From Mesobacillus sp. AQ2 (GTDB lineage Bacteria > Bacillota > Bacilli > Bacillales > Cytobacillaceae), in NCBI RefSeq assembly GCF_030122805.1, contig NZ_CP126080.1:3663001-3727000 (forward strand): 64,000 bases of DNA, written 5' to 3'. The first letter of the stretch is position 1. Each line of letters opens with the position of its first letter. Shown piece after piece: positions 1 through 64,000 of the stretch. The notes under the pieces are model-generated. The model was given only the letters and a program-made list of their open reading frames with translations, was not told the DNA's origin and did no database searches. Position numbers and translations under genes: made by a program.

Positions 1-819
1 TCCTGCAAGCCATGGTCCGAAGATTCCGTATGATGTCCCTGTTACCCATCCTGGATCCGCTGTGCACCAGTAGACATCCTCTTCTTTAAGGTCTAGAACC
101 CATTTTGCGGTCTGGTAATGCTGGATCATCGCATTATGGACGTGCAGTACCCCTTTTGGCTTTCCAGTTGAACCGGAAGTGTAATGCAAAATCAGTCCAT
201 CCTTGCGGTCAACCCATTCGATATCCAGCTTTTTGCTTGCTTCAGAAAGCTTTTGTTTAAAATCAATATACCGATCATTAGCTTCCAGGTTGTCACCAAC
301 AAGAAGAATATGCTTCAAGTCTGGCAGCTCATCGACAGGAACACGTTCCAGCAGCTCAGGTGTCGTGACCAATACCTTTGCACCGCTGTCTTGAAGCCTG
401 TCCCGGACAGCTCCCTCCATGAACGCTTCAAATAATGGGCCTACGATTGCACCCAGTTTTACCGCCCCGAGAACTGCAAAATACAGTTCTGGAGAACGAG
501 GCATAAAGATAAATACGCGGTCCCCTTTTTCCACATCCGCGTATGTTTTAAATACGTTACCAGCTTTATTGGTAAGCTCCTTCATTTCTTTGAAGGTATA
601 TTTTTCCTTGCGCACCCCATCCTGATAATATAGCGCAATCTTATTTTTCCTGAAACTTTCTGCATGGCGGTCAATTGCTTCATATGCAATGTTGACCCTT
701 CCTGTATCAGACCAGGAAAACTCTTTTTCAGCTTCACCCCAATCAAATTGGCCATGAAGCTCTTCATAATTTTTTAAGTTATGATTCCCTTGCGTCACTG
801 GCAGCGCTTCCACTTTCAT
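1..819 (-). CDS. acsA: Acetyl-CoA synthetase AcsA, N-terminal part (runs off window)
   Basis: The first 273 codons of an AMP-forming acetate-CoA ligase, which converts acetate, ATP and CoA to acetyl-CoA in the cytoplasm; the C-terminal half lies outside the window. The adenylate-forming P-loop motif YTSGSTGKPKGV is at about residues 213-224, followed by a WCTADPGWVTGTSYG segment typical of AcsA. The ATG at 817-819 follows a GGGGGA ribosome site. It is divergent from acuABC, which modifies AcsA by lysine acetylation and deacetylation in B. subtilis. The arrangement and the CcpA site between the two units match the B. subtilis locus, so the assignment is firm. Confidence 0.97.
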   Translation of the reverse strand, partial: MKVEALPVTQGNHNLKNYEELHGQFDWGEAEKEFSWSDTGRVNIAYEAIDRHAESFRKNKIALYYQDGVRKEKYTFKEMKELTNKAGNVFKTYADVEKGDRVFIFMPRSPELYFAVLGAVKLGAIVGPLFEAFMEGAVRDRLQDSGAKVLVTTPELLERVPVDELPDLKHILLVGDNLEANDRYIDFKQKLSEASKKLDIEWVDRKDGLILHYTSGSTGKPKGVLHVHNAMIQHYQTAKWVLDLKEEDVYWCTADPGWVTGTSYGIFGPWLAG

Positions 820-854
820 GTATCCATCCCCCTTGGCTTATTTATTTAAAATAC

Positions 855-883
855 ATTATAGTATAAAAATTCGATTTTCTCAA
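855..883 (-). promoter_or_regulatory. acsA promoter (sigma-A type)
   Basis: Read on the minus strand there is a -35 box TTGAGA (878-883), a 17-bp spacer and a perfect -10 TATAAT (855-860), about 35 bp upstream of the acsA start codon. Five of six -35 bases match the consensus. Confidence 0.75.
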
Positions 884-971
884 TTTTTAAAATATTAGTA
901 GAAAAGAAAGTCTGGTTTCCCTGCCAGCTTTTTCTGCTGATAAAGTCCTTGTCTAAAAACAGAAAATTTTG

Positions 972-985
972 TGAAAGCGCTTTTA
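972..985 (+). promoter_or_regulatory. CcpA operator (cre) for acuABC/acsA
   Basis: TGAAAGCGCTTTTA matches the cre consensus TGWNANCGNTNWCA at all but one position. It ends 16 bp before the TATAAT -10 box (1002-1007) of acuA, so it covers the -35 region and should repress acuABC during growth on sugars. CcpA control of this intergenic region is established in B. subtilis. Confidence 0.75.
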
Positions 986-1044
986 TTTGTTAGATTTTAT
1001 GTATAATAGAATTATCGTTTTAATTGTTGACGGGTGGTGACTGA

Positions 1045-1677
1045 ATGGAACATAAAAAGACTTATAACGCAAAAGAACTGAAGACTCCTCATGGCCGTTT
1101 GATCATTGAAGGCCCGATTTCTCCTGAAAAACTGGCAAGCTATGAATTCCACGAAGATTTGGTGGCTTTCCGGCCTCCAGCCCAGCAGCACAAGGCGCTG
1201 GTTGAGATTTCCGGTCTGCCTGAAGGACGGATCATTGTGGCTCGTTCAGGGCATATGATCGTCGGCTATGTAACTTATCTGTATCCAGACCCGCTTGAGA
1301 GATGGTCTGAGGGAAAAATGGAAGATTTGATCGAACTTGGTGCAATCGAGGTCATACCTGAATTTCGCGGGTGCTCAGTCGGCAAGAATTTGCTGATGGT
1401 TTCCATGATGGATGACGCGATGGAAGATTATATCATTATAACTACTGAATATTACTGGCATTGGGACCTGAAAGGAACAGGGCTCAATGTATGGGAATAT
1501 CGAAAAGTCATGGAAAAAATGATGAATGCAGGCGGTCTTGTCTGGTACGCGACAGATGATCCTGAAATCAGTTCGCACCCGGCAAACTGTCTTATGGCAC
1601 GGATTGGCAAGAGAATTCCCCCTGAATCTGTGCAAAAGTTTGACCAACTGCGGTTCATGAACCGTTTTATGTATTAA
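1045..1677 (+). CDS. acuA: Protein lysine acetyltransferase AcuA (GNAT)
   Basis: A 210-residue GNAT acetyltransferase. In B. subtilis AcuA acetylates the catalytic lysine of AcsA and switches it off. The acetyl-CoA binding segment EVIPEFRGCSVGKNLL, at about residues 112-127, carries the R-G-x-x-x-G/A pyrophosphate loop. The ATG follows GGTGGTGA. It is the first gene of acuABC and is divergent from its target acsA. Length and order are as in B. subtilis. Confidence 0.95.
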   Translation: MEHKKTYNAKELKTPHGRLIIEGPISPEKLASYEFHEDLVAFRPPAQQHKALVEISGLPEGRIIVARSGHMIVGYVTYLYPDPLERWSEGKMEDLIELGAIEVIPEFRGCSVGKNLLMVSMMDDAMEDYIIITTEYYWHWDLKGTGLNVWEYRKVMEKMMNAGGLVWYATDDPEISSHPANCLMARIGKRIPPESVQKFDQLRFMNRFMY

Positions 1678-1716
1678 AGCTTAAAAGATACCTCATCAGT
1701 CAAGGAGGAAGGAATT

Positions 1717-2364
1717 ATGATCGTCGAGGAAATTATGAAAAAGAACGTCACGACGCTTTTTCCTGAAGATACCATTGCAGCCGCGATCAAACTGATGGCG
1801 GAAAATAAAATTCGGCATATTCCCATCGTGAATAAGGACCACGCAGTGATCGGACTCGTTTCCGATCGCGATATCAAGGATGCTGCCCCGTCGGTTTTCC
1901 ACTGGGATGAACATAAGGGGGAGCTTGATAATCCGGTAAAATCAATTATGACCACAAATGTGATCACCGGGCACCCTTTGGATTTCGTCGAAGAAATATC
2001 AGCTGTGTTCTATGAACATAATATCAGCTGCCTTCCAATCATCAATGACAGGAAGCTGGTAGGTATTGTAACAGAAACAGATCTGCTGCATACGCTTGTA
2101 GAGCTTACAGGCGCCCACCAGCCCGGCTCCCAGATTGAAGTAAAGGTTCCCAACAAAGCAGGCATGCTTTGCGAGATAGCATCCTTGATCAGTATGCGGA
2201 AGGCAAATATCCAAAGTGTACTTGTCTACCCTGACCAAAAGGATGAGCGGTACAAAATCCTCGTTGTAAGGATTCAGACGATGAATCCAATCGCAGTGAT
2301 CGAGGATCTGAAAAAAGCGGGACACCAAGTACTCTGGCCTAATCTCCCGGGTGTTTCATCATGA
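1717..2364 (+). CDS. acuB: AcuB, CBS-CBS-ACT domain protein
   Basis: A 215-residue protein with two CBS domains (about residues 1-60 and 75-130) and a C-terminal ACT domain (about 138-210). CBS pairs bind adenine nucleotides, and ACT domains bind small ligands such as amino acids. It is part of the acetoin/acetate utilisation operon; its biochemical role is not established even in B. subtilis. A GGAGG ribosome site (AAGGAGGAAGGAATT) precedes the ATG. The stop overlaps the acuC start by 4 bp (ATGA), so the two are translationally coupled. Confidence 0.93.
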   Translation: MIVEEIMKKNVTTLFPEDTIAAAIKLMAENKIRHIPIVNKDHAVIGLVSDRDIKDAAPSVFHWDEHKGELDNPVKSIMTTNVITGHPLDFVEEISAVFYEHNISCLPIINDRKLVGIVTETDLLHTLVELTGAHQPGSQIEVKVPNKAGMLCEIASLISMRKANIQSVLVYPDQKDERYKILVVRIQTMNPIAVIEDLKKAGHQVLWPNLPGVSS

Positions 2365-3533
2365 CCGACCGCTCTGTGTTTGTCTTTTCAGACGAGCTGC
2401 TGAACTACCGGTTCAGCAGCAACCATCCTTTTAACCAGATGCGGTTGAAGCTTACGCTGGATTTATTGCGTAAAATCGGCGCAATTGAGGACAGTCAGAT
2501 TGTTGCGCCACGGATGGCCACGGATGAGGAACTTCACCTCGTCCATGATCCCAATTTTGTAAACGCTGTTAAGCTTGCCGGCCAGGGAAAGCTTAAAGCT
2601 GAAACCGCGGAAGGATATGGACTGGGAACGGAAGACACGCCGATTTTTGACAATATGCATGAAGCAAGTGCTTTGCTTGTTGGCGGCACGCTGACGGCAG
2701 TGGATTATGTGATGAACGGAAAGGCTGATCATGCTTTGCACCTAGGCGGAGGCCTTCATCATGGGTTCCGCGGCAAAGCTTCGGGCTTCTGCATTTACAA
2801 TGACAGTTCTGTTGCGATTAAATACCTGCAGAAAAAATACAATGCACGGGTATTATATATCGATACCGATGCCCATCACGGCGATGGCGTTCAATGGTCA
2901 TTCTATGATGACCCGAATGTATGCACATTATCGATCCATGAAACCGGCCGCTATCTTTTCCCCGGTACAGGCAATGTGAATGAACGCGGGCAGGGCAAAG
3001 GCTACGGGTATTCTTTCAATATCCCGGTCGATGCTTTCACAGAGGATGACTCATGGCTTGATGCCTATCGAACATCACTGATTGAAATAGTCGAATTCTT
3101 CAAGCCTGATGTCATTCTGACGCAAAATGGTGCGGATGCCCACTATCTTGATCCATTGACCCATCTGTCGGCAACGATGAAAATCTATCGGGAAATTCCC
3201 AAGCTTGCCCATGAGGTTTCCCATAAATATTGCAGTGGCAAGTGGATTGCGGTTGGCGGCGGAGGCTACGACATTTGGCGCGTGGTACCAAGAGCCTGGT
3301 CACTGATCTGGCTTGAGATGATTGAAAACTCAAACTGTTATGGCAGTTTGCCGCAGGAATGGATCGATGAATGGAAGGATCAGGCACCTGTTGAATTGCC
3401 GCTTGAATGGGATGATCCAGAAAACTTATACCCGCCAATCCCGCGAAAACCGGAAATTACAGAAAAGAATGCCCAGACAGTCGAGAAAGCATTATATCCA
3501 ATCCGCTCTAATAAAAAATCAGAAACTGTGTAA
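2361..3533 (+). CDS. acuC: Acetoin utilisation protein AcuC (class I deacetylase)
   Basis: A 390-residue zinc deacetylase of the arginase/HDAC fold; in B. subtilis AcuC removes the acetyl group AcuA puts on AcsA. Visible signatures are the His-His charge relay in GGGLHHGFRG (about residues 129-138), the zinc-binding DTDAHHGDG segment (about 169-177), NGADAH, and the C-terminal GGGGYD. It is the last gene of acuABC, overlaps acuB by 4 bp and is followed by a terminator. In B. subtilis a stator gene pair (motPS) lies between acuC and ccpA; here that space holds only repeats. Confidence 0.95.
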   Translation: MTDRSVFVFSDELLNYRFSSNHPFNQMRLKLTLDLLRKIGAIEDSQIVAPRMATDEELHLVHDPNFVNAVKLAGQGKLKAETAEGYGLGTEDTPIFDNMHEASALLVGGTLTAVDYVMNGKADHALHLGGGLHHGFRGKASGFCIYNDSSVAIKYLQKKYNARVLYIDTDAHHGDGVQWSFYDDPNVCTLSIHETGRYLFPGTGNVNERGQGKGYGYSFNIPVDAFTEDDSWLDAYRTSLIEIVEFFKPDVILTQNGADAHYLDPLTHLSATMKIYREIPKLAHEVSHKYCSGKWIAVGGGGYDIWRVVPRAWSLIWLEMIENSNCYGSLPQEWIDEWKDQAPVELPLEWDDPENLYPPIPRKPEITEKNAQTVEKALYPIRSNKKSETV

Positions 3534-3540
3534 GTGCGAA

Positions 3541-3570
3541 ACCGGGTGTTTGTATCCCGGTTTTTTGTTT
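3541..3570 (+). terminator. Terminator of acuABC
   Basis: Hairpin ACCGGG / CCCGGT with a short loop followed by TTTTTTGTTTT, directly after the acuC stop. Confidence 0.85.
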
Positions 3571-3597
3571 TACAGAAGGGAGATATGCTGCAGGCAA

Positions 3598-3745
3598 GGT
3601 CGACATTTCGAGTTGGTCGAAAAAACTTGAAATGTGGTCGAAAAAACCGAAAATGTGGTCGAATTAATTTGAAAAGTGGTCGAAAAAACTGAAAAAGTGG
3701 TCGAATTAATTTGAAAAGTGATCGAATTAATTCAAAAAGTGGTCG
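3598..3745. repeat. 21-bp direct repeat array (GTGGTCG motif)
   Basis: The word GGTCG (once GATCG) starts at 3615, 3636, 3657, 3678, 3699, 3720 and 3741, exactly 21 bp apart each time. An off-phase copy is at 3598. The filler is A/T-rich (AAAAACTGAAAA or AATTAATTTGAAAA). The array lies in the convergent gap between acuC and ccpA. It holds no ORF with a ribosome site. The rest of the gap (3746-3888) shows nothing recognisable. Confidence 0.85.
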
Positions 3746-3888
3746 GCTTACTTTAAATTGTAGGCGTTAAGGTTAAATAAAAGCAGCCGAGACTTTCATT
3801 GGTTAGTGCTGTATCAGAAGATTTGGCAGTATTTTTTTATATCACGTTGGATTTCATCTTTTATAAGAGGATTTCACGTAATTTTGCT

Positions 3889-3920
3889 AAAAAAGCCCCT
3901 TGCATTTGCTGCAAGAGGCT
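3889..3920 (-). terminator. Terminator of ccpA
   Basis: On the minus strand GCCTCTTGCA / TGCAAGGGGC forms a 10-bp stem (one wobble) followed by a run of Ts, just after the ccpA stop. Confidence 0.85.
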
Positions 3921-3927
3921 GCTCAGA

Positions 3928-4926
3928 TTATTTCGTTGAATCCCTGTTTTCGATCCGGTGTGGCAGGACGACGATATTCTCATCCACTTTTTCTTTGTTC
4001 ATGTATTTCGTCAATAAGCGCATGGCAACTGCTCCGATATCGTATAAAGGCTGGACAACCGTTGTAAGCTGAGGGCGTACCATTAATGTCAATCTTGTAT
4101 TGTCCGAAGCGATTACTTCGAAATCTTTTGGAACGCTGTATCCTCGGTCAAAAGCACCGTGGATGACCCCAAGTGCCATTTCATCCGACCCGACCAGGAT
4201 TGCTGTTGGCTTCTTGTCGAGCTCGAGGATTCTTTCAATTGCCTCGAGACCTGAATCATACGTATAATCTCCCTCGACCACAAGCTCTTCGTTATACTGA
4301 ATTCCTGCGTCTTTTAATGCACGCTTGTATCCTTCAAGCTTTTTATCCTTGTTGATTGGCTCCAGCTGCGGCCCAATCACGAATGCAATTTCCTTATGGC
4401 CTTTTTCTACAAAAGTAGAAACTGCATCGAATGTCGCCTGCTCATAGTCGATATTTACAGATGGTATTTCACCTGTTTCCTCGATTGAGCCTGCGAGGAC
4501 GATTGGCACTGGTGACTTTTTGAATTCCTCAACATGTTCTTCCTTAATATTGCCACCCATGAAAACAATTCCATCAACTTGTTTGCCAAGCATAGTGTTC
4601 AGCAAATGCAGCTCTTTTTCAATGTTTTGGTCAGAGTTGCTCAAGATAATATTGTATTTATACATTGTAGCAATATCTTCGATTCCCCTTGCCAGCTCCG
4701 CAAAAAACGGGCTTGCAATATCGGGAATGATTACGCCGACAGTTGTTGTCTTTTTGCTTGCCAGTCCGCGTGCAACCGCATTCGGACGGTAGCCAAGACG
4801 GTCAATGACCTCCATGACTTTCTTTCTTGTTGCTGGCTTAACATTCGGGTTTCCATTGACAACACGTGAAACCGTTGCCATTGAAACGTTCGCTTCCCGT
4901 GCAACATCATATATTGTAATATTCAT
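3928..4926 (-). CDS. ccpA: Catabolite control protein A
   Basis: A 332-residue LacI/GalR regulator, the master of carbon catabolite control, which binds cre sites with HPr-Ser-P as co-repressor. The N-terminal helix-turn-helix ([20 protein letters not shown]) and hinge helix ([14 protein letters not shown]) are intact, followed by a periplasmic-binding-like core. The ATG follows AAGGAG. Candidate cre sites it would read are visible in this window next to acuA, lctP, lutA and gntP. Adjacent aroA is the B. subtilis arrangement. Confidence 0.97.
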
Positions 4927-5150
4927 CTATTTCACTCCTTAAGGTAATAAACGGCACTTTTCGCTTAGTTTACAGCAAAAATTGAAACTATAATCATTTT
5001 TTGAGTTTGTGATTATATGTACAAGTTTAATTATGTTATTAATCATACGATATCCACAACAATCCCGCAATCTGAACATCTTATTTTTATATATTTTTAT
5101 TGCGATCTGGATATTGTCTTCTTTTTAAGTTACCCCTAATTGCTCATGAA

Positions 5151-5180
5151 AAAAACCTTCCTTTTTAAAGGAAGGTTTCT
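5151..5180 (-). terminator. Terminator of aroA
   Basis: Perfect palindrome AAACCTTCC ... GGAAGGTTT (5153-5178) followed on the minus strand by a T-run, immediately after the stop of the DAHP synthase gene. It separates that gene from ccpA. Confidence 0.9.
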
Positions 5181-5186
5181 TAAACT

Positions 5187-6260
5187 TTACACTCTTACAA
5201 ATGGAGTGGATTTTAATCCCTCTAAAAATTCATCAAACTGTTTAAGATCCATTTGCTGTGCGTTGTCGGACAAAGCGACTGCTGGATCTGGATGCACCTC
5301 TGCCATGACGCCATCTGCTCCGATTGCCAGTGCGGCTCTAGCTGCCGGCAGCAATAAATCCCTTCTGCCAGTTGAGTGGGTAACGTCCACCATGACCGGC
5401 AGATGTGTTTCCTTTTTCAGGATAGGCACTGCGGAAATATCAAGCGTATTCCGGGTAGCTTTTTCATATGTCCGGATTCCGCGCTCGCATAGAATGATTT
5501 GGCCATTTCCCTGTGCCATGATGTATTCAGCGGCATTAATGAATTCTTCAATCGTAGCGGCAAGCCCGCGTTTTAATAAAATCGGCTTGTTCACTGCCCC
5601 TGCTGCTTTAAGAAGCTCGAAGTTTTGCATATTGCGGGCACCGATCTGTATGACATCCAGATAATCCACGGCAATTTCAATGTCAGCAGGTGTGACGATT
5701 TCACTGATGACAGCTAGATCATACTCATCCGCAACTCTTTTTAAAATCTTCAGTCCTTCGACACCTAATCCCTGGAAGTCATAAGGTGAAGTCCTTGGTT
5801 TAAAAGCACCGCCGCGAAGCAACTTGAAGCCTTTCGCTTTAACCGCTTCCGCCACTGTGGCTACTTGTTCATATGACTCGACTGAACATGGACCGAAAAC
5901 AAAGTCCGGAGTTCCATCGCCAATTTTCAATCCTTTAATATCTATTATCGTATCTTCAGGCTTTTTCTTCCTGGAAACAAGAAGAGCTTTGCGGTGGTCA
6001 TCTGATTGAAGTTCAAGTCCGGCTTTGAAAATTTCCTTGAAGATATGCTCAATCGTGGAATTTTCAAAAGGCCCATTATTGCTTTCCTTGATCAAATCGA
6101 GCATTTCTCGTTCACGAACAGGGTCATAACGATAGACGCCCTGTGTTTCTTTTGCACGGCCAATTTCCTGGACGAGCAGGGCTCTTTCATTAATTAATGA
6201 GAGAAGCTCTAAATTCAATTCATCCACACGATTCCTAAGCTGGTCAAGATTTTTTGTCAT
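5187..6260 (-). CDS. aroA: Bifunctional chorismate mutase / DAHP synthase
   Basis: 357 residues from the ATG at 6258-6260. Residues about 1-85 are an AroQ-type chorismate mutase, which in this family gives feedback sensing of chorismate/prephenate. Residues about 100-357 are a KDO8P/DAHP-synthase barrel joining PEP and erythrose-4-phosphate at the entry to the shikimate pathway ([40 protein letters not shown] motifs). An upstream in-frame ATG at 6285-6287 has a poor ribosome site, whereas AAAGGA lies about 11 nt before 6260, and 357 residues fits B. subtilis AroA (358). A structured leader may precede it. Confidence 0.93.
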
Positions 6261-6403
6261 TTTCCTTCCCGTCCTTTCGAAATTCATTTTAGCCCTACCT
6301 TTAAGAATCATCAAGAAAAGAACACCAGGTTCTTTTAATGCCAGGATGAGAAACAGTGATCACCTGAATCTTCTTTATAGCGATAGAGTTGTATGGTGCT
6401 TTT

Positions 6404-6467
6404 TTAATATCGTCGGCTTTCTGGAGCCCTGGCCTAAAGCAAAGGCATCAGAGACCGATAATATTAA
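6404..6467 (-). ncRNA. Candidate structured leader of aroA
   Basis: On the minus strand TTAATATTATCGG (6455-6467) pairs with CCGACGATATTAA (6404-6416) to give a 13-bp stem with one wobble and one mismatch, enclosing a smaller GCCT...AGGC hairpin. A promoter-like TTTTCA (6536-6541), 17 bp, TATATT (6513-6518) lies upstream, so the element would sit in a leader of about 245 nt. There is no T-run after the stem, so it is not a plain terminator. I do not recognise a known riboswitch class. Confidence 0.35.
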
Positions 6468-6632
6468 GAGGGCCTTATGTAAAGAGCCTCATGTACTGTG
6501 GTTAAGCTATACAATATAATAAAAGTAATTATATCTGAAAAAAATATCGTTGTCACGCATTTTTCTTTAATAATTAAACGCTTTTAAGCGATAAAGCATC
6601 ATATGATACTTTAAGTTAGAGGGTGCACGAAT

Positions 6633-8792
6633 TTGCAAGTTAATAATAAACTTTTTGCGTTAGATATCGGGACGCGTTCCGTAGTGGGAATCATCCTGGA
6701 AGAAACTGATGGACATTATGAAGCAATCGAAATCATAATCCGTGAACACAAGGATCGAGCGATGCTGGACGGCCAGATCCATGACGTCCTCTCCGTATCA
6801 GACATCATTTCTGAAATCAAAGAAGAATTGGAAGTTACACATGGCCCGTTAACCAAGGTTTGTGTGGCTGCAGCCGGCCGCGCCTTGAAAACAGAACGTT
6901 CAAAAGCAATTATCGATATTTCTGGCAATCCGATGTTTTCGAAGCAAGATATCCTCCATCTTGAACTAAGTGCTGTCCAGCTTGCACAAGCTGCCGTAGC
7001 TGGAGAAAAAAGCAATGATCTGGGGCATCACTATTATTGTGTCGGATATTCTGTGCTTTATTACCAGCTTGATGGAGAAGTAATCGGGAGCCTGATCGAT
7101 CAGCGCGGATCAGAGGCTTCTGTTGAAATCATTGCAACCTTCCTTCCTAAAGTGGTCGTGGAGTCACTGCTTGCCGCTTTGGATCGGGCTGGTCTGGAGA
7201 TGGACGCCCTGACACTCGAACCGATTGCCGCAATCAATGTATTGATACCTGCTTCAATGAGAAGATTGAACGTTGCCCTCGTTGATATCGGTGCGGGGAC
7301 ATCAGATATCGCGCTCACGGATTCAGGGACTGTAATCGCGTATGGAATGGTGCCAGTTGCCGGAGACGAAATAACTGAAGCTGTCAGCGATGAATTCCTG
7401 CTCGACTTCCCTCTTGCTGAAAAAGCAAAGCGGGAGCTGCTCGAAAATGAATCCATTACCATTACCGACATACTTGGGTTCGAGACTGTCATCAGCAAAG
7501 AGGAAGCGATCGAAAGGATCACCCCTGCGATTGACCGCCTGGCAGAAACGATTGGTGATGAAATCCTGAGATTGAATAACGATAAATCACCAAAAGCAGT
7601 CATGCTTGTCGGTGGGGGCAGCCTGACACCTGATTTGACCAGAAGGCTTGCAAACAAGCTGAACCTGCCGGACAACAGAGTTGCCATCCGAGGTCTTGAT
7701 GCCATCTCATCTGTTTCATTTGCGAGCCATATCACGAAAGGACCCGAGCTTGTCACGCCAATCGGAATCGCGATTGCGGCAAGACAATCCCCTGTCCAGT
7801 ATCATACGGTATACGTGAATGGACAGCCGGTGAGGCTTTTCGAAGTCAATAAATTGACCGTAGGAGACTGTCTGCTGGCCGCAGGCATCAAAATGAATAA
7901 GCTGTACGGCAAACCGGGACTTGCGATGATTGTCAGCCTGAATGGCAAGAATGTGACCATACCCGGCAAACATGGGCAGCCACCTGTTTTACTGAAAAAT
8001 GATATACCTTGTACTTTTGATGATCAGGTGGATGGAGGCGATCAGCTGACTGTCGAGAAGGGTCAGGATGGTGTCAGAACAGCGCTGACACTCGAAGATT
8101 TGATTGGAGAGTTTCCTGCCAAAACTATCATCCTCAATGGAGAAAGGTATGAAATAAGGTCAAAATTGACCTGCAATGGCCTGCGTGTCCCGATTTCACA
8201 GCAAGTTGCCGACAGGGACGAAATCAGCTTTGAGATGGCAGACACAATTGAAGACGCACTGAAGGAACTCAATCAGGCAGAAATCCTTAGGGATACACGC
8301 CCTTTCTATGTCAAGATTGACGGGAAGGAACAAAAGATTGCGGAGTTCATGAGAAAAATTCATGTGAATAATGTGCCAGCCAGCCTGAATAATAAATTTG
8401 ACCACCTTGATACGATACGCTTTGAAAAGGGAACAGAACCCACACTCCGAAGACTTACAGAGTTACTTGGCATACGGGCGATGGACACTATGCCTATCTT
8501 CTTTAATGGACAGCAGATCCAGCTGGAGCACGAAATAACAGCGTTCGTCAGGGAAGGTACCAGGATTGGGATGGACGAGCAAATCTTTAACGGAGACCAG
8601 ATTACTACAAAACAAAAAGAGGTGCAGCCATTCATATTCCAGGATGTTTTCAATTTTGCCCAAATCGATATTCCCAAGGAGACACGCGGATTCACTTTGT
8701 TGAAAAACGGTGATAAAGCAGCGTTTGACGATTGTCTTGCACCAGGGGACGAGTTAAATATCACTTTTGAAAATCCGGTCAGTATAAAGTAA
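6633..8792 (+). CDS. FtsA-domain ATPase-like protein, 719 aa
   Basis: The N-terminal ~380 residues resemble the actin-like FtsA/PilM fold: phosphate-1 motif LDIGTRSV (residues 9-16), phosphate-2 VDIGAGTSD (about 217-225) and adenosine motif LVGGGSLTPDL (about 324-334). The C-terminal ~330 residues are not part of FtsA and look like serial small beta-rich units (lines beginning YVNGQPV, LNGKNVTI, LNGERYEI, FNGQQIQL). No membrane anchor is obvious. The start is a TTG 9 nt after AGAGGG. It is a single-gene unit with its own terminator. It is too long for FtsA (about 440), so a division role is only suggested by homology; function unknown. Confidence 0.8.
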   Translation: MQVNNKLFALDIGTRSVVGIILEETDGHYEAIEIIIREHKDRAMLDGQIHDVLSVSDIISEIKEELEVTHGPLTKVCVAAAGRALKTERSKAIIDISGNPMFSKQDILHLELSAVQLAQAAVAGEKSNDLGHHYYCVGYSVLYYQLDGEVIGSLIDQRGSEASVEIIATFLPKVVVESLLAALDRAGLEMDALTLEPIAAINVLIPASMRRLNVALVDIGAGTSDIALTDSGTVIAYGMVPVAGDEITEAVSDEFLLDFPLAEKAKRELLENESITITDILGFETVISKEEAIERITPAIDRLAETIGDEILRLNNDKSPKAVMLVGGGSLTPDLTRRLANKLNLPDNRVAIRGLDAISSVSFASHITKGPELVTPIGIAIAARQSPVQYHTVYVNGQPVRLFEVNKLTVGDCLLAAGIKMNKLYGKPGLAMIVSLNGKNVTIPGKHGQPPVLLKNDIPCTFDDQVDGGDQLTVEKGQDGVRTALTLEDLIGEFPAKTIILNGERYEIRSKLTCNGLRVPISQQVADRDEISFEMADTIEDALKELNQAEILRDTRPFYVKIDGKEQKIAEFMRKIHVNNVPASLNNKFDHLDTIRFEKGTEPTLRRLTELLGIRAMDTMPIFFNGQQIQLEHEITAFVREGTRIGMDEQIFNGDQITTKQKEVQPFIFQDVFNFAQIDIPKETRGFTLLKNGDKAAFDDCLAPGDELNITFENPVSIK

Positions 8793-8818
8793 AAAACATC
8801 CTTTCGGATGTTTTTTTA
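8791..8818. terminator. Bidirectional terminator
   Basis: AAAAAACATCC TTTC GGATGTTTTTTT is a near-perfect hairpin with T-runs on both strands, serving the FtsA-like gene (+) and ytxJ (-), whose stop codon lies inside it. Confidence 0.9.
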
Positions 8819-9145
8819 CTTTAGATTCTCTTCTTTTGCCGCAGACAGCGATTTTGCCGTGATTTTAAAGTGAGAAGCATGCCAAGCGACATCAGAATTG
8901 ACAAATAGAATAGCCTGTGGCGATTCATGCTTAACATGGAATTTCTCGGCAATATGGTTTGATAGATCGCGGGAATCCTGGACAGTTAAATAATATAATT
9001 GGCCGTTGCTTTTTTGCTCGAACTTGGCAAACTCATCATACCCAGCTGCGCTGATTGGACAGGTTGTGCTGTGCTTCAGCATGAAGAACGTTTCACCGGA
9101 ATCGACAAGCTTATCGAATTCTTCAATGGAATTAATTTTTTGCAT
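8816..9145 (-). CDS. ytxJ: Monothiol bacilliredoxin YtxJ/BrxC
   Basis: 109 residues, thioredoxin fold. The active-site motif TCPIS (Cys29) is that of the BrxC/YtxJ family, which removes bacillithiol from S-bacillithiolated proteins in the cytoplasm. The start was moved to the ATG at 9143-9145, which follows AAGGAGAGAG; a longer frame upstream lacks a ribosome site. Last gene of the ytxGHJ set; a hairpin separates it from ytxH, so it may rely on read-through or its own weak promoter. Confidence 0.9.
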   Translation of the reverse strand: MQKINSIEEFDKLVDSGETFFMLKHSTTCPISAAGYDEFAKFEQKSNGQLYYLTVQDSRDLSNHIAEKFHVKHESPQAILFVNSDVAWHASHFKITAKSLSAAKEENLK

Positions 9146-9267
9146 CCTACTCTCTCCTTTTTCATGGCTCTGATCGCTTTGCCTATTTATCATTCCTGAT
9201 GATTCGCGAATACTTTGCAGAACGTTGAAGTGATTATCTATGCGAAAAAAGCTCTTTAAATAAAAAT

Positions 9268-9301
9268 AAACGGTGAAGTAATCTTACCACTTCACCGTTT
9301 A
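9268..9301 (-). terminator. Hairpin between ytxH and ytxJ
   Basis: AAACGGTGAAGT / ACTTCACCGTTT with a T-rich tail (TATTTTTATTT) on the minus strand. It probably ends or attenuates the ytxGH transcript. Confidence 0.75.
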
Positions 9302-9311
9302 CAAGACAAAC

Positions 9312-9794
9312 TTACTGATTCAGTTTGCTTTCTGTTTCATCAAAAGCCTTTTGTGTTTCTTCAAGCTTTTTCTGAATTTCTTCTCCAGTGGCCGTATGCG
9401 TATTATCCATGGAGCTTGTCTCTGCCATGGAAGTTGGCACTTCCTGCAGCGGGTCTTCCTCGGAAACAGAAGAAGATGTTCCGTCCTGGTTTTTCATGTC
9501 CTTCACTTTGTTAACAAGATTAGAAGACTGCTGTGTCACAGTTTCTTTTAGCCCGCCTGCCTTCTCCTTCGCTACAGAAGCGAGATCCACGCCTTTGGTT
9601 TTAAGTGTTGAAGTTTGCTCATTGAGCGATCCACGCAACTCTTTCCCTGACTTCGGAGCCAGCAATAATGCCGCGATTGCCCCGGCAAGGCCGCCAACAA
9701 TCGCACCAGTAACAAAATCTCTGGAATTGTTGTTATTACTGTTACTGTCCCTCATTGATCCATTAACATCATATTGACTTTGTTCCCTGTTCAT
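9312..9794 (-). CDS. ytxH: YtxH-domain general stress protein
   Basis: 160 residues from the ATG at 9792-9794, which follows GGTGGAG. A glycine-rich hydrophobic segment with the YtxH signature (AIVGGLAGAIAALLLAPKSG, about residues 30-50) is probably a single membrane anchor. The rest is polar, Q/E/K-rich and likely helical (LNEQTSTLKTKG and onward). Molecular function is unknown in the family. It is the second gene of an operon induced by general stress in B. subtilis; ytxG ends 18 bp upstream of the start. Confidence 0.88.
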   Translation of the reverse strand: MNREQSQYDVNGSMRDSNSNNNNSRDFVTGAIVGGLAGAIAALLLAPKSGKELRGSLNEQTSTLKTKGVDLASVAKEKAGGLKETVTQQSSNLVNKVKDMKNQDGTSSSVSEEDPLQEVPTSMAETSSMDNTHTATGEEIQKKLEETQKAFDETESKLNQ

Positions 9795-9811
9795 TTTATC
9801 TCCACCTTTCA

Positions 9812-10291
9812 TTAATACCTAACACGTTCTCTTTGCCTCGCTACCATCTGTTCGCCTTCCATTTGATGGTCAATTCGTGCTGTTTTTTTTGACTGCCACT
9901 TGTCCTTCAACTCAAGGAATACATTGCTCCACTGAACAACCTGTGAAATCTTGTCCTTATTCCTGTCAATCTGAAGGTCAACCATTGTTTGAACATTATG
10001 GATCGATTGGTTGAATCTCTGAACAGAATTTCCTACATCCTTCACAGCATTAATGACACCGTTCAAGCTCTCAGATTTTCTGGAAATATCGTCAGCCAAA
10101 TTGTTTGTTTTATGCAGAAGCTCCGTTGTTTCTCGAGTCACACCATCCAACTGCTTCTCCAGGCCATCAAGCGTGCCTGACACACTGTCTAAAGTTGTTT
10201 GCAAAGATTTTAGAGTTTTGGATAATGAAACTACCAAAACTAAGAATGCGATTGCTATTACCGCAACACTTAAATACAAAATAATTTCCAC
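9812..10291 (-). CDS. ytxG: YtxG, DUF948 membrane protein
   Basis: 159 residues, GTG start after GGAGGTG. One N-terminal membrane segment (residues about 3-23) is followed by a long heptad-rich coiled coil of the DUF948 family, whose function is unknown. It heads the ytxG-ytxH-ytxJ operon. The sigma-B-like promoter directly upstream agrees with its known status as a general stress gene in B. subtilis. Confidence 0.9.
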   Translation of the reverse strand: MEIILYLSVAVIAIAFLVLVVSLSKTLKSLQTTLDSVSGTLDGLEKQLDGVTRETTELLHKTNNLADDISRKSESLNGVINAVKDVGNSVQRFNQSIHNVQTMVDLQIDRNKDKISQVVQWSNVFLELKDKWQSKKTARIDHQMEGEQMVARQRERVRY

Positions 10292-10322
10292 TGTTGAACA
10301 CCTCCGTTAGCATATGTACATT

Positions 10323-10347
10323 TTACCCAGCATAAGGCGACGTAAAC
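10323..10347 (-). promoter_or_regulatory. Sigma-B-type promoter of ytxGHJ
   Basis: On the minus strand GTTTAC (10342-10347), 13-bp spacer, GGGTAA (10323-10328). The sigma-B consensus is GTTTAA-N12-15-GGGTAT, so ten of twelve positions agree. It lies about 32 bp before the ytxG start. Confidence 0.7.
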
Positions 10348-10570
10348 CACCTTGTCCATTAACTATTTCAATAGACACATCCCCTTTTCCTTCCTCTCTT
10401 AGCATATCTTTCTACAACATAAAATTCCAGTTAAGTGATTATATATATTTAAGTTTTGCAGGAAGATAATATGGTTAAAAAGTGAGATTTCTTGCATTGC
10501 TGATAGCTTTTTGGGCATCCCTGTTTGAGGTGCGAAGCAGAATTTAACAGGTTTTCTCATATATCTGCTC

Positions 10571-11725
10571 AACCTGTCAAGATTCCATGCCTTTTTTGAC
10601 AGCTTTTCCACTTTCCCTGCTCAACCTGTCAAAATCCCATGCTTTTCTTGACAGCTTTTCCCACTCAACCGCCCAACTTGTCAAGATTCCATGCTTTTTT
10701 TGACAGCTTTTCCTCTTCACCAGCCAAACCTGTCAAGATTCTCTGCTTTTTTTGACAGCTTTTCCCCTTCACACGCTCAACCTGTCAAGATTCCATGCTT
10801 TTCTTGACAGCTTTTCTCCTTAACCAGCTCAACCTGTCAAGATTCTCTGCTTTTTTTGACAGCTTTTCCTCTTCACCAGCTCAACCTGTCAAGATTCTCT
10901 GCTTTTTTTGACAGCTTTTCCCCTTCACCCGCTCAACCTGTCAAGATTCCATGCTTTTTTTGACAGCTTTTCCTCTTCACCCGCTCAACCTGTCAAGATT
11001 CCATGCTTTTTTTGACAGCTTTTCCTCTTCACCAGCCAAACCTGTCAAGATTCTCTGCTTTTTTTGACAGCTTTTCCCCTTCACACGCTCAACCTGTCAA
11101 GATTCCATGCTTTTCTTGACAGATTTTCTCCTTAACCAGCTCAACCTGTCAAGATTCTCTGCTTTTTTTGACAGCTTTTCCTCTTCACCAGCTCAACCTG
11201 TCAAGATTCTCTGCTTTTTTTGACAGCTTTTCCTCTTCACCAGCTCAACCTGTCAAGATTCTCTGCTTTTTTTGACAGCTTTTCCCCTTCACCCGCTCAA
11301 CCTGTCAAGATTCTCTGCTTTTTTTGACAGCTTTTCCTCTTCACCCGCTCAACCTGTCAAGATTCCATGGTTTTTTTGACAGCTTTTCTCCTTAACCAGC
11401 TCAACCTGTCAAGATTCCATGCTTTTTTTGACAGCTTTTCCTCTTCACCCGCTCAACCTGTCAAGATTCCACGCTTTTCTTGGCAGCTTTTCCACTTTTC
11501 CTGCCCAACCTGTCAAGATTCCACGCTTTTCTTGGTAGCTTTTCCACTTTTCCTGCCCAACCTGTCAAGATTCCATGCTTTTCTTGACAGCTTTTCCGCC
11601 TATCCAACTCAACCTGTCAAAATAAACTGCTGATTCTGACAGCTTCCCTCCTTCTCGAGTCCAACCTGTCAAAATCCCATGCTTCTTTTAACAGATGTTT
11701 CCCTTTACCAATCCAAACTGTCAGA
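10571..11725. repeat. 52-bp tandem hairpin array, 22 units plus a partial
   Basis: Units begin AACCTGTCAA at 10571 and then every 52 bp to 11663, with a decayed start at 11715: 22 consecutive intervals of exactly 52 bp with no indel. Each unit contains CTGTCAA, a 15-nt loop and TTGACAG, a 7-bp hairpin, then a C/T-rich linker of about 23 nt. Units 3-6 (10675-10882) recur almost unchanged at 10987-11194, showing block duplication. The array fills the divergent gap between ytxG and the aminopeptidase gene. No convincing gene lies inside; an ORF at 11367-11633 is just the repeat translated. Confidence 0.95.
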
Positions 11726-11812
11726 ACTCTTGAAAGGAATTGAGCACAAATTTCGGCGTTTCGGTTACAATATGATTATGTGTTAAATTTTACATACTTA
11801 GGAGTGATTCAT

Positions 11813-12928
11813 TTGAAAGACCCACGTATACAGAAGCTGGCGAAAAACCTGATCAATTACTCTGTCAAGCTTCAAAAAGGAGAAAAAGTCCTGATTGAGA
11901 ACTTCGGCCTTCAGTGTGAGCTTGTTACGGCCCTTGTAAAAGAAGCCTACGAGGCTGGCGGTTATCCCTTCGTATCCTTGAAGGACCACCAGGTGGACCG
12001 GGCGCTGCTTATGGGTGCTCAGCAGGAGCAGTTTGATATGATTGCTGACTTTGAAGCCAATGTAATGAGTAAAATGGATGCGTACATCGGGCTGCGTTCT
12101 GGAGATAACATCAACGAGCATGCTGATGTCCCGGCAGACAAAATGAAAATCCATGGCAGTACAGTCGGCAAAAAAGTCCATCGGGATATTCGCGTTCCAA
12201 AAACGAAATGGGTTGTCCTACGCTACCCGAACTCAGCAATGGCACAGCTTGCTAAAATGAGCACGGAAGCTTTCGAGGACTTCTATTTCGATGTCTGCAA
12301 CCTCGATTATGGCAATATGGACAAGGCAATGGACAGCCTTGCAGAGCTGATGAATCGCACAGACAAGGTAAGAATCACTGGATCAGGGACAGACCTGACT
12401 TTCTCCATCAAGGATATCCCGGCAGTTAAATGTGCCGGCGAGCTGAACATTCCAGATGGCGAAGTTTATACAGCACCTGTACGCGATTCGGTCAATGGTG
12501 TGATAACATACAATACTCCTTCCCCTTACCAGGGTTTCACCTTTGAAAATGTGAAGCTGACCTTCAAGGATGGAAAAATCGTGGAAGCGACTGCGAATGA
12601 TACAGATCGCATCAACAAGATTTTCGATACCGACGAAGGAGCAAGGTATGTTGGAGAATTTGCGATTGGCGTGAATCCATACATCCTCCACCCGATGCAG
12701 GACATCCTGTTCGATGAAAAAATCGATGGAAGTTTCCACTTCACACCAGGACAATGCTATGATGATGCATTCAATGGCAATCATTCCAACATCCATTGGG
12801 ATATGGTCAATATTCAGCGTCCAGATTACGGCGGCGGAGAGATCTATTTCGATGATGTCCTGATCCGAAAAGACGGCCGATTTGTCATTCCGGAATTGGA
12901 AGGCTTGAATCCCGAAAACCTAAAATAA
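11813..12928 (+). CDS. ampS: M29-family aminopeptidase (AmpS/PepS-like)
   Basis: 371 residues from a TTG at 11813-11815 that follows AGGAGTGA; the longer frame starting at 11780 has no ribosome site. A cytoplasmic metallo-aminopeptidase of the M29 (thermophilic AmpS/PepS) family, using two metal ions. Family segments visible include GEVYTAPVRDSVNG, FTPGQCYDDAFNGNHSNIHWDM and the C-terminal GGGEIYFDD. It stands alone with its own terminator. The symbol rests on family resemblance. Confidence 0.88.
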   Translation: MKDPRIQKLAKNLINYSVKLQKGEKVLIENFGLQCELVTALVKEAYEAGGYPFVSLKDHQVDRALLMGAQQEQFDMIADFEANVMSKMDAYIGLRSGDNINEHADVPADKMKIHGSTVGKKVHRDIRVPKTKWVVLRYPNSAMAQLAKMSTEAFEDFYFDVCNLDYGNMDKAMDSLAELMNRTDKVRITGSGTDLTFSIKDIPAVKCAGELNIPDGEVYTAPVRDSVNGVITYNTPSPYQGFTFENVKLTFKDGKIVEATANDTDRINKIFDTDEGARYVGEFAIGVNPYILHPMQDILFDEKIDGSFHFTPGQCYDDAFNGNHSNIHWDMVNIQRPDYGGGEIYFDDVLIRKDGRFVIPELEGLNPENLK

Positions 12929-12930
12929 CA

Positions 12931-12970
12931 ACAAAAAAGGATGCGGCTCACTTGGCCGCATCCTTTTTTA
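12931..12970 (+). terminator. Terminator of the M29 aminopeptidase gene
   Basis: GGATGCGGC / GCCGCATCC stem flanked by AAAAAA and TTTTTT. Confidence 0.9.
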
Positions 12971-13003
12971 GTATCAGTAAGTATTAATTTTTTTCTTTGA
13001 GAA

Positions 13004-13126
13004 TTGTCCAGCTCCAGCGTCTAGCCCCTCGAGACGCTTCGGTCCTGCCAATGAAGTCAAAGAACGACTTCACTGTCAGGCCCTCCAGCGTTTGTCGGGG
13101 CTGACCAAGGCGCTTACGCTTTTCGC
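13004..13126 (+). repeat. Dispersed intergenic repeat, short copy
   Basis: Runs from TTGTCCAGCTCCAGCG to CGCTTACGCTTTTCG and contains the inverted pair GAAGTC/GACTTC and outer GC-rich arms. A second, longer copy in inverse orientation is at 60768-61007. It ends 1 bp short of the murC stop codon. I recognise this sequence type as recurrent in many Bacillaceae genomes, but cannot give it a family name. Confidence 0.85.
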
Positions 13127-13127
13127 G

Positions 13128-14429
13128 TTACACTTGCAATTGTTTTTCATATGCTTCCTGGAACTTCTGGATATCGCCTGCACCCATAAACAGGATGACT
13201 CCATTGTCATGCTCCTTCAGCAATGTTGTATCATCTTCTGTGATGATTTCAGCGTCATCGATTTTATCTTTAAGATCCGTAATCGATAGTTTTCCATGAA
13301 TCTCACGGGCTGAGCCGAAGATTTCGCAAAGATAAACCTTATCTGCCTTGTTTAGGCTTTCGGCAAACTCATTCAGGAATGCCTGTGTCCTTGTAAAGGT
13401 ATGCGGCTGGAATACAGCAACAATTTCACGATCCGGATACTTTTGCTTTGCCGCATCGATTGTTGCTTTGATTTCTGTCGGATGGTGTGCGTAATCATCA
13501 ATGATGATCTGGTCGGCAACCTTCTTTTCAGAGAATCTTCTTTTAACCCCTTCGAAGGTTTCAAGCTGTTCCTGGATGACCTTTGAGTCGATGTTCTCAT
13601 AATGGCATAATGCAATGACACCAAGTGAGTTCAGCACATTATGGTCTCCAAATGCCGGAATCGAGAACGTGTCATAGAACGTATTCCGGACAAAGACATC
13701 AAAGGTAGTCCCACTTGTTGATTTAATGATATTCCGGGCCTGGAAATCATTTTCCTCCCCAAAGCCATAAAATACGACTGGCACCTTCGCCTGGATTTTT
13801 TGAAGCTGTTCATCGTCACCACATGCGAAAATACCCTTTTTGACCTGCCATGACATCTCCTGGAAAGCCGAGAAGACATCCTCGATATTGGCGAAGTAAT
13901 CCGGGTGGTCGAAATCGATATTCGTCATGATCGCGTAATCAGGGAAATAGGATAGGAAATGGCGGCGATACTCACAGGCCTCAAATACAAAGTATTGAGC
14001 ATCCTTATCACCTTTCCCGGTTCCATCACCAATCAGGAAGGATGTTGGTTTGGCACCCCTCATTACATGCGCAAGCAAGCCTGTAGTCGACGTTTTGCCA
14101 TGTGCCCCTGTAACCGCCACACTCGTGAAGTTCTGCATAAAATCACCAAGGAAACGGTGGTATCTGATGATCGGAAGGCCGAGTTTCATTCCTTCCTGAA
14201 TTTCTTCGTGGGTATCCGGATAGGCATTGCCGGCAATGATTGTCATCCCGGGCTGTATATTTTCCTTATTAAACGGAAGGATCTTTATTCCAGAATTCTC
14301 AAGGGCAACCTGGGTAAAAAAGTGCTTGTCATAATCGGAGCCCTGTACCTGATAATCCATATCATGGAGAACTTGAGCCAAAGCACTCATTCCAGACCCC
14401 TTTATACCTACAAAATGGTAAATAGTCAT
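13128..14429 (-). CDS. murC: UDP-N-acetylmuramate-L-alanine ligase
   Basis: 433 residues from the ATG at 14427-14429, 8 nt after GGAGG. Mur ligase that adds L-alanine to UDP-MurNAc in the cytoplasm, an early step of peptidoglycan precursor synthesis. N-terminal Rossmann motif [17 protein letters not shown]-binding [14 protein letters not shown] (about residues 105-118) and C-terminal [10 protein letters not shown] are intact. The start matches B. subtilis MurC ([11 protein letters not shown]). A possible extended -10 promoter (TGTTATAAT, minus strand 14569-14577) lies upstream. Confidence 0.96.
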
Positions 14430-14692
14430 ATAAAGAACCTCCAACAACGTCTGTATGTAACACAGTATATGACAGATATCCTGTTTTGCTCATTTAGCCT
14501 GTCTCCCTTAAGAAACTGCCGCACGAGCCAACTTAATCTTATCTATCTTATCTCTCATGTATTGAATCATTATAACATCATTACTGTAAATTACACAGTT
14601 TCATTCTTATTTCAAAATTATTATAGAAAATGGCAACGTGGATAAATGCACTTTTTCCCTAAGTGAGTTTCTTTTAAACTTCTGTGCCGCGA

Positions 14693-15793
14693 TTAGAATT
14701 CAACTTTTTCAAGACGAGGGTTGGGCCTGAACCTTCTCCCAGATTTCGCCTGATGTTTTCCATTCAGCATCACATTGTCACCGGTAAAACCAATCTTCAA
14801 TTTTAAAAGGCTGCCGCCTACTCCATACATGTCGACTGGAACATTATGCTTTTCGAACTCAAGGATCCTTTTTTCACTGAAGCCGCCGCTGACGACAATT
14901 CTCACATGATGAAAACCTTCATCATCAAGTGCTTTCCTTAAGGCGAAAATCAATTCAGCATTCACACCGCGAGGATCAAACGTTCCAAGCAGATGCTGGT
15001 TCCTGAGGAAATACTGGTCGATCATTGTACGAGAAGTGTCAACCCTTACTCCTTTTAACTTTTCCCCAAATTCCCTCGCGACTTTCAATGAATCTGTAAC
15101 CGCGTCATTATTATAATCCACCAGAGCAATCAGATCATCTTGAGGAAATGTTTCATGATAAGCCTTGGTTGCTGCCAGGATATCACCGTCGAACATCTGG
15201 ATTAAAGCATGAGGCATGGTTCCCATCCCCTGCTTGCCCCACCATTCGTTCATCGCGTGTGTGGCCTGTGCTGTGGCTCCTCCAATGTAGGCAGCATACC
15301 CATCTCCGGCTTGTGTCGTATAATGATCATCACGGTCCCCCATGAAAATCACCGGCTTTTGCTTGCCTGAATGGCTTGCAGCCTTGACGACATTATAAAC
15401 ATTCGTTGCTACAGATGTCCTTCTGGCCAGGATGCCGTCAATGATTCCTTCAAGATAACCGAAACTCTGGTAAGGACCTGTAATGGTCAGGACCGTTTCG
15501 AATGGAGAAATTTTATCTCCATCCTTAAGTGAGTAAATCTCAAGTTCCTCAGGATGGTCGGCAAATGTTTTTACCAGGGCGATGACTTCATCTGTCCCGC
15601 ACAGGACTGCCTCATCTTTTTGAAAAAATTGCATGGTGATGATATTGTCTTCCTGATATTTCTTCACTAGCTCTTGAGTCTTGAGAAAATACACGGCTGA
15701 AAACCAGCCATCCCGGATCCTTTCATCAAACTTAAATGTATGATTGGTCAGGCGGCTGATTTTCCCCTGCATTTTCAATTCAATTTCTTTCAT
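14693..15793 (-). CDS. Nicotinate phosphoribosyltransferase
   Basis: 366 residues; a type II phosphoribosyltransferase fold enzyme expected to make nicotinate mononucleotide from nicotinate and PRPP in NAD salvage. Visible segments: the phosphate-binding region VVSGGFSEKRILEF, and GVRVDTSRTMIDQ. It is shorter than B. subtilis PncB (about 490), and belongs to the compact subfamily. AAGGAG precedes the ATG at 15793. Substrate is from family, not tested. Confidence 0.85.
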   Translation of the reverse strand: MKEIELKMQGKISRLTNHTFKFDERIRDGWFSAVYFLKTQELVKKYQEDNIITMQFFQKDEAVLCGTDEVIALVKTFADHPEELEIYSLKDGDKISPFETVLTITGPYQSFGYLEGIIDGILARRTSVATNVYNVVKAASHSGKQKPVIFMGDRDDHYTTQAGDGYAAYIGGATAQATHAMNEWWGKQGMGTMPHALIQMFDGDILAATKAYHETFPQDDLIALVDYNNDAVTDSLKVAREFGEKLKGVRVDTSRTMIDQYFLRNQHLLGTFDPRGVNAELIFALRKALDDEGFHHVRIVVSGGFSEKRILEFEKHNVPVDMYGVGGSLLKLKIGFTGDNVMLNGKHQAKSGRRFRPNPRLEKVEF

Positions 15794-15876
15794 CCAAAAA
15801 GCTCCTTCAATAACAACCCAACTTCTATATCAGTTATTCCTTATTATAAGTACATGCTAATAAAGAATACCATTTA

Positions 15877-18800
15877 TTAATTGAATGTACTAGTTTCCTG
15901 GAGGGACTCAAGGTCCGAAGCCGTAATAAGGACGTCCCTTGGCTTGCTTCCCTTGCCTTCAGAAATGAACCCTTGCTGCTCCATCATCTCAATCAGTCTT
16001 GCCGCACGGTTATATCCGATTTTGAAACGGCGCTGGACACTTGAAGTAGAAGCGCCTCCCTGATCGATGACAAATTCGCATGCTTCATAAAAGAGTTCAT
16101 CTTCGTCTTCAGTCACCTGGGCTTTTTTCAGCAGTTCATCCTGTTCAAACAAATATTGCGGGTCCCGCTGCTCCCTGACAAAAGCAACAATGTCATCAAT
16201 TTCATTGTCCGTAACGAATGTACCCTGCAGACGGAATGGCTTGGATGAACCATTTTCAAGGAACAGCATATCTCCGCGGCCGAGAAGCTTTTCGGCTCCG
16301 CTGATATCAATAATTGTTCTTGAGTCCACCTGTGAGGAAACAGAGAACGCTATTCTTGTTGGGACATTCGCTTTAATCAATCCTGTAATGACGTCAACAG
16401 ATGGACGCTGTGTCGCAATGATTAAGTGAATACCGCAGGCACGCGCTTTTTGGGCAATCCGGCAAATCGCCTCTTCGACATCACCAGGAGCCATCATCAT
16501 CAAATCTGCCAGCTCATCGATGACAATGACGATATACGGAAGCTTATCAGAAAACCTGCGATGCTTCTCGGCAAGTTCATTGAACCTGCTGATGTCACGG
16601 ACACCTGTATGTGCGAACAATTCGTAACGGCGTTCCATTTCCTCAACTGCCCACTTGAGCGAGGCTGTCGCTGCTTTTACATCAGTGATGACCGGGCTTA
16701 CCAGGTGAGGAATTCGGTTGTAAGGTGCCAATTCAACCATTTTCGGGTCAATCAGCAGCAGCTTCACCTCATCTGGATGGGCCTTATAAAGCAAACTGAC
16801 CAGCATCGTGTTGATGCAGACACTCTTTCCTGACCCGGTCGCACCGGCAATCAATCCGTGCGGCATCTTTTTCAGGTCAGTGACGATTGGATTTCCGGCT
16901 ATATCAAGTCCCAGAGCAACCGACAACGGAGATTCAAGATCCATAAACCCTGCTGACTGCAAAATCTCACTCAATAATACCGGTCTGCTCGTATGGTTCG
17001 GCACCTCGATCCCAATCGTGTGCTTCCCAGGTATCGGCGCTTCAATCCGGATATCCTTTGCCGCAAGGCTTAGCTTGATATCATCTGATAGATTGGTAAT
17101 TTTATTGACTTTCACTCCAGGTTCGGGCTGTACCTCAAATCTGGTAACAGATGGTCCCTGCGTCACGTTGACCACTCTTGCACCAACATTGAAATTCCTC
17201 AGAGTTTCATTGAGCATATGTTCCTGTTCTGCAAGCCATTCCGGGTCTGGAGCCTTGAACACAGGCGGATTCAACAAATCAAGCGGAGGGAAGTCATATA
17301 CCGCTGCCGGATGGACTTCAGAAGGACCATCCGAAATTCGGCCTGCTTTTTCTTCAGCCATAACCGAAGGTGGTGCCAACTCTTCCGCCGGCTGGCTTGT
17401 ATGCATTTTTACCCCTTGTGCTTCTTGTACTGGCACTGTGACCACTTTCTCCTGTGCTGCTGGTTCTGCATTACGTTCGAACGACTGTGCATCCGTCCTT
17501 GTCTCGACTGGATGTGTCTCACGTTCGAACGACTGAGCATCAGCACTTCCCTCGACTGGCTGTGCCTCACGCTCGAATGACTGAGCAACAACGCTTCCCT
17601 CGACTGGATGTGTCTCACGCTCGAACGACTGAGCAACAGCGCTTCCCTCGACTGGATGATTTCCCTGCGTGACACTGTTCGCAGAAGAGGTCACAACTAA
17701 TGAAGATTCCTCAGTTTCTGCCTCTGGATGGACTTCGTTCATTTCTTCAGTTGGCTGCTTTTGTGCATCAGCTTTTCGGCCATCTGTCATGAAAGAAGGA
17801 TATTTAGACATATTGCGTGCTTCCCATTTCCTTTTATCCTGCTTAAGCATGAGGACATTGAAAGGAAGCTGCCTTTTCGGTTCTGCTGTTTTTTCCTCCT
17901 CCTGCTGGAGGTCTTGATCCGTTACAGGCTCTTCGGATGAGTTCTCAGATAGAAGAGTTTCCTCTTCTTCATAAGGCTGAACTGTCTCAGTGTAAGAAAT
18001 CGCCTCTTCTGCTGTGTTTGCCTGAGGGACATTTTCTTGTTTTGCCTCTGCGAAGGTTTGATGATCCTTCTCTTTAGGATTTTCAGATGATGGAGCAGTC
18101 AGCTCTATCGCTCCCTGTACTTTCTCAGCATCATCCTCATGATGTACGAATACTTCTGACTCTTCACGAACCACTGCCGACACATGTTCGTTTTGACGAG
18201 GAGCCAGTACATCTGTAAGTTCATTGACCGCTACGGATTCAGCCGGGAGTTTAACGTCTTCTTCAAGTTCATTCCCTTTTGCGAAAACTTGATGATCGTT
18301 CACTTCACCACGAAGGATTACATCAAGTGCTTCTGTTTCGAGATTGAATTGAGCAATTTCATCCTCTATTTCAGGTGTCTTGATGTCCTGGGTTTCTGCA
18401 AGATCATCTTCTATGTAGTGATCTTGCTCCAGAAGTTTTCCCTGCATTTCAATCTGGGCTGGCTGTTCTAGCAGGACGCCTTCCTGCTTTTCAATTTGGT
18501 CTGCCTGCTCCAGCAGAACTACTTCCTGCTTTTCTATCTGGGCTGGCTGCTCTAGCAGAACTTCCTCCTGCTTTTCAATCTGGGCTGGCTGCTCTAGCAG
18601 AATACCTTCCTGCTTTTCCGTTATCATTGGCTGTTCTGGCTGAATCGGCTCTTTTTGGATAAAATCGATATCACTTCGTATGGGTTGTGATGCTTTGTTT
18701 TCCTGTGCCTTTTCAAACCCCGTCAATTCATACTCTACATCTTCCAGGCTCTTTTGATTCTGCTCTTTCCTTGGCGGCCTGTTGAATGCATAAATCGGAG

Positions 18801-19302
18801 ATGGAATTTCTGTTGGCTTGAATGGCTGCGTGAATTTCGGTTTGCTGTCTTTTCGCGGTTCATATCGAAATTTCGAAGCAGCTTCCTCTGTTCTTCCAGT
18901 CTTCAATGGTTCCTTCACTTTTTCCGCTCGTTTTGTTCTGTGTGTGTCCTTAGTGTCCTCTACAGATTTTCGGCGCGGTCTTTGGTTGGAATCCTGCCGG
19001 GGGATACTGTCATTTTTAAAGCTGAACGAGCCTTTTTCATTGATAAAAGGCTTTATTTCTTCAACCGGGCCAACCCTTTCTTTCCGTTCTTTTCGCGGAG
19101 TCTCATTCCCTGGGTTACCATCGGGAATCAAAGGGAACCGGAACTGCCCCTTTGGATACTGGTACAATACCTTTGCCTCAAGATCCTTCTTTTGGCTGCG
19201 ATCTTGTTTGACTGGTTTTTGAACTGATTGTTCTCTCTCAATATCATCAAATTCATCATCATCATTTTGGAACATCGTAAAAATTCTTTTAATCCAACTC
19301 AA
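15877..19302 (-). CDS. sftA: Soluble DNA translocase SftA (FtsK family), enlarged linker
   Basis: 1141 residues, TTG start after AGAGTGAT. The C-terminal FtsK/SpoIIIE motor has Walker A GATGSGKS (about residue 820), Walker B LLLIDPK (about 847), VIVIDELADLMM and ATQRPSVD. A winged-helix gamma domain follows (about 1065-1130). There are no membrane segments, which marks SftA rather than SpoIIIE; it moves chromosome DNA away from the closing septum. The linker carries two tandem repeats: about 14-residue EKQE..LLEQPAQI units (residues 226-290) and 16-residue HPVEGS..AQSFERE units (546-610). B. subtilis SftA is about 950 residues, so these expansions explain the extra length. Confidence 0.95.
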   Translation of the reverse strand: MSWIKRIFTMFQNDDDEFDDIEREQSVQKPVKQDRSQKKDLEAKVLYQYPKGQFRFPLIPDGNPGNETPRKERKERVGPVEEIKPFINEKGSFSFKNDSIPRQDSNQRPRRKSVEDTKDTHRTKRAEKVKEPLKTGRTEEAASKFRYEPRKDSKPKFTQPFKPTEIPSPIYAFNRPPRKEQNQKSLEDVEYELTGFEKAQENKASQPIRSDIDFIQKEPIQPEQPMITEKQEGILLEQPAQIEKQEEVLLEQPAQIEKQEVVLLEQADQIEKQEGVLLEQPAQIEMQGKLLEQDHYIEDDLAETQDIKTPEIEDEIAQFNLETEALDVILRGEVNDHQVFAKGNELEEDVKLPAESVAVNELTDVLAPRQNEHVSAVVREESEVFVHHEDDAEKVQGAIELTAPSSENPKEKDHQTFAEAKQENVPQANTAEEAISYTETVQPYEEEETLLSENSSEEPVTDQDLQQEEEKTAEPKRQLPFNVLMLKQDKRKWEARNMSKYPSFMTDGRKADAQKQPTEEMNEVHPEAETEESSLVVTSSANSVTQGNHPVEGSAVAQSFERETHPVEGSVVAQSFEREAQPVEGSADAQSFERETHPVETRTDAQSFERNAEPAAQEKVVTVPVQEAQGVKMHTSQPAEELAPPSVMAEEKAGRISDGPSEVHPAAVYDFPPLDLLNPPVFKAPDPEWLAEQEHMLNETLRNFNVGARVVNVTQGPSVTRFEVQPEPGVKVNKITNLSDDIKLSLAAKDIRIEAPIPGKHTIGIEVPNHTSRPVLLSEILQSAGFMDLESPLSVALGLDIAGNPIVTDLKKMPHGLIAGATGSGKSVCINTMLVSLLYKAHPDEVKLLLIDPKMVELAPYNRIPHLVSPVITDVKAATASLKWAVEEMERRYELFAHTGVRDISRFNELAEKHRRFSDKLPYIVIVIDELADLMMMAPGDVEEAICRIAQKARACGIHLIIATQRPSVDVITGLIKANVPTRIAFSVSSQVDSRTIIDISGAEKLLGRGDMLFLENGSSKPFRLQGTFVTDNEIDDIVAFVREQRDPQYLFEQDELLKKAQVTEDEDELFYEACEFVIDQGGASTSSVQRRFKIGYNRAARLIEMMEQQGFISEGKGSKPRDVLITASDLESLQETSTFN

Positions 19303-19466
19303 TTTAAATCACTCTTTCTTTCGCATTTCATTCTTTATTTTAACAGTAAATCAATATTTTTCGAGATAAATTGAAAGAATGAGCATTTTTTACGAGAAGA
19401 ATTCTCCTGAGAGAATCAACTTTAGGCTCAGATATTTACAAAAGCTTACATCAGAAGTACATAAAG

Positions 19467-19492
19467 GAAAAAAAGCCCGTATTATCGGGCTT
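19467..19492 (-). terminator. Terminator of ytpQ
   Basis: AGCCCG / CGGGCT hairpin followed on the minus strand by TTTTTTTCC, just after the ytpQ stop. Confidence 0.85.
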
Positions 19493-19507
19493 CATCTCCT
19501 GTCTATC

Positions 19508-20302
19508 CTATTCCTTTTTTGTTTTGCCCAAAATAAAGATTGGTTCCAATTCACCGTCTTCATATAAAAAGCTTAAGGCTGTGATCGGTACCCTTCCACT
19601 CGCAAAAAAGCTCATGGTCATCTGGGCCAGGATATCATAGCCAGTGTTGTTCTCCACATCAGCGATGATCAGGACATCCTGGTGGGGAACGGCCACCGCC
19701 ATGTTCCCCTTCATTTTTTTCTTCATTTCATTCAAAAAGCTTGTATTCAGGATACGGCTCGCATCATAGCCGTCATTGGTATTGAGGAAATAAAAGGTAT
19801 TATCAGCCACACGGTCCTCTTTCAGTTTGACGGAAAGCGAACGTACATTGAACAAAGCTGTCTCACGGACCTGGCCTGCTGACCATCCCTCTTTTTTAAG
19901 AAGCTTTGAATCAATCAGCCTGTATGTAGTGCCTAAATCCAAAGCATAATAGATCCTTGTTTCAGCGGTATGATCATCATAAAGGAAAGGTGTCCCTTCC
20001 TCAGCTTCCGATGGAAATGACGTCGAGCGGATGACAGGGAAGATGTTCTTTTCCTTGCCTGACAGTTCAAGCTGGCTTTCCATCGCATTTAAACCTTCCG
20101 AAACATAGTAGACAACTTCATCAATTGCCTTTTCTTTCTGATCCTGCCACTTAGCAATAATCCCGGGCAGGGCAATCGTAATGCCGCGTCCAGTGTTTTT
20201 ATGTTCAATCCTTAACTGATCCTTTTCCCGGTCATAAGAAAAAGTCCGGTCAGGATGCTGCAGGCGGTTTTCAAGCTCTTTACGCATTTTTCTGCTGTCC
20301 AT
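19508..20302 (-). CDS. ytpQ: DUF1444 protein YtpQ
   Basis: 264 residues from the ATG at 20300-20302, which follows GGAGGG by 8 nt; longer upstream frames lack ribosome sites. A cytoplasmic protein of the YtpQ/DUF1444 family with no established activity. Conserved blocks visible are [20 protein letters not shown] and [14 protein letters not shown]. It lies downstream of the thioredoxin-like ytpP as in B. subtilis; the tRNA-binding gene ytpR that sits next to it there is absent here. Confidence 0.88.
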
Positions 20303-20388
20303 TGTTGTATCCCTCCACTTCTCCAGGAGTTTCTGCAAACTCATTTTACATGAAATTTCCCTCCACCTCAAAAGATGGAGGGAAAGAA

Positions 20389-20703
20389 TTAAGCAAGACC
20401 TTCAATGAAATTTTCAATCTCAGTCTGTGTTTTTCTGTTCTTGCTGACAAAACGGCCAAGCTCTTTGCCATTTTCAAATGCGATGAAGCTTGGGATTCCG
20501 AATACATCAAGCTGGATGCACAAATCGATGAAGTCATCCCGGTCTACAGAGACGAATTCATAGTCACTGTACTTGCTTTCGATTTCAGGCAAGACTGGCT
20601 CGATCACACGGCAGTCCGGGCACCAGCCCGCCGTAAATAAAAATATATGTTTTCCATCGTTTTTCAACGTTTCGAATTGTTCCATTGACTCCAAGTTTTT
20701 CAT
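20389..20703 (-). CDS. ytpP: Thioredoxin-like protein YtpP
   Basis: 104 residues with the thioredoxin active site WCPDC (Cys28, Cys31) and the cis-proline segment GIPSF. A cytoplasmic thiol-disulfide protein of unknown specific partner. The ATG follows GGGAGG. A CCCTCCA/TGGAGGG hairpin (20358-20384) lies between it and ytpQ and overlaps the ytpQ upstream region without a T-run. Confidence 0.92.
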
Positions 20704-20892
20704 ATTGGTACCTCCCGGTTAAATCTCATTTTACTTATCTTATTGTACCCATGCAGGGTGAAAAAAGAAACTAATCTGATTACGAGAAGGGATTCTTACC
20801 CACACCTGCAATTGGCGGCAATTGTGTAAGTATAAGAAGATAGGGGGGAGACAACTTAGGTAAAAAAAATACTATAAGGAGTTTGAACACGA

Positions 20893-20996
20893 CTCTACTT
20901 TGGACAGCTTTCACGTGAAATTGCAAAAACCTGTCAGAACCCTGCTCTACTTTGTATAGCTTTCACATGAAAAAACAAAAAGCTGTCTGAACTTAC
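20893..20996. repeat. Two-unit 52-bp repeat
   Basis: TCTACTTTG...AGCTTTCAC(G/A)TGAAA...CTGTC(A/T)GAAC occurs at 20893 and again at 20945, exactly 52 bp later. The second unit's end merges with the terminator of the lipoprotein gene. The rest of the 20704-21025 gap holds no gene; an unexplained purine-rich stretch AAGATAGGGGGGAGAC is at about 20838. Confidence 0.7.
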
Positions 20997-21012
20997 ATTA
21001 GCTTCAGACAGC
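20969..21012 (-). terminator. Terminator of the 21026-21529 lipoprotein gene
   Basis: GCTGTCTGAA / TTCAGACAGC, a 10-bp stem, followed on the minus strand by TTTTTGTTTTTT. Confidence 0.85.
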
Positions 21013-21025
21013 ATAGGGTCGAGGT

Positions 21026-21529
21026 TTATTTTACTTTCACAGAATTCGCGATTTCCATCATGGCTTCTGCATCTTCTTTTACGTTTTCGGTTTCTGTGGT
21101 CAGCTTGACACCGCCGATACCGACAATTAACTGATACTGATTTTCCTTCAGCTGCTTGACCAGCATATAGCCAAATTTGCCATTTTTACTGAATGTCTCA
21201 TTGGCGTCCCATTCTTTCTGCTGCTTGACAGTAGATTCATAGACCACTTTACTGTCTTCTTTCTCGTGTTGGTTATAGAAAAGAATATATGTTTTTGAGC
21301 CATTATTGAACAGGACATTATTTGGCGTTTCCTCTTCCACTTTAAACTCGGATGGCAAGTAATACTCTATGTCTTTAGTACTATTATTCGTTTTCTCAGG
21401 CTGAGTTTCAAATGTATTTGAAACTTCTTTTTTTATTTCAGCCTTTTGCTCTGAAAACTGGGCAGAACAACCGCTCAGCAGAATTACTCCTACTATAACG
21501 AGCCCAAATGCCCTACTGAACTTCATCAT
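21026..21529 (-). CDS. Putative lipoprotein
   Basis: 167 residues. A signal peptide ends in the lipobox LLSGC (Cys at about residue 21), so the product should be a lipid-anchored extracytoplasmic protein. The mature part is polar; KVVYESTVKQQKEWDAN and FGYMLVKQLKENQYQLIVGIGG suggest a small alpha/beta domain. I do not recognise a family. AAGGGGG precedes tandem ATG codons. Stands alone between ytpP and a nucleotide-pool enzyme. Confidence 0.8.
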   Translation of the reverse strand: MMKFSRAFGLVIVGVILLSGCSAQFSEQKAEIKKEVSNTFETQPEKTNNSTKDIEYYLPSEFKVEEETPNNVLFNNGSKTYILFYNQHEKEDSKVVYESTVKQQKEWDANETFSKNGKFGYMLVKQLKENQYQLIVGIGGVKLTTETENVKEDAEAMMEIANSVKVK

Positions 21530-21692
21530 ACTTTTTTCCCCCTTGCTAAGGACTTAACCACTCCTTTTCTATCATACCTTGCTTGTTTGATGGGTGACAA
21601 GACTTCTCAAGCATTTTTTGTTGGAAATTAAGATATTTTTCAGAAATTTGTCGATAAATCTTTATATTCGCCATTTTTTATATCAAAACTAT

Positions 21693-21718
21693 AAAAGACA
21701 GCCTCTTTAGACTGTCTT
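21693..21718 (-). terminator. Terminator of the DUF84 gene
   Basis: AGACAGTC...GACTGTCT-like hairpin (AAGACAG / CTGTCTT) overlapping the stop codon region, with a T-run on the minus strand. Confidence 0.7.
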
Positions 21719-22225
21719 ATCCGTATTATATTCATATTGTCCAGCGAGCAGTTTCATGACATGAGTGAACATTTCGCTTCGGTCGATTTGTCCATTTGTA
21801 AAGATCCCGATAGCTCCTTCATTTTTACGGACATTTTGTTTTTTTGCGTAATCGTCCATCACTGGCCCGAGTTCGGAACCTGCCAACAATTGCTGTGCTA
21901 CTTCATCCGGAAGCGGAATCCTGGCTCCTCCCGCAATGATCGGCTCCATCCCTTTCACTGCCAAAGCTCCCCAATTGCATAGCATTAGTCCGTATGGAGT
22001 TTGCTGGACTCCTCCTTCGAGGCCAATGCCAATTCCTGCTTCTCCTTTTTCGGCAGCCTCGATGGCTCTGTTGACAGCACCTCTGATGGTTTCCTCATCT
22101 GACATTGGCTGGTCGCTTACCCCAGATTCAGCATCTATTGAGACAATCTCATAATCTGTTTCTTGAAACGCTGCCTTAACTGCATTGATTTTTGCCGGAT
22201 TCTTTGAACCTACTGCCACTTTCAT
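21707..22225 (-). CDS. DUF84 inosine/xanthosine triphosphatase-like protein
   Basis: 172 residues from the ATG at 22223-22225, 8 nt after AAAGGTGG. YjjX/DUF84 family, related to Maf/HAM1 folds, which hydrolyse non-canonical ITP/XTP. Signatures: VAVGSKNPAKINAVKAAF at the N-terminus and GIGLEGGVQ (about residues 66-74). It precedes the M42 peptidase gene's terminator but is separately terminated. Activity is inferred from the family only. Confidence 0.85.
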   Translation of the reverse strand: MKVAVGSKNPAKINAVKAAFQETDYEIVSIDAESGVSDQPMSDEETIRGAVNRAIEAAEKGEAGIGIGLEGGVQQTPYGLMLCNWGALAVKGMEPIIAGGARIPLPDEVAQQLLAGSELGPVMDDYAKKQNVRKNEGAIGIFTNGQIDRSEMFTHVMKLLAGQYEYNTDKTV

Positions 22226-22249
22226 ATCCATTTCCACCTTTCATCCATG

Positions 22250-22278
22250 AAAAAGGAGCAGTGATCAGCTGCCCCTCA
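22250..22278 (-). terminator. Terminator of ytoP
   Basis: GGGGCAG / CTGCTCC hairpin followed on the minus strand by TTTTTC. Confidence 0.8.
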
Positions 22279-22289
22279 TTTTGAGTAGA

Positions 22290-23363
22290 TTAACTATTGT
22301 TTTTGATGGTTTCTACCGTTGTTTTATCAGCTGCTTTGACAAGTTTGACGAGCAATTCCTTCGCTGCCGCATAGTCATCGACATGGATCATGGACGCTGC
22401 TGTATGGATATAGCGTGAACAGATGCCAATGACCGCACTCGGGATTCCCTGATTGGAAGTATGGACTCTTCCTGCATCAGTTCCACCCTGGGAAACGAAG
22501 TACTGGTAAGGAATATCATTGGTTTCAGCCATGTCGAGGATGAATTCCCTCATACCTCGGTGCGTGACCATCGAACGGTCGAGAATTCTCAGCAATGTTC
22601 CCTTTCCAAGTTGGCCAAATTCATTTTTATCACCTGACATATCATTGGCCGGGCTCGCATCTAACGCAAAGAAGATGTCCGGGTCGATCATATTGGCAGC
22701 CGTCTGAGCGCCTCTTAAGCCGACCTCTTCCTGGACAGTCGCACCAGAGTAAAGCATATTTGGCAATTGGATGTCCTTTGTTTCTTTTAGCAATTCGATT
22801 GCCAGACCGCAGCCATAGCGGTTATCCCAGGCTTTTGCGAGAATCTTCTTTTCGTTTGCCATCGGCGTGAACGGACAGATTGGCACGATTTGCTGCCCTG
22901 GTTTAATCCCGATCCTGATCGCATCTTCCTTATCATCTGCACCGATATCTATCAGCATATTCTTGATTTCCATTGGTTTGTTGCGCTTCGACTCATCCAA
23001 TAGATGAGGAGGGATCGATCCAATTACACCAGTAACTGGCCCATTTTTCGTAATGATCTGGACGCGCTGTGCAAGAAGCACCTGGCTCCACCAGCCACCA
23101 AGTGTCTGGAATCGGATCATTCCGTTTTTCGTGATCGAAGTTACCATGAAACCAACTTCATCCATATGTCCGGCGACCATGATTTTCGGGCCATCCGGAT
23201 TTCCCTTTTTCACGCCAAATACACTTCCCAATTTATCCTGGATCAATTCATCAGAATATTGTCCAAGCTGCTCGCGCATAAATTTACGAACAGGATGCTC
23301 ATTGCCCGGAGCTCCAGGCAATTCTGTCAAAGTTTTAAACAGGCTTAATGTTTGCTCGTTCAT
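22290..23363 (-). CDS. ytoP: M42-family aminopeptidase (YtoP)
   Basis: 357 residues. A dinuclear zinc or cobalt aminopeptidase of the M42 family (glutamyl aminopeptidase/PepA and TET type), cytoplasmic. Metal and catalytic segments are in place: [35 protein letters not shown], and the terminal [22 protein letters not shown] precedes the ATG. Convergent or independent of its neighbours, with its own terminator. Confidence 0.92.
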
Positions 23364-23563
23364 ATGACTGCTCCTTTTAAAAAAGTTTAGGTTTGCTAAA
23401 CATTATGTATACCATCCATTTTACAGAACATTTCCTCTGCTTGCCAGTCATATTCCTGCCAATCACACGAATAGTACGGTCATTAATCCTTTGCTCCAGC
23501 ATAGGGATTTGTTATGATGAAGTTAACTTGAAATTCCATATATAACCTTGGAGGTACTTGACT

Positions 23564-23878
23564 ATGAACTGGAAAGCCTTTGTCCTCGGCGTTGGCGCCG
23601 GCCTTGCTGGTGCATATGCAGTAAAGGAACTTGCCTCACAAAAAGAAACAGTCTCAGCTGAAAAAGTACTGAATGATGCAAAGGCCGCTTTTAAAAAATC
23701 CGGACCCATCAGCGGTTCATGGATCAATATGACGGTTGAAGCCTTCTCCAAACCGCCAATTGAATACCAGGTATACAAAGGCGGTGTCTCACGCAATGTT
23801 GACGGCAGGGTTGAGCAATATGAGTTTATCGCAGATGCAGCAACCGGTGCCATATTGGACGCCTACCCATTAAATTAG
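23564..23878 (+). CDS. ytzB: Small PepSY-like protein (YtzB-like)
   Basis: 104 residues from the ATG at 23564-23566, 9 nt after GGAGG. A short N-terminal hydrophobic, glycine-rich segment (VLGVGAGLAGAYAV) may be a signal or membrane segment. The rest looks like one PepSY domain ending in VEQYEFIADAATGAILDA. PepSY domains often act as peptidase inhibitors; no specific role is known. Divergent from ytoP. Confidence 0.75.
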   Translation: MNWKAFVLGVGAGLAGAYAVKELASQKETVSAEKVLNDAKAAFKKSGPISGSWINMTVEAFSKPPIEYQVYKGGVSRNVDGRVEQYEFIADAATGAILDAYPLN

Positions 23879-23892
23879 ACGAAAAGAAACCC

Positions 23893-23920
23893 AGACCTGC
23901 CGCGGCAGGTCTATTTTTTT
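23893..23920. terminator. Bidirectional terminator ytzB / ytnP
   Basis: Perfect palindrome AGACCTGCCGCGGCAGGTCT followed by ATTTTTTT on the plus strand. The ytnP stop codon lies inside it. Confidence 0.85.
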
Positions 23921-24750
23921 CTTTCAATGCTTTCAGTTATCTTCCCATCTTGGTCGAATTTGACGGCCCTGTACACAGAATCATGGTAAAAAGTAAACCA
24001 GGCGTTCCTGCTTATTCCATATTCCAGCCACTTCTGCTTGGCAAAAATCGAATCCATCGGATAATCATCGTACGCCATCACCCAGAGAGGGTTTTGATGA
24101 GCATGGGTCGGCATGATATCAGCCATGTGGACGACGGTTGAATCTCCATCCTCAATGATCAGTATTGAATGGCCATCACTGTGTCCTCCAGTGTGAATCA
24201 TCTTGAGCGGCCCAAACGACCATTCTTTTTCAAAAGCCTCTACCTGCTGCTCGATTCCCTGCCAGTTTTCTCTCCAGTATGTACTCTTGGAACGGATATT
24301 CGGATTGCGCATTTCATCCCACTCGACCTGAGAAGTGATGATTTTTGCATTCGGAAAAACGGATGTCAGTTCACCATCGATCACTTTCGTCAATCCGCAG
24401 GCATGATCAAAATGCATATGCGTCATCAAAACAAAGTCAATGTCAGCGGCAGTCAGCCCCAATCGCTCCAGTTCCGCATCAAGGCTTGATTCTTCAAGGA
24501 CACCAAAATTCCGTTTTTGCTTCTCATTCAGTTTCCCATTTCCAATCCCGCTTTCAACCAGGAAATTCTTTCCCTCTGCCTGAATAAAAATCGGGTCTGT
24601 CCTCAGTTCGATTTGATTTTTGTCATTCACTTCATATTTTCTGGTCCAAAGCGGTTTCGGTACAACGCCGAACATCGCTCCGCCATCCAGGTGGGTCACC
24701 CCGCCCTTCAGCCACTTTAGCTTAACATTTCCTAGCTCCAGATTTTCCAT
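23911..24750 (-). CDS. ytnP: MBL-fold metallohydrolase YtnP (lactonase family)
   Basis: 279 residues from the ATG at 24748-24750, 6 nt after AAGGGGGA. Metallo-beta-lactamase fold with the zinc motif HMHFDHACG (about residue 113), [10 protein letters not shown] and [13 protein letters not shown]. subtilis YtnP is a lactonase that degrades a Streptomyces signalling molecule; quorum-quenching activity here is inference from that. Confidence 0.88.
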
Positions 24751-24879
24751 TGCCAATCCCCCTTTTTTCTTATGATTGTATCACTGGAATTTTAAATCTT
24801 TAAATAATTCAACTTCTATTTTGATTTTGATATAGAATCGCTGCTCATTTTTGGGGCTTCATTCCACGGAATTCTTTTA

Positions 24880-25009
24880 ATTGGCGGAGTTCACAATATT
24901 ATTGGCGATAATCTATTTTTATTCGGTGATTTTCAGATTTTATTGGCGAAAATAAATTTTTATTGCGCGGCTTTCCAATTTTATTGGCGAAAATAAAATT
25001 AATTTGGCG
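24880..25009. repeat. 20.5-bp phased repeat (ATTGGCG motif)
   Basis: ATTGGCG or close variants start at 24880, 24901, 24921, 24942, 24962, 24983 and 25003, spacing 21, 20, 21, 20, 21, 20. The motif is separated by A/T-rich filler (AAAATAAATTTTT). The array lies between trmB and ytnP, both on the minus strand. There is no gene in 24751-25083. Confidence 0.8.
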
Positions 25010-25041
25010 AACTGAAATTTAATACGCCTTTTTTTCAATTT

Positions 25042-25071
25042 AAAAAACCGGTCGATGTAAAATCGCCGGTT
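25042..25071 (-). terminator. Terminator of trmB
   Basis: AACCGGCGAT / ATCGACCGGTT hairpin followed by TTTTTT on the minus strand. Confidence 0.85.
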
Positions 25072-25083
25072 CGGTCGTCTTCA

Positions 25084-25728
25084 TTATTTAGAAATAAATT
25101 GCACTTCACAGCGGTAAATCCGGCTGCCTCGTGACGAGAATTTTTCTTCGTATTCCGTCATGATGTTGCCTTCGAAGTCGCTGTTGTGAAGGTCGAGGCT
25201 GACGTAATTCAGCTTCATGCCATAATGTGAAAAGCTTACGAGCGAATACTCGAACAAGCCCTGATTATCTGTCTTGAAGTGGATTTCTCCATTCTTCACA
25301 AGGATGGATTCGTATACTTCAAGGAAGGATTTGAAAGTCAGTCTGCGTTTTTCATGGCGTGTTTTTGGCCATGGATCAGAGAAATTCAAATAGACCCGGT
25401 CGACGTCTCCGCTTTCAAAATACTTTGCAAGTTCAGCCCCGTTCACATTCATTAGTTTGCAGTTTGGCAAATCTTCTTCAATCAGCCTGTCCAGTGCACT
25501 GACAATGACGCTCTCCTGCAGTTCAATGCCGATATAGTTAACGTCCGGATTGGCTTTGGCCATTCCTGTGATGAATTGGCCTTTACCGGTACCGATCTCG
25601 ATGTGAAGCGGCTGGTCTTTTTCAAAAACCTCACCCCATTTTCCACGGTGCTGCTCCGGCTCCTGGATCACAAAATTAGAGTATTCCTTCAATTTATCTT
25701 TAGCCCAAGGCTTGTTTCTTAGTCTCAT
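25084..25728 (-). CDS. trmB: tRNA (guanine-N7-)-methyltransferase
   Basis: 214 residues. SAM-dependent enzyme that makes m7G46 in tRNA variable loops. The SAM-binding [10 protein letters not shown] (about residues 42-51) and the family signature [17 protein letters not shown] (about 115-131) are both intact. The ATG follows GAGGTGTCAGG. Position next to ytzH and ytmP as in B. subtilis. Confidence 0.96.
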
Positions 25729-25820
25729 CCTGACACCTCTGTACTATTTTCATTCGTTTCAAACAATATCATGCAACCCAACTGTTTTCAAGGTGAAATT
25801 TCTCCCGGCTGTATAAACGC

Positions 25821-25860
25821 AAAAAGGAATCCACAATCTATATGTGAATTCCTTTTAAAA
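25821..25860 (-). terminator. Terminator-like hairpin between trmB and ytzH
   Basis: AAAGGAATCCAC / GTGAATTCCTTT, 12-bp stem with one mismatch, with TTTTT after it on the minus strand. It sits just upstream of the ytzH ribosome site. On the minus strand it could stop transcripts from ytmP that run antisense through ytzH. Confidence 0.55.
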
Positions 25861-25875
25861 GAAAGGGTGATCATT

Positions 25876-26154
25876 GTGCCTTTAAGCCACCATGACCAGG
25901 TAAATTTATTAAAGGATATATTAAGCAACCAGCACACTGACTGCTGCGGATCGGTTGCAGAGTATCAACAGCTGGAACGTCTGATTAAATCGCTGATGGT
26001 CAACACGAATGTGGATGGCAACATCAAAACGATCCTCCAGGATGTTTACCAGTATAGCCAGAACGGAGTAAATGCTTCCGACCTGGAACAGCATATCGAG
26101 ACGAATCGGAATCAGTTATCCCAATGGGTCGATGATATCGGTCAATTCTCCTAA
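25876..26154 (+). CDS. ytzH: YtzH-like protein
   Basis: 92 residues from a GTG at 25876-25878 that follows GAAAGGGTGA; the much longer frame from 25771 runs through a hairpin and is not a plausible start. A small, acidic, probably helical cytoplasmic protein (SHHDQVNLLKDILSNQH..). Function unknown. It is inserted in the opposite orientation between ytmP and trmB. Confidence 0.8.
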   Translation: MPLSHHDQVNLLKDILSNQHTDCCGSVAEYQQLERLIKSLMVNTNVDGNIKTILQDVYQYSQNGVNASDLEQHIETNRNQLSQWVDDIGQFS

Positions 26155-26160
26155 GAAAAA

Positions 26161-26934
26161 TTAAAAAAGTGCCTTTAAGAAATCAATCCATTTTTCCATC
26201 TCTGGAATGCGATTCTGGTTCTTGTGCCATTGAATCGATGAAAGCGACTGGGCGAGCGCGTACCATTTCATTCGCAGCCTGAGGTTCTCTGTCAGGCTGA
26301 TGCCGTACTTGTCCAGCCACGCTTCCCATTCCTCCAATGGTATATAGGAATAGAGGAGAAGCCCCAGATCGATGGCGGGATCAGCGATCATCGCGCCGTC
26401 CCAATCGATTAAATACAACTGGTTGTCTTCGGTAAGCAGCCAGTTGTTATGATTCACATCGCAATGGCAAACCACTTTTTCAGCGTGGTCGACATCGCCG
26501 ACATATTCAGTCAGGAACTTCATCGCATCGATTACTGCAGGCTTCGTACGCAGTTCCACATCCAAATCTTCATTTAAGGCTTGAAGGAACATCTCGGGCT
26601 TCAGCGGACTCTTTCCCAGCCTTGTGAGCATCCCAAGAAGCGGATCTGACGCATGGATTTTCTTCAACAGCCTGGCCACACGGTCATTGTTCATATCCCC
26701 GGGCTTCAGCTCTCTTCCATTCATCCACTGCTGCGCCGTTATAACATCTCCGTTTTCTAACCTTTTAGTCCAAACAAGCTTGGGTACGATTCCTTCTGCG
26801 GAGAGTACAGCAAGAAAAGGGGATGAATTTCGTTTTAAAAACAGCCTTTGTTCTTCATGCTGTGCAAAATAGGCAGCACCGGTTGCGCCGCCAGCAGGAA
26901 CGATCTCCCAATCCTGTCCAAATAAATGTTCCAA
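26161..26934 (-). CDS. ytmP: Aminoglycoside phosphotransferase-fold kinase YtmP
   Basis: 257 residues, TTG start after AAGGTGA. Choline/aminoglycoside kinase fold with the catalytic loop HCDVNHNNW (about residues 153-161) and metal-binding LIDWDGA (about 172-178). The substrate is unknown; it may be a metabolite kinase or act on a choline- or sugar-like compound. It has an N-terminal glycine-rich GGATGAAYF nucleotide loop. Confidence 0.85.
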   Translation of the reverse strand: MEHLFGQDWEIVPAGGATGAAYFAQHEEQRLFLKRNSSPFLAVLSAEGIVPKLVWTKRLENGDVITAQQWMNGRELKPGDMNNDRVARLLKKIHASDPLLGMLTRLGKSPLKPEMFLQALNEDLDVELRTKPAVIDAMKFLTEYVGDVDHAEKVVCHCDVNHNNWLLTEDNQLYLIDWDGAMIADPAIDLGLLLYSYIPLEEWEAWLDKYGISLTENLRLRMKWYALAQSLSSIQWHKNQNRIPEMEKWIDFLKALF

Positions 26935-27029
26935 AGTTAGTCACCTTCATTTATCACTATTTCCCTTGTGCTGAAAACCGGAAATGGATTCTATAAAATC
27001 AAAAATCACCGTTGTTCTTATTATCGGAA

Positions 27030-27075
27030 ATAAAAAGACAGCTATTGATAGGAAAATGCACACAATAGCTATCTT
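27030..27075 (-). terminator. Terminator of amyX
   Basis: AGCTATTG / CAATAGCT (27040-27047 and 27063-27070) with GTCTTTTTATTT following on the minus strand. Confidence 0.8.
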
Positions 27076-27161
27076 ATAAATTTTATCCCCAGAGGCTCGG
27101 TACGTCAACCCCAACAGCACTAAATTAATATTGTTAAAAAGTTATCAAATCAAGGATCCTG

Positions 27162-29303
27162 CTATTTTGCCGCCACGAACAGTGAGCATGGCTCCAGCAA
27201 GACCTTTTTCCCTTCCATATGGCGAAATGGCTCTGCAGACGCATTTTCATGGTCAACCAGGACATTCCATTTCGCCTCTTCCGGAAGTTCGGCCAGCTGC
27301 TGGTCCATTGAAGGATTGATCAGCACGATGATTTTTTCCCATCCTGCGCCTGCTTGCAGTTCATATCCGATCAACGGTGCCTGCAATGGCAAAAACGCCA
27401 TTCGCCTGCGGATTTCTTCGCTGTCTCCAAGCCTGAAAGCTTCGTTCGCTTTTCGTATCGCAATGATCCCTTTGATGTAGCTGATATTATCCAGGTTTTC
27501 ATCACGAAGGTCCCAATCTAGCCAGTTTATGTCGTCAGGAGATCGATAGCTGTTGCCGACTCCCTTCTTCGTCCTGAAAAATTCCTGGCCGCTGTGTAAA
27601 AACGGGATGCCCTGTGCCAGCAAGACCATCGATGTTGCCAGTCTGTGCTGCTTTTTCAAAATAGCATCCTCCACATCGGGAGTGCATATTTTCAGCTTAT
27701 CCCACAAGGTATGGTTATCATGTGACTCAATGTAATTCACCGACTGGCCAGGCTGGAGGAACAGGCCGCTTTTCCGCTTGCCGATTCCAACGCTTCCTGC
27801 CATAACCTGTTTAGCTGCTTCCAGATACCGCTCATTTCCCAGTGCATATCCTTTGTCATAAATATTAAAGGTACTGCCCTTAATAGAATCTCGGAACCAG
27901 TCATTGAACTGGCCAATCCCCGGAAGCTTCCCCTGGTTGGCAATATTGGCTTTCCGGTCACCCGGCAGCGGGGTATTGAGATCCCAGCCTTCCCCAATAA
28001 TCAGCATATGGGGTTTTACACCATCCACGGCCTTCCTGACGGCCGTCATCGTCTCAACGTCAAGGATTCCCATCAAGTCGAAACGGAAGCCGTCAACCTG
28101 GTACTCATTCAGCCAGAACAGGACTGAATCAACGATGTATTTCCTCACCATCAGTCTTTCAGAGGCGATATCGTTCCCCACTCCCGTTCCATTCGAGGGA
28201 AGACCATGTTCATCATGACGGAAAAAATAACCCGGGACTATTTTTTCAAAAGGGGAATCTTCCCGGATGTAGACATGATTATAAACCACGTCCATGATGA
28301 CACCCAGATCCATTTTGTGTATCGCAGAAATCAGCTGCTTAAGTTCGGTTATCCGGCTGTAGGGATCTTCCGGATCCGTCGCATAGCTGCCATCCGGTCC
28401 ATTATAATGGACTGGATTATACCCCCAGTTATAGGAACCGAAAGTGTCCAGTTCATCTACCCCTTCGAAATCATGGAATGGAAGAAGCTCGATATGGGTG
28501 ACACCGAGCTGGCGTATATATGCAAGGCCGGTACTCTCCCCCAACGGAGTCATGGTGTCCATTTCTGCAGCGCCCAGGTAGGTCCCCTTCCTGGAAGCCC
28601 CACTGTTGGGATGCATGGTCAGATCCCTGATATGGGCTTCATAGATAATCGCATCCACCGGATTTCTCAATGGAGTAAAACCGTCCTGTACCTGGCTTGC
28701 TTTGGTTGGGTCGACCACAACTCCATATTCACCATTAACTGTTAAAGCGATTGCATACGGATCAACCGCCTCTCTCCATTCAAGATTGATACACACCAGG
28801 AACGAATACCGATAAAGCTCCAGATTCCTTTCAACCGTAATGCTCCATACACCTTTCCCGGATCTTTTCATATTAATGAATTCAGGGTTTTGCCGATCAT
28901 CCCGAAACAGCTTTAGCCTGATTTTCCCGGCGGTAGGAGCCCATAGCTTGAAAGTGCTTTTTTCAGGTGTATAGCTGACCCCAAGATCATTTCCCTCGTA
29001 AAAAAATAACCTGTCAAATTCCTCCGTACGGATGACTGCACCGATTTGCAGATCGGTTTCGCCGCCATGATCATCTGATACTTTATATGGTTTACCGATT
29101 TCCGGCCTGACACTGGCCAAACAAATATATTTCACTGTCTCCTCAAGGTATACCTTTTTCTGGATTGCCAAAGGCAAATCAACGCCCTCTCCTTTGAGCC
29201 GGAACTCTTTGGAGTCACCATCAAAATAAGAATAAGGCAGCAAAACTGTAATGAGATCTACTTGATCAAGATAGGCGTAAAACTCCCTTTCAATGGCAAT
29301 CAT
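27162..29303 (-). CDS. amyX: Type I pullulanase
   Basis: 713 residues, no signal peptide, so cytoplasmic. GH13 debranching enzyme hydrolysing alpha-1,6 links. An N-terminal region and a CBM48-like module (about residues 110-200) precede the barrel. The pullulanase hallmark YNWGYNP, DGFRFDLMGILD (nucleophile Asp), IIGEGWD (acid Glu) and ESHDNHTLWDK are all present. Its start overlaps the end of the upstream lipid kinase gene by 14 bp. GAGGAG lies about 10 nt before the ATG. Confidence 0.95.
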   Translation of the reverse strand: MIAIEREFYAYLDQVDLITVLLPYSYFDGDSKEFRLKGEGVDLPLAIQKKVYLEETVKYICLASVRPEIGKPYKVSDDHGGETDLQIGAVIRTEEFDRLFFYEGNDLGVSYTPEKSTFKLWAPTAGKIRLKLFRDDRQNPEFINMKRSGKGVWSITVERNLELYRYSFLVCINLEWREAVDPYAIALTVNGEYGVVVDPTKASQVQDGFTPLRNPVDAIIYEAHIRDLTMHPNSGASRKGTYLGAAEMDTMTPLGESTGLAYIRQLGVTHIELLPFHDFEGVDELDTFGSYNWGYNPVHYNGPDGSYATDPEDPYSRITELKQLISAIHKMDLGVIMDVVYNHVYIREDSPFEKIVPGYFFRHDEHGLPSNGTGVGNDIASERLMVRKYIVDSVLFWLNEYQVDGFRFDLMGILDVETMTAVRKAVDGVKPHMLIIGEGWDLNTPLPGDRKANIANQGKLPGIGQFNDWFRDSIKGSTFNIYDKGYALGNERYLEAAKQVMAGSVGIGKRKSGLFLQPGQSVNYIESHDNHTLWDKLKICTPDVEDAILKKQHRLATSMVLLAQGIPFLHSGQEFFRTKKGVGNSYRSPDDINWLDWDLRDENLDNISYIKGIIAIRKANEAFRLGDSEEIRRRMAFLPLQAPLIGYELQAGAGWEKIIVLINPSMDQQLAELPEEAKWNVLVDHENASAEPFRHMEGKKVLLEPCSLFVAAK

Positions 29304-30270
29304 TTATTTTCAACTCCTCGGTATGCCCTGGATGGTTTTTTTCTGTCAAAATCCTTGCTGCTTTTGGACATACATGGATTTTCAAAGGTGTATGCCCAAT
29401 TGCTTCACAATCGGCATGGGCCAACACTGCCTCTGGTGATTCGATGGTAATGGACTTGCCGGTATATTGCTCAACTTCCTTGAACTTTGTGTGCTTTCCC
29501 CAGAAGACACTGGCGAAAACCAGCAGCAGCTTCCATCTGGAGATCCTGTGAACAACGGTAACATCGAGAATCGCATCATCCGGCAGAGCCTCCGGAGCAA
29601 TCTTCATGCCCCCTCCGTAGTATGGCTGGTTCGAAACGGTCACAAACCACGCATTATCAAAATGAAACCCTCTCCCGTCAATCGTTATATAAAGAGGGAG
29701 GGTTCGGAAAGTGAGCAGTTTTTTTGCAAGAATATAAACATAGACAAGCCTGCCCAGCGAAACACGGTTCAGCAGCAGTTTCATCCTTGATTCATTGGAT
29801 TCTTTTGCGACCGCGGCATCAAAGCCTACCCCCATATTATTCATGAAATAGGTTTCATGTAATTCCTTGTGCTGGATTTTTCCGAGGTCGATTTCAAAAG
29901 TCCGGGAATTGCTCTGGTCAATCACCAAACGCAATGCTTCGGATGCTTTTCGCGGAATGGAAAATCCCCTTGAAAAATCATTACCGGACCCGCCGGGAAT
30001 GAAACCAATATTAATATTAGGATACGTTGCCGTGCCATTCACCACTTCATGCAGCGTACCGTCTCCCCCAACTGCCGTGATTGTTGCCTGCCTGCCGCTT
30101 AACTTGCGCGCAATTGACCCGGCGAGCTCTTCCGCATGTCCCGCTCGTTCGGTAAAAAAGGCAAGGTACGGGATATCCATGGTTTCGAGCTCTGCCTCTA
30201 GCCTTCTCCAAATCTCCCTGCAGCTCCCATTTTTCGCATTCGGATTGACGATGAAATAGGTTTTCTCCAT
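29290..30270 (-). CDS. ytlR: Diacylglycerol kinase-family lipid kinase (YtlR)
   Basis: 326 residues. DAGK catalytic domain with VNPNAKNG at the N-terminus, AVGGDGTLHEVVNG (about residues 66-79) and PGGSGNDFSRG (about 93-103). It phosphorylates diacylglycerol or a related lipid at the membrane face. The stop overlaps amyX. The exact substrate is not shown by sequence. Confidence 0.88.
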   Translation of the reverse strand: MEKTYFIVNPNAKNGSCREIWRRLEAELETMDIPYLAFFTERAGHAEELAGSIARKLSGRQATITAVGGDGTLHEVVNGTATYPNINIGFIPGGSGNDFSRGFSIPRKASEALRLVIDQSNSRTFEIDLGKIQHKELHETYFMNNMGVGFDAAVAKESNESRMKLLLNRVSLGRLVYVYILAKKLLTFRTLPLYITIDGRGFHFDNAWFVTVSNQPYYGGGMKIAPEALPDDAILDVTVVHRISRWKLLLVFASVFWGKHTKFKEVEQYTGKSITIESPEAVLAHADCEAIGHTPLKIHVCPKAARILTEKNHPGHTEELKINDCH

Positions 30271-30318
30271 ATGACCAAACCTTTATCTATTTATTAGGTT
30301 CTTAACTTGCCAAATCTC

Positions 30319-31290
30319 TTACTTTTCTTCCCCAGGGCGGTTTTCCCATTCAAGTCTCCTGACCGATGTTGTCTGGCAAAATTGGAGCAGTACCTGTGCC
30401 GCTTTTAATTGCATATGCTTTAATGGAGATTTCATTCCTCTCTGGGCCAAGAACCATTCCTCGAAATTTCGTTTATCGATGAACTGCACCCCATATGGCG
30501 GCAAAGGATAGTCAAAGTAGCCGTTTCGGCTCAACAGCAATTTTTGCACAGGCAGATCCACCCCGTACATATCAAAAAGAGATTTGACGATTTTCTCTGT
30601 TCTGTTCAAGGCAATCAGCGGATTGAGGATTTTCGTTTCCTTATTTTTTGTCTTTTTTATCCAGAATCGGTCCTTCGAGCCGACAAAAGCAGCATCCTCT
30701 TCTGCTTCAACAAATGAAATACAAATAGCTGCAGAAGGAGTGACCAATACCAATTCTGCTTCAACCGGCGCTTTTTTCAGTAAAAAGATAGGTTTATATA
30801 AAATGAGGAAGGTATCCGGAAAACGCTGAAGCAAAAACTTCAGGGTCCGGTCATGGGTGAATTCTTTTGCGATAAAGGATCTTTCTATCAATGTGGAACT
30901 TGCCCACTTAAGCTGGAACGGCAGCAAATTATCGAGGAAATGCTGCTTCAATTCATCTTCTGTTTTAATGCTGCTGATAGAAGATAATGCATCGGCATCC
31001 ATAAGAATGTCGTGGTCATCACTTTGTCCCGGGCTTTCAGGAACAATTTCCTCATCCTTTACTGTTCCGGGCTGGCGGATCCTGCTCTTGATTTTATCAA
31101 GGATAGAATCAGGCAGTTCTGGTGATGATTCGTTCTTTAAATCTTTATATGGCTGGCCATGTCCGTTCTCCCATTTCTCCTTCAATCCCTCCCATTGCTT
31201 TTTCTTCAGCCGGACATATCTCGAAGGATAAAGATAAATATCCTGGGCATAGCGTGATACATAGTCTTGTAGTTTGATTAATTGTGCCAT
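30319..31290 (-). CDS. ytlQ: YtlQ-like protein
   Basis: 323 residues of unknown function, corresponding by position and general character to B. subtilis YtlQ. The C-terminal half (about 130-315) has the alternating hydrophobic pattern of an alpha/beta fold that may be nuclease-related; I cannot identify catalytic residues with confidence. The N-terminal 110 residues are charged and low complexity. Follows thpR in the same direction. Confidence 0.75.
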   Translation of the reverse strand: MAQLIKLQDYVSRYAQDIYLYPSRYVRLKKKQWEGLKEKWENGHGQPYKDLKNESSPELPDSILDKIKSRIRQPGTVKDEEIVPESPGQSDDHDILMDADALSSISSIKTEDELKQHFLDNLLPFQLKWASSTLIERSFIAKEFTHDRTLKFLLQRFPDTFLILYKPIFLLKKAPVEAELVLVTPSAAICISFVEAEEDAAFVGSKDRFWIKKTKNKETKILNPLIALNRTEKIVKSLFDMYGVDLPVQKLLLSRNGYFDYPLPPYGVQFIDKRNFEEWFLAQRGMKSPLKHMQLKAAQVLLQFCQTTSVRRLEWENRPGEEK

Positions 31291-31326
31291 AGATTGACCT
31301 GCCTTCGTACCTGTATCCCAGTGGCT

Positions 31327-31902
31327 TTATTTACCGGGAGCAAGCGGGAATTGTTTGATTGGTTCATATTTAGGACTTTTCCCCAGATGGGTCTTGTACA
31401 AAACGACCCTTCCGGCCTGAAAAGAAATTTGTTCGTTTTTAAATGTGTTCACTGCCTCAAGTGTTCCAGAGGAAAAAGGAGTTTCCCCCATCCATTTCCT
31501 GGCGATGGTAATATGAGGACTGAAGGGACGCTTTTCAAGGGTGAACCCTGAATCCAGGCAAGCTGAGAATACATCCTGCCTTACTCCCCTCAACTCCTGT
31601 GATTCTTCGAGCCCAGCCCAGAAAATCCGTGGTGCGTCTCTGCGGCCAAAAAAGCCAAGGTGATCGATTTTCATCTCAAATGGGGTCTTCAACTTTATAG
31701 CTGCTTCAATTCGTTCACTGGCAGCTTTCATTTTGTCATCAGGAGCATTCCCAAGAAACGCCAGTGTGATATGTAGATCCTGAGGATGGACCCAGGTTTT
31801 GAATGGTAATTCTTCCTGCAGGTGTTCGATTTTGCTCTTGAATACTTCTTTGACTTCCCCAGGAAGTTCAAGAGCATAGAAAAAATGAGCATGCTGTCCC
31901 AT
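31327..31902 (-). CDS. thpR: RNA 2',3'-cyclic phosphodiesterase
   Basis: 191 residues from the ATG at 31900-31902, about 11 nt after AAAGGGTG. 2H phosphoesterase with both HxT motifs: HITLAFLG (about residue 44) and HITIARKW (about 129). Opens 2',3'-cyclic phosphates of RNA; may also act in tRNA ligation-type reactions. Corresponds to B. subtilis ytlP. A GTG 27 nt upstream has no ribosome site. Confidence 0.9.
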   Translation of the reverse strand: MGQHAHFFYALELPGEVKEVFKSKIEHLQEELPFKTWVHPQDLHITLAFLGNAPDDKMKAASERIEAAIKLKTPFEMKIDHLGFFGRRDAPRIFWAGLEESQELRGVRQDVFSACLDSGFTLEKRPFSPHITIARKWMGETPFSSGTLEAVNTFKNEQISFQAGRVVLYKTHLGKSPKYEPIKQFPLAPGK

Positions 31903-32000
31903 TAATGAAATACACCCTTTCTCGTCCACTTGAATTTATTGTAGCAAATGGCATGTAATATTGGCAGAAATTCCTTATGAACATTTATAATCCCTACAAG

Positions 32001-32029
32001 TTGATAGGAATAGTCTTTTTTTATATGAT
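32001..32029 (+). promoter_or_regulatory. Promoter of the cysteine synthase-like gene
   Basis: TTGATA (32001-32006), 17-bp spacer, TATGAT (32024-32029). The transcript would have a leader of about 90 nt before the start at 32125, in which I see no S-box or T-box. Confidence 0.7.
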
Positions 32030-32124
32030 AAAGAGAAGTTAACATTATTTTTCAGTTGCTGATAATCAATTATTCACTTAGATGGAATACTAAAGCAATC
32101 GAGTACATTCAAGGAGGCTATCTT

Positions 32125-33060
32125 ATGAGAGTCGTTAATAATATTGCAGCATTAATCGGTGAAACACCGCTGTTAAAATTAAACCGCCTGGCACCTGAGA
32201 GCGGAGCATCAGTTTATCTGAAGCTTGAATACTTCAATCCGAGCAAAAGTGTAAAAGACAGAGCTGCCTTTAACATGATCGTTACAGCAGAAAACGAAGG
32301 GAAGCTTAAGCCGGGCTCAACCATCATCGAGCCAACAAGCGGCAACACCGGAATCGGACTGGCGATGAATGCTGCGGCAAGAGGCTACAAAGCAATCCTC
32401 GTCATGCCCGATACAATGACAATGGAGAGAATCAACCTGTTAAAAGCTTACGGCGCAGAAGTCGTACTCACACCTGGAGATGAAAAAATGCCAGGTGCAA
32501 TCAAAAAAGCAGAAGAGTTATTGAAGGAAATACCAGACAGCTATATGCCAATGCAGTTCGAAAATGAAGCTAATCCTGATGCCCACCGGATGTCAACGGC
32601 AAAGGAAATCATCGAAGCGATGAAGGAACTAAAAAAACCGCTCAGCGCGTTCGTGGCTACAGCTGGAACAGGAGGCACAATCACCGGAACGGGTGAGGCA
32701 TTAAAAGAAGAATACCCAGACGTGGCAGTGCACGTTGTCGAACCAGCAGGGTCCCCTGTCCTGTCAGGCGGCAAGCCAGGGAAGCATAAACTGGTTGGCA
32801 CAAGCCCCGGATTCATTCCCGAGATCCTTAATCAGGATGTTTACGAAAAGATCCATAAAATCGAAGATGAGGACGCCTACGAAACCGCAAGAAGGCTCGC
32901 CAGGGAGGAAGGAATCCTAGTCGGCCCATCATCAGGCGCCGCATGCTTCGCAGCCATCAATGTCGCAAAACAGCTTAAGCCAGATGAAGTCGTCATCTGC
33001 ATTGCATGCGATACCGGGGAAAGATATCTTTCAAGCGATTTATTCCGGTTCGATGAGTAA
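32125..33060 (+). CDS. Cysteine synthase family protein
   Basis: 311 residues from the ATG at 32125-32127 after AAGGAGG. PLP fold-type II enzyme with the lysine-bearing NPSKSVKDRAA (about residue 41-45), phosphate loop SGNTG (about 72-76) and GTGGTITG. Likely O-acetylserine sulfhydrylase (cysteine from O-acetylserine and sulfide), corresponding to B. subtilis YtkP; cystathionine beta-synthase-type activity cannot be ruled out. Confidence 0.88.
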   Translation: MRVVNNIAALIGETPLLKLNRLAPESGASVYLKLEYFNPSKSVKDRAAFNMIVTAENEGKLKPGSTIIEPTSGNTGIGLAMNAAARGYKAILVMPDTMTMERINLLKAYGAEVVLTPGDEKMPGAIKKAEELLKEIPDSYMPMQFENEANPDAHRMSTAKEIIEAMKELKKPLSAFVATAGTGGTITGTGEALKEEYPDVAVHVVEPAGSPVLSGGKPGKHKLVGTSPGFIPEILNQDVYEKIHKIEDEDAYETARRLAREEGILVGPSSGAACFAAINVAKQLKPDEVVICIACDTGERYLSSDLFRFDE

Positions 33061-33069
33061 TCTATAGAG

Positions 33070-33098
33070 GACTCGCCATGAGATGGCGAGTTTTTTTA
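33070..33098 (+). terminator. Terminator of the cysteine synthase-like gene
   Basis: ACTCGCCAT gag ATGGCGAGT followed by TTTTTTT. Confidence 0.92.
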
Positions 33099-33128
33099 TA
33101 GGAGATTCATACCTTCTTGGTGTTTTAG

Positions 33129-33642
33129 TACCCTTATGTGTTCGGTTTCTCCTGAATAAGGGTATCTCCCGGGCTTTATCTTACCCTTATGCATCCCGTT
33201 TCTCTGGCATAAGGGTATCTCTCGGGCTTTATCTTACCCTTATGCTTCCGGTTCCTCTGGCATAAGGGTATCTCCCGGGCTTTATCTTGCCCTTATGCAT
33301 CCGGTTCCTCTGGCATAAGGGTATCTCTCGGGCTTTATCTTGCCCTTATGCATCCGGTTTCTCTGGCATAAGGGTATCTCCCGGGCTTTTTCTTACCCTT
33401 ATGCTTCCGGTTCCTCTGGCATAAGGGTATCTCCCGGGCTTTTTCTTACCCTTATGCATCAGATTTCTCTGGCATAAGGGTATCTCCCGGGCTTTTTCTT
33501 ACCCTTATGCATCCGGTTTCTCTGGCATAAGGGTATCTCCCGGACTTTATCTTGCCCTTATGCATCCGGTTTCTCTGGCATAAGGGTATCTCCCGGGCTT
33601 TATCTTGCCCTTATGCATCCGGTTTCTCTGGCATAAGGGTTC
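33129..33642. repeat. 53-bp tandem hairpin array, 10 units
   Basis: CCCTTATG starts at 33131, 33184, 33237, 33290, 33343, 33396, 33449, 33502, 33555 and 33608: nine intervals of exactly 53 bp. Each unit is an 11-bp stem TACCCTTATGC / GCATAAGGGTA around a conserved 14-nt loop (ATCCGGTTTCTCTG), then a linker TCTCCCGGGCTTTATCT. In four units the A of TACCC is G, which keeps a G-U pair on the plus-strand RNA. The array fills the convergent gap between the cysteine synthase-like gene and speD. There is no gene between 33099 and 33678. Confidence 0.95.
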
Positions 33643-33678
33643 CTTTCCGGCTTTGGGGTCTCTCTTGTACCGACAAAA

Positions 33679-33716
33679 TGAAAAACTGCAGACAAACAAT
33701 AGTTCGTCTGCAGTCT
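33679..33716 (-). terminator. Terminator of speD
   Basis: ACTGCAGAC / GTCTGCAGT hairpin followed on the minus strand by TTTTTCATTTT. Confidence 0.85.
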
Positions 33717-33747
33717 TAATGATTTATCAGCACATGTCTTCTTAGTG

Positions 33748-34602
33748 CTATTTGTCCATCTCTTCGTCTTCGTCTTCGTCTTCAAAAATCGTCCCCGAAT
33801 GGAGTGTCACTCCGGACACGATTTCTTCCATTTCAGCTTGGATCCTTTCGGTGATTTCTTCCCGTTCCTCGGGGGACAAAGATTCTTTCGTATAGCCGAA
33901 AAGATAATTATCTAAATCAAATTCTCTTAGCTTGCATTTGGTATGGAAAATGTTTTCCTGGTAGACATTGATATCGACCATATCAAATTGATCTTTCACA
34001 TTTTCCGGAATGTAGTTTTGAATCGAGCTTATGTCGTGGTCGATGAACAGCTTGTTCCCTTCTTTATCCCTTGTAAAGCCTCTTACCCTATAATCAATCG
34101 TCATCACATCGGTTTCGAAGGAATGGATAAGATAATTCAGGGCTTTCAGCGGTGTGATTTCTCCGCAGGTGGAGACATCGATATCGGCGCGGAATGTACT
34201 GATTCCTTCATCCGGGTGGAACTCCGGGTACGTATGGACCGTGATATGGCTTTTATCAAGCTGTAAAACTACATTGTCCGGAAGCGGCCCGGGCGATTCA
34301 TCATACGCTTCATCCGGCACCTCGACGACCGGCCCTTCGGATACGAGGATGGTCACGCTGGCTCCCTGGGGCACGTAGTCCTGCTTGGCCACATTAAGGA
34401 CATGTGCTCCAATGATATCCGCAACATGAGTAAGGATTTTGGTAAGCCGTTCTGCACTATACTGTTCATCAATATATTCAATATAAGCTTCACGTTCTTC
34501 CTTCGTCCTCGTATAACAGATGTCATACATATTAAAACTTAATGATTTTGTGAGATTATTAAATCCATGCAGTTCGATATGCTGTTCAGGTGTGAATTTC
34601 AT
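33748..34602 (-). CDS. speD: S-adenosylmethionine decarboxylase proenzyme, E. coli type
   Basis: 284 residues. The blocks [13 protein letters not shown] and [25 protein letters not shown] are those of the E. coli-type (class 1A, about 264 residues) enzyme rather than the short 126-residue B. subtilis SpeD. Self-cleavage should occur at Lys117-Ser118, turning Ser118 into the pyruvoyl group; the product supplies aminopropyl groups for spermidine. The extreme C-terminus is a run of acidic residues ([11 protein letters not shown]). The ATG follows AGGGGG. No other polyamine gene is in the window. Confidence 0.93.
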
Positions 34603-34761
34603 ATCTGTTCCCCCTGTTCGGTTTTCCTGCTGTACATTGTCTGAATGAACAAAAGCAGTCCTGGTGTTTTAAATATTTTTATGATACCCATTCCTGCCAA
34701 GAAAAAACAAAGCAAGCGATAATGGCAAAAGGGGTTCTGAACTGAAATGAATCTTACCGCA

Positions 34762-34793
34762 TAAAAAAACCTGCAGCTTTTAAGCCGCAGGTT
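34762..34793 (-). terminator. Terminator of dat
   Basis: AACCTGCGGC / GCTGCAGGTT hairpin followed by TTTTTTT on the minus strand. Confidence 0.88.
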
Positions 34794-34798
34794 CATGA

Positions 34799-35653
34799 TC
34801 AGATATTTCCGCATTGGCGTTCGATTTCTGCTTTAAAAAGGGTTTGAAGCTTCCTCGTGACTGAACCAGGCTGCCCGTTTCCGACAGGGTTACCGGCCAC
34901 CTCGACAACTGGCATAACTTCGACGGTTGTACCAGATGAGAAGACTTCATCGGCTGAAGATAATTCCCCAAGCGTATATGCTCGCTCCTCAAAAGGAATG
35001 CCTTCATTCCTGCAGATTTCCAACACCTTTTGCCGTGAAATGCCATTCAGAATATGGTTGTCAGCCTGGTGGGTGATGACCACACCATCTTTAACAATCG
35101 AGATATTGGAATGGCTGCCCTCCGTAACAGTTTCTCCGCGATGGAGAATAGCCTCGAAACAGCCTGCTTCTGCCGCTTTTTGTTTCGAAAGCAAATTACC
35201 TAGCAAGTTCAGGCTTTTGATGTCACAGCGAAGCCAGCGGATATCTTCGTCAAGGATAGCACGTACACCTTTCTCCATCGGATCCACAGGGCGCGGTACC
35301 TTGCGCGTATATGCAACAAAGGTTGTCGCCACTTCTTCGCCTGGAAAAACATGATTTCGGGGTGAAGTTCCCCTTGTGAACTGCATGTACACGGTTCCGG
35401 TTTCCACTTCGTTTTTCGAAATTAGCTCTTCCATTCTTGCTAAAAGTTCTTCAGGGCTGTACGGGAGCTTCATCCTGATTTTTTCGGCACTCTCTGCAAG
35501 CCGGTTCAAATGCTCAATCCCGGTGAACATCTTCCCGTTGTATACACGAATGACCTCGTATACGCCATCACCAAACTGATAGCCTCTATCCTCAATATCC
35601 ACCTTGGCTTCGGTCCTGTCCAGCACCTTATCGTCTACAATTACATATTCCAT
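34799..35653 (-). CDS. dat: D-amino acid aminotransferase
   Basis: 284 residues, PLP fold-type IV. The catalytic lysine is in RCDIKSLNLLGN (Lys146). N-terminal EDRGYQFGDGVYEVIRVYNG and SNISIVKDGVV are family blocks. It interconverts D-alanine and D-glutamate with keto acids, feeding peptidoglycan. AAGGAGGG precedes the ATG. It lies directly downstream of pepV, with 32 bp between, and the two are probably co-transcribed. Confidence 0.94.
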   Translation of the reverse strand: MEYVIVDDKVLDRTEAKVDIEDRGYQFGDGVYEVIRVYNGKMFTGIEHLNRLAESAEKIRMKLPYSPEELLARMEELISKNEVETGTVYMQFTRGTSPRNHVFPGEEVATTFVAYTRKVPRPVDPMEKGVRAILDEDIRWLRCDIKSLNLLGNLLSKQKAAEAGCFEAILHRGETVTEGSHSNISIVKDGVVITHQADNHILNGISRQKVLEICRNEGIPFEERAYTLGELSSADEVFSSGTTVEVMPVVEVAGNPVGNGQPGSVTRKLQTLFKAEIERQCGNI

Positions 35654-35685
35654 TCGATTTCCCTCCTTGATTTTAAAAAAAACTA

Positions 35686-37101
35686 TTATTTTGCCAATTC
35701 ATAAATAGCCTGCGCGTAGATCGCCGTTGCTCGCAAAAGGTCCTCAATGATCATATACTCATCCTTCTGGTGTGCGATATCAGGTCTGCCAGGGAACAGC
35801 GGGCCAAATGCAACGCCGGATTTCAGTGACCTTGCATAAGTTCCCCCGCCAATCGAGATCAGCTCAGCCTTTTCACCAACCTGCTCTTCGTAAACCTTTT
35901 TTAACGTCTGGATCAGGAAATCATTTTCATCGACATGATGCGGATTGGAATTCGAGAAATTCTCGATGGCCAATCCTTCAGCCTCCAAAAGCTGATGCAG
36001 GATTTCTTTCGTTTTTTCCAGATTCGTCGTAACCGGATAACGCATATTCAATCCGGCACGGCCCCCGGTCTCGCGGGTATATGAAAGTTTGCCGACATTG
36101 ATCGTCAAGTCTCCGGTGATATCATCGGAAAATGCCACACCCAATTCCCTGCCTCGTGAATCCTTACCCAGGTATTTAGCGGCAAACTGAAAGAATTTTT
36201 CACTGTCTCCATCAAGACTCAATTCCGAAAGGAAGGCAGACATGAAAAGTCCTGCATTTTTTCCGTTGTCAGGCTCCATGCCATGGGCTGAAACTCCTTC
36301 CAGCTCAAGGACTAGCCTGCCGCTCTCGACGGTCACCTTGCCATCCAGTTCATTTTTTCGCTTAAATTCGTCAAAGCGCTGGACAATATCTGTCTGGCCC
36401 TGCTGAACAGCCAGCACAGCTTTTGCAAAATCAGGCACCATATTATATCGGCGTCCGGATGAAAACTCGATTACTTCGGCATCAAAGCCTTCTTTTTCTA
36501 TACCAGCGGCCTTGCACACTAAATCATAATCAGCGATTCCTTTTTCAGCATAGATGATCGGAAAATCAGCATCCGGAGCGAATCCCATCGAAGGCATTTC
36601 TTCATGCTCAAAATAGTGGTCGACACAACGCCAGTCGCTTTCCTCATCTGTGCCAATGATCATTCTTACACGCTTATTAAGGGGCAAGCCCAATTCTTTG
36701 ACGATTTTCATAGCATAATATGCTGCCAGGGTTGGACCTTTGTCATCGATTGCGCCGCGGGCATAGATTTTCCCATCACGAATTTCAGCGCCATAAGGGT
36801 CGCTGGACCATCCATCCCCTTCTGGCACGACATCGACATGACAGAGAACACCCACAATATCATCTCCCTGCCCGAATTCGAGATGGCCGGCAAGATTGCC
36901 AACATTTTTGGCGGTAAAGCCATCCTTTTCACCCAATTGAAGCATGAAATCCAATGCTTCTTTTACACCTTCACCAAGCGGCGCGTCTGGAGTGCTGTTC
37001 TCTTCATCAAGAACACTCTTGATTTTCAACAGGTCCTGAGCATCTTTGATCAAATCCGCTTCTCTTTTCTCTACTTCCTTCGTCCAGTTGATCGAAGTCA
37101 T
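35686..37101 (-). CDS. pepV: Dipeptidase PepV
   Basis: 471 residues from the ATG at 37099-37101, 9 nt after GGAGG; the extra 20 residues upstream lack a ribosome site. M20 dizinc dipeptidase: VLCHVDVVPEGDGW, GAIDDKGPTLAA, GTDEESDW and the terminal SIGGGTYARSL motif are intact. Cleaves dipeptides including beta-alanyl and D-amino acid types in the cytoplasm. Confidence 0.95.
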   Translation of the reverse strand: MTSINWTKEVEKREADLIKDAQDLLKIKSVLDEENSTPDAPLGEGVKEALDFMLQLGEKDGFTAKNVGNLAGHLEFGQGDDIVGVLCHVDVVPEGDGWSSDPYGAEIRDGKIYARGAIDDKGPTLAAYYAMKIVKELGLPLNKRVRMIIGTDEESDWRCVDHYFEHEEMPSMGFAPDADFPIIYAEKGIADYDLVCKAAGIEKEGFDAEVIEFSSGRRYNMVPDFAKAVLAVQQGQTDIVQRFDEFKRKNELDGKVTVESGRLVLELEGVSAHGMEPDNGKNAGLFMSAFLSELSLDGDSEKFFQFAAKYLGKDSRGRELGVAFSDDITGDLTINVGKLSYTRETGGRAGLNMRYPVTTNLEKTKEILHQLLEAEGLAIENFSNSNPHHVDENDFLIQTLKKVYEEQVGEKAELISIGGGTYARSLKSGVAFGPLFPGRPDIAHQKDEYMIIEDLLRATAIYAQAIYELAK

Positions 37102-37580
37102 GGTCAAAAACCTCCAAATGAGAGTTATATGTATATCTTTCTTTCCCCTGAAAGGATTCACCTAAGCGGGAAGATGTTCTTATTGTACCGCAAATCCCCA
37201 CTTGAAAACTTGAATTTTATTTTACTCCTTCCATTCGCTATTCGTAAACTTTCAATCACAATAAACTTTTCAAATTTTCTAACAACTGTCATATTTAGCC
37301 TGTTTAAAACCATATCGTTAAGTATATAAACCATATAGAGGGAGGCAGATAAATAACTAATTGTTAAATTTTCATAAAAAACAGTGAATAATCTGGAATT
37401 TTGTATTATTTAAGTGTAAAATAGTCCAAAAGGTAGGACATCTTATGACTTCCTTTTTAAAATGGACGCAAAAGGAGCTGTCTGGAAAGAAGAAAACTAC
37501 ATACTTGAGGATTCGTCTTCAATCAAAGTCGGTTGCAGGAAAATGACAAAGGGGTTTAAAAAAGGATAGGGAGTGGTTGT
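37102..37580. other. Intergenic region pepV / ytzE
   Basis: A 479-bp divergent gap. It holds A/T-rich promoter-like stretches, a GGGAGG not followed by a start codon (37340), and one possible 33-codon ORF (37445-37546). No repeat array or known RNA is visible. Confidence 0.6.
37445..37546 (+). CDS. Possible 33-aa basic peptide
   Basis: ATG at 37445 follows AAAGGTAGGA by about 6 nt. The peptide begins MTSFLKWTQKELSGKKK and is strongly basic. It lies 34 bp before ytzE in the same direction and could be a leader peptide, a small gene, or chance. Confidence 0.25.
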   Translation: MTSFLKWTQKELSGKKKTTYLRIRLQSKSVAGK

Positions 37581-37802
37581 TTGAAACCTTCGACTAACCG
37601 GATGATAAACCGCATCAAATCCATCTACATGTATATATGTCAGAATGGAACTGTCACAACTCAAGATCTTGTAGAGGAATTCGGAATTACTCCTCGAACC
37701 ATCCAGAGGGATTTGAATGTCCTGGCTTATAACGACTTAGTGAAAAGTCCGAGCCGAGGTAAATGGACAACGACCCGGAAAAAAGTAAAGATGTCGTCAT
37801 AG
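37581..37802 (+). CDS. ytzE: DeoR-type helix-turn-helix protein YtzE
   Basis: 73 residues, TTG start after AGGGAGTGG. It consists of just a DeoR-type winged helix: NGTVTTQDLVEEFGITPRTIQRDLNVLAYNDLV contains the helix-turn-helix. There is no ligand-binding domain, so it is either a small stand-alone DNA binder or a reduced regulator. Corresponds to B. subtilis YtzE. Confidence 0.88.
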   Translation: MKPSTNRMINRIKSIYMYICQNGTVTTQDLVEEFGITPRTIQRDLNVLAYNDLVKSPSRGKWTTTRKKVKMSS

Positions 37803-37844
37803 CAGAAAAATAGAAACGTATGGCACTAAACAATTAAAAATAAG

Positions 37845-37880
37845 AAAAAATCGCCGGGGGAGCACCCTCGGCGATTTTTT
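37845..37880. terminator. Bidirectional terminator ytzE / ytzG
   Basis: AAAAAATCGCCG ... CGGCGATTTTTT with T-runs on both strands. Confidence 0.92.
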
Positions 37881-38595
37881 ATACTTCATAGTTTTGCAGC
37901 ATTTCGACTTCTTCGTCGGTAAGCTCCCTGTACTCTCCAAGTTCAAGTGTTTCATCAAGCTCAAGCGGGCCCATCGACAATCTCTTCAGGTATACAACCC
38001 TTTTCCCCACTGCCTGGAACATCCTCTTCACCTGATGGAACTTCCCTTCTGTAATAGTCAGTTCGATATCGGAAGTCAAACCGGATTTTAAGATGACAAG
38101 CTCCCCAGGTTTTGTCTCATAGCCGTCATCAAGGGTGACACCCTGTTTAAATGCTTCAATGTCCGCTTCTGTTACTTCCCCCTCGATCACTGCAAAATAC
38201 GTTTTCGGAACATGCCTTTTAGGCGATAGCAGCCTGTGGGACAACTGTCCGTCATTCGTGATCAATAGCAGGCCTTCCGTATCCTTATCAAGCCTTCCGA
38301 CCGGAAAAGGCTCAAAGACCAAATCCTCCATCTCAAGCAGGTCGATGACCGTCTCATCATGGTTGTCTTCAGTTGCAGAGATGACACCAGGCGGCTTGTT
38401 CATCATCAAATAAATAAACTCTCGATAATGAATTTCCTCTCCATTCAAAGTGATGAAGTCTTTTTCAGGGTCAACATGCTGTTTAGCATCCTTGATGGCT
38501 TCGCCATTCACTTTAACAGCACCATCTTTTAAAAGTTTTTTCACATCTTTCCTGCTCCCATATCCAAGGTTGGAAAGCACTTTATCTATTCTCAT
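37879..38595 (-). CDS. ytzG: RsuA-family 16S rRNA pseudouridine synthase
   Basis: 238 residues. An N-terminal S4 RNA-binding domain (residues 1-60) precedes a pseudouridine synthase domain with the catalytic-aspartate motif GRLDKDTEGLLL (about 100-111). RsuA modifies U516 of 16S rRNA; target assignment is by family. The ATG follows GAGGGGG. Confidence 0.9.
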   Translation of the reverse strand: MRIDKVLSNLGYGSRKDVKKLLKDGAVKVNGEAIKDAKQHVDPEKDFITLNGEEIHYREFIYLMMNKPPGVISATEDNHDETVIDLLEMEDLVFEPFPVGRLDKDTEGLLLITNDGQLSHRLLSPKRHVPKTYFAVIEGEVTEADIEAFKQGVTLDDGYETKPGELVILKSGLTSDIELTITEGKFHQVKRMFQAVGKRVVYLKRLSMGPLELDETLELGEYRELTDEEVEMLQNYEV

Positions 38596-38699
38596 GGTAT
38601 ACCCCCTCTAATTCACATGGGCATAAGCCCATTCCATTTCCTTTTGCCATACATAGACTAATATCATAATTTACATCAGATTACGAGGAGATGACCTTA

Positions 38700-38945
38700 A
38701 TGAATTACCGACAGCAAGGGCAAGGCTTGTACATTCCCCTTCCCGGAGTGCCAGGCGGAGGCTATCCAGGAGGTGGATATCCTGGTGGCGGATATCCTGG
38801 CGGCGGAGGCCAATTTAATCAGAGGCTCAACCAGCTCGAAAGGCAAATCCAAAGATTGAACAATCAGATCGACCGGCTGGACCGAAGGGTCGATAGGATT
38901 GAGCGCCGTTTGAACATCCGCGACAATGACCAGCAGTTTTACTAT
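38700..38945 (+). CDS. Small glycine-rich, coiled-coil protein
   Basis: 82 residues counting from the ATG at 38700-38702, 7 nt after GAGGAG; the frame closes at the TAG ending at 38948. Residues about 14-35 are four PGGGY-type repeats; residues 40-72 are a charged coiled coil (LNQLERQIQRLNNQIDRLDRRVDRIERRL) and the tail is QQFYY. This composition resembles spore-coat or surface-assembly proteins, but I recognise no family. Divergent from ytzG and convergent with ytgP. Confidence 0.75.
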
Positions 38946-38959
38946 TAGGATGCATTAAA

Positions 38960-38985
38960 AATGGCCTTCATAAACGAAGGCCATT
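38960..38985. terminator. Bidirectional terminator
   Basis: AATGGCCTTC ataaac GAAGGCCATT, a perfect 10-bp stem, between the small glycine-rich gene and ytgP, with T-rich flanks on both strands. Confidence 0.85.
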
Positions 38986-38990
38986 CTTTA

Positions 38991-40619
38991 TTAAACCGGC
39001 AGCCTTAATTTGCGCTTGATTTTTGTGACCCGATCCCCAAAGAGCCTGTCCACCAGTTTGGTCCGGAAACCAAGATAAAAATACACACCCGCACCTACAA
39101 CAGCAGAAATAACAATGATCATGATGGATTCGAGCTTTCCAGCCGGTGACAGGAACTGGACAAGCACTCCATAGAAGGCAGCCGTTACGCCTGCCATTAA
39201 CCCTGCGAACACAAGGATCAGGATAATCCTTCTCGTTACAAATCCCATTGGATACCTTGCGAACTTTTTGATCACCACCATATTGATGATGATTGCAACA
39301 ATGTAACCTATCGCTGTAGAGATCACTGCCCCCTGTGTTTCAAACAGTTTGATCAACGGCATGTTAAGGCTCAATTTTACCAGCAAACCCGTCAACAGGC
39401 TTAAAATCGTAAAACGCTGTTCATTGATTCCCTGCAGGATTGCCGCTGTTACGGAAAATAGCGCAAACAGGATGGCAACTGGGGCGTATGTGGCCAGTAC
39501 TTCTGTTCCAAGATCATTATGTGCATAGAAGACGGTATACATTGGTTCCGCCAGAAGGGCAATTCCAACTGCAGCAGGCACAGTCAGATACATCAGGACC
39601 TGGAACGTTTGGTCAAGCTGCCTCCTCATTCCCTTACGGTCGTTCTCCGTAAAAGCTTTCGTGATGCTTGGCACCAGCGTCAATGAAAAAGCCGTAGCCA
39701 GAGAAACTGGAATGATCACTAGCTTATGGGATTGGAAATTCAGCACTGAAAACGCCGTATTCGCTTCATTCTGGCTATTCCCAATTGCCATCATCGCTCT
39801 GTTGAAGGTCATCATATCAATAAACTGGAACAAAGGATTGGCAATCCCGACAAATACAAATGGCGCTGCATAAAGAAGGATTTCCTTATAAATGTCCTTC
39901 AAGGAAATATCCATCGTCTTTTTATCTTCTTCCAGCAATTTATCCAAATGCGGTTTTCTTTTGACCCAATACCAGCCAAGCACCCCAAGACTGCCGAGTG
40001 CACCTATGAACGCAGCAAACGTAGCTACGCTGACCGCGGTAACCATATCACCTTCAATTACGTTCAGAACAAAAAATGCACCTGCAAGGACGAAAACAAT
40101 CCTTACAATTTGCTCTACCACTTGCGATACGGCTGATGGTCCCATCGATTGATGTCCCTGGAAGAAACCGCGGATCAAGCTCATGAATGGAACAACGATC
40201 AGCGCGAAACTGACTGCCCGGATCACCGTTGTCACATCTTCAGCCGTTATTTTCGCATTTTCTTCCCCACTAGTGTTCATGACTATATCAGCCAGACCCG
40301 GAGCCGTTACATACATGATCAGGAACGACAAAATGCCTGTCGCAAGCATGACAGCGACTCCTGATTTGAATAACTTCCTTCCGACGGCATACTCCTCAAG
40401 AGCATTATATTTTGCTATGAACTTTGAAACAGCCAGCGGCACACCGGCTGTGGCGATGCTTATGAAAATTGTATATGGAATATAAGAGAACGAATATAGG
40501 GCGGTCCCATAATCTCCTACGATCGCAAAAAAGGGAATAACATAAAACAATCCCAGTACTTTGGATAAAATCGTGCCAATTGTCAGTATGAACGTCCCTC
40601 GTAATAGCTTAGATGACAT
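38991..40619 (-). CDS. ytgP: MATE/MOP-family flippase YtgP
   Basis: 542 residues from the ATG at 40617-40619 after TAGGGAT. About 14 predicted membrane segments, of the polysaccharide exporter/SpoVB branch. B. subtilis YtgP (MurJ) moves lipid II across the membrane. LRGTFILTIGTILSKVLGLFYVIPF at the N-terminus is the family signature. Stands as a single gene. Confidence 0.92.
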   Translation of the reverse strand: MSSKLLRGTFILTIGTILSKVLGLFYVIPFFAIVGDYGTALYSFSYIPYTIFISIATAGVPLAVSKFIAKYNALEEYAVGRKLFKSGVAVMLATGILSFLIMYVTAPGLADIVMNTSGEENAKITAEDVTTVIRAVSFALIVVPFMSLIRGFFQGHQSMGPSAVSQVVEQIVRIVFVLAGAFFVLNVIEGDMVTAVSVATFAAFIGALGSLGVLGWYWVKRKPHLDKLLEEDKKTMDISLKDIYKEILLYAAPFVFVGIANPLFQFIDMMTFNRAMMAIGNSQNEANTAFSVLNFQSHKLVIIPVSLATAFSLTLVPSITKAFTENDRKGMRRQLDQTFQVLMYLTVPAAVGIALLAEPMYTVFYAHNDLGTEVLATYAPVAILFALFSVTAAILQGINEQRFTILSLLTGLLVKLSLNMPLIKLFETQGAVISTAIGYIVAIIINMVVIKKFARYPMGFVTRRIILILVFAGLMAGVTAAFYGVLVQFLSPAGKLESIMIIVISAVVGAGVYFYLGFRTKLVDRLFGDRVTKIKRKLRLPV

Positions 40620-40887
40620 ATAATCCCTACTTTTCAATCTATAAAATAAAATCAGTTTACAAACTTGTATTTTACCATAAACACTATCCGGCACTATGAT
40701 ATTTATCAACGGATGCAGAAATTTCCTGCATTCCCTAGTTTACTCCTTCTTCAGTCTGACTGCCAGTTTTCAGGCTGAAGAGATTTGAATTTCTCAGTCA
40801 TGGCAATGTTTTTAAAGTAAAGATGCATTATAATAAGAAAAGTGCGCAACTGCATTTATAAAAGTGAAACGAAAAGTTGGTGAAGCA

Positions 40888-42156
40888 ATGAAATACGATG
40901 TAATCGTCCTTGGCGGCGGGCCTTCTGGCTTGATGGCTGCGATTGCTGCGGGCGAGAAAGGTGCAAAGGTGCTGCTGATCGATAAAGGGGACAAGCTCGG
41001 CCGAAAGCTGGCCATCTCCGGGGGCGGACGCTGCAATGTGACAAATCGCCTCCCTGTCGATGAAATCATTAAACATATACCCGGAAACGGGCGATTCCTA
41101 TACAGTGCCCTTTCGATTTTCAGCAATGAGGATATCATTTCATTTTTTGAAGGGCTCGGAATCAAGCTGAAAGAAGAGGACCATGGCCGGATGTTCCCAG
41201 TCACAGATAAAGCCCAATCGGTTGTCGATGCTCTTTTATCAAAGCTAAGAGAGTTAAAAGTAGAAATTAAGACAAATACTCCTGTGGCCGATGTGCATTA
41301 CAGGGACGGAAAAGTTGATTCAGTGGAATTAAAAAATGGAGACAGGATTTTAGCAGACAGCGTGATCATCGCAGTAGGCGGGAAATCCGTTCCCCATACC
41401 GGTTCGACTGGTGATGGATACGCCTGGGCGGAAAAAGCAGGCCACACCATCACCACCCTGTTCCCTACAGAAGTGCCCGTAACCTCTTCTGAACCCTTTA
41501 TTAAGGAGAAGATTTTGCAGGGGCTTTCCTTGAGAGGGATTGCGCTCAGTGTCCTGAACCCTAAAGGAAAGGCGCTTATCACACACAAGATGGACATGAT
41601 TTTCACCCATTTCGGAATCAGCGGCCCTGCCGTGCTTCGCTGCAGCCAGTTCGTCGTCAAAGCGATGCAAAAGTGGAATCTGAAAGAGATCGTCATGTCC
41701 CTGGACGCTCTTCCTGACATGAAGGAAGAAGAATTGTTCCAGGAAATCAATAAGTTGATAAAAGCTGAGCCAAAAAAAGCGCTGAAAAATCTGCTTAAGG
41801 GACTTTTGCCTGAACGCTATTTATTGTTCCTGTTTGAGCGGAATGAAATTGACCCAGCAATGCAGGGCGGACAGCTGGGACATGAAAAGATCAGGAACTT
41901 TGCGAGTTCGGTGAAACAATTCGAGTTCAAAGTCAACGGCACTCTGCCGCTTGATAAAGCATTCGTCACCGGCGGCGGCGTATCCGTCAAAGAAGTCGAG
42001 CCGCAAACAATGGCATCCAAGAAAGCAGAAGGACTATATTTCTGCGGGGAAATCCTCGATATCCACGGATATACAGGAGGCTACAATATCACATCCGCGC
42101 TAGTTACCGGAAGGCTCGCCGGAACCAATGCAGCTGGATTTGCGCTGGAGAAATAG
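40888..42156 (+). CDS. ytfP: HI0933-family FAD-dependent oxidoreductase YtfP
   Basis: 422 residues from the ATG at 40888-40890; the frame opens 24 nt earlier with GTG, but GGTGAAGC sits better for the ATG. Rossmann motif [14 protein letters not shown] and the family-specific [15 protein letters not shown]-terminal FFCGE-type FAD segment [18 protein letters not shown]. Substrate unknown; family members are flavoproteins, some linked to RNA modification. Confidence 0.9.
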
Positions 42157-42170
42157 ATATCTGTATTTAG

Positions 42171-42406
42171 TGTCCACACGCACTTTACGTGGTGGACACT
42201 TTTTTTGTTTTTTTCTGTTTTTCTGTCCGTCATGGGAGTGATGACGGACACTTTTGTTCGGTTTCCACCAGCTTTTGGCCGTCATAGACTGGATGACGGA
42301 CATTTTTGCTAGCTCTCCATCTATTTTTGTCCGTCATGGAGCTGATGACGGACACTTTTGTTCGGTCTCCATCAGCTTTTGTCCATCATGGCTTGGATGA
42401 CGTACA
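42171..42406. repeat. 52-bp hairpin array, 5 units
   Basis: Units carry TGTCCGTCAT, a 7-nt loop and ATGACGGACA. Right arms end at 42198, 42250, 42302, 42354 and 42406, each exactly 52 bp apart. The first unit (TGTCCAC...GTGGACA + TTTTTTT, 42171-42207) doubles as the ytfP terminator. Sequence is unrelated to the 52-bp array at 10571 and the 53-bp array at 33129. Convergent gap between ytfP and cse60. Confidence 0.9.
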
Positions 42407-42446
42407 CTATTCCCCGTTAGTACCTTGTCACGAATCTTTTTCACAT

Positions 42447-42480
42447 AAAAACAGAGCCTGATTCAAGGCTCAGGCTCTGT
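42447..42480 (-). terminator. Terminator of cse60
   Basis: ACAGAGCCTG / CAGGCTCTGT, a 10-bp stem, with TTTTATGTG on the minus strand; the cse60 stop lies within it. Confidence 0.8.
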
Positions 42481-42655
42481 ATACAATCATGGCTGAAAAA
42501 CAGTAAATCTGCTCTTCATCCTCTTCTTCAGGTATGACCGCGACATTGTATTTAATGTCGAGCAGTTTTTTTTCATCTAGTTTTTCAAGAAACACGTTCA
42601 TATCCTGTTCGAGATCTTTTTCATGCTCATGATCAAACACTCTGACCTGGATCAA
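42470..42655 (-). CDS. cse60: Sporulation protein Cse60
   Basis: 61 residues, TTG start 9 nt after GGAAGG. Matches the small acidic Cse60 (YteV) protein family (IQVRVFDHEHEKDLEQDMN.. and FSAMIVYR end). In B. subtilis it is made in the mother cell under sigma-E; its role is unknown. I could not define a clear sigma-E promoter in the 56 bp between it and the rhodanese gene. Confidence 0.85.
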   Translation of the reverse strand: MIQVRVFDHEHEKDLEQDMNVFLEKLDEKKLLDIKYNVAVIPEEEDEEQIYCFSAMIVYRA

Positions 42656-42711
42656 GGTAATCTTCCTTCCTTTTTACCATCCATTCTGGCCAGATTTTCA
42701 GAATTTTATAA

Positions 42712-43023
42712 TTATGGGCGCTTTGTTTCTCCGCCCCAGCTCATCATGCCGCCAACCATGTTACGGACTTTGTAGCCTTGCTCGTTCATGTAGTGGCAGA
42801 CATTGCCGCTGCGTGCGCTTGAACGGCAGATGAAGATGTATTCCTTGTCCTTGTCGAATTCGTTCATTCTTTCAGGGATTTCGCCCATTGGGATGTGCTT
42901 GGCTCCAGGGATCATGCCGGATTCAACTTCGTCATGTTCACGTACGTCAACCATTTCAAGCTTTTCGCCTGCTTCCAGTTTCTTTTGAAGCTCTTCAGTT
43001 GAGATTGTTTCAATTTTATTCAT
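42712..43023 (-). CDS. Single-domain rhodanese (YtwF-like)
   Basis: 103 residues. Rhodanese fold with active-site CRSSARS (Cys67) and the N-terminal MVDVREHDE motif. Expected to transfer sulfane sulfur from a persulfide donor. GGAGG lies 9 nt before the ATG. Acceptor unknown. Confidence 0.9.
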   Translation of the reverse strand: MNKIETISTEELQKKLEAGEKLEMVDVREHDEVESGMIPGAKHIPMGEIPERMNEFDKDKEYIFICRSSARSGNVCHYMNEQGYKVRNMVGGMMSWGGETKRP

Positions 43024-43202
43024 AAGTCATTTCCTCCAATTTTCAATAAAATTTATCCTTATTATTCAAGGATCCAATACCATATTGTATTTTCCCCTAT
43101 TTATTATATAAAAACTCTTTTTATAATACAAAGGAAAAACCTCATGGGGTATTTCAATTTTATAAAACAAAGGACCGCAAAAGCGATCCTTTGCAAAACG
43201 TA

Positions 43203-45617
43203 TTAGTTAGCGACAATGTTGACAAGCTTTCCTGGTACTGCGATCACTTTGCGGACTGTCTTACCGTCGATTTGTTCTTTAACGGTATTATCGCCCATAG
43301 CAATCTGCTCAAGAGTCTCTCTGTTGGCATCGGCAGGTACCATCATTTTTGCTTTGATTTTGCCGTTCACCTGGACAACGATTTCGACTTCGTCATCAAC
43401 AAGCTTGGCTTCATCATATGCTGGCCATGCTGCATAGGTGATAGACTCGCTGTGCCCAAGCTTTTCCCAAAGCTCTTCTGTGATATGCGGTGCAATCGGA
43501 GCAAGCATTTTCACAAATCCTTCTACATATCCCTTAGGAAGTTCCTCAGCTTTGTATGCTTCGTTGATGAAGACCATCATCTGTGAGATCGCTGTGTTGA
43601 AACGAAGTCCTTCATAGTCTTCTGTTACTTTTTTAACCGTCTGGTGGTAGACTTTTTCAAGGTTTTGGTTTTCCACATCCTTGATCTTCGAGCTCAGGCT
43701 TCCGTTTTCATCGACGAACAGGCGCCAGATACGGTCAAGGAATCGGCGTGATCCATCAAGTCCATTTGTTGACCATGCAATCGATGCCTCCAGCGGTCCC
43801 ATGAACATTTCGTAAAGGCGAAGTGTATCCGCACCGTGGCTTCCGACGATTTCATCCGGGTTGACGACATTGCCTTTTGATTTACTCATTTTTTCATTAT
43901 TTTCACCAAGGATCATCCCCTGGTTGAAAAGCTTCTGGAATGGCTCTTTCGTATGGACAACACCCACATCGTAAAGAACCTTGTGCCAGAAACGAGCGTA
44001 AAGCAAGTGAAGTACTGCGTGCTCCGCGCCTCCAATGTAAATATCGACAGGCAGCCATTGCTTTAATTTTTCTTCATCGGCAAGCGCCTGATCATTCTTC
44101 GGATCGATGTAGCGAAGGTAATACCAGCAGCTGCCAGCCCATTGCGGCATGGTGTTCGTTTCCCTGCGGCCCTTTTTGCCTGTTTCAGGGTCAACCACAT
44201 TCACCCAGTCAGCGATATTGGCAAGCGGGGACTCGCCTGTGCCTGATGGCTTGATTTCAGTTGTTTTAGGAAGGACAAGTGGCAGCTGATCATCTGGAAC
44301 TGCTGTCATTGTGCCATCTTCCCAGTGGATGATTGGAATCGGCTCACCCCAGTAACGCTGGCGGCTGAACAGCCAGTCGCGAAGGCGATATGTGACCTTC
44401 TTTGTACCAATGCCTTTTTCTTCAAGCCAGGCAATCATCTTGCTGATGGCATCTTCCTTATTCATGCCGTCAAGGAATTCAGAGTTTACATGATCACCGT
44501 CGCCAGTATAGGCTTCTTCCTGGACGTTTCCGCCGGCTACAACTTCCTTGATTTCCAACTCGAATTTTTTAGCAAACTCGTAGTCGCGCTCGTCATGCGC
44601 AGGAACTGCCATGATTGCGCCAGTTCCGTATGACGCAAGAACATAGTCTGCGATCCAGATTGGCATTTTTTCGCCGTTTGCTGGATTGATCGCATAAGCC
44701 CCGGTGAAGACTCCAGTTTTGTCTTTTGCTAAATCGGTACGCTCAAGATCGCTCTTGCTCTTGATTTCATCAATATATTTTTCTACTGCAGCTTTTTGTT
44801 CAGAAGTAGTGATTTTATCAACCAATTGATGCTCTGGTGCAAGCACCGCGTAAGTTGCGCCGAACAGTGTATCCGGACGGGTTGTGAAAACCGTGAATGT
44901 TCCCTCATGTCCTTCGATGTTGAAAGTGATTTCCGCACCTTCTGAACGGCCAATCCAGTTGCGTTGCATATCCTTCAGGCTCTCCGGCCAATCAAGTAAA
45001 TCAAGATCCTCAAGAAGACGGTCTGCATACGCAGTAATCTTCAGCATCCATTGTCTCATCGGACGGCGTTCCACCGGATGTCCGCCGCGCTCGCTTTTAC
45101 CATCGATTACTTCTTCGTTCGCTAAAACTGTTCCAAGTGCCGGGCACCAGTTAACAGCGACTTCGTCAATGTACGCTAGCCCTTTTTCATAAAGCTTAAG
45201 GAAAATCCACTGAGTCCACTTGTAGTATTCAGGGTCAGTCGTGTTGACTTCGCGGTCCCAGTCGTATGAAAAGCCTAATGCCTTGATCTGGCGGCGGAAC
45301 GTGTTAATGTTCTTCTCCGTAAATTCTGCCGGGTCATTCCCTGTATCAAGTGCATACTGCTCTGCCGGCAGTCCGAATGCGTCCCAGCCCATTGGATGAA
45401 GGACGTTGAATCCCTGCATCCTTTTCATGCGGGAAAGGATGTCTGTTGCCGTATATCCTTCCGGGTGTCCAACGTGAAGGCCGGCACCTGATGGATACGG
45501 GAACATATCAAGCGCGTAAAACTTCTCTTTCCCTTTATCTTCAGTTGTTTTGAACGTTTTGTTCTGTTCCCAATAAGCTTGCCATTTTTTCTCGATTTCC
45601 TGATGGTTGAAACTCAT
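43203..45617 (-). CDS. leuS: Leucyl-tRNA synthetase
   Basis: 804 residues from the ATG at 45615-45617, 8 nt after AGGAGG; another ATG 6 nt earlier is too close to the ribosome site. Class I synthetase with HVGH (HIGH-type) at about residue 47, a CP1 editing domain ([12 protein letters not shown]) and KMSKS. Charges tRNA-Leu. Regulated by the leucine T-box upstream. Confidence 0.98.
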
Positions 45618-45667
45618 CGTCATGTCCTCCTGTTTGGTTTCGATTTATTTTAGCGGATGAATTTTTG

Positions 45668-45920
45668 CAAATAAAAAACTCCCGCCCCTGTAAAAGGGAC
45701 GAGAGGTTATGTATGATCTCCCGCGGTACCACCCAAATTAGTGTGTAACACTCGCTTCATTCATCCTTAACGCGGAAAACGGCAAACGCTACTTGTGTGT
45801 TCACGTCTGCGACTCAAAGGCGAGTTCATGATGGTCCCGTCTGGCTTGCACCAACCGCCAGCTCTCTTCCTCAGGTTTATCACCACTACTACTCCTTGTC
45901 GAAGTCTTTCATTATGATAT
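45668..45920 (-). promoter_or_regulatory. Leucine T-box leader of leuS
   Basis: On the minus strand the T-box sequence TGGGTGGTACCGCGG (45721-45735) is followed by a terminator (stem in 45679-45705, T-run 45673-45678). The upstream stem I carries GAACTCGCC with CTC (45822-45824), a leucine codon, as the probable specifier. Uncharged tRNA-Leu would stabilise the antiterminator and switch leuS on. Confidence 0.93.
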
Positions 45921-45926
45921 AGGGAT

Positions 45927-45955
45927 ATTGTAATAAAATTCCCCTGCAGATGCAA
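45927..45955 (-). promoter_or_regulatory. leuS promoter
   Basis: TTGCAT (45950-45955), 17-bp spacer, TACAAT (45927-45932) on the minus strand, just upstream of the T-box leader. Confidence 0.75.
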
Positions 45956-46067
45956 GCAGGGAGGAAAATAAATGATTATAGAGAGTATTATACGAATAAG
46001 CCGGCTTGGCGGTGCGGGTCTTTATACCTGTTCATCATGCGAAAATTATATCCCCATATGGATAAGT

Positions 46068-46093
46068 GCCCATCTCTGCAAATTGAGATGGGC
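46068..46093 (-). terminator. Probable terminator of glcDF
   Basis: GCCCATCTC / GAGATGGGC, a perfect 9-bp stem 10 bp after the glcF stop. The T-run is poor, so termination is inferred from position. Confidence 0.5.
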
Positions 46094-46102
46094 CTTCAAA
46101 GA

Positions 46103-47434
46103 TCACTTCCCGGTTTGTGCAGCTTCCAATAGCAGGTCCACAATATGCACGCCTCTCATTCTCTCAGAGAGTCCTTCGCGCTCAACTCCAAGCTTCATCT
46201 GCAGCAGACATCCCGGGTTTGCGGTTACAATCGTCGTTGCTTGGGTGGCCTTTGCCTGAACCATTTTGGAATCTAGTAACTGCATGGACATTTCACTTTC
46301 GACAATATTATAGATTCCCGCCGAGCCACAGCAGCGGTCGGCATTCTGCATCTCGCGGAATTCTGCCCCTTTGATTGATTGCAGCAGCGTCCTGGGTGCT
46401 GAAGCTGTTTTCATCACATTGCGCAAGTGGCATGAATCCTGATACGTAATAGTTTGCGGCGGCAGTTCGAGCTTCACTTTTTCATGAAAACCGACCTCCA
46501 TCAAAATCTGTGAGATATCCTTGATTTTATCCGTAAAAGCTTGTGCCCATTCCTTCCATTCCGGATCATCTTTAAGCAAGTGGTCATAGTCGATCAGGAA
46601 GGCGCCACAGCCTCCTGCATTCGTGATGATAAAATCGACTCCGGTATCCTCGAAGGCTTTAATGTTCCTCCTCGCAAGTGCTTTCGCATCTTCCTTTTCT
46701 CCGCTGTGTCCATGAAGCGCTCCGCAGCAGGCCTGATCCTTAGGGATGACAATTTCACATCCAGCGAGCTGCAAAAGCTTCATCGTCGCATTGTTAGTTT
46801 CGAGGAACATTGTATCCATCAGGCAGCCGCTGAAGAATGCGACCTTATGAATCTTCGGGCCGATTGGCTCAAGATGCTCTGGCCGATTTTTCATTTCCTT
46901 CATTGTCGGCACCTGAGGGAGTACTTTCTCCATCGTGGCGAGCGATTCAGGGAAAAGCTTCATCACTCCTGTGCTGCGTGCAACCTTCTGCAGACCGGAG
47001 CGCTGATAGAAGCCAATAAGGCCCGTCAGCCCCCTCATCCGCTCCTGGTGAGGAAAAAGTCCTTTGAAAACAGCTTTCCTGACCATTTTGACTGGCATTG
47101 AGAATTTCTTGTTTTGATTGACAATATCCCGGGCATCTTCAAGAAGATGTCCATAATTCACCCCGGACGGACAGACCGGTTCACATGCCCGGCAGCCGAG
47201 GCAAAGATCAAGTGACCGCTCAAAATCTTCATCAGGTTCGATAAGGCCATCGACTACTGCCTTCATTAAAGCGATGCGGCCCCTGGGAGAATGCGATTCT
47301 TGATAGCCAGATTCGATATAGGTGGGACAAGTCGGCAGGCAGAACCCGCAGCGCATGCAGTTCAATAGCTCATCCTGGTTCATCTTTTCCTGGAATTGTG
47401 TCTGGATTCTTTGCTGTTCCTGTACTGTTGTCAT
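46103..47434 (-). CDS. glcF: Glycolate oxidase iron-sulfur subunit GlcF
   Basis: 443 residues. Two 4Fe-4S clusters, CMRCGFCLPTCPT (about residue 26) and CLGCRACEPVCPSG (about 77), and two CCG domains (ACCGALHGHSG, CCGSAGIYN). It passes electrons from the flavoprotein GlcD to the quinone pool. ATGA overlap with glcD indicates coupled translation. Confidence 0.93.
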   Translation of the reverse strand: MTTVQEQQRIQTQFQEKMNQDELLNCMRCGFCLPTCPTYIESGYQESHSPRGRIALMKAVVDGLIEPDEDFERSLDLCLGCRACEPVCPSGVNYGHLLEDARDIVNQNKKFSMPVKMVRKAVFKGLFPHQERMRGLTGLIGFYQRSGLQKVARSTGVMKLFPESLATMEKVLPQVPTMKEMKNRPEHLEPIGPKIHKVAFFSGCLMDTMFLETNNATMKLLQLAGCEIVIPKDQACCGALHGHSGEKEDAKALARRNIKAFEDTGVDFIITNAGGCGAFLIDYDHLLKDDPEWKEWAQAFTDKIKDISQILMEVGFHEKVKLELPPQTITYQDSCHLRNVMKTASAPRTLLQSIKGAEFREMQNADRCCGSAGIYNIVESEMSMQLLDSKMVQAKATQATTIVTANPGCLLQMKLGVEREGLSERMRGVHIVDLLLEAAQTGK

Positions 47435-48843
47435 TTTGTTACCACCACTCGTTTCCTGCTGTCTTTCGCAAAAATCTTTCCGGGATTCATGATATTGTTT
47501 GGATCAAGTGCCATTTTCACAGCCTTCATTGCTGCGATCCCTTCTTTTCCCAGCTTAAGCTCGAGATACGGTGCTTTCATGACCCCGACTCCGTGCTCGC
47601 CCGTAATTGTACCGCCAAACTCGATTGCCTTCTCAAAAATTTCCGCAAATGCCTTCTCGACCCTTTCCATTTCCTCATGATTGCGTGAATCAGTCGGACA
47701 TGTAGGATGAAGATTTCCATCTCCTGCATGGCCAAAAGTACAGATATCCAACTCATACTTTTTCGCGATTTCATTGATTGCATTGACCATTCTGGCAATC
47801 TCTGATCTTGGCACAGTGGCATCCTCCAAAATGGTCGTCGGCTTTAATCTGGCCAATGCAGATAGAGCACTCCTGCGCGCAGTCCTTAGTGCTTCCGCCT
47901 CAGCTTCAGATTGCGCCAGCTGCACAGACACAGCCTTTTCCTCTTTGCACACCTCGGCAATCCTGGCCATGTCACGCTCGACAACTTCAATCGGGCCATC
48001 CTGCTCGATTAATAGAACCGCTTCAACATCTGTTGGCAGCCCGATTTTGGCAAAATCCTCGACAACCCTTAAAGTCGGCTGATCAAGGAATTCCAGCGTA
48101 GCAGGGATGATTTTGCTCGCAATGATCTTTGATACCGATTTAGCTGCCGCTTCAAGATCTTGATATAGAGCAAGCATCGTTTGTTTTGTCTCAGGCATCG
48201 GAATCAATTTAAGGATAGCTTCAGTAATGATGCCAAGCGTACCCTCGGAACCGACGAGCAACCTGGTAAAATCATATCCCGCGACATCCTTTGCCAGTTT
48301 CCCTCCTGTACGGATGATATCCCCATTTGGCAGCACTGCTTCAAGACCGATTACGTAATCCCTCGTCACCCCATACTTCAATCCGCGCAGGCCGCCGGAA
48401 TTTTCGTTGATATTGCCGCCGATGGTTGATATTTTCATAGAGCCAGGATCTGGAGGGAAAAACAGCCCTTTTGGTTCCACCGCATTGATTAAATCAAGCG
48501 TTACCACCCCGGGCTGGACGGTGGCAGTCAGATTCTCTTCATCCACCTCAAGGATTTTGTTCATGTGTTTAAAAAGAAGCACGATTCCGCCTTCTGTCGG
48601 GCAAGTGCCTGCGCAAAGATTCGTCCCGGATCCGCGAGGCACAATCGGAATTTTATATTCATTGCAAAGTTTAACAACCTCAGATATCTCCTGTTTGTTC
48701 CGCGGACTTACAACGGCATCCGGCATTGATTGAAAGTTAGGTGTTGCATCATATGAATAGACCAGCCGACCCGTTTTGGAATCATCAAAATTAGCAGCAG
48801 TTACGATTGTGATTATTTTTTCTTTCACTGTGTTTGGAAGCAT
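47431..48843 (-). CDS. glcD: Glycolate oxidase FAD subunit GlcD
   Basis: 470 residues, FAD-linked oxidase of the PCMH/VAO type: PRGSGTNLCAGTCPTEGGIV, DPGSMKISTIGGNINENSGG and GTITGEHGVGVMK. Oxidises glycolate, and in many bacteria D-lactate. It is preceded by lctP on the same strand with a terminator between. The ATG follows AGGGGG. Confidence 0.93.
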   Translation of the reverse strand: MLPNTVKEKIITIVTAANFDDSKTGRLVYSYDATPNFQSMPDAVVSPRNKQEISEVVKLCNEYKIPIVPRGSGTNLCAGTCPTEGGIVLLFKHMNKILEVDEENLTATVQPGVVTLDLINAVEPKGLFFPPDPGSMKISTIGGNINENSGGLRGLKYGVTRDYVIGLEAVLPNGDIIRTGGKLAKDVAGYDFTRLLVGSEGTLGIITEAILKLIPMPETKQTMLALYQDLEAAAKSVSKIIASKIIPATLEFLDQPTLRVVEDFAKIGLPTDVEAVLLIEQDGPIEVVERDMARIAEVCKEEKAVSVQLAQSEAEAEALRTARRSALSALARLKPTTILEDATVPRSEIARMVNAINEIAKKYELDICTFGHAGDGNLHPTCPTDSRNHEEMERVEKAFAEIFEKAIEFGGTITGEHGVGVMKAPYLELKLGKEGIAAMKAVKMALDPNNIMNPGKIFAKDSRKRVVVTK

Positions 48844-48872
48844 GAAAGTTCCCCCTAAAATAGATAAATAAA

Positions 48873-48905
48873 GCCAGGCTTCTTTTCAAACTGAAAGAAG
48901 CCTGG
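48873..48905 (-). terminator. Terminator of lctP
   Basis: CCAGGCTTCTTT / AAAGAAGCCTGG, a 12-bp stem, then CTTTATTTATC on the minus strand. Confidence 0.8.
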
Positions 48906-48934
48906 AATTTTTCTTGTAAATTTTTCACTTATCT

Positions 48935-50629
48935 TTATGGAATCATCCAGGACAGGACGCTATTTTGCAGGAATGTAAGAATTCCGACCAGCGTCACAAG
49001 GAACAAACTGTGTTTGATCGTGAAGCGGAACAGTTCGGATTCTTTTCCAGCAAGACCTACTGCTGCACAGGCGACGGCAATCGACTGCGGCGAAATCATT
49101 TTTCCGGTTACACCTCCCGAAGAGTTCGCTGCCACAGCAAGGATCGGATCCATGCCAACGGAAGTCGCGGTGATTTTCTGCAGGTTTCCGAATAAAAGGT
49201 TAGCAGATGTATCAGAACCAGTGATGAAAACGCCAAGCCATCCAAGGAATGGAGAGAAGAATGGGAACAGGACAGCACCAGTTTTTGCAAGCGTCATGCC
49301 AAGTGTCGTGCTCATCCCGGAAGCATTTGTCACATAAGCGAATCCCACGACCGAACCGATGGTGATGACAGGATACTTTAATTCATTCAGCGTCTCTCCA
49401 AAGGTAGCAGCCCAGTTTTTCCAGGAGATGCCGACAACGAATTTAGTAAGTATAGCGGCGATCAAAATCGCTGTCCCTGCGGCTCCGAGTACCTCCAGTT
49501 TAAATACGGCAGCAATCGGGGCGCCTTCAGAATTGATGATTCTGTTATTCAAGAAAGGTACTTCCGGTGCATATGTCAGTGAATGTCCTAAAGAGTTGAT
49601 TGCCTTTAAAATCGAATTTGTTCCTTCATAATGGCCTATCAGGGCAAGCTTGATGGAAGGGATGCCCCATACAGAAATGATTGCAGTCAAAATAAGGAAT
49701 GGGGACCAGGCTTTGAAAACTTGTGCCCCCGTATTCTGCTGTTTTGTTTTTACTGGCAGATTAACAGCTGATGTGGCTGCCATTTCCTCTTCTGCATCAA
49801 ATCTGAAAATAGTCTTTGGCTTCCAGAACTTGAGGAAGATTGCCAGCGCGAACAATGAAACAAGCGCTGATAAAATGTCAGGCAGCTCCGGTCCAAGGAA
49901 GTTTGATGCCACGTATTGCGTAAGTGCAAATGAAACTCCGGAAACGAGGACAGCTGGCATTACTTCCATTGCCCTTTTGAACCCTGCCATGATCACGACT
50001 AGGTAGAATGGGATAAAGACAGATAAGAATGGCAGCTGTCTGCCGACCATTTTTGAGATTTCCATCGCCGGAATGCCGGTAGGGCCTTCAACAGCAATAA
50101 TCGGAATACCAATCGCACCAAATGCAACTGGTGCTGTGTTGGCGATCAGGCAAAGTCCTGCAGCGTAAAGCGGCCTAAAACCCAATCCCACCAAAAGAGC
50201 AGCCGAAATCGCTACCGGTGCTCCAAAGCCAGCGGCACCTTCAAGAAATGCCCCGAATGAGAACGCTACCAAAAGTGCCTGCAAGCGGCGGTCTTCTGTT
50301 ATAGACAGTACTGAATTGCGGATAATGTCAAACTGGCCAGTTTTAACTGTCAGCTTGTACAAAAATACGGATGTAATGATGATCCAGCCAATCGGGAGGA
50401 TACCATACACTGCCCCCTGTGAAGCTGACATCAAAGCCATTCCCGCAGGCATTTTAAAAGCAACAATTGCAATAAGCAAGGCAACAGCAAGTGTTGTCAG
50501 GCCCGCTATGTACCCCTTCATCTGTTTGATAGCAAGTGCCCAGAAGAAATATAAAATCGGAATCAGTGCGACGATTGCGGACAAGGCCAGGTTATCCCCT
50601 ACCGCTGTGAAATTTTGTGTGAACGACAT
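48935..50629 (-). CDS. lctP: L-lactate permease
   Basis: 564 residues, about 13-14 membrane segments, LctP family (AFSFGAFLEGAAGFGAPVAIS, GSDTSANLLFGNLQ, NSSGGVTGKMISPQSIAVA). Proton-coupled uptake of L-lactate, possibly also glycolate given the downstream glcDF. AGGGGG precedes the ATG. The leader holds a cre and a LutR-type operator. Confidence 0.95.
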   Translation of the reverse strand: MSFTQNFTAVGDNLALSAIVALIPILYFFWALAIKQMKGYIAGLTTLAVALLIAIVAFKMPAGMALMSASQGAVYGILPIGWIIITSVFLYKLTVKTGQFDIIRNSVLSITEDRRLQALLVAFSFGAFLEGAAGFGAPVAISAALLVGLGFRPLYAAGLCLIANTAPVAFGAIGIPIIAVEGPTGIPAMEISKMVGRQLPFLSVFIPFYLVVIMAGFKRAMEVMPAVLVSGVSFALTQYVASNFLGPELPDILSALVSLFALAIFLKFWKPKTIFRFDAEEEMAATSAVNLPVKTKQQNTGAQVFKAWSPFLILTAIISVWGIPSIKLALIGHYEGTNSILKAINSLGHSLTYAPEVPFLNNRIINSEGAPIAAVFKLEVLGAAGTAILIAAILTKFVVGISWKNWAATFGETLNELKYPVITIGSVVGFAYVTNASGMSTTLGMTLAKTGAVLFPFFSPFLGWLGVFITGSDTSANLLFGNLQKITATSVGMDPILAVAANSSGGVTGKMISPQSIAVACAAVGLAGKESELFRFTIKHSLFLVTLVGILTFLQNSVLSWMIP

Positions 50630-50689
50630 ACTTTACCCCCTGCTTTGATGATTTTTCTTTTAAAAACATTTTCCAGCTTAAAGTCATCA

Positions 50690-50703
50690 AGTAATCGCTT
50701 ACA
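50690..50703 (-). promoter_or_regulatory. cre site in lctP leader
   Basis: On the minus strand TGTAAGCGATTACT matches the cre consensus at 13 of 14 positions. It lies about 40-55 nt downstream of the predicted lctP start of transcription, a roadblock position. Confidence 0.65.
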
Positions 50704-50715
50704 TAAAATGATAAG

Positions 50716-50728
50716 GTCATCTGATGAC
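50716..50728. promoter_or_regulatory. LutR-type operator upstream of lctP
   Basis: GTCATC T GATGAC, a 13-bp palindrome identical in its arms to the operator upstream of lutA. FadR-class GntR regulators bind short palindromes of this kind. Confidence 0.7.
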
Positions 50729-50748
50729 TAGGTCATTAACTAATTTGA

Positions 50749-50778
50749 ATTATAGAATGGACTTTACAAAATTATCAA
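50749..50778 (-). promoter_or_regulatory. lctP promoter
   Basis: TTGATA (50773-50778), 18-bp spacer, TATAAT (50749-50754) on the minus strand. Confidence 0.75.
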
Positions 50779-50926
50779 TATATTTTTTGAAATTTAGTAA
50801 AATATAATCAGAAGCGAGTACGGTTCTTTAAATTGAAATTTCCCGCTTATAGTGATAAACAATATTACAGAGCTGAGGAAAAATTGTATAATGGGAGTCA
50901 AGAGAACGAACTTTGGAGGCTTTACT

Positions 50927-51661
50927 TTGCAATATAAAAGAATCAAACCTAAAAAGATATATGAAGAAGTTGCCGAAACAATCCATGGCATGATCAGGTC
51001 TGGACAACTGAAACCAGGCGATAAACTGGATTCGGTCCAGCAGCTGGCTGAGAATTTCCATGTAGGGCGCTCTGCCATCAGGGAAGCATTGAGTGCCTTA
51101 AGGGCTATGGGACTCATTGAAATAAAGCAAGGAGAAGGGACATATGTCAGGGAATTTGAAACTGAACAAATCAGCTTCCCCCTTTCCACTGCTATACTGA
51201 TGAATGTCCATGATACGGCGCATCTTCTGGAAGTGAGGAAGATCCTGGAAGCCGGCACTGTTTTTTCAGCAGCAAAAAAACGGACTGAAAAGCAGCTGCA
51301 GACAATGAGAGAGGCGCTGGATGAAATGAAACGTGCTAACGGCGATGAGGAGCTTGGAGAAAAAGCGGATCTGCAATTCCATATGGCGATTGCCGAAAGT
51401 TCGCATAATCCGCTGCTGATCAGCTTGATGAACCATGTTTCCGGCTTGATGGGCGAGACGATGAAAGAAACACGCCGGCTCTGGCTTTACTCGAAACAAA
51501 CAACGACCGCACGGCTTCATGATGAGCATTATGCCATCTACGAGGCAATACATGCGCAGGATTCCGAAGAGGCAAGGAATTTGATGCTAAACCATATCGA
51601 GAGTGTGGAAGACATTCTCCATAAATACATTAACCAGGCAAAAACAAAACCAACACTCTAA
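50927..51661 (+). CDS. lutR: GntR/FadR-family lactate regulator LutR
   Basis: 244 residues from a TTG at 50927-50929, 7 nt after GGAGG. The longer frame from 50852 is excluded because a TATAAT box at 50887-50892 puts the transcript start near 50899. N-terminal GntR winged helix (LDSVQQLAENFHVGRSAIREALSALRA) and C-terminal FCD ligand domain with helical bundle. In B. subtilis LutR represses lutABC. It sits between lctP and lutABC, divergent from the former, and both have the same operator. Confidence 0.9.
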   Translation: MQYKRIKPKKIYEEVAETIHGMIRSGQLKPGDKLDSVQQLAENFHVGRSAIREALSALRAMGLIEIKQGEGTYVREFETEQISFPLSTAILMNVHDTAHLLEVRKILEAGTVFSAAKKRTEKQLQTMREALDEMKRANGDEELGEKADLQFHMAIAESSHNPLLISLMNHVSGLMGETMKETRRLWLYSKQTTTARLHDEHYAIYEAIHAQDSEEARNLMLNHIESVEDILHKYINQAKTKPTL

Positions 51662-51696
51662 CCACATTTCTCACCTGGAAGTGTGGTTTTTATTTT
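51660..51696 (+). terminator. Terminator of lutR
   Basis: AACCACA / TGTGGTT hairpin followed by TTTATTTT. Confidence 0.8.
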
Positions 51697-51730
51697 ATGA
51701 TTAAAATTCAATCTTTCACACAAAATTTTC

Positions 51731-51769
51731 TGAAACCCCTTTCATAGAGAGATATTTTTGTAGTACTAT
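51731..51769 (+). promoter_or_regulatory. lutABC promoter with a cre-like site
   Basis: TTCATA (51741-51746), 17 bp, TACTAT (51764-51769). TGAAACCCCTTTCA (51731-51744), overlapping the -35, is a cre-like palindrome with 13 of 14 matches but a changed central CG, so CcpA binding is doubtful. Confidence 0.45.
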
Positions 51770-51789
51770 TAATTTCAAATACAGTATTC

Positions 51790-51806
51790 AGGTCATCAGA
51801 TGACCT
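51790..51806. promoter_or_regulatory. LutR-type operator upstream of lutA
   Basis: AGGTCATC A GATGACCT, a perfect 17-bp palindrome 32 bp before the lutA start and downstream of the predicted promoter. Same arms as the site near lctP. Confidence 0.78.
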
Positions 51807-51837
51807 GTTAATTATCATTCAGGAAAGAGGTTGGACA

Positions 51838-52554
51838 ATGAAGGTAACCCTTTTTGCTACTTGTTTGGTCGATATGTTCCAAAGCAGTGCGGGCAAAGCA
51901 ACAGTCGAACTGCTGGAGCGGCTTGGCTGTGAAATCGATTTTCCGGAATCACAGGTTTGCTGCGGTCAGCCAGCCTATAACAGTGGATATGTGAAAGAAG
52001 CAAAAGAAGCAATGAAATCTATGATCGATACATTTATTGATGCTGAATACGTCGTATCCCCTTCCGGTTCATGCATTACCATGTTCCGTGAATATCCTCA
52101 TGTCTTCAAGGGAGATCCCGTTTGGGAACCAAAAGCGAAGAAACTTGCGGCCAAATCCTATGAATTGACGCAATTCATTGTAAATGTCTTAAAGATTGAA
52201 GATGTCGGGGCCAGCTTTGAAGGCAAGGTTACCTATCATACATCCTGCCACATGACGAGATTGTTAGGTGTCAAAAAAGCCCCTATGATTCTATTAAGCA
52301 ATGTCAAGGGCCTCGAGTTCACAGAACTTCCGGGCAAGGAGCAATGCTGCGGCTTCGGCGGGACCTTCTCCGTCAAAATGGCCCAGATTTCCGAGCAAAT
52401 GGTTGATGAAAAGGTTCGGCATGTAGAAGAAACGGGTGCCGAATATTTGATCGGAGCTGATGCTGGCTGCCTGATGAACATTGGAGGCCGCATCGAAAGA
52501 CAAGGAAAACCAATCAAGGTGCTTCATATAGCAGAAATATTGAACAGCCGATAA
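51838..52554 (+). CDS. lutA: L-lactate utilisation protein LutA
   Basis: 238 residues with two CCG (cysteine-rich) domains: [11 protein letters not shown] (about residue 40) and [13 protein letters not shown] (about 170). Iron-sulfur component of the LutABC L-lactate oxidising complex, which converts L-lactate to pyruvate. GGAAAGAGGTTGG precedes the ATG. First gene of lutABC. Confidence 0.95.
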
Positions 52555-52578
52555 ATCTTGGAAAAGGGGGAATTTCCT

Positions 52579-54009
52579 ATGCCAATGAAAATTGGATCAG
52601 ATAATTTTAAAGAGCGTGTGGACCAGGGTATAAATGATTCATTCATGAGGGGCGCAGTTGCCGGAGCCCAGGAGCGGATGGGCACCCGGAGACAGGATGT
52701 TACTGAAGAAATGGGAAACTGGGAAGATTGGCGCAGCCATGGCGAAGAAATCCGCCAGCATGTCCTCGAAAATCTTGACTTTTACCTTGAACAGCTCAGT
52801 GAGAACGTTGCAAAGCGCGGCGGCCATGTTTTCTTTGCACAGACTGCCGAAGACGCTAATGAATATATAAAAGGCGTTGTCGAAAAAAAGAATGCAACAA
52901 AAATCGTAAAATCCAAATCAATGGTCACGGAAGAAATCAGTTTGAACACAACGCTTGAACAGGCTGGTTGCACCGTTGTAGAAACGGACCTTGGCGAATA
53001 CATCCTCCAGGTTGATGACCATGATCCGCCATCACATATTGTCGTTCCTGCCCTGCATAAAAACAAGGAGCAAATCAGGGACGTTTTTACAAAGAAGCTT
53101 GGCTATCAAAAAACGGAAAAACCGGAAGAACTGGCCTGGCATGCACGCGAAATGCTCCGGCAGGAATATTTGACAGCAGATATCGGGATTACCGGCTGCA
53201 ATTTTGCCGTTGCCGAGACAGGCTCCTTCAGCCTTGTGACCAATGAAGGAAATGCCGACCTCGTTACCTCCCTCCCAAAAACCCAAATCACGGTTATGGG
53301 GATGGAGCGGCTTGTTCCCACATTCGAGGAAATGGAAGTGCTCGTAAGCCTGTTGACAAGAAGCGCTGTCGGCCAGAAGCTGACAAGCTATATCACTGTA
53401 CTGACTGGTCCACGGGAAGATCATAATGTCGATGGTCCTGAGGAATTCCACCTCGTCATCGTCGATAATGGACGCTCAAAAATTCTTGGAGGCGAATTCC
53501 AGTCTGTCCTCCAATGTATCCGTTGCGCTGCTTGTATCAATACTTGCCCGGTTTACCGACATGTCGGCGGACACTCTTACGGTTCGATTTATTCAGGGCC
53601 GATCGGAGCTGTTCTATCGCCGTTGCTCGGAGGATACGATCAGTATAAGGAGCTTCCCTATGCTTCCACCCTTTGCGGAGCCTGTACCGATGTTTGTCCT
53701 GTAAAAATACCCCTTCACCAGCTATTGCATAAACATCGGCAGGTAATTGTCGAGGAGGAAGGAAAAGCGCCTATTTCCGAGAAACTCGCCATGAAGGCTT
53801 TCGGTCTTGGAGCCGCATCCCCGATGCTGTACAAACTGGGGTCAAAGGTTGCTCCTGCAGCGATGAATCCATTCACAACCGGCGATAAAATTTCAAACGG
53901 CCCCGGCCCATTGAAAGCCTGGACTGAGATCAGGGAATTCCCTGCCCCGAATAAAGAAAGATTCAGAGACTGGTTCAAAAACAGGGAAAAAGGAGGCAAT
54001 GAATCATGA
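52579..54009 (+). CDS. lutB: L-lactate utilisation protein LutB
   Basis: 476 residues from the ATG at 52579-52581 after AAAGGGGGAA. An LUD domain (about 60-300) is followed by two 4Fe-4S motifs, [13 protein letters not shown] (about 311) and [11 protein letters not shown] (about 361). Electron-transfer subunit of the L-lactate oxidation complex. Highly similar throughout to B. subtilis LutB. The stop overlaps lutC by 4 bp. Confidence 0.96.
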
Positions 54010-54725
54010 CAGGAACAATCCAAAACCGTGAAGCGTTTTTAAATAATATCGCAAGTTCGCTCGGAAGAAACCGTATAACCGGCAACATCAAGCCGCCAGT
54101 CTGGAAGCACGGTCCGCAGGATGAAGTTTTAAAGGATGCGACACCAGATGAATTGATTGATGTCCTGAAAACTCAATGTCTTAAAATCCACACAAGCCTG
54201 GTCATGACAGATGCCAAGAATCTGCCTGAAACCTTGAATGAAGTTGTAACCAACTATGGAGGCGGACCGGTCGTTTCCTGGAAGGATGACCGATTCGCAA
54301 AATGGGGTCTTGACTCCCTGATGAAGCAAGAATGGCCTTCGAAAAACATCGAAGTCTATGAATGGGACCATTCAAAAGGCAAGGAAAACATCCGCCAGGC
54401 TGAAAGAGCGAATGTCGGACTCACCATCAGCGAAATGACCCTCGCTGAGTCAGGGACAGTCGTATTATTAAGCGATAAAAATAAAGGCCGGACCGTCAGT
54501 TTCCTGCCTGCCACTTATATTGCACTCATTCCAAAGAGCACAATTGTGCCAAGGATCACCCAGGCTGCCCGCAAACTTCGGGAGATGCACCTTTCCGGCA
54601 AGCAAGTTGCATCTTGCGTCAATTTCATCACCGGACCGAGCAACTCAGCCGATATCGAATTGAACCTTGTCGTCGGAGTTCATGGACCTGTTAAAGCGAC
54701 ATATATTGTGATCGAGGATTTATAG
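54006..54725 (+). CDS. lutC: L-lactate utilisation protein LutC
   Basis: 239 residues, LUD (DUF162) domain, third subunit of LutABC. Conserved [17 protein letters not shown] and [22 protein letters not shown]. Last gene of the operon, followed by a terminator. Confidence 0.95.
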
Positions 54726-54739
54726 TTTTTAAGTTTTAA

Positions 54740-54775
54740 AGCCGGTCTCCCAAAAAGGAAGCCGGCTCATTTTTT
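54740..54775 (+). terminator. Terminator of lutABC
   Basis: AGCCGG...CCGGCT hairpin then CATTTTTTCG. Confidence 0.85.
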
Positions 54776-54780
54776 CGTTA

Positions 54781-54848
54781 ATTGCACATTAACCCAGTTA
54801 TATTACAAGCTCCAACTGCTAATTGCATGGTTATCCCCGAATTGCACC
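54781..54848. repeat. Weak ~20-bp phased repeat (ATTGCAC motif)
   Basis: ATTGCAC or variants at 54781, 54802 (ATTACAA), 54822 and 54841, spacing 21, 20 and 19. Convergent gap between lutC and bdhA. Short and imperfect. Confidence 0.45.
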
Positions 54849-54899
54849 GGCATCCTTATATTGGAAATAAAAACCGATCCTCAATTAGAACCCTGGGTA

Positions 54900-55676
54900 T
54901 TATTGAACCGTATACCCTCCATCTATGACGGCGGCCTGGCCGGTGATTCCTTTTGCAACATCACTGGCCAGGTATTGAACATAACTGGCGATTTCCTCGA
55001 CAGCCAGCAGGCGTTTCTGCGGCACGAGCGGAAAAATGACTTCTTCGAGCACTTTTTCAAGTGGGACATTCCTTGTCTCCGCCAGGCTTGATAGCTGATT
55101 GCGGACCAATGGAGTATCGACATATCCCGGGCAGACGGCGTTGACGGTGATCCCGTGCTCTGCGGTTTCAAGTGCAGCTACCTTCGTCAAACCAATGACC
55201 CCATGCTTGGCACTGTTATAAGCTGCCTTACCAGCAAACCCCACTAGCCCATTGATCGATGCCATGTTGATTACCCGGCCAAAACCTTGCTTTTTCATGA
55301 CCGGCAATACATGTTTCAAGGCTACAAACGGGGCTGTGAGCATTACTTTTATCAGCAATTCAAATTTTTCCGTTGGGAAGTCTTCAATCATGGATACATA
55401 TTGCAGACCTGCATTGTTGATAAGAACATCGACACGGCCAAAGTGGTCGACGCACTTCACAACTGCCTGCTCAATGTCTTTTTCGCTGGTAACATCACAT
55501 TTCCAGCCAGCAGCTTCGAATCCTGATTCACGCAAACTAGCTGCTGCTTCTTCCACCGTTCCTTCCTGTAAATCCGTTAAAAATACCTTCCCGCCCTGTT
55601 CAGCAAAACTTTTGGCGATCTCATACCCGATTCCCTGGGCGGCACCGGTTATCAGGACTACTTTATCTTTTACCAT
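54900..55676 (-). CDS. bdhA: 3-hydroxybutyrate dehydrogenase
   Basis: 258 residues, short-chain dehydrogenase: GAAQGIGYEIA (NAD-binding), NNAGLQYVS, and catalytic YNSAKHG. The QYVSMIEDFP and LVRNQLSSLAE blocks are typical of D-3-hydroxybutyrate dehydrogenases. Oxidises 3-hydroxybutyrate to acetoacetate. Co-transcribed with the GntP permease upstream (16 bp apart). AAAGGAG precedes the ATG. Confidence 0.92.
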   Translation of the reverse strand: MVKDKVVLITGAAQGIGYEIAKSFAEQGGKVFLTDLQEGTVEEAAASLRESGFEAAGWKCDVTSEKDIEQAVVKCVDHFGRVDVLINNAGLQYVSMIEDFPTEKFELLIKVMLTAPFVALKHVLPVMKKQGFGRVINMASINGLVGFAGKAAYNSAKHGVIGLTKVAALETAEHGITVNAVCPGYVDTPLVRNQLSSLAETRNVPLEKVLEEVIFPLVPQKRLLAVEEIASYVQYLASDVAKGITGQAAVIDGGYTVQ

Positions 55677-55692
55677 CGGGAAGCTCCTTTCT

Positions 55693-57012
55693 CTAAATAC
55701 CTAATCCTAGTGTGAATAGTACAATCGCGATTGCCACACCAATCAGCGGTACAATGACGGTCACTGCTGCCACTGGATTGTAGGCATCCTGATGGGACTC
55801 GCCGCAAATCGCCCTGACAGTCGTGACCACATAACCATTATGCGGCAGAGAATCTAGCGCTCCCGAGGAAATGGCCGCTACCCTGTGCAATGCTTCCGGA
55901 TTGACGCCCATATCCATGTAGTGTGGTGCGAGTAGTGGAAGTGCAATTGCCTGACCTCCGGAAGCTGAACCAGTCATCCCTGCAATGACACTGACGGCAA
56001 TCGCCGCCCCAATCAACGGGCTTCCAGGTATATTCGTCATCGCATCTACCGCTGTCTGGAAAGCCGGAACTGCCTTCGCCACGCCGCCAAACCCAACGAC
56101 TGCAGCCGTGTTGCCGATCGCAATCAAAGCACCCATCGTTCCTTCTGATAGTGCTTCCCAGAAATTTTTGAAGTACTTGCGATTTAGCAAATAGGCGGAT
56201 ATAACACCTCCTAGCAAAGCGATGATGAGTGCTGATTGTTTTAATGAGTCATGGAAAACGAAGGAAATAACCAATACCACTACCAAAGGAATGAGACCCA
56301 TTAAAGGATGAGGAAGTTCTCGTTTTTCCAGCATTGGATCGGTCTTCCTCGCTTCAAACTTCTCCCCTTTTGCGATGGCTTTTGTGATCATTCGTTTCAG
56401 CCACCAGTATCCAAAGATCATCATAAAGACGGCAACGATGGCGCTGACCTCCCAGCCTGCAAGCGGAGAAGTATTGAGGAACTCAATCGGAATCCAGTTC
56501 TGGATTTCCGGAGAACCTGCAGAAGTCATTGTGAACGTAACCGAACCGAAGGCCAATGCAGCAGGAATGAAACGCCTTGGCAAATTGGCCTGCCTGAACA
56601 AGCTCAAGGCCATTGGATAAACAGAAAATGCTACGACAAACAAGCTCACTCCGCCATATGTCAACACAGCGCAGGCAACGACAATCGCTAGCACGGCATA
56701 TTTCATCCCCAGCTTCTCGACGATGAACTCAGATACGCTGTCTGCTGCGCCGCTGTCTTCCATTACCTTTCCAAAAATCGCCCCAAGCAGGAACATCATG
56801 TACCATGCGGTAACGAAACCCGAAAAACCAGACATATAGTTCCCGACAAAGTTAGCCGCCCCTTCTTCAGCCAGCTGCGGAAACAGCGGCATCCCGCTGA
56901 ACACAGCTACAAACAACGCGGAAATCGGCCCGACAATAAGCAGGTTCATCCCTCTCATCGTCAGGTAAATCAATAAAGCCAGACCGCCAATCAATCCAAT
57001 CATACTCAGCAT
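55693..57012 (-). CDS. GntP-family permease, probable 3-hydroxybutyrate importer
   Basis: 439 residues, about 12 membrane segments, GntP/CitM-like family (NTAAVVGFGGVAKAVPAF, GSASGGQAIALPLL). The gluconate family name is broad; the neighbours (3-hydroxybutyrate dehydrogenase and a sigma-54 activator) suggest the substrate is 3-hydroxybutyrate or a similar short hydroxy acid. AAGGGGG lies 8 nt before the ATG. Sigma-54 promoter and cre lie upstream. Confidence 0.88.
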   Translation of the reverse strand: MLSMIGLIGGLALLIYLTMRGMNLLIVGPISALFVAVFSGMPLFPQLAEEGAANFVGNYMSGFSGFVTAWYMMFLLGAIFGKVMEDSGAADSVSEFIVEKLGMKYAVLAIVVACAVLTYGGVSLFVVAFSVYPMALSLFRQANLPRRFIPAALAFGSVTFTMTSAGSPEIQNWIPIEFLNTSPLAGWEVSAIVAVFMMIFGYWWLKRMITKAIAKGEKFEARKTDPMLEKRELPHPLMGLIPLVVVLVISFVFHDSLKQSALIIALLGGVISAYLLNRKYFKNFWEALSEGTMGALIAIGNTAAVVGFGGVAKAVPAFQTAVDAMTNIPGSPLIGAAIAVSVIAGMTGSASGGQAIALPLLAPHYMDMGVNPEALHRVAAISSGALDSLPHNGYVVTTVRAICGESHQDAYNPVAAVTVIVPLIGVAIAIVLFTLGLGI

Positions 57013-57078
57013 TCTTTTTTCCCCCTTGTTATGTTAAAGTGAACAACTAAAAAAAACTGCCCTCCTTGCCAAATGTGA

Positions 57079-57092
57079 TGGTAACGCTTACA
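57079..57092 (-). promoter_or_regulatory. cre site downstream of the sigma-54 promoter
   Basis: On the minus strand TGTAAGCGTTACCA matches the cre consensus at 13 of 14 positions. It lies about 20-35 nt downstream of the predicted start of transcription, so CcpA could block elongation. Confidence 0.65.
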
Positions 57093-57125
57093 AAAGACTA
57101 GAATAAAATTGCTGTATTATCTTAT

Positions 57126-57141
57126 TGCAACTATCGTGCCA
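57126..57141 (-). promoter_or_regulatory. Sigma-54 (-24/-12) promoter of gntP-bdhA
   Basis: TGGCAC GATAG TTGCA on the minus strand is a perfect match to the sigma-54 consensus TGGCAC-N5-TTGCW. It lies about 115 bp before the permease start and is the only such site I found in the region. Confidence 0.93.
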
Positions 57142-57192
57142 ACTTTTCGAACCAGGCGGATCGGTATGTATTCATAATTTTCAGTCACTTTT

Positions 57193-57208
57193 TTCCGGAT
57201 TTCCGGAC
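57193..57208. promoter_or_regulatory. Candidate activator site (UAS) 1
   Basis: TTCCGGATTTCCGGAC, 52 bp upstream of the -24 box, matches 14 of 16 positions of the motif at 57350-57365. Confidence 0.55.
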
Positions 57209-57265
57209 TCTAGCATTCTTCTATTCCTTTTACTTAATAGGAATCTGTTTTTTTGAGCTGTGCTT

Positions 57266-57299
57266 TTCCCACTGATAAACACCATTCATACAGTGGGAA
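57266..57299. repeat. 9-bp inverted repeat
   Basis: TTCCCACTG, 16-nt loop, CAGTGGGAA between the two activator-site groups. No T-run. Function unknown. Confidence 0.6.
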
Positions 57300-57329
57300 C
57301 CCTTTTAAATATTGCTAGAAAACAGGGAA

Positions 57330-57365
57330 GTCCGGAAACTCGGACAGCATTCCGAGTTTCCGGAC
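57330..57365. promoter_or_regulatory. 15-bp inverted repeat: activator site pair and/or terminator
   Basis: GTCCGGAAACTCGGA, 6-nt spacer, TCCGAGTTTCCGGAC, a perfect inverted repeat abutting the stop codon of the sigma-54 activator gene. It could be that gene's terminator, but the T-run is poor, and its arms repeat the motif at 57193. I favour enhancer sites for the activator, 190-225 bp upstream of the promoter. Confidence 0.6.
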
Positions 57366-58729
57366 TACAAGAGATCGTATTTATTCAATTTTTCATAAAG
57401 TGTTGATTTGCTGATCCCCAGCTCCCTGCCCACCAGCATTTTGTCGTCATTATTCCTTTCAAGACTTTGCTTCAATACCCATTTTTCTGTTTCTTCAACA
57501 ATATCTTTTAGCTTCTTGTTCTTGAATCGATAAATCGCTGTCTGTGATTGCAGGTAATCCGGCAAAGAATCCAGCGTAATTTGTTCTCCTTTAGTCAAAT
57601 GAACGGCAGCTTCGATGACATTTTGCAGTTCGCGGATATTCCCCGGCCAACTGTATGATTTCAGGATTTCCATCACATTTCTTTCCATTCCTGCAATCCG
57701 CTTGCCTAACCGGTTTGTGACCTTTTCGATAAAATAGGCGATCAGAAGGTTCAAGTCCTCCGCACGTTCTTTTAATGGAGGGACGCTGAAAGGGACGACA
57801 TTGATCCGGTAAAATAAATCCTCTCTGAATCGTTTCTCCTCGATCATGTTCTCAAGCGGCCTGTTTGTGGCAGCAATGATCCTTACATCAACTGAAACTG
57901 GTTTAGTAGAGCCAATCGGTTCAATCTCTCCATCCTGCAAGGCACGCAACAGTTTTACCTGCATGCTCAGCGGCATGTCGCCAATCTCGTCAAGGAAGAG
58001 GGTGCCGCCATTTGCCAGCTGGAATTTCCCCTTTTTCCCGCCTTTTTTCGCGCCTGTAAATGCTCCTTCCTCATAGCCAAACAACTCGGATTCTAGCAGG
58101 TTTTCGGGGATTGCTCCGCAGTTCACCTTGATGAAAGGCTTCTGGCTCCGGCTGCTTAACTGGTGGATGCTGTGGGCAAACAATTCCTTCCCTGTGCCGC
58201 TCTCTCCCCTGATCAAAATTGAAATATCGCTGTTTGACACCATTTTCACTTTCTCTTTTAAACTGACAATCTGCTGCGACTCGCCTAGGATGTCATCGAG
58301 CGTATATTTCACCCCAGAATCAATTTTTTGAATGTAGGGCTGCATTCTCGTGAGCAGGCTTTTTACATGGCTGTCCATTTTCATCCATTCCTGTGTGTCC
58401 CTGAAGAAGACAGTGCCGAACGCTGCAACTACCTCACCATTTTTGATGATGGGCACCCTGTTGGCAATCATGTAATTGCCTTTGATATATTGCAAGTCGG
58501 CCAGTTCTTCCTGGCCGGTCTTGGCCACAATATGCATCCTGGTATTCTCGATCACTTGTGTCACATGCCGGCCAATCGTTTCTTCCCGATTGACTTCAAG
58601 GAATTCACAATAATTATGGTTGATATAAATGATCCTTCCTTCTTGATCCACGACCACAAGCCATTCAAATGCATTCTCGACAATAGTTTCAATAATGTCT
58701 GCAGGGATATGTAAAAGCTTTGTATTCAT
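57365..58729 (-). CDS. Sigma-54-dependent activator with PAS domain
   Basis: 454 residues from the ATG at 58727-58729 after AGGTGG. PAS sensor (about residues 10-110), AAA+ domain with Walker A GESGTGKE (about 175-182), the sigma-54 contact loop GAFTGA and Walker B LFLDEIGDM, and a C-terminal Fis-type HTH (LVGRELGISKSTLYEKLNKY). It lies just upstream of the gntP-bdhA sigma-54 promoter and probably activates it. The inducer is unknown. Confidence 0.93.
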   Translation of the reverse strand: MNTKLLHIPADIIETIVENAFEWLVVVDQEGRIIYINHNYCEFLEVNREETIGRHVTQVIENTRMHIVAKTGQEELADLQYIKGNYMIANRVPIIKNGEVVAAFGTVFFRDTQEWMKMDSHVKSLLTRMQPYIQKIDSGVKYTLDDILGESQQIVSLKEKVKMVSNSDISILIRGESGTGKELFAHSIHQLSSRSQKPFIKVNCGAIPENLLESELFGYEEGAFTGAKKGGKKGKFQLANGGTLFLDEIGDMPLSMQVKLLRALQDGEIEPIGSTKPVSVDVRIIAATNRPLENMIEEKRFREDLFYRINVVPFSVPPLKERAEDLNLLIAYFIEKVTNRLGKRIAGMERNVMEILKSYSWPGNIRELQNVIEAAVHLTKGEQITLDSLPDYLQSQTAIYRFKNKKLKDIVEETEKWVLKQSLERNNDDKMLVGRELGISKSTLYEKLNKYDLL

Positions 58730-58819
58730 AATCCGCCACCTGGTTTTTCTTTTGATTTTATCACATTTTTCTGAAAATAATAACGGATACAAAAAAAGCA
58801 CCTGAAAAGGCGCTTTCGT

Positions 58820-59347
58820 CTACATTAACTGCATGGTCGTGATGCAGGTCGCATCGTTTTCAAAAGTGGATATTTCTGATTCAACACTTTTACCGTCATA
58901 TCCAATCTTTGTTTTGTACTTTTTATCACGCGGAAGCCATAAATCGATGAAGCCGTTCGGCTGGGACATCATCTTCTCGTCAACAACTACGTTTCCGTCC
59001 TCATCCTCAATATATACATCAAACTCTTTTTCAACCAATTCACCTTGACAACCTGTCAAGCTATGATTCGTTCAAGGATGGGTTTGATTTTCATAAGGTG
59101 CGATTGAGACGAAGAAGTCTTCTTCTGAGATGTCATAGACTTGCTTGTCCCCTTCACTGTCAGCAATCGTCAACTCATGTGAGGTGATGGATGCCTTGTG
59201 GTCCTTGTTTTTGCCCGCGCTGTAATCACTCACCAATTCCTTGATGTTTTGTTGTTGTTTTTCAGGTTCAGCAGATTTTTCTCCGCCATTGCAGGCAGTT
59301 AACAGTCCTGCAGCCAAAAACGCCATTCCTAGAATTTTAAATTTCAA
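58820..59347 (-). CDS. CueP-family lipoprotein with in-frame UGA (candidate selenoprotein)
   Basis: 175 codons from a TTG at 59345-59347 (6-7 nt after AAGGGGGTGA) to the TAA at 58820, with a UGA at codon 92 (59072-59074). The signal peptide ends in lipobox LLTAC (Cys19). The C-terminal half is clearly CueP (GFIDLWLPRD, ATCITTMQL), a copper-resistance protein of the cell envelope. Residue 92 (UGA), Cys100 and Cys168 have spacings 8 and 68, the same as Cys96, Cys104 and Cys172 of Salmonella CueP as I recall them. Downstream codons are intact and in the same frame. Either UGA is read as selenocysteine (SECIS-like hairpin follows) or the gene carries one nonsense mutation. The downstream part has no ribosome site of its own. 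Confidence 0.75.
59044..59074 (-). promoter_or_regulatory. Candidate SECIS element in the CueP-like gene
   Basis: After the UGA (59072-59074) come 11 nt, then CTTGACA (59054-59060), loop GGT (59051-59053), TGTCAAG (59044-59050): a perfect 7-bp stem with a GGU loop. The GGU begins 18 nt after the UGA, the same distance as in E. coli fdhF, where the apical GGU is contacted by SelB. Confidence 0.55.
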
Positions 59348-59377
59348 CCCATTCACCCCCTTATCTTTCAAAGTATG

Positions 59378-59383
59378 ATTATA
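59378..59383 (-). promoter_or_regulatory. -10 box of the CueP-like gene
   Basis: TATAAT on the minus strand 30 bp before the start codon; no good -35 at 17 bp, which is often the case for MerR- or CsoR-controlled metal genes, but this is not evidence by itself. Confidence 0.4.
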
Positions 59384-59411
59384 TCATAATCCCACATTCC
59401 TATATTAGATG

Positions 59412-59451
59412 CAAAATATGCATTTTTTATCGAGAAAAAATGCATATTTTG
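59412..59451. repeat. 17-bp perfect A/T-rich inverted repeat upstream of the CueP-like gene
   Basis: CAAAATATGCATTTTTT, 6-nt spacer, AAAAAATGCATATTTTG. It lies between the CueP-like gene and the MFS terminator. It could be an operator for the CueP-like gene or a second terminator for the MFS gene. Confidence 0.7.
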
Positions 59452-59465
59452 TGACTGATTAGAAA

Positions 59466-59497
59466 GGGAGCTGGACCCCCTTCGGCCCAGCTCCCTG
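59466..59497. terminator. Terminator of the MFS gene
   Basis: GGGAGCTGG / CCAGCTCCC, 9-bp stem with further GC pairs inside; T-rich on both sides. Confidence 0.8.
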
Positions 59498-59535
59498 TTG
59501 TTTTTTATGCTTGTGCTGCACGTTTTGAGATTCTT

Positions 59536-60729
59536 TTAACTTTGCGTTTGTGCAGCAACATTATGAGATACCTTCATTTTCCGGTCGTAAACAAGTGTAG
59601 TGAAAATCCCGATAAACATGATCGCAATCAGGATTGCGAATAACATGGGCATACCGTACAGGTCGACAAGGATTCCGCCCATAAGCGGGCCAATCATCCT
59701 TCCGCCCGTAGCGGTACTGTTGACGATTCCCTGGTAAAAGCCTTCCCGTCCTTTTGGCGCCAGGTCATTTGCAATTGTCGGAACGGCCGGCCAGATCAGC
59801 ATTTCCCCAATCGTCAGGATCACCATGCCAGCAACGAAGCCAGAGAACGCTTGAGCTCCCGCAGCCACTGCATAGGAAACCATGAAGATGACCATTCCGA
59901 TGATGATCTGCAGCTTCAGCTTATTCTGGAACGGCTTGATCAGCCTGTTCACAATTGGCTGGCCAAGGACGATCAATGCGCCGTTAATTGTCCAGAGAAT
60001 GCTGTATTGGTTCAAGGAAATATTCAATTCCTGAGTATAAGCTGCAATCGTTGTTTGCCATTGTACGTACCCCACCCAGCAAAGCAAATAGCCAACAGAC
60101 AGAATCAAAAGAGCATACAGCTTAGTATGGCTTTTTACCGCGCCGTTTTCCTGGAGGACGTTCGTTTGCATCGCAGCCCTGGTGTCGATGCTGCGATAGC
60201 CCAAAATAGCAATCACCATGAAAATCAGGTACATAGCTACGTTCGCTATGAAAATCAGCTGGAATGAATAGGATGCGACAAGCCCGCCAAGCGCTGCCCC
60301 AACCGCGACCCCAAGATTCTGAGCCACATAAATAGCGTTGAATGCTTTGCGGCCACCCTCTTTCCAGACCGACCCAGCCATTGCATACATAGCCGGAAAG
60401 ACGATTCCAGAACCAAAGCCAACCAATGTCAAAAAGAAAATATACTGCGGCCAGCCAGGCCAAAAAGTCAAGCCAAGCAGTGCCAAAATGGTGATGCTGA
60501 TTCCAAGAATGATAGATTTGTAGCCGCCGATTTTATCAAAAAGACTCCCGCCAAAAAGATTGCCGATGACGCTGGCAGCTGAATTCAGCATCAATACGAT
60601 TCCAGCAACAGACAATGATTTGCCGAGGTGCTCATGTATATAGATTGTGTTCAAAGGCCATAAAAAAGAGGAACCAGTAACATTGACTGCCATCCCGATA
60701 ATCAAAAGCCACAAGGCTCTAGGCATCAT
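59536..60729 (-). CDS. MFS transporter (YttB-like)
   Basis: 397 residues with about 12 membrane segments, major facilitator superfamily. The loop after TM2 reads GGSLFDKIGGYK, the MFS signature region. Substrate unknown; drug or metabolite efflux is the usual role. Tandem ATG codons at 60724-60729. Flanked by a dispersed repeat upstream and a terminator downstream. Confidence 0.85.
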   Translation of the reverse strand: MMPRALWLLIIGMAVNVTGSSFLWPLNTIYIHEHLGKSLSVAGIVLMLNSAASVIGNLFGGSLFDKIGGYKSIILGISITILALLGLTFWPGWPQYIFFLTLVGFGSGIVFPAMYAMAGSVWKEGGRKAFNAIYVAQNLGVAVGAALGGLVASYSFQLIFIANVAMYLIFMVIAILGYRSIDTRAAMQTNVLQENGAVKSHTKLYALLILSVGYLLCWVGYVQWQTTIAAYTQELNISLNQYSILWTINGALIVLGQPIVNRLIKPFQNKLKLQIIIGMVIFMVSYAVAAGAQAFSGFVAGMVILTIGEMLIWPAVPTIANDLAPKGREGFYQGIVNSTATGGRMIGPLMGGILVDLYGMPMLFAILIAIMFIGIFTTLVYDRKMKVSHNVAAQTQS

Positions 60730-60767
60730 ATAACGCCTTCTTTCACTAAATTAATTTCGAAAAAACA

Positions 60768-61007
60768 AAAAGCGAAAGCGCCTCGTTCAGCCCCGACAAG
60801 CACTGGAGGGCCGACCGGTGAAGTCGTTCTTTGACTTCATTGGGCGGACCGAAATCGAAAAGAATAGCCGACTGCCCAGAAACGCAGAAACTGGAGACTC
60901 CGACAAAGAAGCGCTTTTTGCTTCTGCAGGCGGAGTTGAAGTTTCGGAGTTTCTAGGAGGCGACACTAGACAAGTGACTCAAGGGGCTAGGCGCTGGAGC
61001 TGGATTA
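60768..61007 (-). repeat. Dispersed intergenic repeat, long copy
   Basis: Inverse orientation to the copy at 13004-13126. The shared parts are AGCGAAAGCGCC...GGACCGAA (60771-60853) and GTGACTCAAGGGGCTAGGCGCTGGAGCTGGA (60974-61005). Between them lies an extra 120 bp (60854-60973) missing from the short copy, which itself can fold (GAAACTGGAGACTCCG / CGGAGTTGAAGTTTC). Confidence 0.85.
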
Positions 61008-61181
61008 AGAAAAACATATATAGTTATCCAAACAGTATATAAATTAAATTTCCAATGCAATACCAAAGTAATTTTAGTGGTTTTTATCGTGGGTTGCAAT
61101 AGGAATTTATACAGGGATTTGAAGTTGAAATTTTCTATTTTTTTGGTAGTGAAATTGGAAAAAATATTTGATTATTTCCAG

Positions 61182-61255
61182 TTCGCGGAATTACCTGTGA
61201 TTTTCGCGGAATTGGGTTGTTCTTTCGCGGAATCTAGCAGTGTTTTCGCGGAATT
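61182..61255. repeat. 21-bp direct repeat (TTCGCGGAATT motif)
   Basis: TTCGCGGAAT starts at 61182, 61203, 61224 and 61245, exactly 21 bp apart, with A/T-rich filler. A lone TTCGTGGAA follows 53 bp after the last. Located downstream of nrfA. 61008-61181 and 61256-61449 show nothing else. Confidence 0.85.
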
Positions 61256-61449
61256 GAAGCTTAATAACATAGGATTTTTCATAAATTGTAGACTTTATTC
61301 GTGGAACCAAGCAAAACTTACCCCAAATCAATGCAGAATCCAGACGTGTTTTTATCAAATCAAACGGTGTTTTCGCCCGATTCCATTTAATCAATAAAAA
61401 AACTAATCAAGGATGATTGACACTTCTCATGTTTTCTGCAAAACTAAAG

Positions 61450-61487
61450 AAAACACCGTACAAACTAGCATTTGCACAGTGTTTTCC
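61450..61487 (-). terminator. Terminator of nrfHA
   Basis: GAAAACAC / GTGTTTTC stem with CTTTAGTTTT following on the minus strand. Confidence 0.75.
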
Positions 61488-61517
61488 TATTTATCTATTC
61501 TCTAAATTTACTATTCT

Positions 61518-62951
61518 CTATTTTTTTGGAGCTGGCTGTTGGGCCGGGAAGTAACTGTTGATTGCTTTGTCTTTCTTCTTGAAGTTATCTTTTTCGTCGT
61601 AAACAGCCTTCTTCACCTTTTCAATCTCTGTCTTGACCTCTTCTAAATTGACGCCTTTTTTGGTCAATTCTTCGATGGCAATATTGATGGCTGCGTTTGA
61701 TTCTTCAGTCGAAATCCTCAATGAATCCATTGATCCCTGCGGATTATGGAAACCAGCCGAACTTTCAGCCGCTACGATATCCCAGAACCATTGTCCTTTT
61801 CTGATATGCTCCTGAGCCTGCTTTATTTTTTCTTCGCTTACTCCTGATGTGATCATCTTATTCACGTAATAGTGTGAGGTAATCGAAATATCCTCGGCCT
61901 TATGAAGGGCTTCCATATGAGTATCCTGAATACCGATTACGCGTTCTTTCAGCTCATCCATATCCCTGTTGGTATGGCAGGTTGCGCAGGATTGATCCAT
62001 TGTCTTCAGAGGCGATGTCCACCAGTGTGAACTGATTTTCTTTTTGCCGTCTACTCTGTCATATGGCATGTGACAGTCTGCACATGTGACTCCAGCCTCG
62101 CCATGCGGACCTTCGATATGTGTCTCAAAGTCAGGGTGCTGGGATTTCAGCATTGGCGTTCCGGAAATATTGTGAACCCAGTCTTTCTCAAAACCTTGTT
62201 CCTTGGCAGTTGTCTCATAGTATTCATACATATCTTCAGGCTTGAATCCATTCGCCCAAGGATAGGTAACTTCACTATTGTCAGCTGCAAAGTAGTACTC
62301 TACGTGGCACTGTCCGCAAACATAGTTCCTCATGTCATTCTTTGTTGGGTTGGACATGTCGATGCCCTGTGATTCCATTGCCTTGATGAAGCTTGGGCGT
62401 GTGACGCGCAAATCCATCGTCTGCGGATCATGGCAGTCTGAACAGCCGATTGGTGAATGGCCCATTGCTTCTGCTTTCGGCCAGATGTCTTTGTTAAAAT
62501 TGCCGCTCCAGTAATCGTCACCCATTTCCTCGATCATGTGCGGTACGGCAGTCGATTTACATGTCAAGCAGGAACCGACCGACTTGTCAGTGATCCTCGC
62601 GATCGCCCGGACGTCCTCATTCGCGTAAATATGGCCGCGATCTTCATTGTATTCAGTCGCAAAGCCATAGCCGTTAAAAAGGACTGGCAAATACGGTTCC
62701 TTGTCATGGTCGAATTTGCTTCGTTTCACGGAACCGCTGTATTTTGTGTCTTCCATCTTTTCGTTTTGTTTGTAGCTGTCATATTGAAGCGGGAAAAGAT
62801 CCTTGAAGGCTTCATTGCTGATTTCATCTTTGCTAAGCCCCGTTTTTAGCTCACTGGCTGAAGTGGCTTCTTCATCCGAGCTGGAGCAGCCTGTAATGAT
62901 GAGCATGACAGCCACAAGGAGCAAATATGCCCAGCGGAAATTTCTAGCCAT
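61518..62951 (-). CDS. nrfA: Cytochrome c nitrite reductase catalytic subunit
   Basis: 477 residues, lipoprotein (lipobox IITGC at about residue 22). Five haem sites: the catalytic CLTCK with a lysine ligand, then CSDCH, CGQCH, CADCH and CATCH. Reduces nitrite to ammonium with six electrons on the outer face of the membrane. Overlaps nrfH by 8 bp; AAGGAGGT precedes its ATG within the nrfH end. Confidence 0.97.
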   Translation of the reverse strand: MARNFRWAYLLLVAVMLIITGCSSSDEEATSASELKTGLSKDEISNEAFKDLFPLQYDSYKQNEKMEDTKYSGSVKRSKFDHDKEPYLPVLFNGYGFATEYNEDRGHIYANEDVRAIARITDKSVGSCLTCKSTAVPHMIEEMGDDYWSGNFNKDIWPKAEAMGHSPIGCSDCHDPQTMDLRVTRPSFIKAMESQGIDMSNPTKNDMRNYVCGQCHVEYYFAADNSEVTYPWANGFKPEDMYEYYETTAKEQGFEKDWVHNISGTPMLKSQHPDFETHIEGPHGEAGVTCADCHMPYDRVDGKKKISSHWWTSPLKTMDQSCATCHTNRDMDELKERVIGIQDTHMEALHKAEDISITSHYYVNKMITSGVSEEKIKQAQEHIRKGQWFWDIVAAESSAGFHNPQGSMDSLRISTEESNAAINIAIEELTKKGVNLEEVKTEIEKVKKAVYDEKDNFKKKDKAINSYFPAQQPAPKK

Positions 62952-63468
62952 TGTTCATCGTACCTCCTTTTTTCTCTAAAAGCTCGCCTGGTTTAGGCGG
63001 TTTAAAATAATCCTCTGTCTTGAAGCCTTTTCCATGCGGCACTGCCTGGTGGCAGCTTGAACAGCTGTCTTTAGCATCATGCGAAATATTTTCCAGTGTA
63101 TTTTCATGGCAGCTGATACAGTTTTCATTTATGACTTCGTCAGAGCTTTCTGTTGCGTGGAGCACCTTCGGTATTTTTGCTTCCCCTAGTGTATTGAAAT
63201 ACACATGTGTCATGCCAGCCTTTGCCTTATAGGTATATTTTTTGACCATATTCTCGTGTGGCAAATGGCAGTCCCCGCAGGCCAGACCGGCGTGGTTGGA
63301 ATCGGAAAACGAGTCATGGACCTCTGTCATGATATGGCAGCTTGAACAGAATTCAGGTGAATCCGTATAAGCGAGTGTCTTGACAGTGACGACCGAAACA
63401 ATGATTCCAGCGAACACACCAATGAATAACAGCATCTTTTTGTCTATTCCCAGCAGCTTTTTCAGCAT
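62944..63468 (-). CDS. nrfH: NrfH, membrane tetrahaem quinol dehydrogenase
   Basis: 174 residues with one N-terminal membrane segment (about 13-33) and four CxxCH motifs (CSSCH, CGDCH, CISCH, CSSCH). NapC/NirT family; it takes electrons from menaquinol and hands them to NrfA. GGGAGGTG precedes the ATG. Confidence 0.95.
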   Translation of the reverse strand: MLKKLLGIDKKMLLFIGVFAGIIVSVVTVKTLAYTDSPEFCSSCHIMTEVHDSFSDSNHAGLACGDCHLPHENMVKKYTYKAKAGMTHVYFNTLGEAKIPKVLHATESSDEVINENCISCHENTLENISHDAKDSCSSCHQAVPHGKGFKTEDYFKPPKPGELLEKKGGTMNNG

Positions 63469-63562
63469 TCTCTTTCACCTCCCTTATAGCCAACTACTAA
63501 AAACTGTTCCCGCATTCATACGAAAACAGCCTTATTAAAACACGACTGTGCTTTAACCAAGG

Positions 63563-64000
63563 TCATGGTGAAACTTTTTCCTGGATCAGACTGATTAAAT
63601 CATCCTTCGTTGTCGGCCCGGAAAAGCGTTCGACTATCTTGCCGTCCCCGTCAATGATGATGGTCTCAGGCTGTCCGATCACATTGTAATCTTTAGAGAT
63701 GTCTTCTTTTGTGTCTAGAAGATACGTAAGCTTTGAGCCACTTTCTCCGATATATTTTTCCATCCGTTTTTTCGATTCGCCTTTTGCGAGGATCAAAAGC
63801 TTTGCACCCTTGTATTCTTTGCCGAAAGCTTCCAATTCTGGCGCTTCATCAATGCATGGCGCGCACCATGTTGCGAAAAAATTCAGGACGACCGGCTGGC
63901 CCTTAAAATCAGAAAGTTTATAAGTATTGCCGTCGATATCCTGCAGTTCAAAATCAATCGACTGGTCACCAGGCTGGGCGGATGCTTTCCCGCCCAGTCC
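63563..64000 (-). CDS. ResA-like thiol-disulfide protein, partial
   Basis: The 3' 145 codons of a thioredoxin-fold protein; the 5' end lies beyond the window. The active site WCAPC is at about 63860-63875, followed by a ResA/TlpA-type domain with the cis-proline segment GQPETIII. ResA keeps apocytochrome c cysteines reduced on the outer face of the membrane, which fits its position just upstream of nrfHA. Confidence 0.88.
   Translation of the reverse strand, partial: GLGGKASAQPGDQSIDFELQDIDGNTYKLSDFKGQPVVLNFFATWCAPCIDEAPELEAFGKEYKGAKLLILAKGESKKRMEKYIGESGSKLTYLLDTKEDISKDYNVIGQPETIIIDGDGKIVERFSGPTTKDDLISLIQEKVSP

Follow-up and report, generated by a model that had tools for sequence, protein, structure and literature searches.

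CueP of Salmonella is described as a copper-binding protein of the periplasm from which superoxide dismutase receives its copper; the C104S variant no longer protects against copper (PMC13201067, PMC7558416). Selenoproteins with a link to metals have been catalogued as well: Table 1 of a 2026 review of prokaryotic selenoproteins names a copper chaperone of the CopZ family (2Fe-2S), MbdU, a Cu/Zn efflux transporter of the SO_0444 family and a putative mercuric transport protein (PMC13188914). CueP is absent from the 119 prokaryotic selenoprotein families and subfamilies of that table. A full-text search of the literature for CueP together with selenoprotein, covering the main texts of the searched library, returned a single match, which concerns hydroxyapatites. 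Here we describe a cueP gene of Mesobacillus sp. AQ2 with an in-frame UGA in place of the first conserved cysteine codon. The comparative sequence data suggest, with a probability of about 0.94, that selenocysteine is inserted into this CueP-family protein at the UGA. An exchange of Cys for Sec had been proposed as new for the family by a sequence-only reading of the locus; as far as the literature searches reach, the combination is indeed new, the CueP family and selenoproteins each being known.

The window, that is, the whole analysed stretch of 64,000 nucleotides, contains two ORFs on the minus strand, 59072-59371 and 58820-59059. They share one frame and are separated only by the TGA and four sense codons. 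The sequence-only reading had taken them for the halves of one CueP, and this holds: a single frame runs from TTG 59347 to TAG 58820 (positions 58820..59347, minus strand, 176 codons) with only one TGA, at 59074-59072, and its read-through product of 175 residues, with Sec entered as Cys, passes both CueP models, PF21172 (150.5 bits, cut-off 27) and NF038094 (188.7 bits, cut-off 60). The score against NF038095, an exception model for the narrower Salmonella-type metallochaperone CueP, is 146.3 bits, below the cut-off of 195, and the window protein is therefore placed in the wider CueP family only. TTG 59347 is the likely start codon. It sits 5 nt past a ribosome-binding site read from the sequence, AAGGGGGTGA (59353..59362, minus strand), and is followed by a putative lipobox, LTAC, seen by eye, with Cys19 (codon 59291..59293, minus strand) as the predicted lipid anchor. 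The start codon and the ribosome-binding site are nearly identical in another genome of the genus, G003, and a loose lipobox pattern is present in 92 of the 93 distinct upstream halves of TGA forms.

The UGA (59072..59074, minus strand), predicted to be read as selenocysteine 92, falls on the THPC cysteine when the protein is aligned with the structure of Salmonella CueP (4gqz). Position 92 and the residues H90, H95, C100 and C168 are invariant in a 32-row alignment, with the first Cys replaced by UGA. The codons of Cys100 and Cys168 lie at 59048..59050 and 58844..58846 (minus strand), so that the spacings of 8 and 68 residues between the three positions are as originally read. By the alignment and the numbering of the Salmonella protein, C100 corresponds to Cys104, and the other two positions to Cys96 and Cys172. 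An AlphaFold model of the window protein, built from the 32-row alignment with Sec entered as Cys, has a mean pLDDT of 81, and the only PDB entry matching it with E < 0.001 is 4gqz (8e-15; the next entry has 1.7e-3).

The gene neighbourhood was scanned in 24 loci, namely the window, three records of the genus and 20 regions, each about 10 kb long, taken from 18 genomes. Two of the regions, L198 and L201, contain no CueP by the pattern used, which leaves 22 loci. Among these, the gene groups occurring in at least 3 loci are mostly confined to one genus (the four from Mesobacillus; three from genus g22). ORFs resembling metal P-type ATPases by eye lie within about 5 kb of cueP in three of the 22 loci (L202, L207, L208). 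The window itself contains, at 61518-63468, two ORFs similar to the ammonia-forming cytochrome c nitrite reductase NrfA/NrfH, both scoring below the NCBI cut-offs (327.2 against 595 and 122.7 against 134.2 bits). Upstream of cueP there is a palindrome with 20-nt arms and no spacer (window 59412-59451), outside the coverage of the relative in a three-row alignment, and a terminator-like repeat at 59465-59496 adjoins the preceding gene.

The TGA form of CueP was found in 91 genomes of 14 genera in the surveys of the genus, the bacterial family, the class and the phylum, and neither TAA nor TAG was ever seen at this codon. Within the genus, CueP with TGA is present in all 21 genomes; the copy of G001 is also frameshifted. 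In the bacterial family, 104 of the 193 genomes contain CueP: 87 have the TGA form, 16 only the Cys form, and the CueP of G138 is truncated and no longer includes the site. For the class, 398 genomes drawn evenly yielded 55 matches, of which 51 remained once three belonging to the bacterial family and one with a score under the cut-off had been removed; four of these, from four genera of two other families, have TGA at the site. The phylum (398 genomes) added two genomes with CueP above the cut-off, both with the Cys form. The codon survey omitted four loci without a usable motif, L149/G076, L150/G138, L185/G879 and L191/G520, the last two being below the CueP cut-off; L149 has both the TGA and the hairpin described below in a frameshifted copy.

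A search of named contigs gave twelve relatives: eight close ones, all with TGA, one Paenibacillus and one Citrobacter record with TGT, and two Vibrio records with TGC. The protein from a record labelled Cytobacillus oceanisediminis is 98% identical to the window CueP, those of M. boroniphilus and M. selenatarsenatis 91% and 87%. Close relatives with an ordinary Cys codon and no conserved hairpin had been named as a sign of a recent mutation in the window; the TGA is instead kept throughout the genus (21 of 21 genomes) and in eight of eight close named records. TGT or TGC does occur in some relatives, most of whose genomes lack selA. Cys homologues were read directly in 50 genomes, and the UGA always stands opposite the Cys of relatives. 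As to copy number, both forms are present in G065 and two TGA copies in each of G027 and G097; G182 has three separate cueP genes of the TGA form (L205, L206, L207). Plasmid records with CueP number 22, each less than 60% identical to the window protein. The record L012, titled Chryseobacterium sp. ISL-80, has a cueP gene 92% identical to that of the window and Mesobacillus neighbour genes in common with it, and is probably mislabelled.

All components of the selenocysteine machinery that the sequence-only reading had proposed to look for, selA, selB, selD and tRNA-Sec, are present in the host genome, a single closed contig of 4.80 Mb. The scores are 567.6 bits for selA and 361.7 bits for selB. 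The tRNA-Sec scores 56.1 bits with the Rfam model and is also called as tRNA-SeC by ARAGORN. The selD gene (L023:11408-12460; TIGR00476, 403.5 bits) adjoins selA, and its frame carries a UGA of its own in the motif AGUGCKISPEDL, with a predicted 7-bp hairpin and a GUU loop. Another UGA gene of the same genome (L214, G000:C1:2864274-2866295, minus strand) encodes a formate dehydrogenase alpha subunit, which is above the family cut-off and has one TGA, in the motif RTUHAPSVAG. Its predicted hairpin has GGU at nt 19-21 after the UGA, an offset identical to that in cueP. A second formate dehydrogenase match (L218, G000:C1:4683046-4683798, minus strand) is under the cut-off, has one internal TGA and was missed by the pattern that found L214.

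The occurrence of the TGA form follows that of the machinery. The selA gene is above the cut-off in 89 of the 91 genomes with the TGA form; the remaining two, G179 (81% complete) and G183 (80% complete), have weak selA matches and a tRNA-Sec. Conversely, selA was found in only 10 of the 65 genomes that have CueP without TGA and is absent from 55; for 50 of the 65 this is based on the Cys codon itself, and the 15 others, from the class, were assigned by stop count alone. Fisher's test of the association, uncorrected for kinship, gives p = 4e-29. Independent-pairs tests restricted to well-supported branches have one pair for Sec against selA and two pairs for Sec against the hairpin, and are without power. 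On the best quick tree, from which identical proteins and four rows with a short downstream part were left out, there are 13 changes between Sec and Cys, only two of which are forced by the starred branches. The tRNA-Sec was detected in 28 of 39 chosen genomes, including all 17 TGA genomes among them, and is absent from the eight family genomes that have Cys-CueP and no selA. G071 and G100 have two tRNA-Sec matches above the cut-off each. In L210 (G024:C10:79074-89448), a Cys-form cueP has a tRNA-Sec some 0.8 kb downstream, which is followed by an ORF resembling an integrase by eye.

The UGA is followed by a candidate bacterial SECIS-like hairpin (59044..59060, minus strand), identified by comparative stem and loop counts, shuffling and folding. 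A 7-bp stem, 59060-59054 paired with 59050-59044, encloses a GGU loop at 59053-59051. The sequence-only reading had correctly noticed both the stem and the loop; however, the 18 nt it gave as the distance from the UGA to the stem is the distance to the loop, and the stem begins after 11 nt. The GGU loop has the same offset after the UGA as in fdhF of E. coli. The 45 nt of the window taken alone are only moderately unusual (-12.2 kcal/mol, z -2.69, with 3 of 200 shuffles as good). By published criteria, bacterial SECIS elements are expected to have a loop of 3-9 nt, a stem of 4-16 bp, G in the first two loop positions, a spacing of 16-37 nt and an MFE of at most -7.5 (PMC13188914). The corresponding values in the window are a loop of 3 with the sequence GGU, a stem of 7, a spacing of 18 and -12.2 for the 45 nt. 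Among all 113 TGA rows, eight fold above the limit of -7.5 kcal/mol (42 nt).

The hairpin was also compared between TGA and Cys genes, for which identical sequences and rows with fewer than 96 nt after the codon were left out (the frameshifted G001 and the record L018 were dropped). The 7-bp stem is complete in 89 of the 90 distinct TGA genes, the exception being G339 with six of the seven pairs, and in two of the 53 distinct Cys genes. Both Cys genes with the whole hairpin, G026 and G184, belong to genomes with selA. The loop codon is GGT in all 90 TGA genes, compared with 17 of the 53 Cys genes. Codons 4 to 9 after the UGA show nearly no synonymous variation in the TGA forms, whereas in the Cys forms they vary freely. 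When synonymous codons were drawn at random according to the codon use of the same genes (1000 rounds), the stem and loop appeared in 0.7 of 90 genes on average and in at most 5. With the 3' arm in register 99.8% of cells are paired, and with the arm shifted by 1 to 3 nt only 14% to 57%. When 42 nt are folded, the structure of lowest energy contains all seven pairs in 86 of the 90 TGA genes and in one of the 53 Cys genes. The little variation seen in the stem is mostly compensated. Pair 16-24 is A-U in 85 genes, G-U in three and G-C in two, and pair 13-27 is U-A in 87, C-G in two and C-A in one; that is, A-U is replaced by G-C in two genes and U-A by C-G in two others. The hairpin is thus kept in relatives beyond the needs of the protein, with a few compensatory changes.

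The sequence past the UGA is intact, as first noticed in the window, and it is under selection. The median dN/dS after the hairpin is 0.068 (190 pairs, 20 genomes of the genus), compared with 0.143 for the 60 codons before the UGA in the same 20 genomes. This implies that the downstream half is translated and needed. The frame remains open for 83, 84 or 88 residues in 109 of the 113 TGA rows; the other four are G001 and the record L018, which probably represent one frameshifted genome. Two near twins, G183 with TGA and G184 with TGT, differ at 20 of 435 nt and both have the whole hairpin, as expected if Sec and Cys had been exchanged recently. A different kind of change is seen in L190 (G457:C4:109646-111227), a frameshifted Cys-form cueP in which TGA occupies the position of the last conserved Cys; the genome has no selA, and this gene looks decaying.

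Decaying copies of this kind, together with the few frameshifted ones (G001, G076), are what one would cite for regarding the window gene as a pseudogene, a nonsense mutant or a sequencing error. However, a sequencing error is excluded by the presence of TGA at this codon in 91 genomes, and the dN/dS of 0.07 downstream of the TGA and the long open frames in 109 of 113 rows are at odds with a recent nonsense mutation, so that of all the explanations this one is the least credible. It is also very improbable that the UGA is a true stop and that the second ORF is translated separately from TTG 59059, giving two products. Both halves are open and this TTG lies 12 nt past the UGA, but the second half would then be without the first Cys, and the TTG is the Leu codon of the conserved HSLTGC motif rather than a conserved start that has a ribosome-binding site of its own. 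Moreover, it is only in the TGA forms that codons 4 to 9 are fixed in a way that preserves the hairpin, and the TGA form tracks selA and tRNA-Sec. Some other reading of the UGA, for example as tryptophan or by near-cognate suppression, has nothing but the open frame in its favour and is just as improbable as two products: the UGA is always opposite Cys, and the hairpin and the Sec machinery would then have no reason to co-occur. Insertion of selenocysteine, as initially proposed from the window, is supported by the conservation of the UGA and of the hairpin, the co-occurrence with the Sec machinery and the selection on the downstream half.

If selenocysteine is inserted, SelB with Sec-tRNA, guided by the hairpin after the UGA, would place it at residue 92. 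A full-length CueP-type lipoprotein would be made, exported and lipid-anchored outside the membrane, where Sec92 would take the place of the first metal-site Cys and may act with Cys100, Cys168, His90 and His95. In the absence of selenium, translation would be expected to end at the UGA, giving only a short N-terminal fragment.

A selenolate is acidic and a strong ligand of Cu(I). Since the ligand set is the same as that of Salmonella CueP, we somewhat prefer, by analogy, the binding of Cu(I) at the cell surface with the selenolate as a ligand and an easily reduced Se-S bond as an extra feature. The main competing explanation is that Sec is inserted but serves mainly in redox reactions, that is, in the reduction of peroxides or disulfides via the Se-S bond, rather than in copper binding. 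Among the references of PMC13201067 is a paper whose title concerns the direct scavenging of ROS by CueP of Salmonella. On the other hand, CueP binds copper and copper protection is lost in the C104S variant of the Salmonella protein (PMC13201067), the Cys/His set is kept in the window protein, and the predicted fold is that of CueP and not of thioredoxin. A mainly redox role appears somewhat less likely than copper binding. Returning to the selenolate as a Cu(I) ligand, a bolder version, to which we would give slightly less than even odds, is that Sec92 with Cys100, Cys168 and His binds Cu(I) directly outside Gram-positive cells and makes the protein a selenium-dependent copper buffer or chaperone, tying copper handling to the selenium supply.

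As the Sec codon is taken for a stop by gene finders, the whole CueP is easily missed. A protein search yielded 1269 matches, the best 120 of them at 55 to 66% identity; since the DNA of the genus encodes proteins 84 to 98% identical, these 120 do not include the genus's own TGA form at full length. The TGA form would thus add a selenoprotein family that ordinary gene calling splits in two. Every genome of the genus carries it, as do 87 of the 104 CueP-bearing genomes of the bacterial family, yet it is uncatalogued among the 119 families. If the prediction is true, selenium is tied to copper at the bacterial surface, and the natural near twins G183 and G184, one with Sec and the other with Cys, make the role of selenium, metal binding or redox, directly testable.

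Among the known systems, the formate dehydrogenase alpha subunit of the same genome is similar in that its UGA, too, precedes a hairpin in which GGU occupies nt 19-21, although the protein is unrelated and the stem sequence is different. The CopZ-family, MbdU, SO_0444 and mercuric transport selenoproteins likewise combine a predicted Sec with a link to metals; compared by their names in the table, they belong to other families and none is a CueP. Unlike Salmonella CueP, the window protein has a UGA at the first conserved Cys, is a predicted lipoprotein of a Gram-positive bacterium and falls under the NF038095 cut-off. It nevertheless has in common with Salmonella CueP (4gqz) and the PF21172 and NF038094 families the fold, as far as the predicted model goes, the pattern of Cys and His residues, and their spacing.
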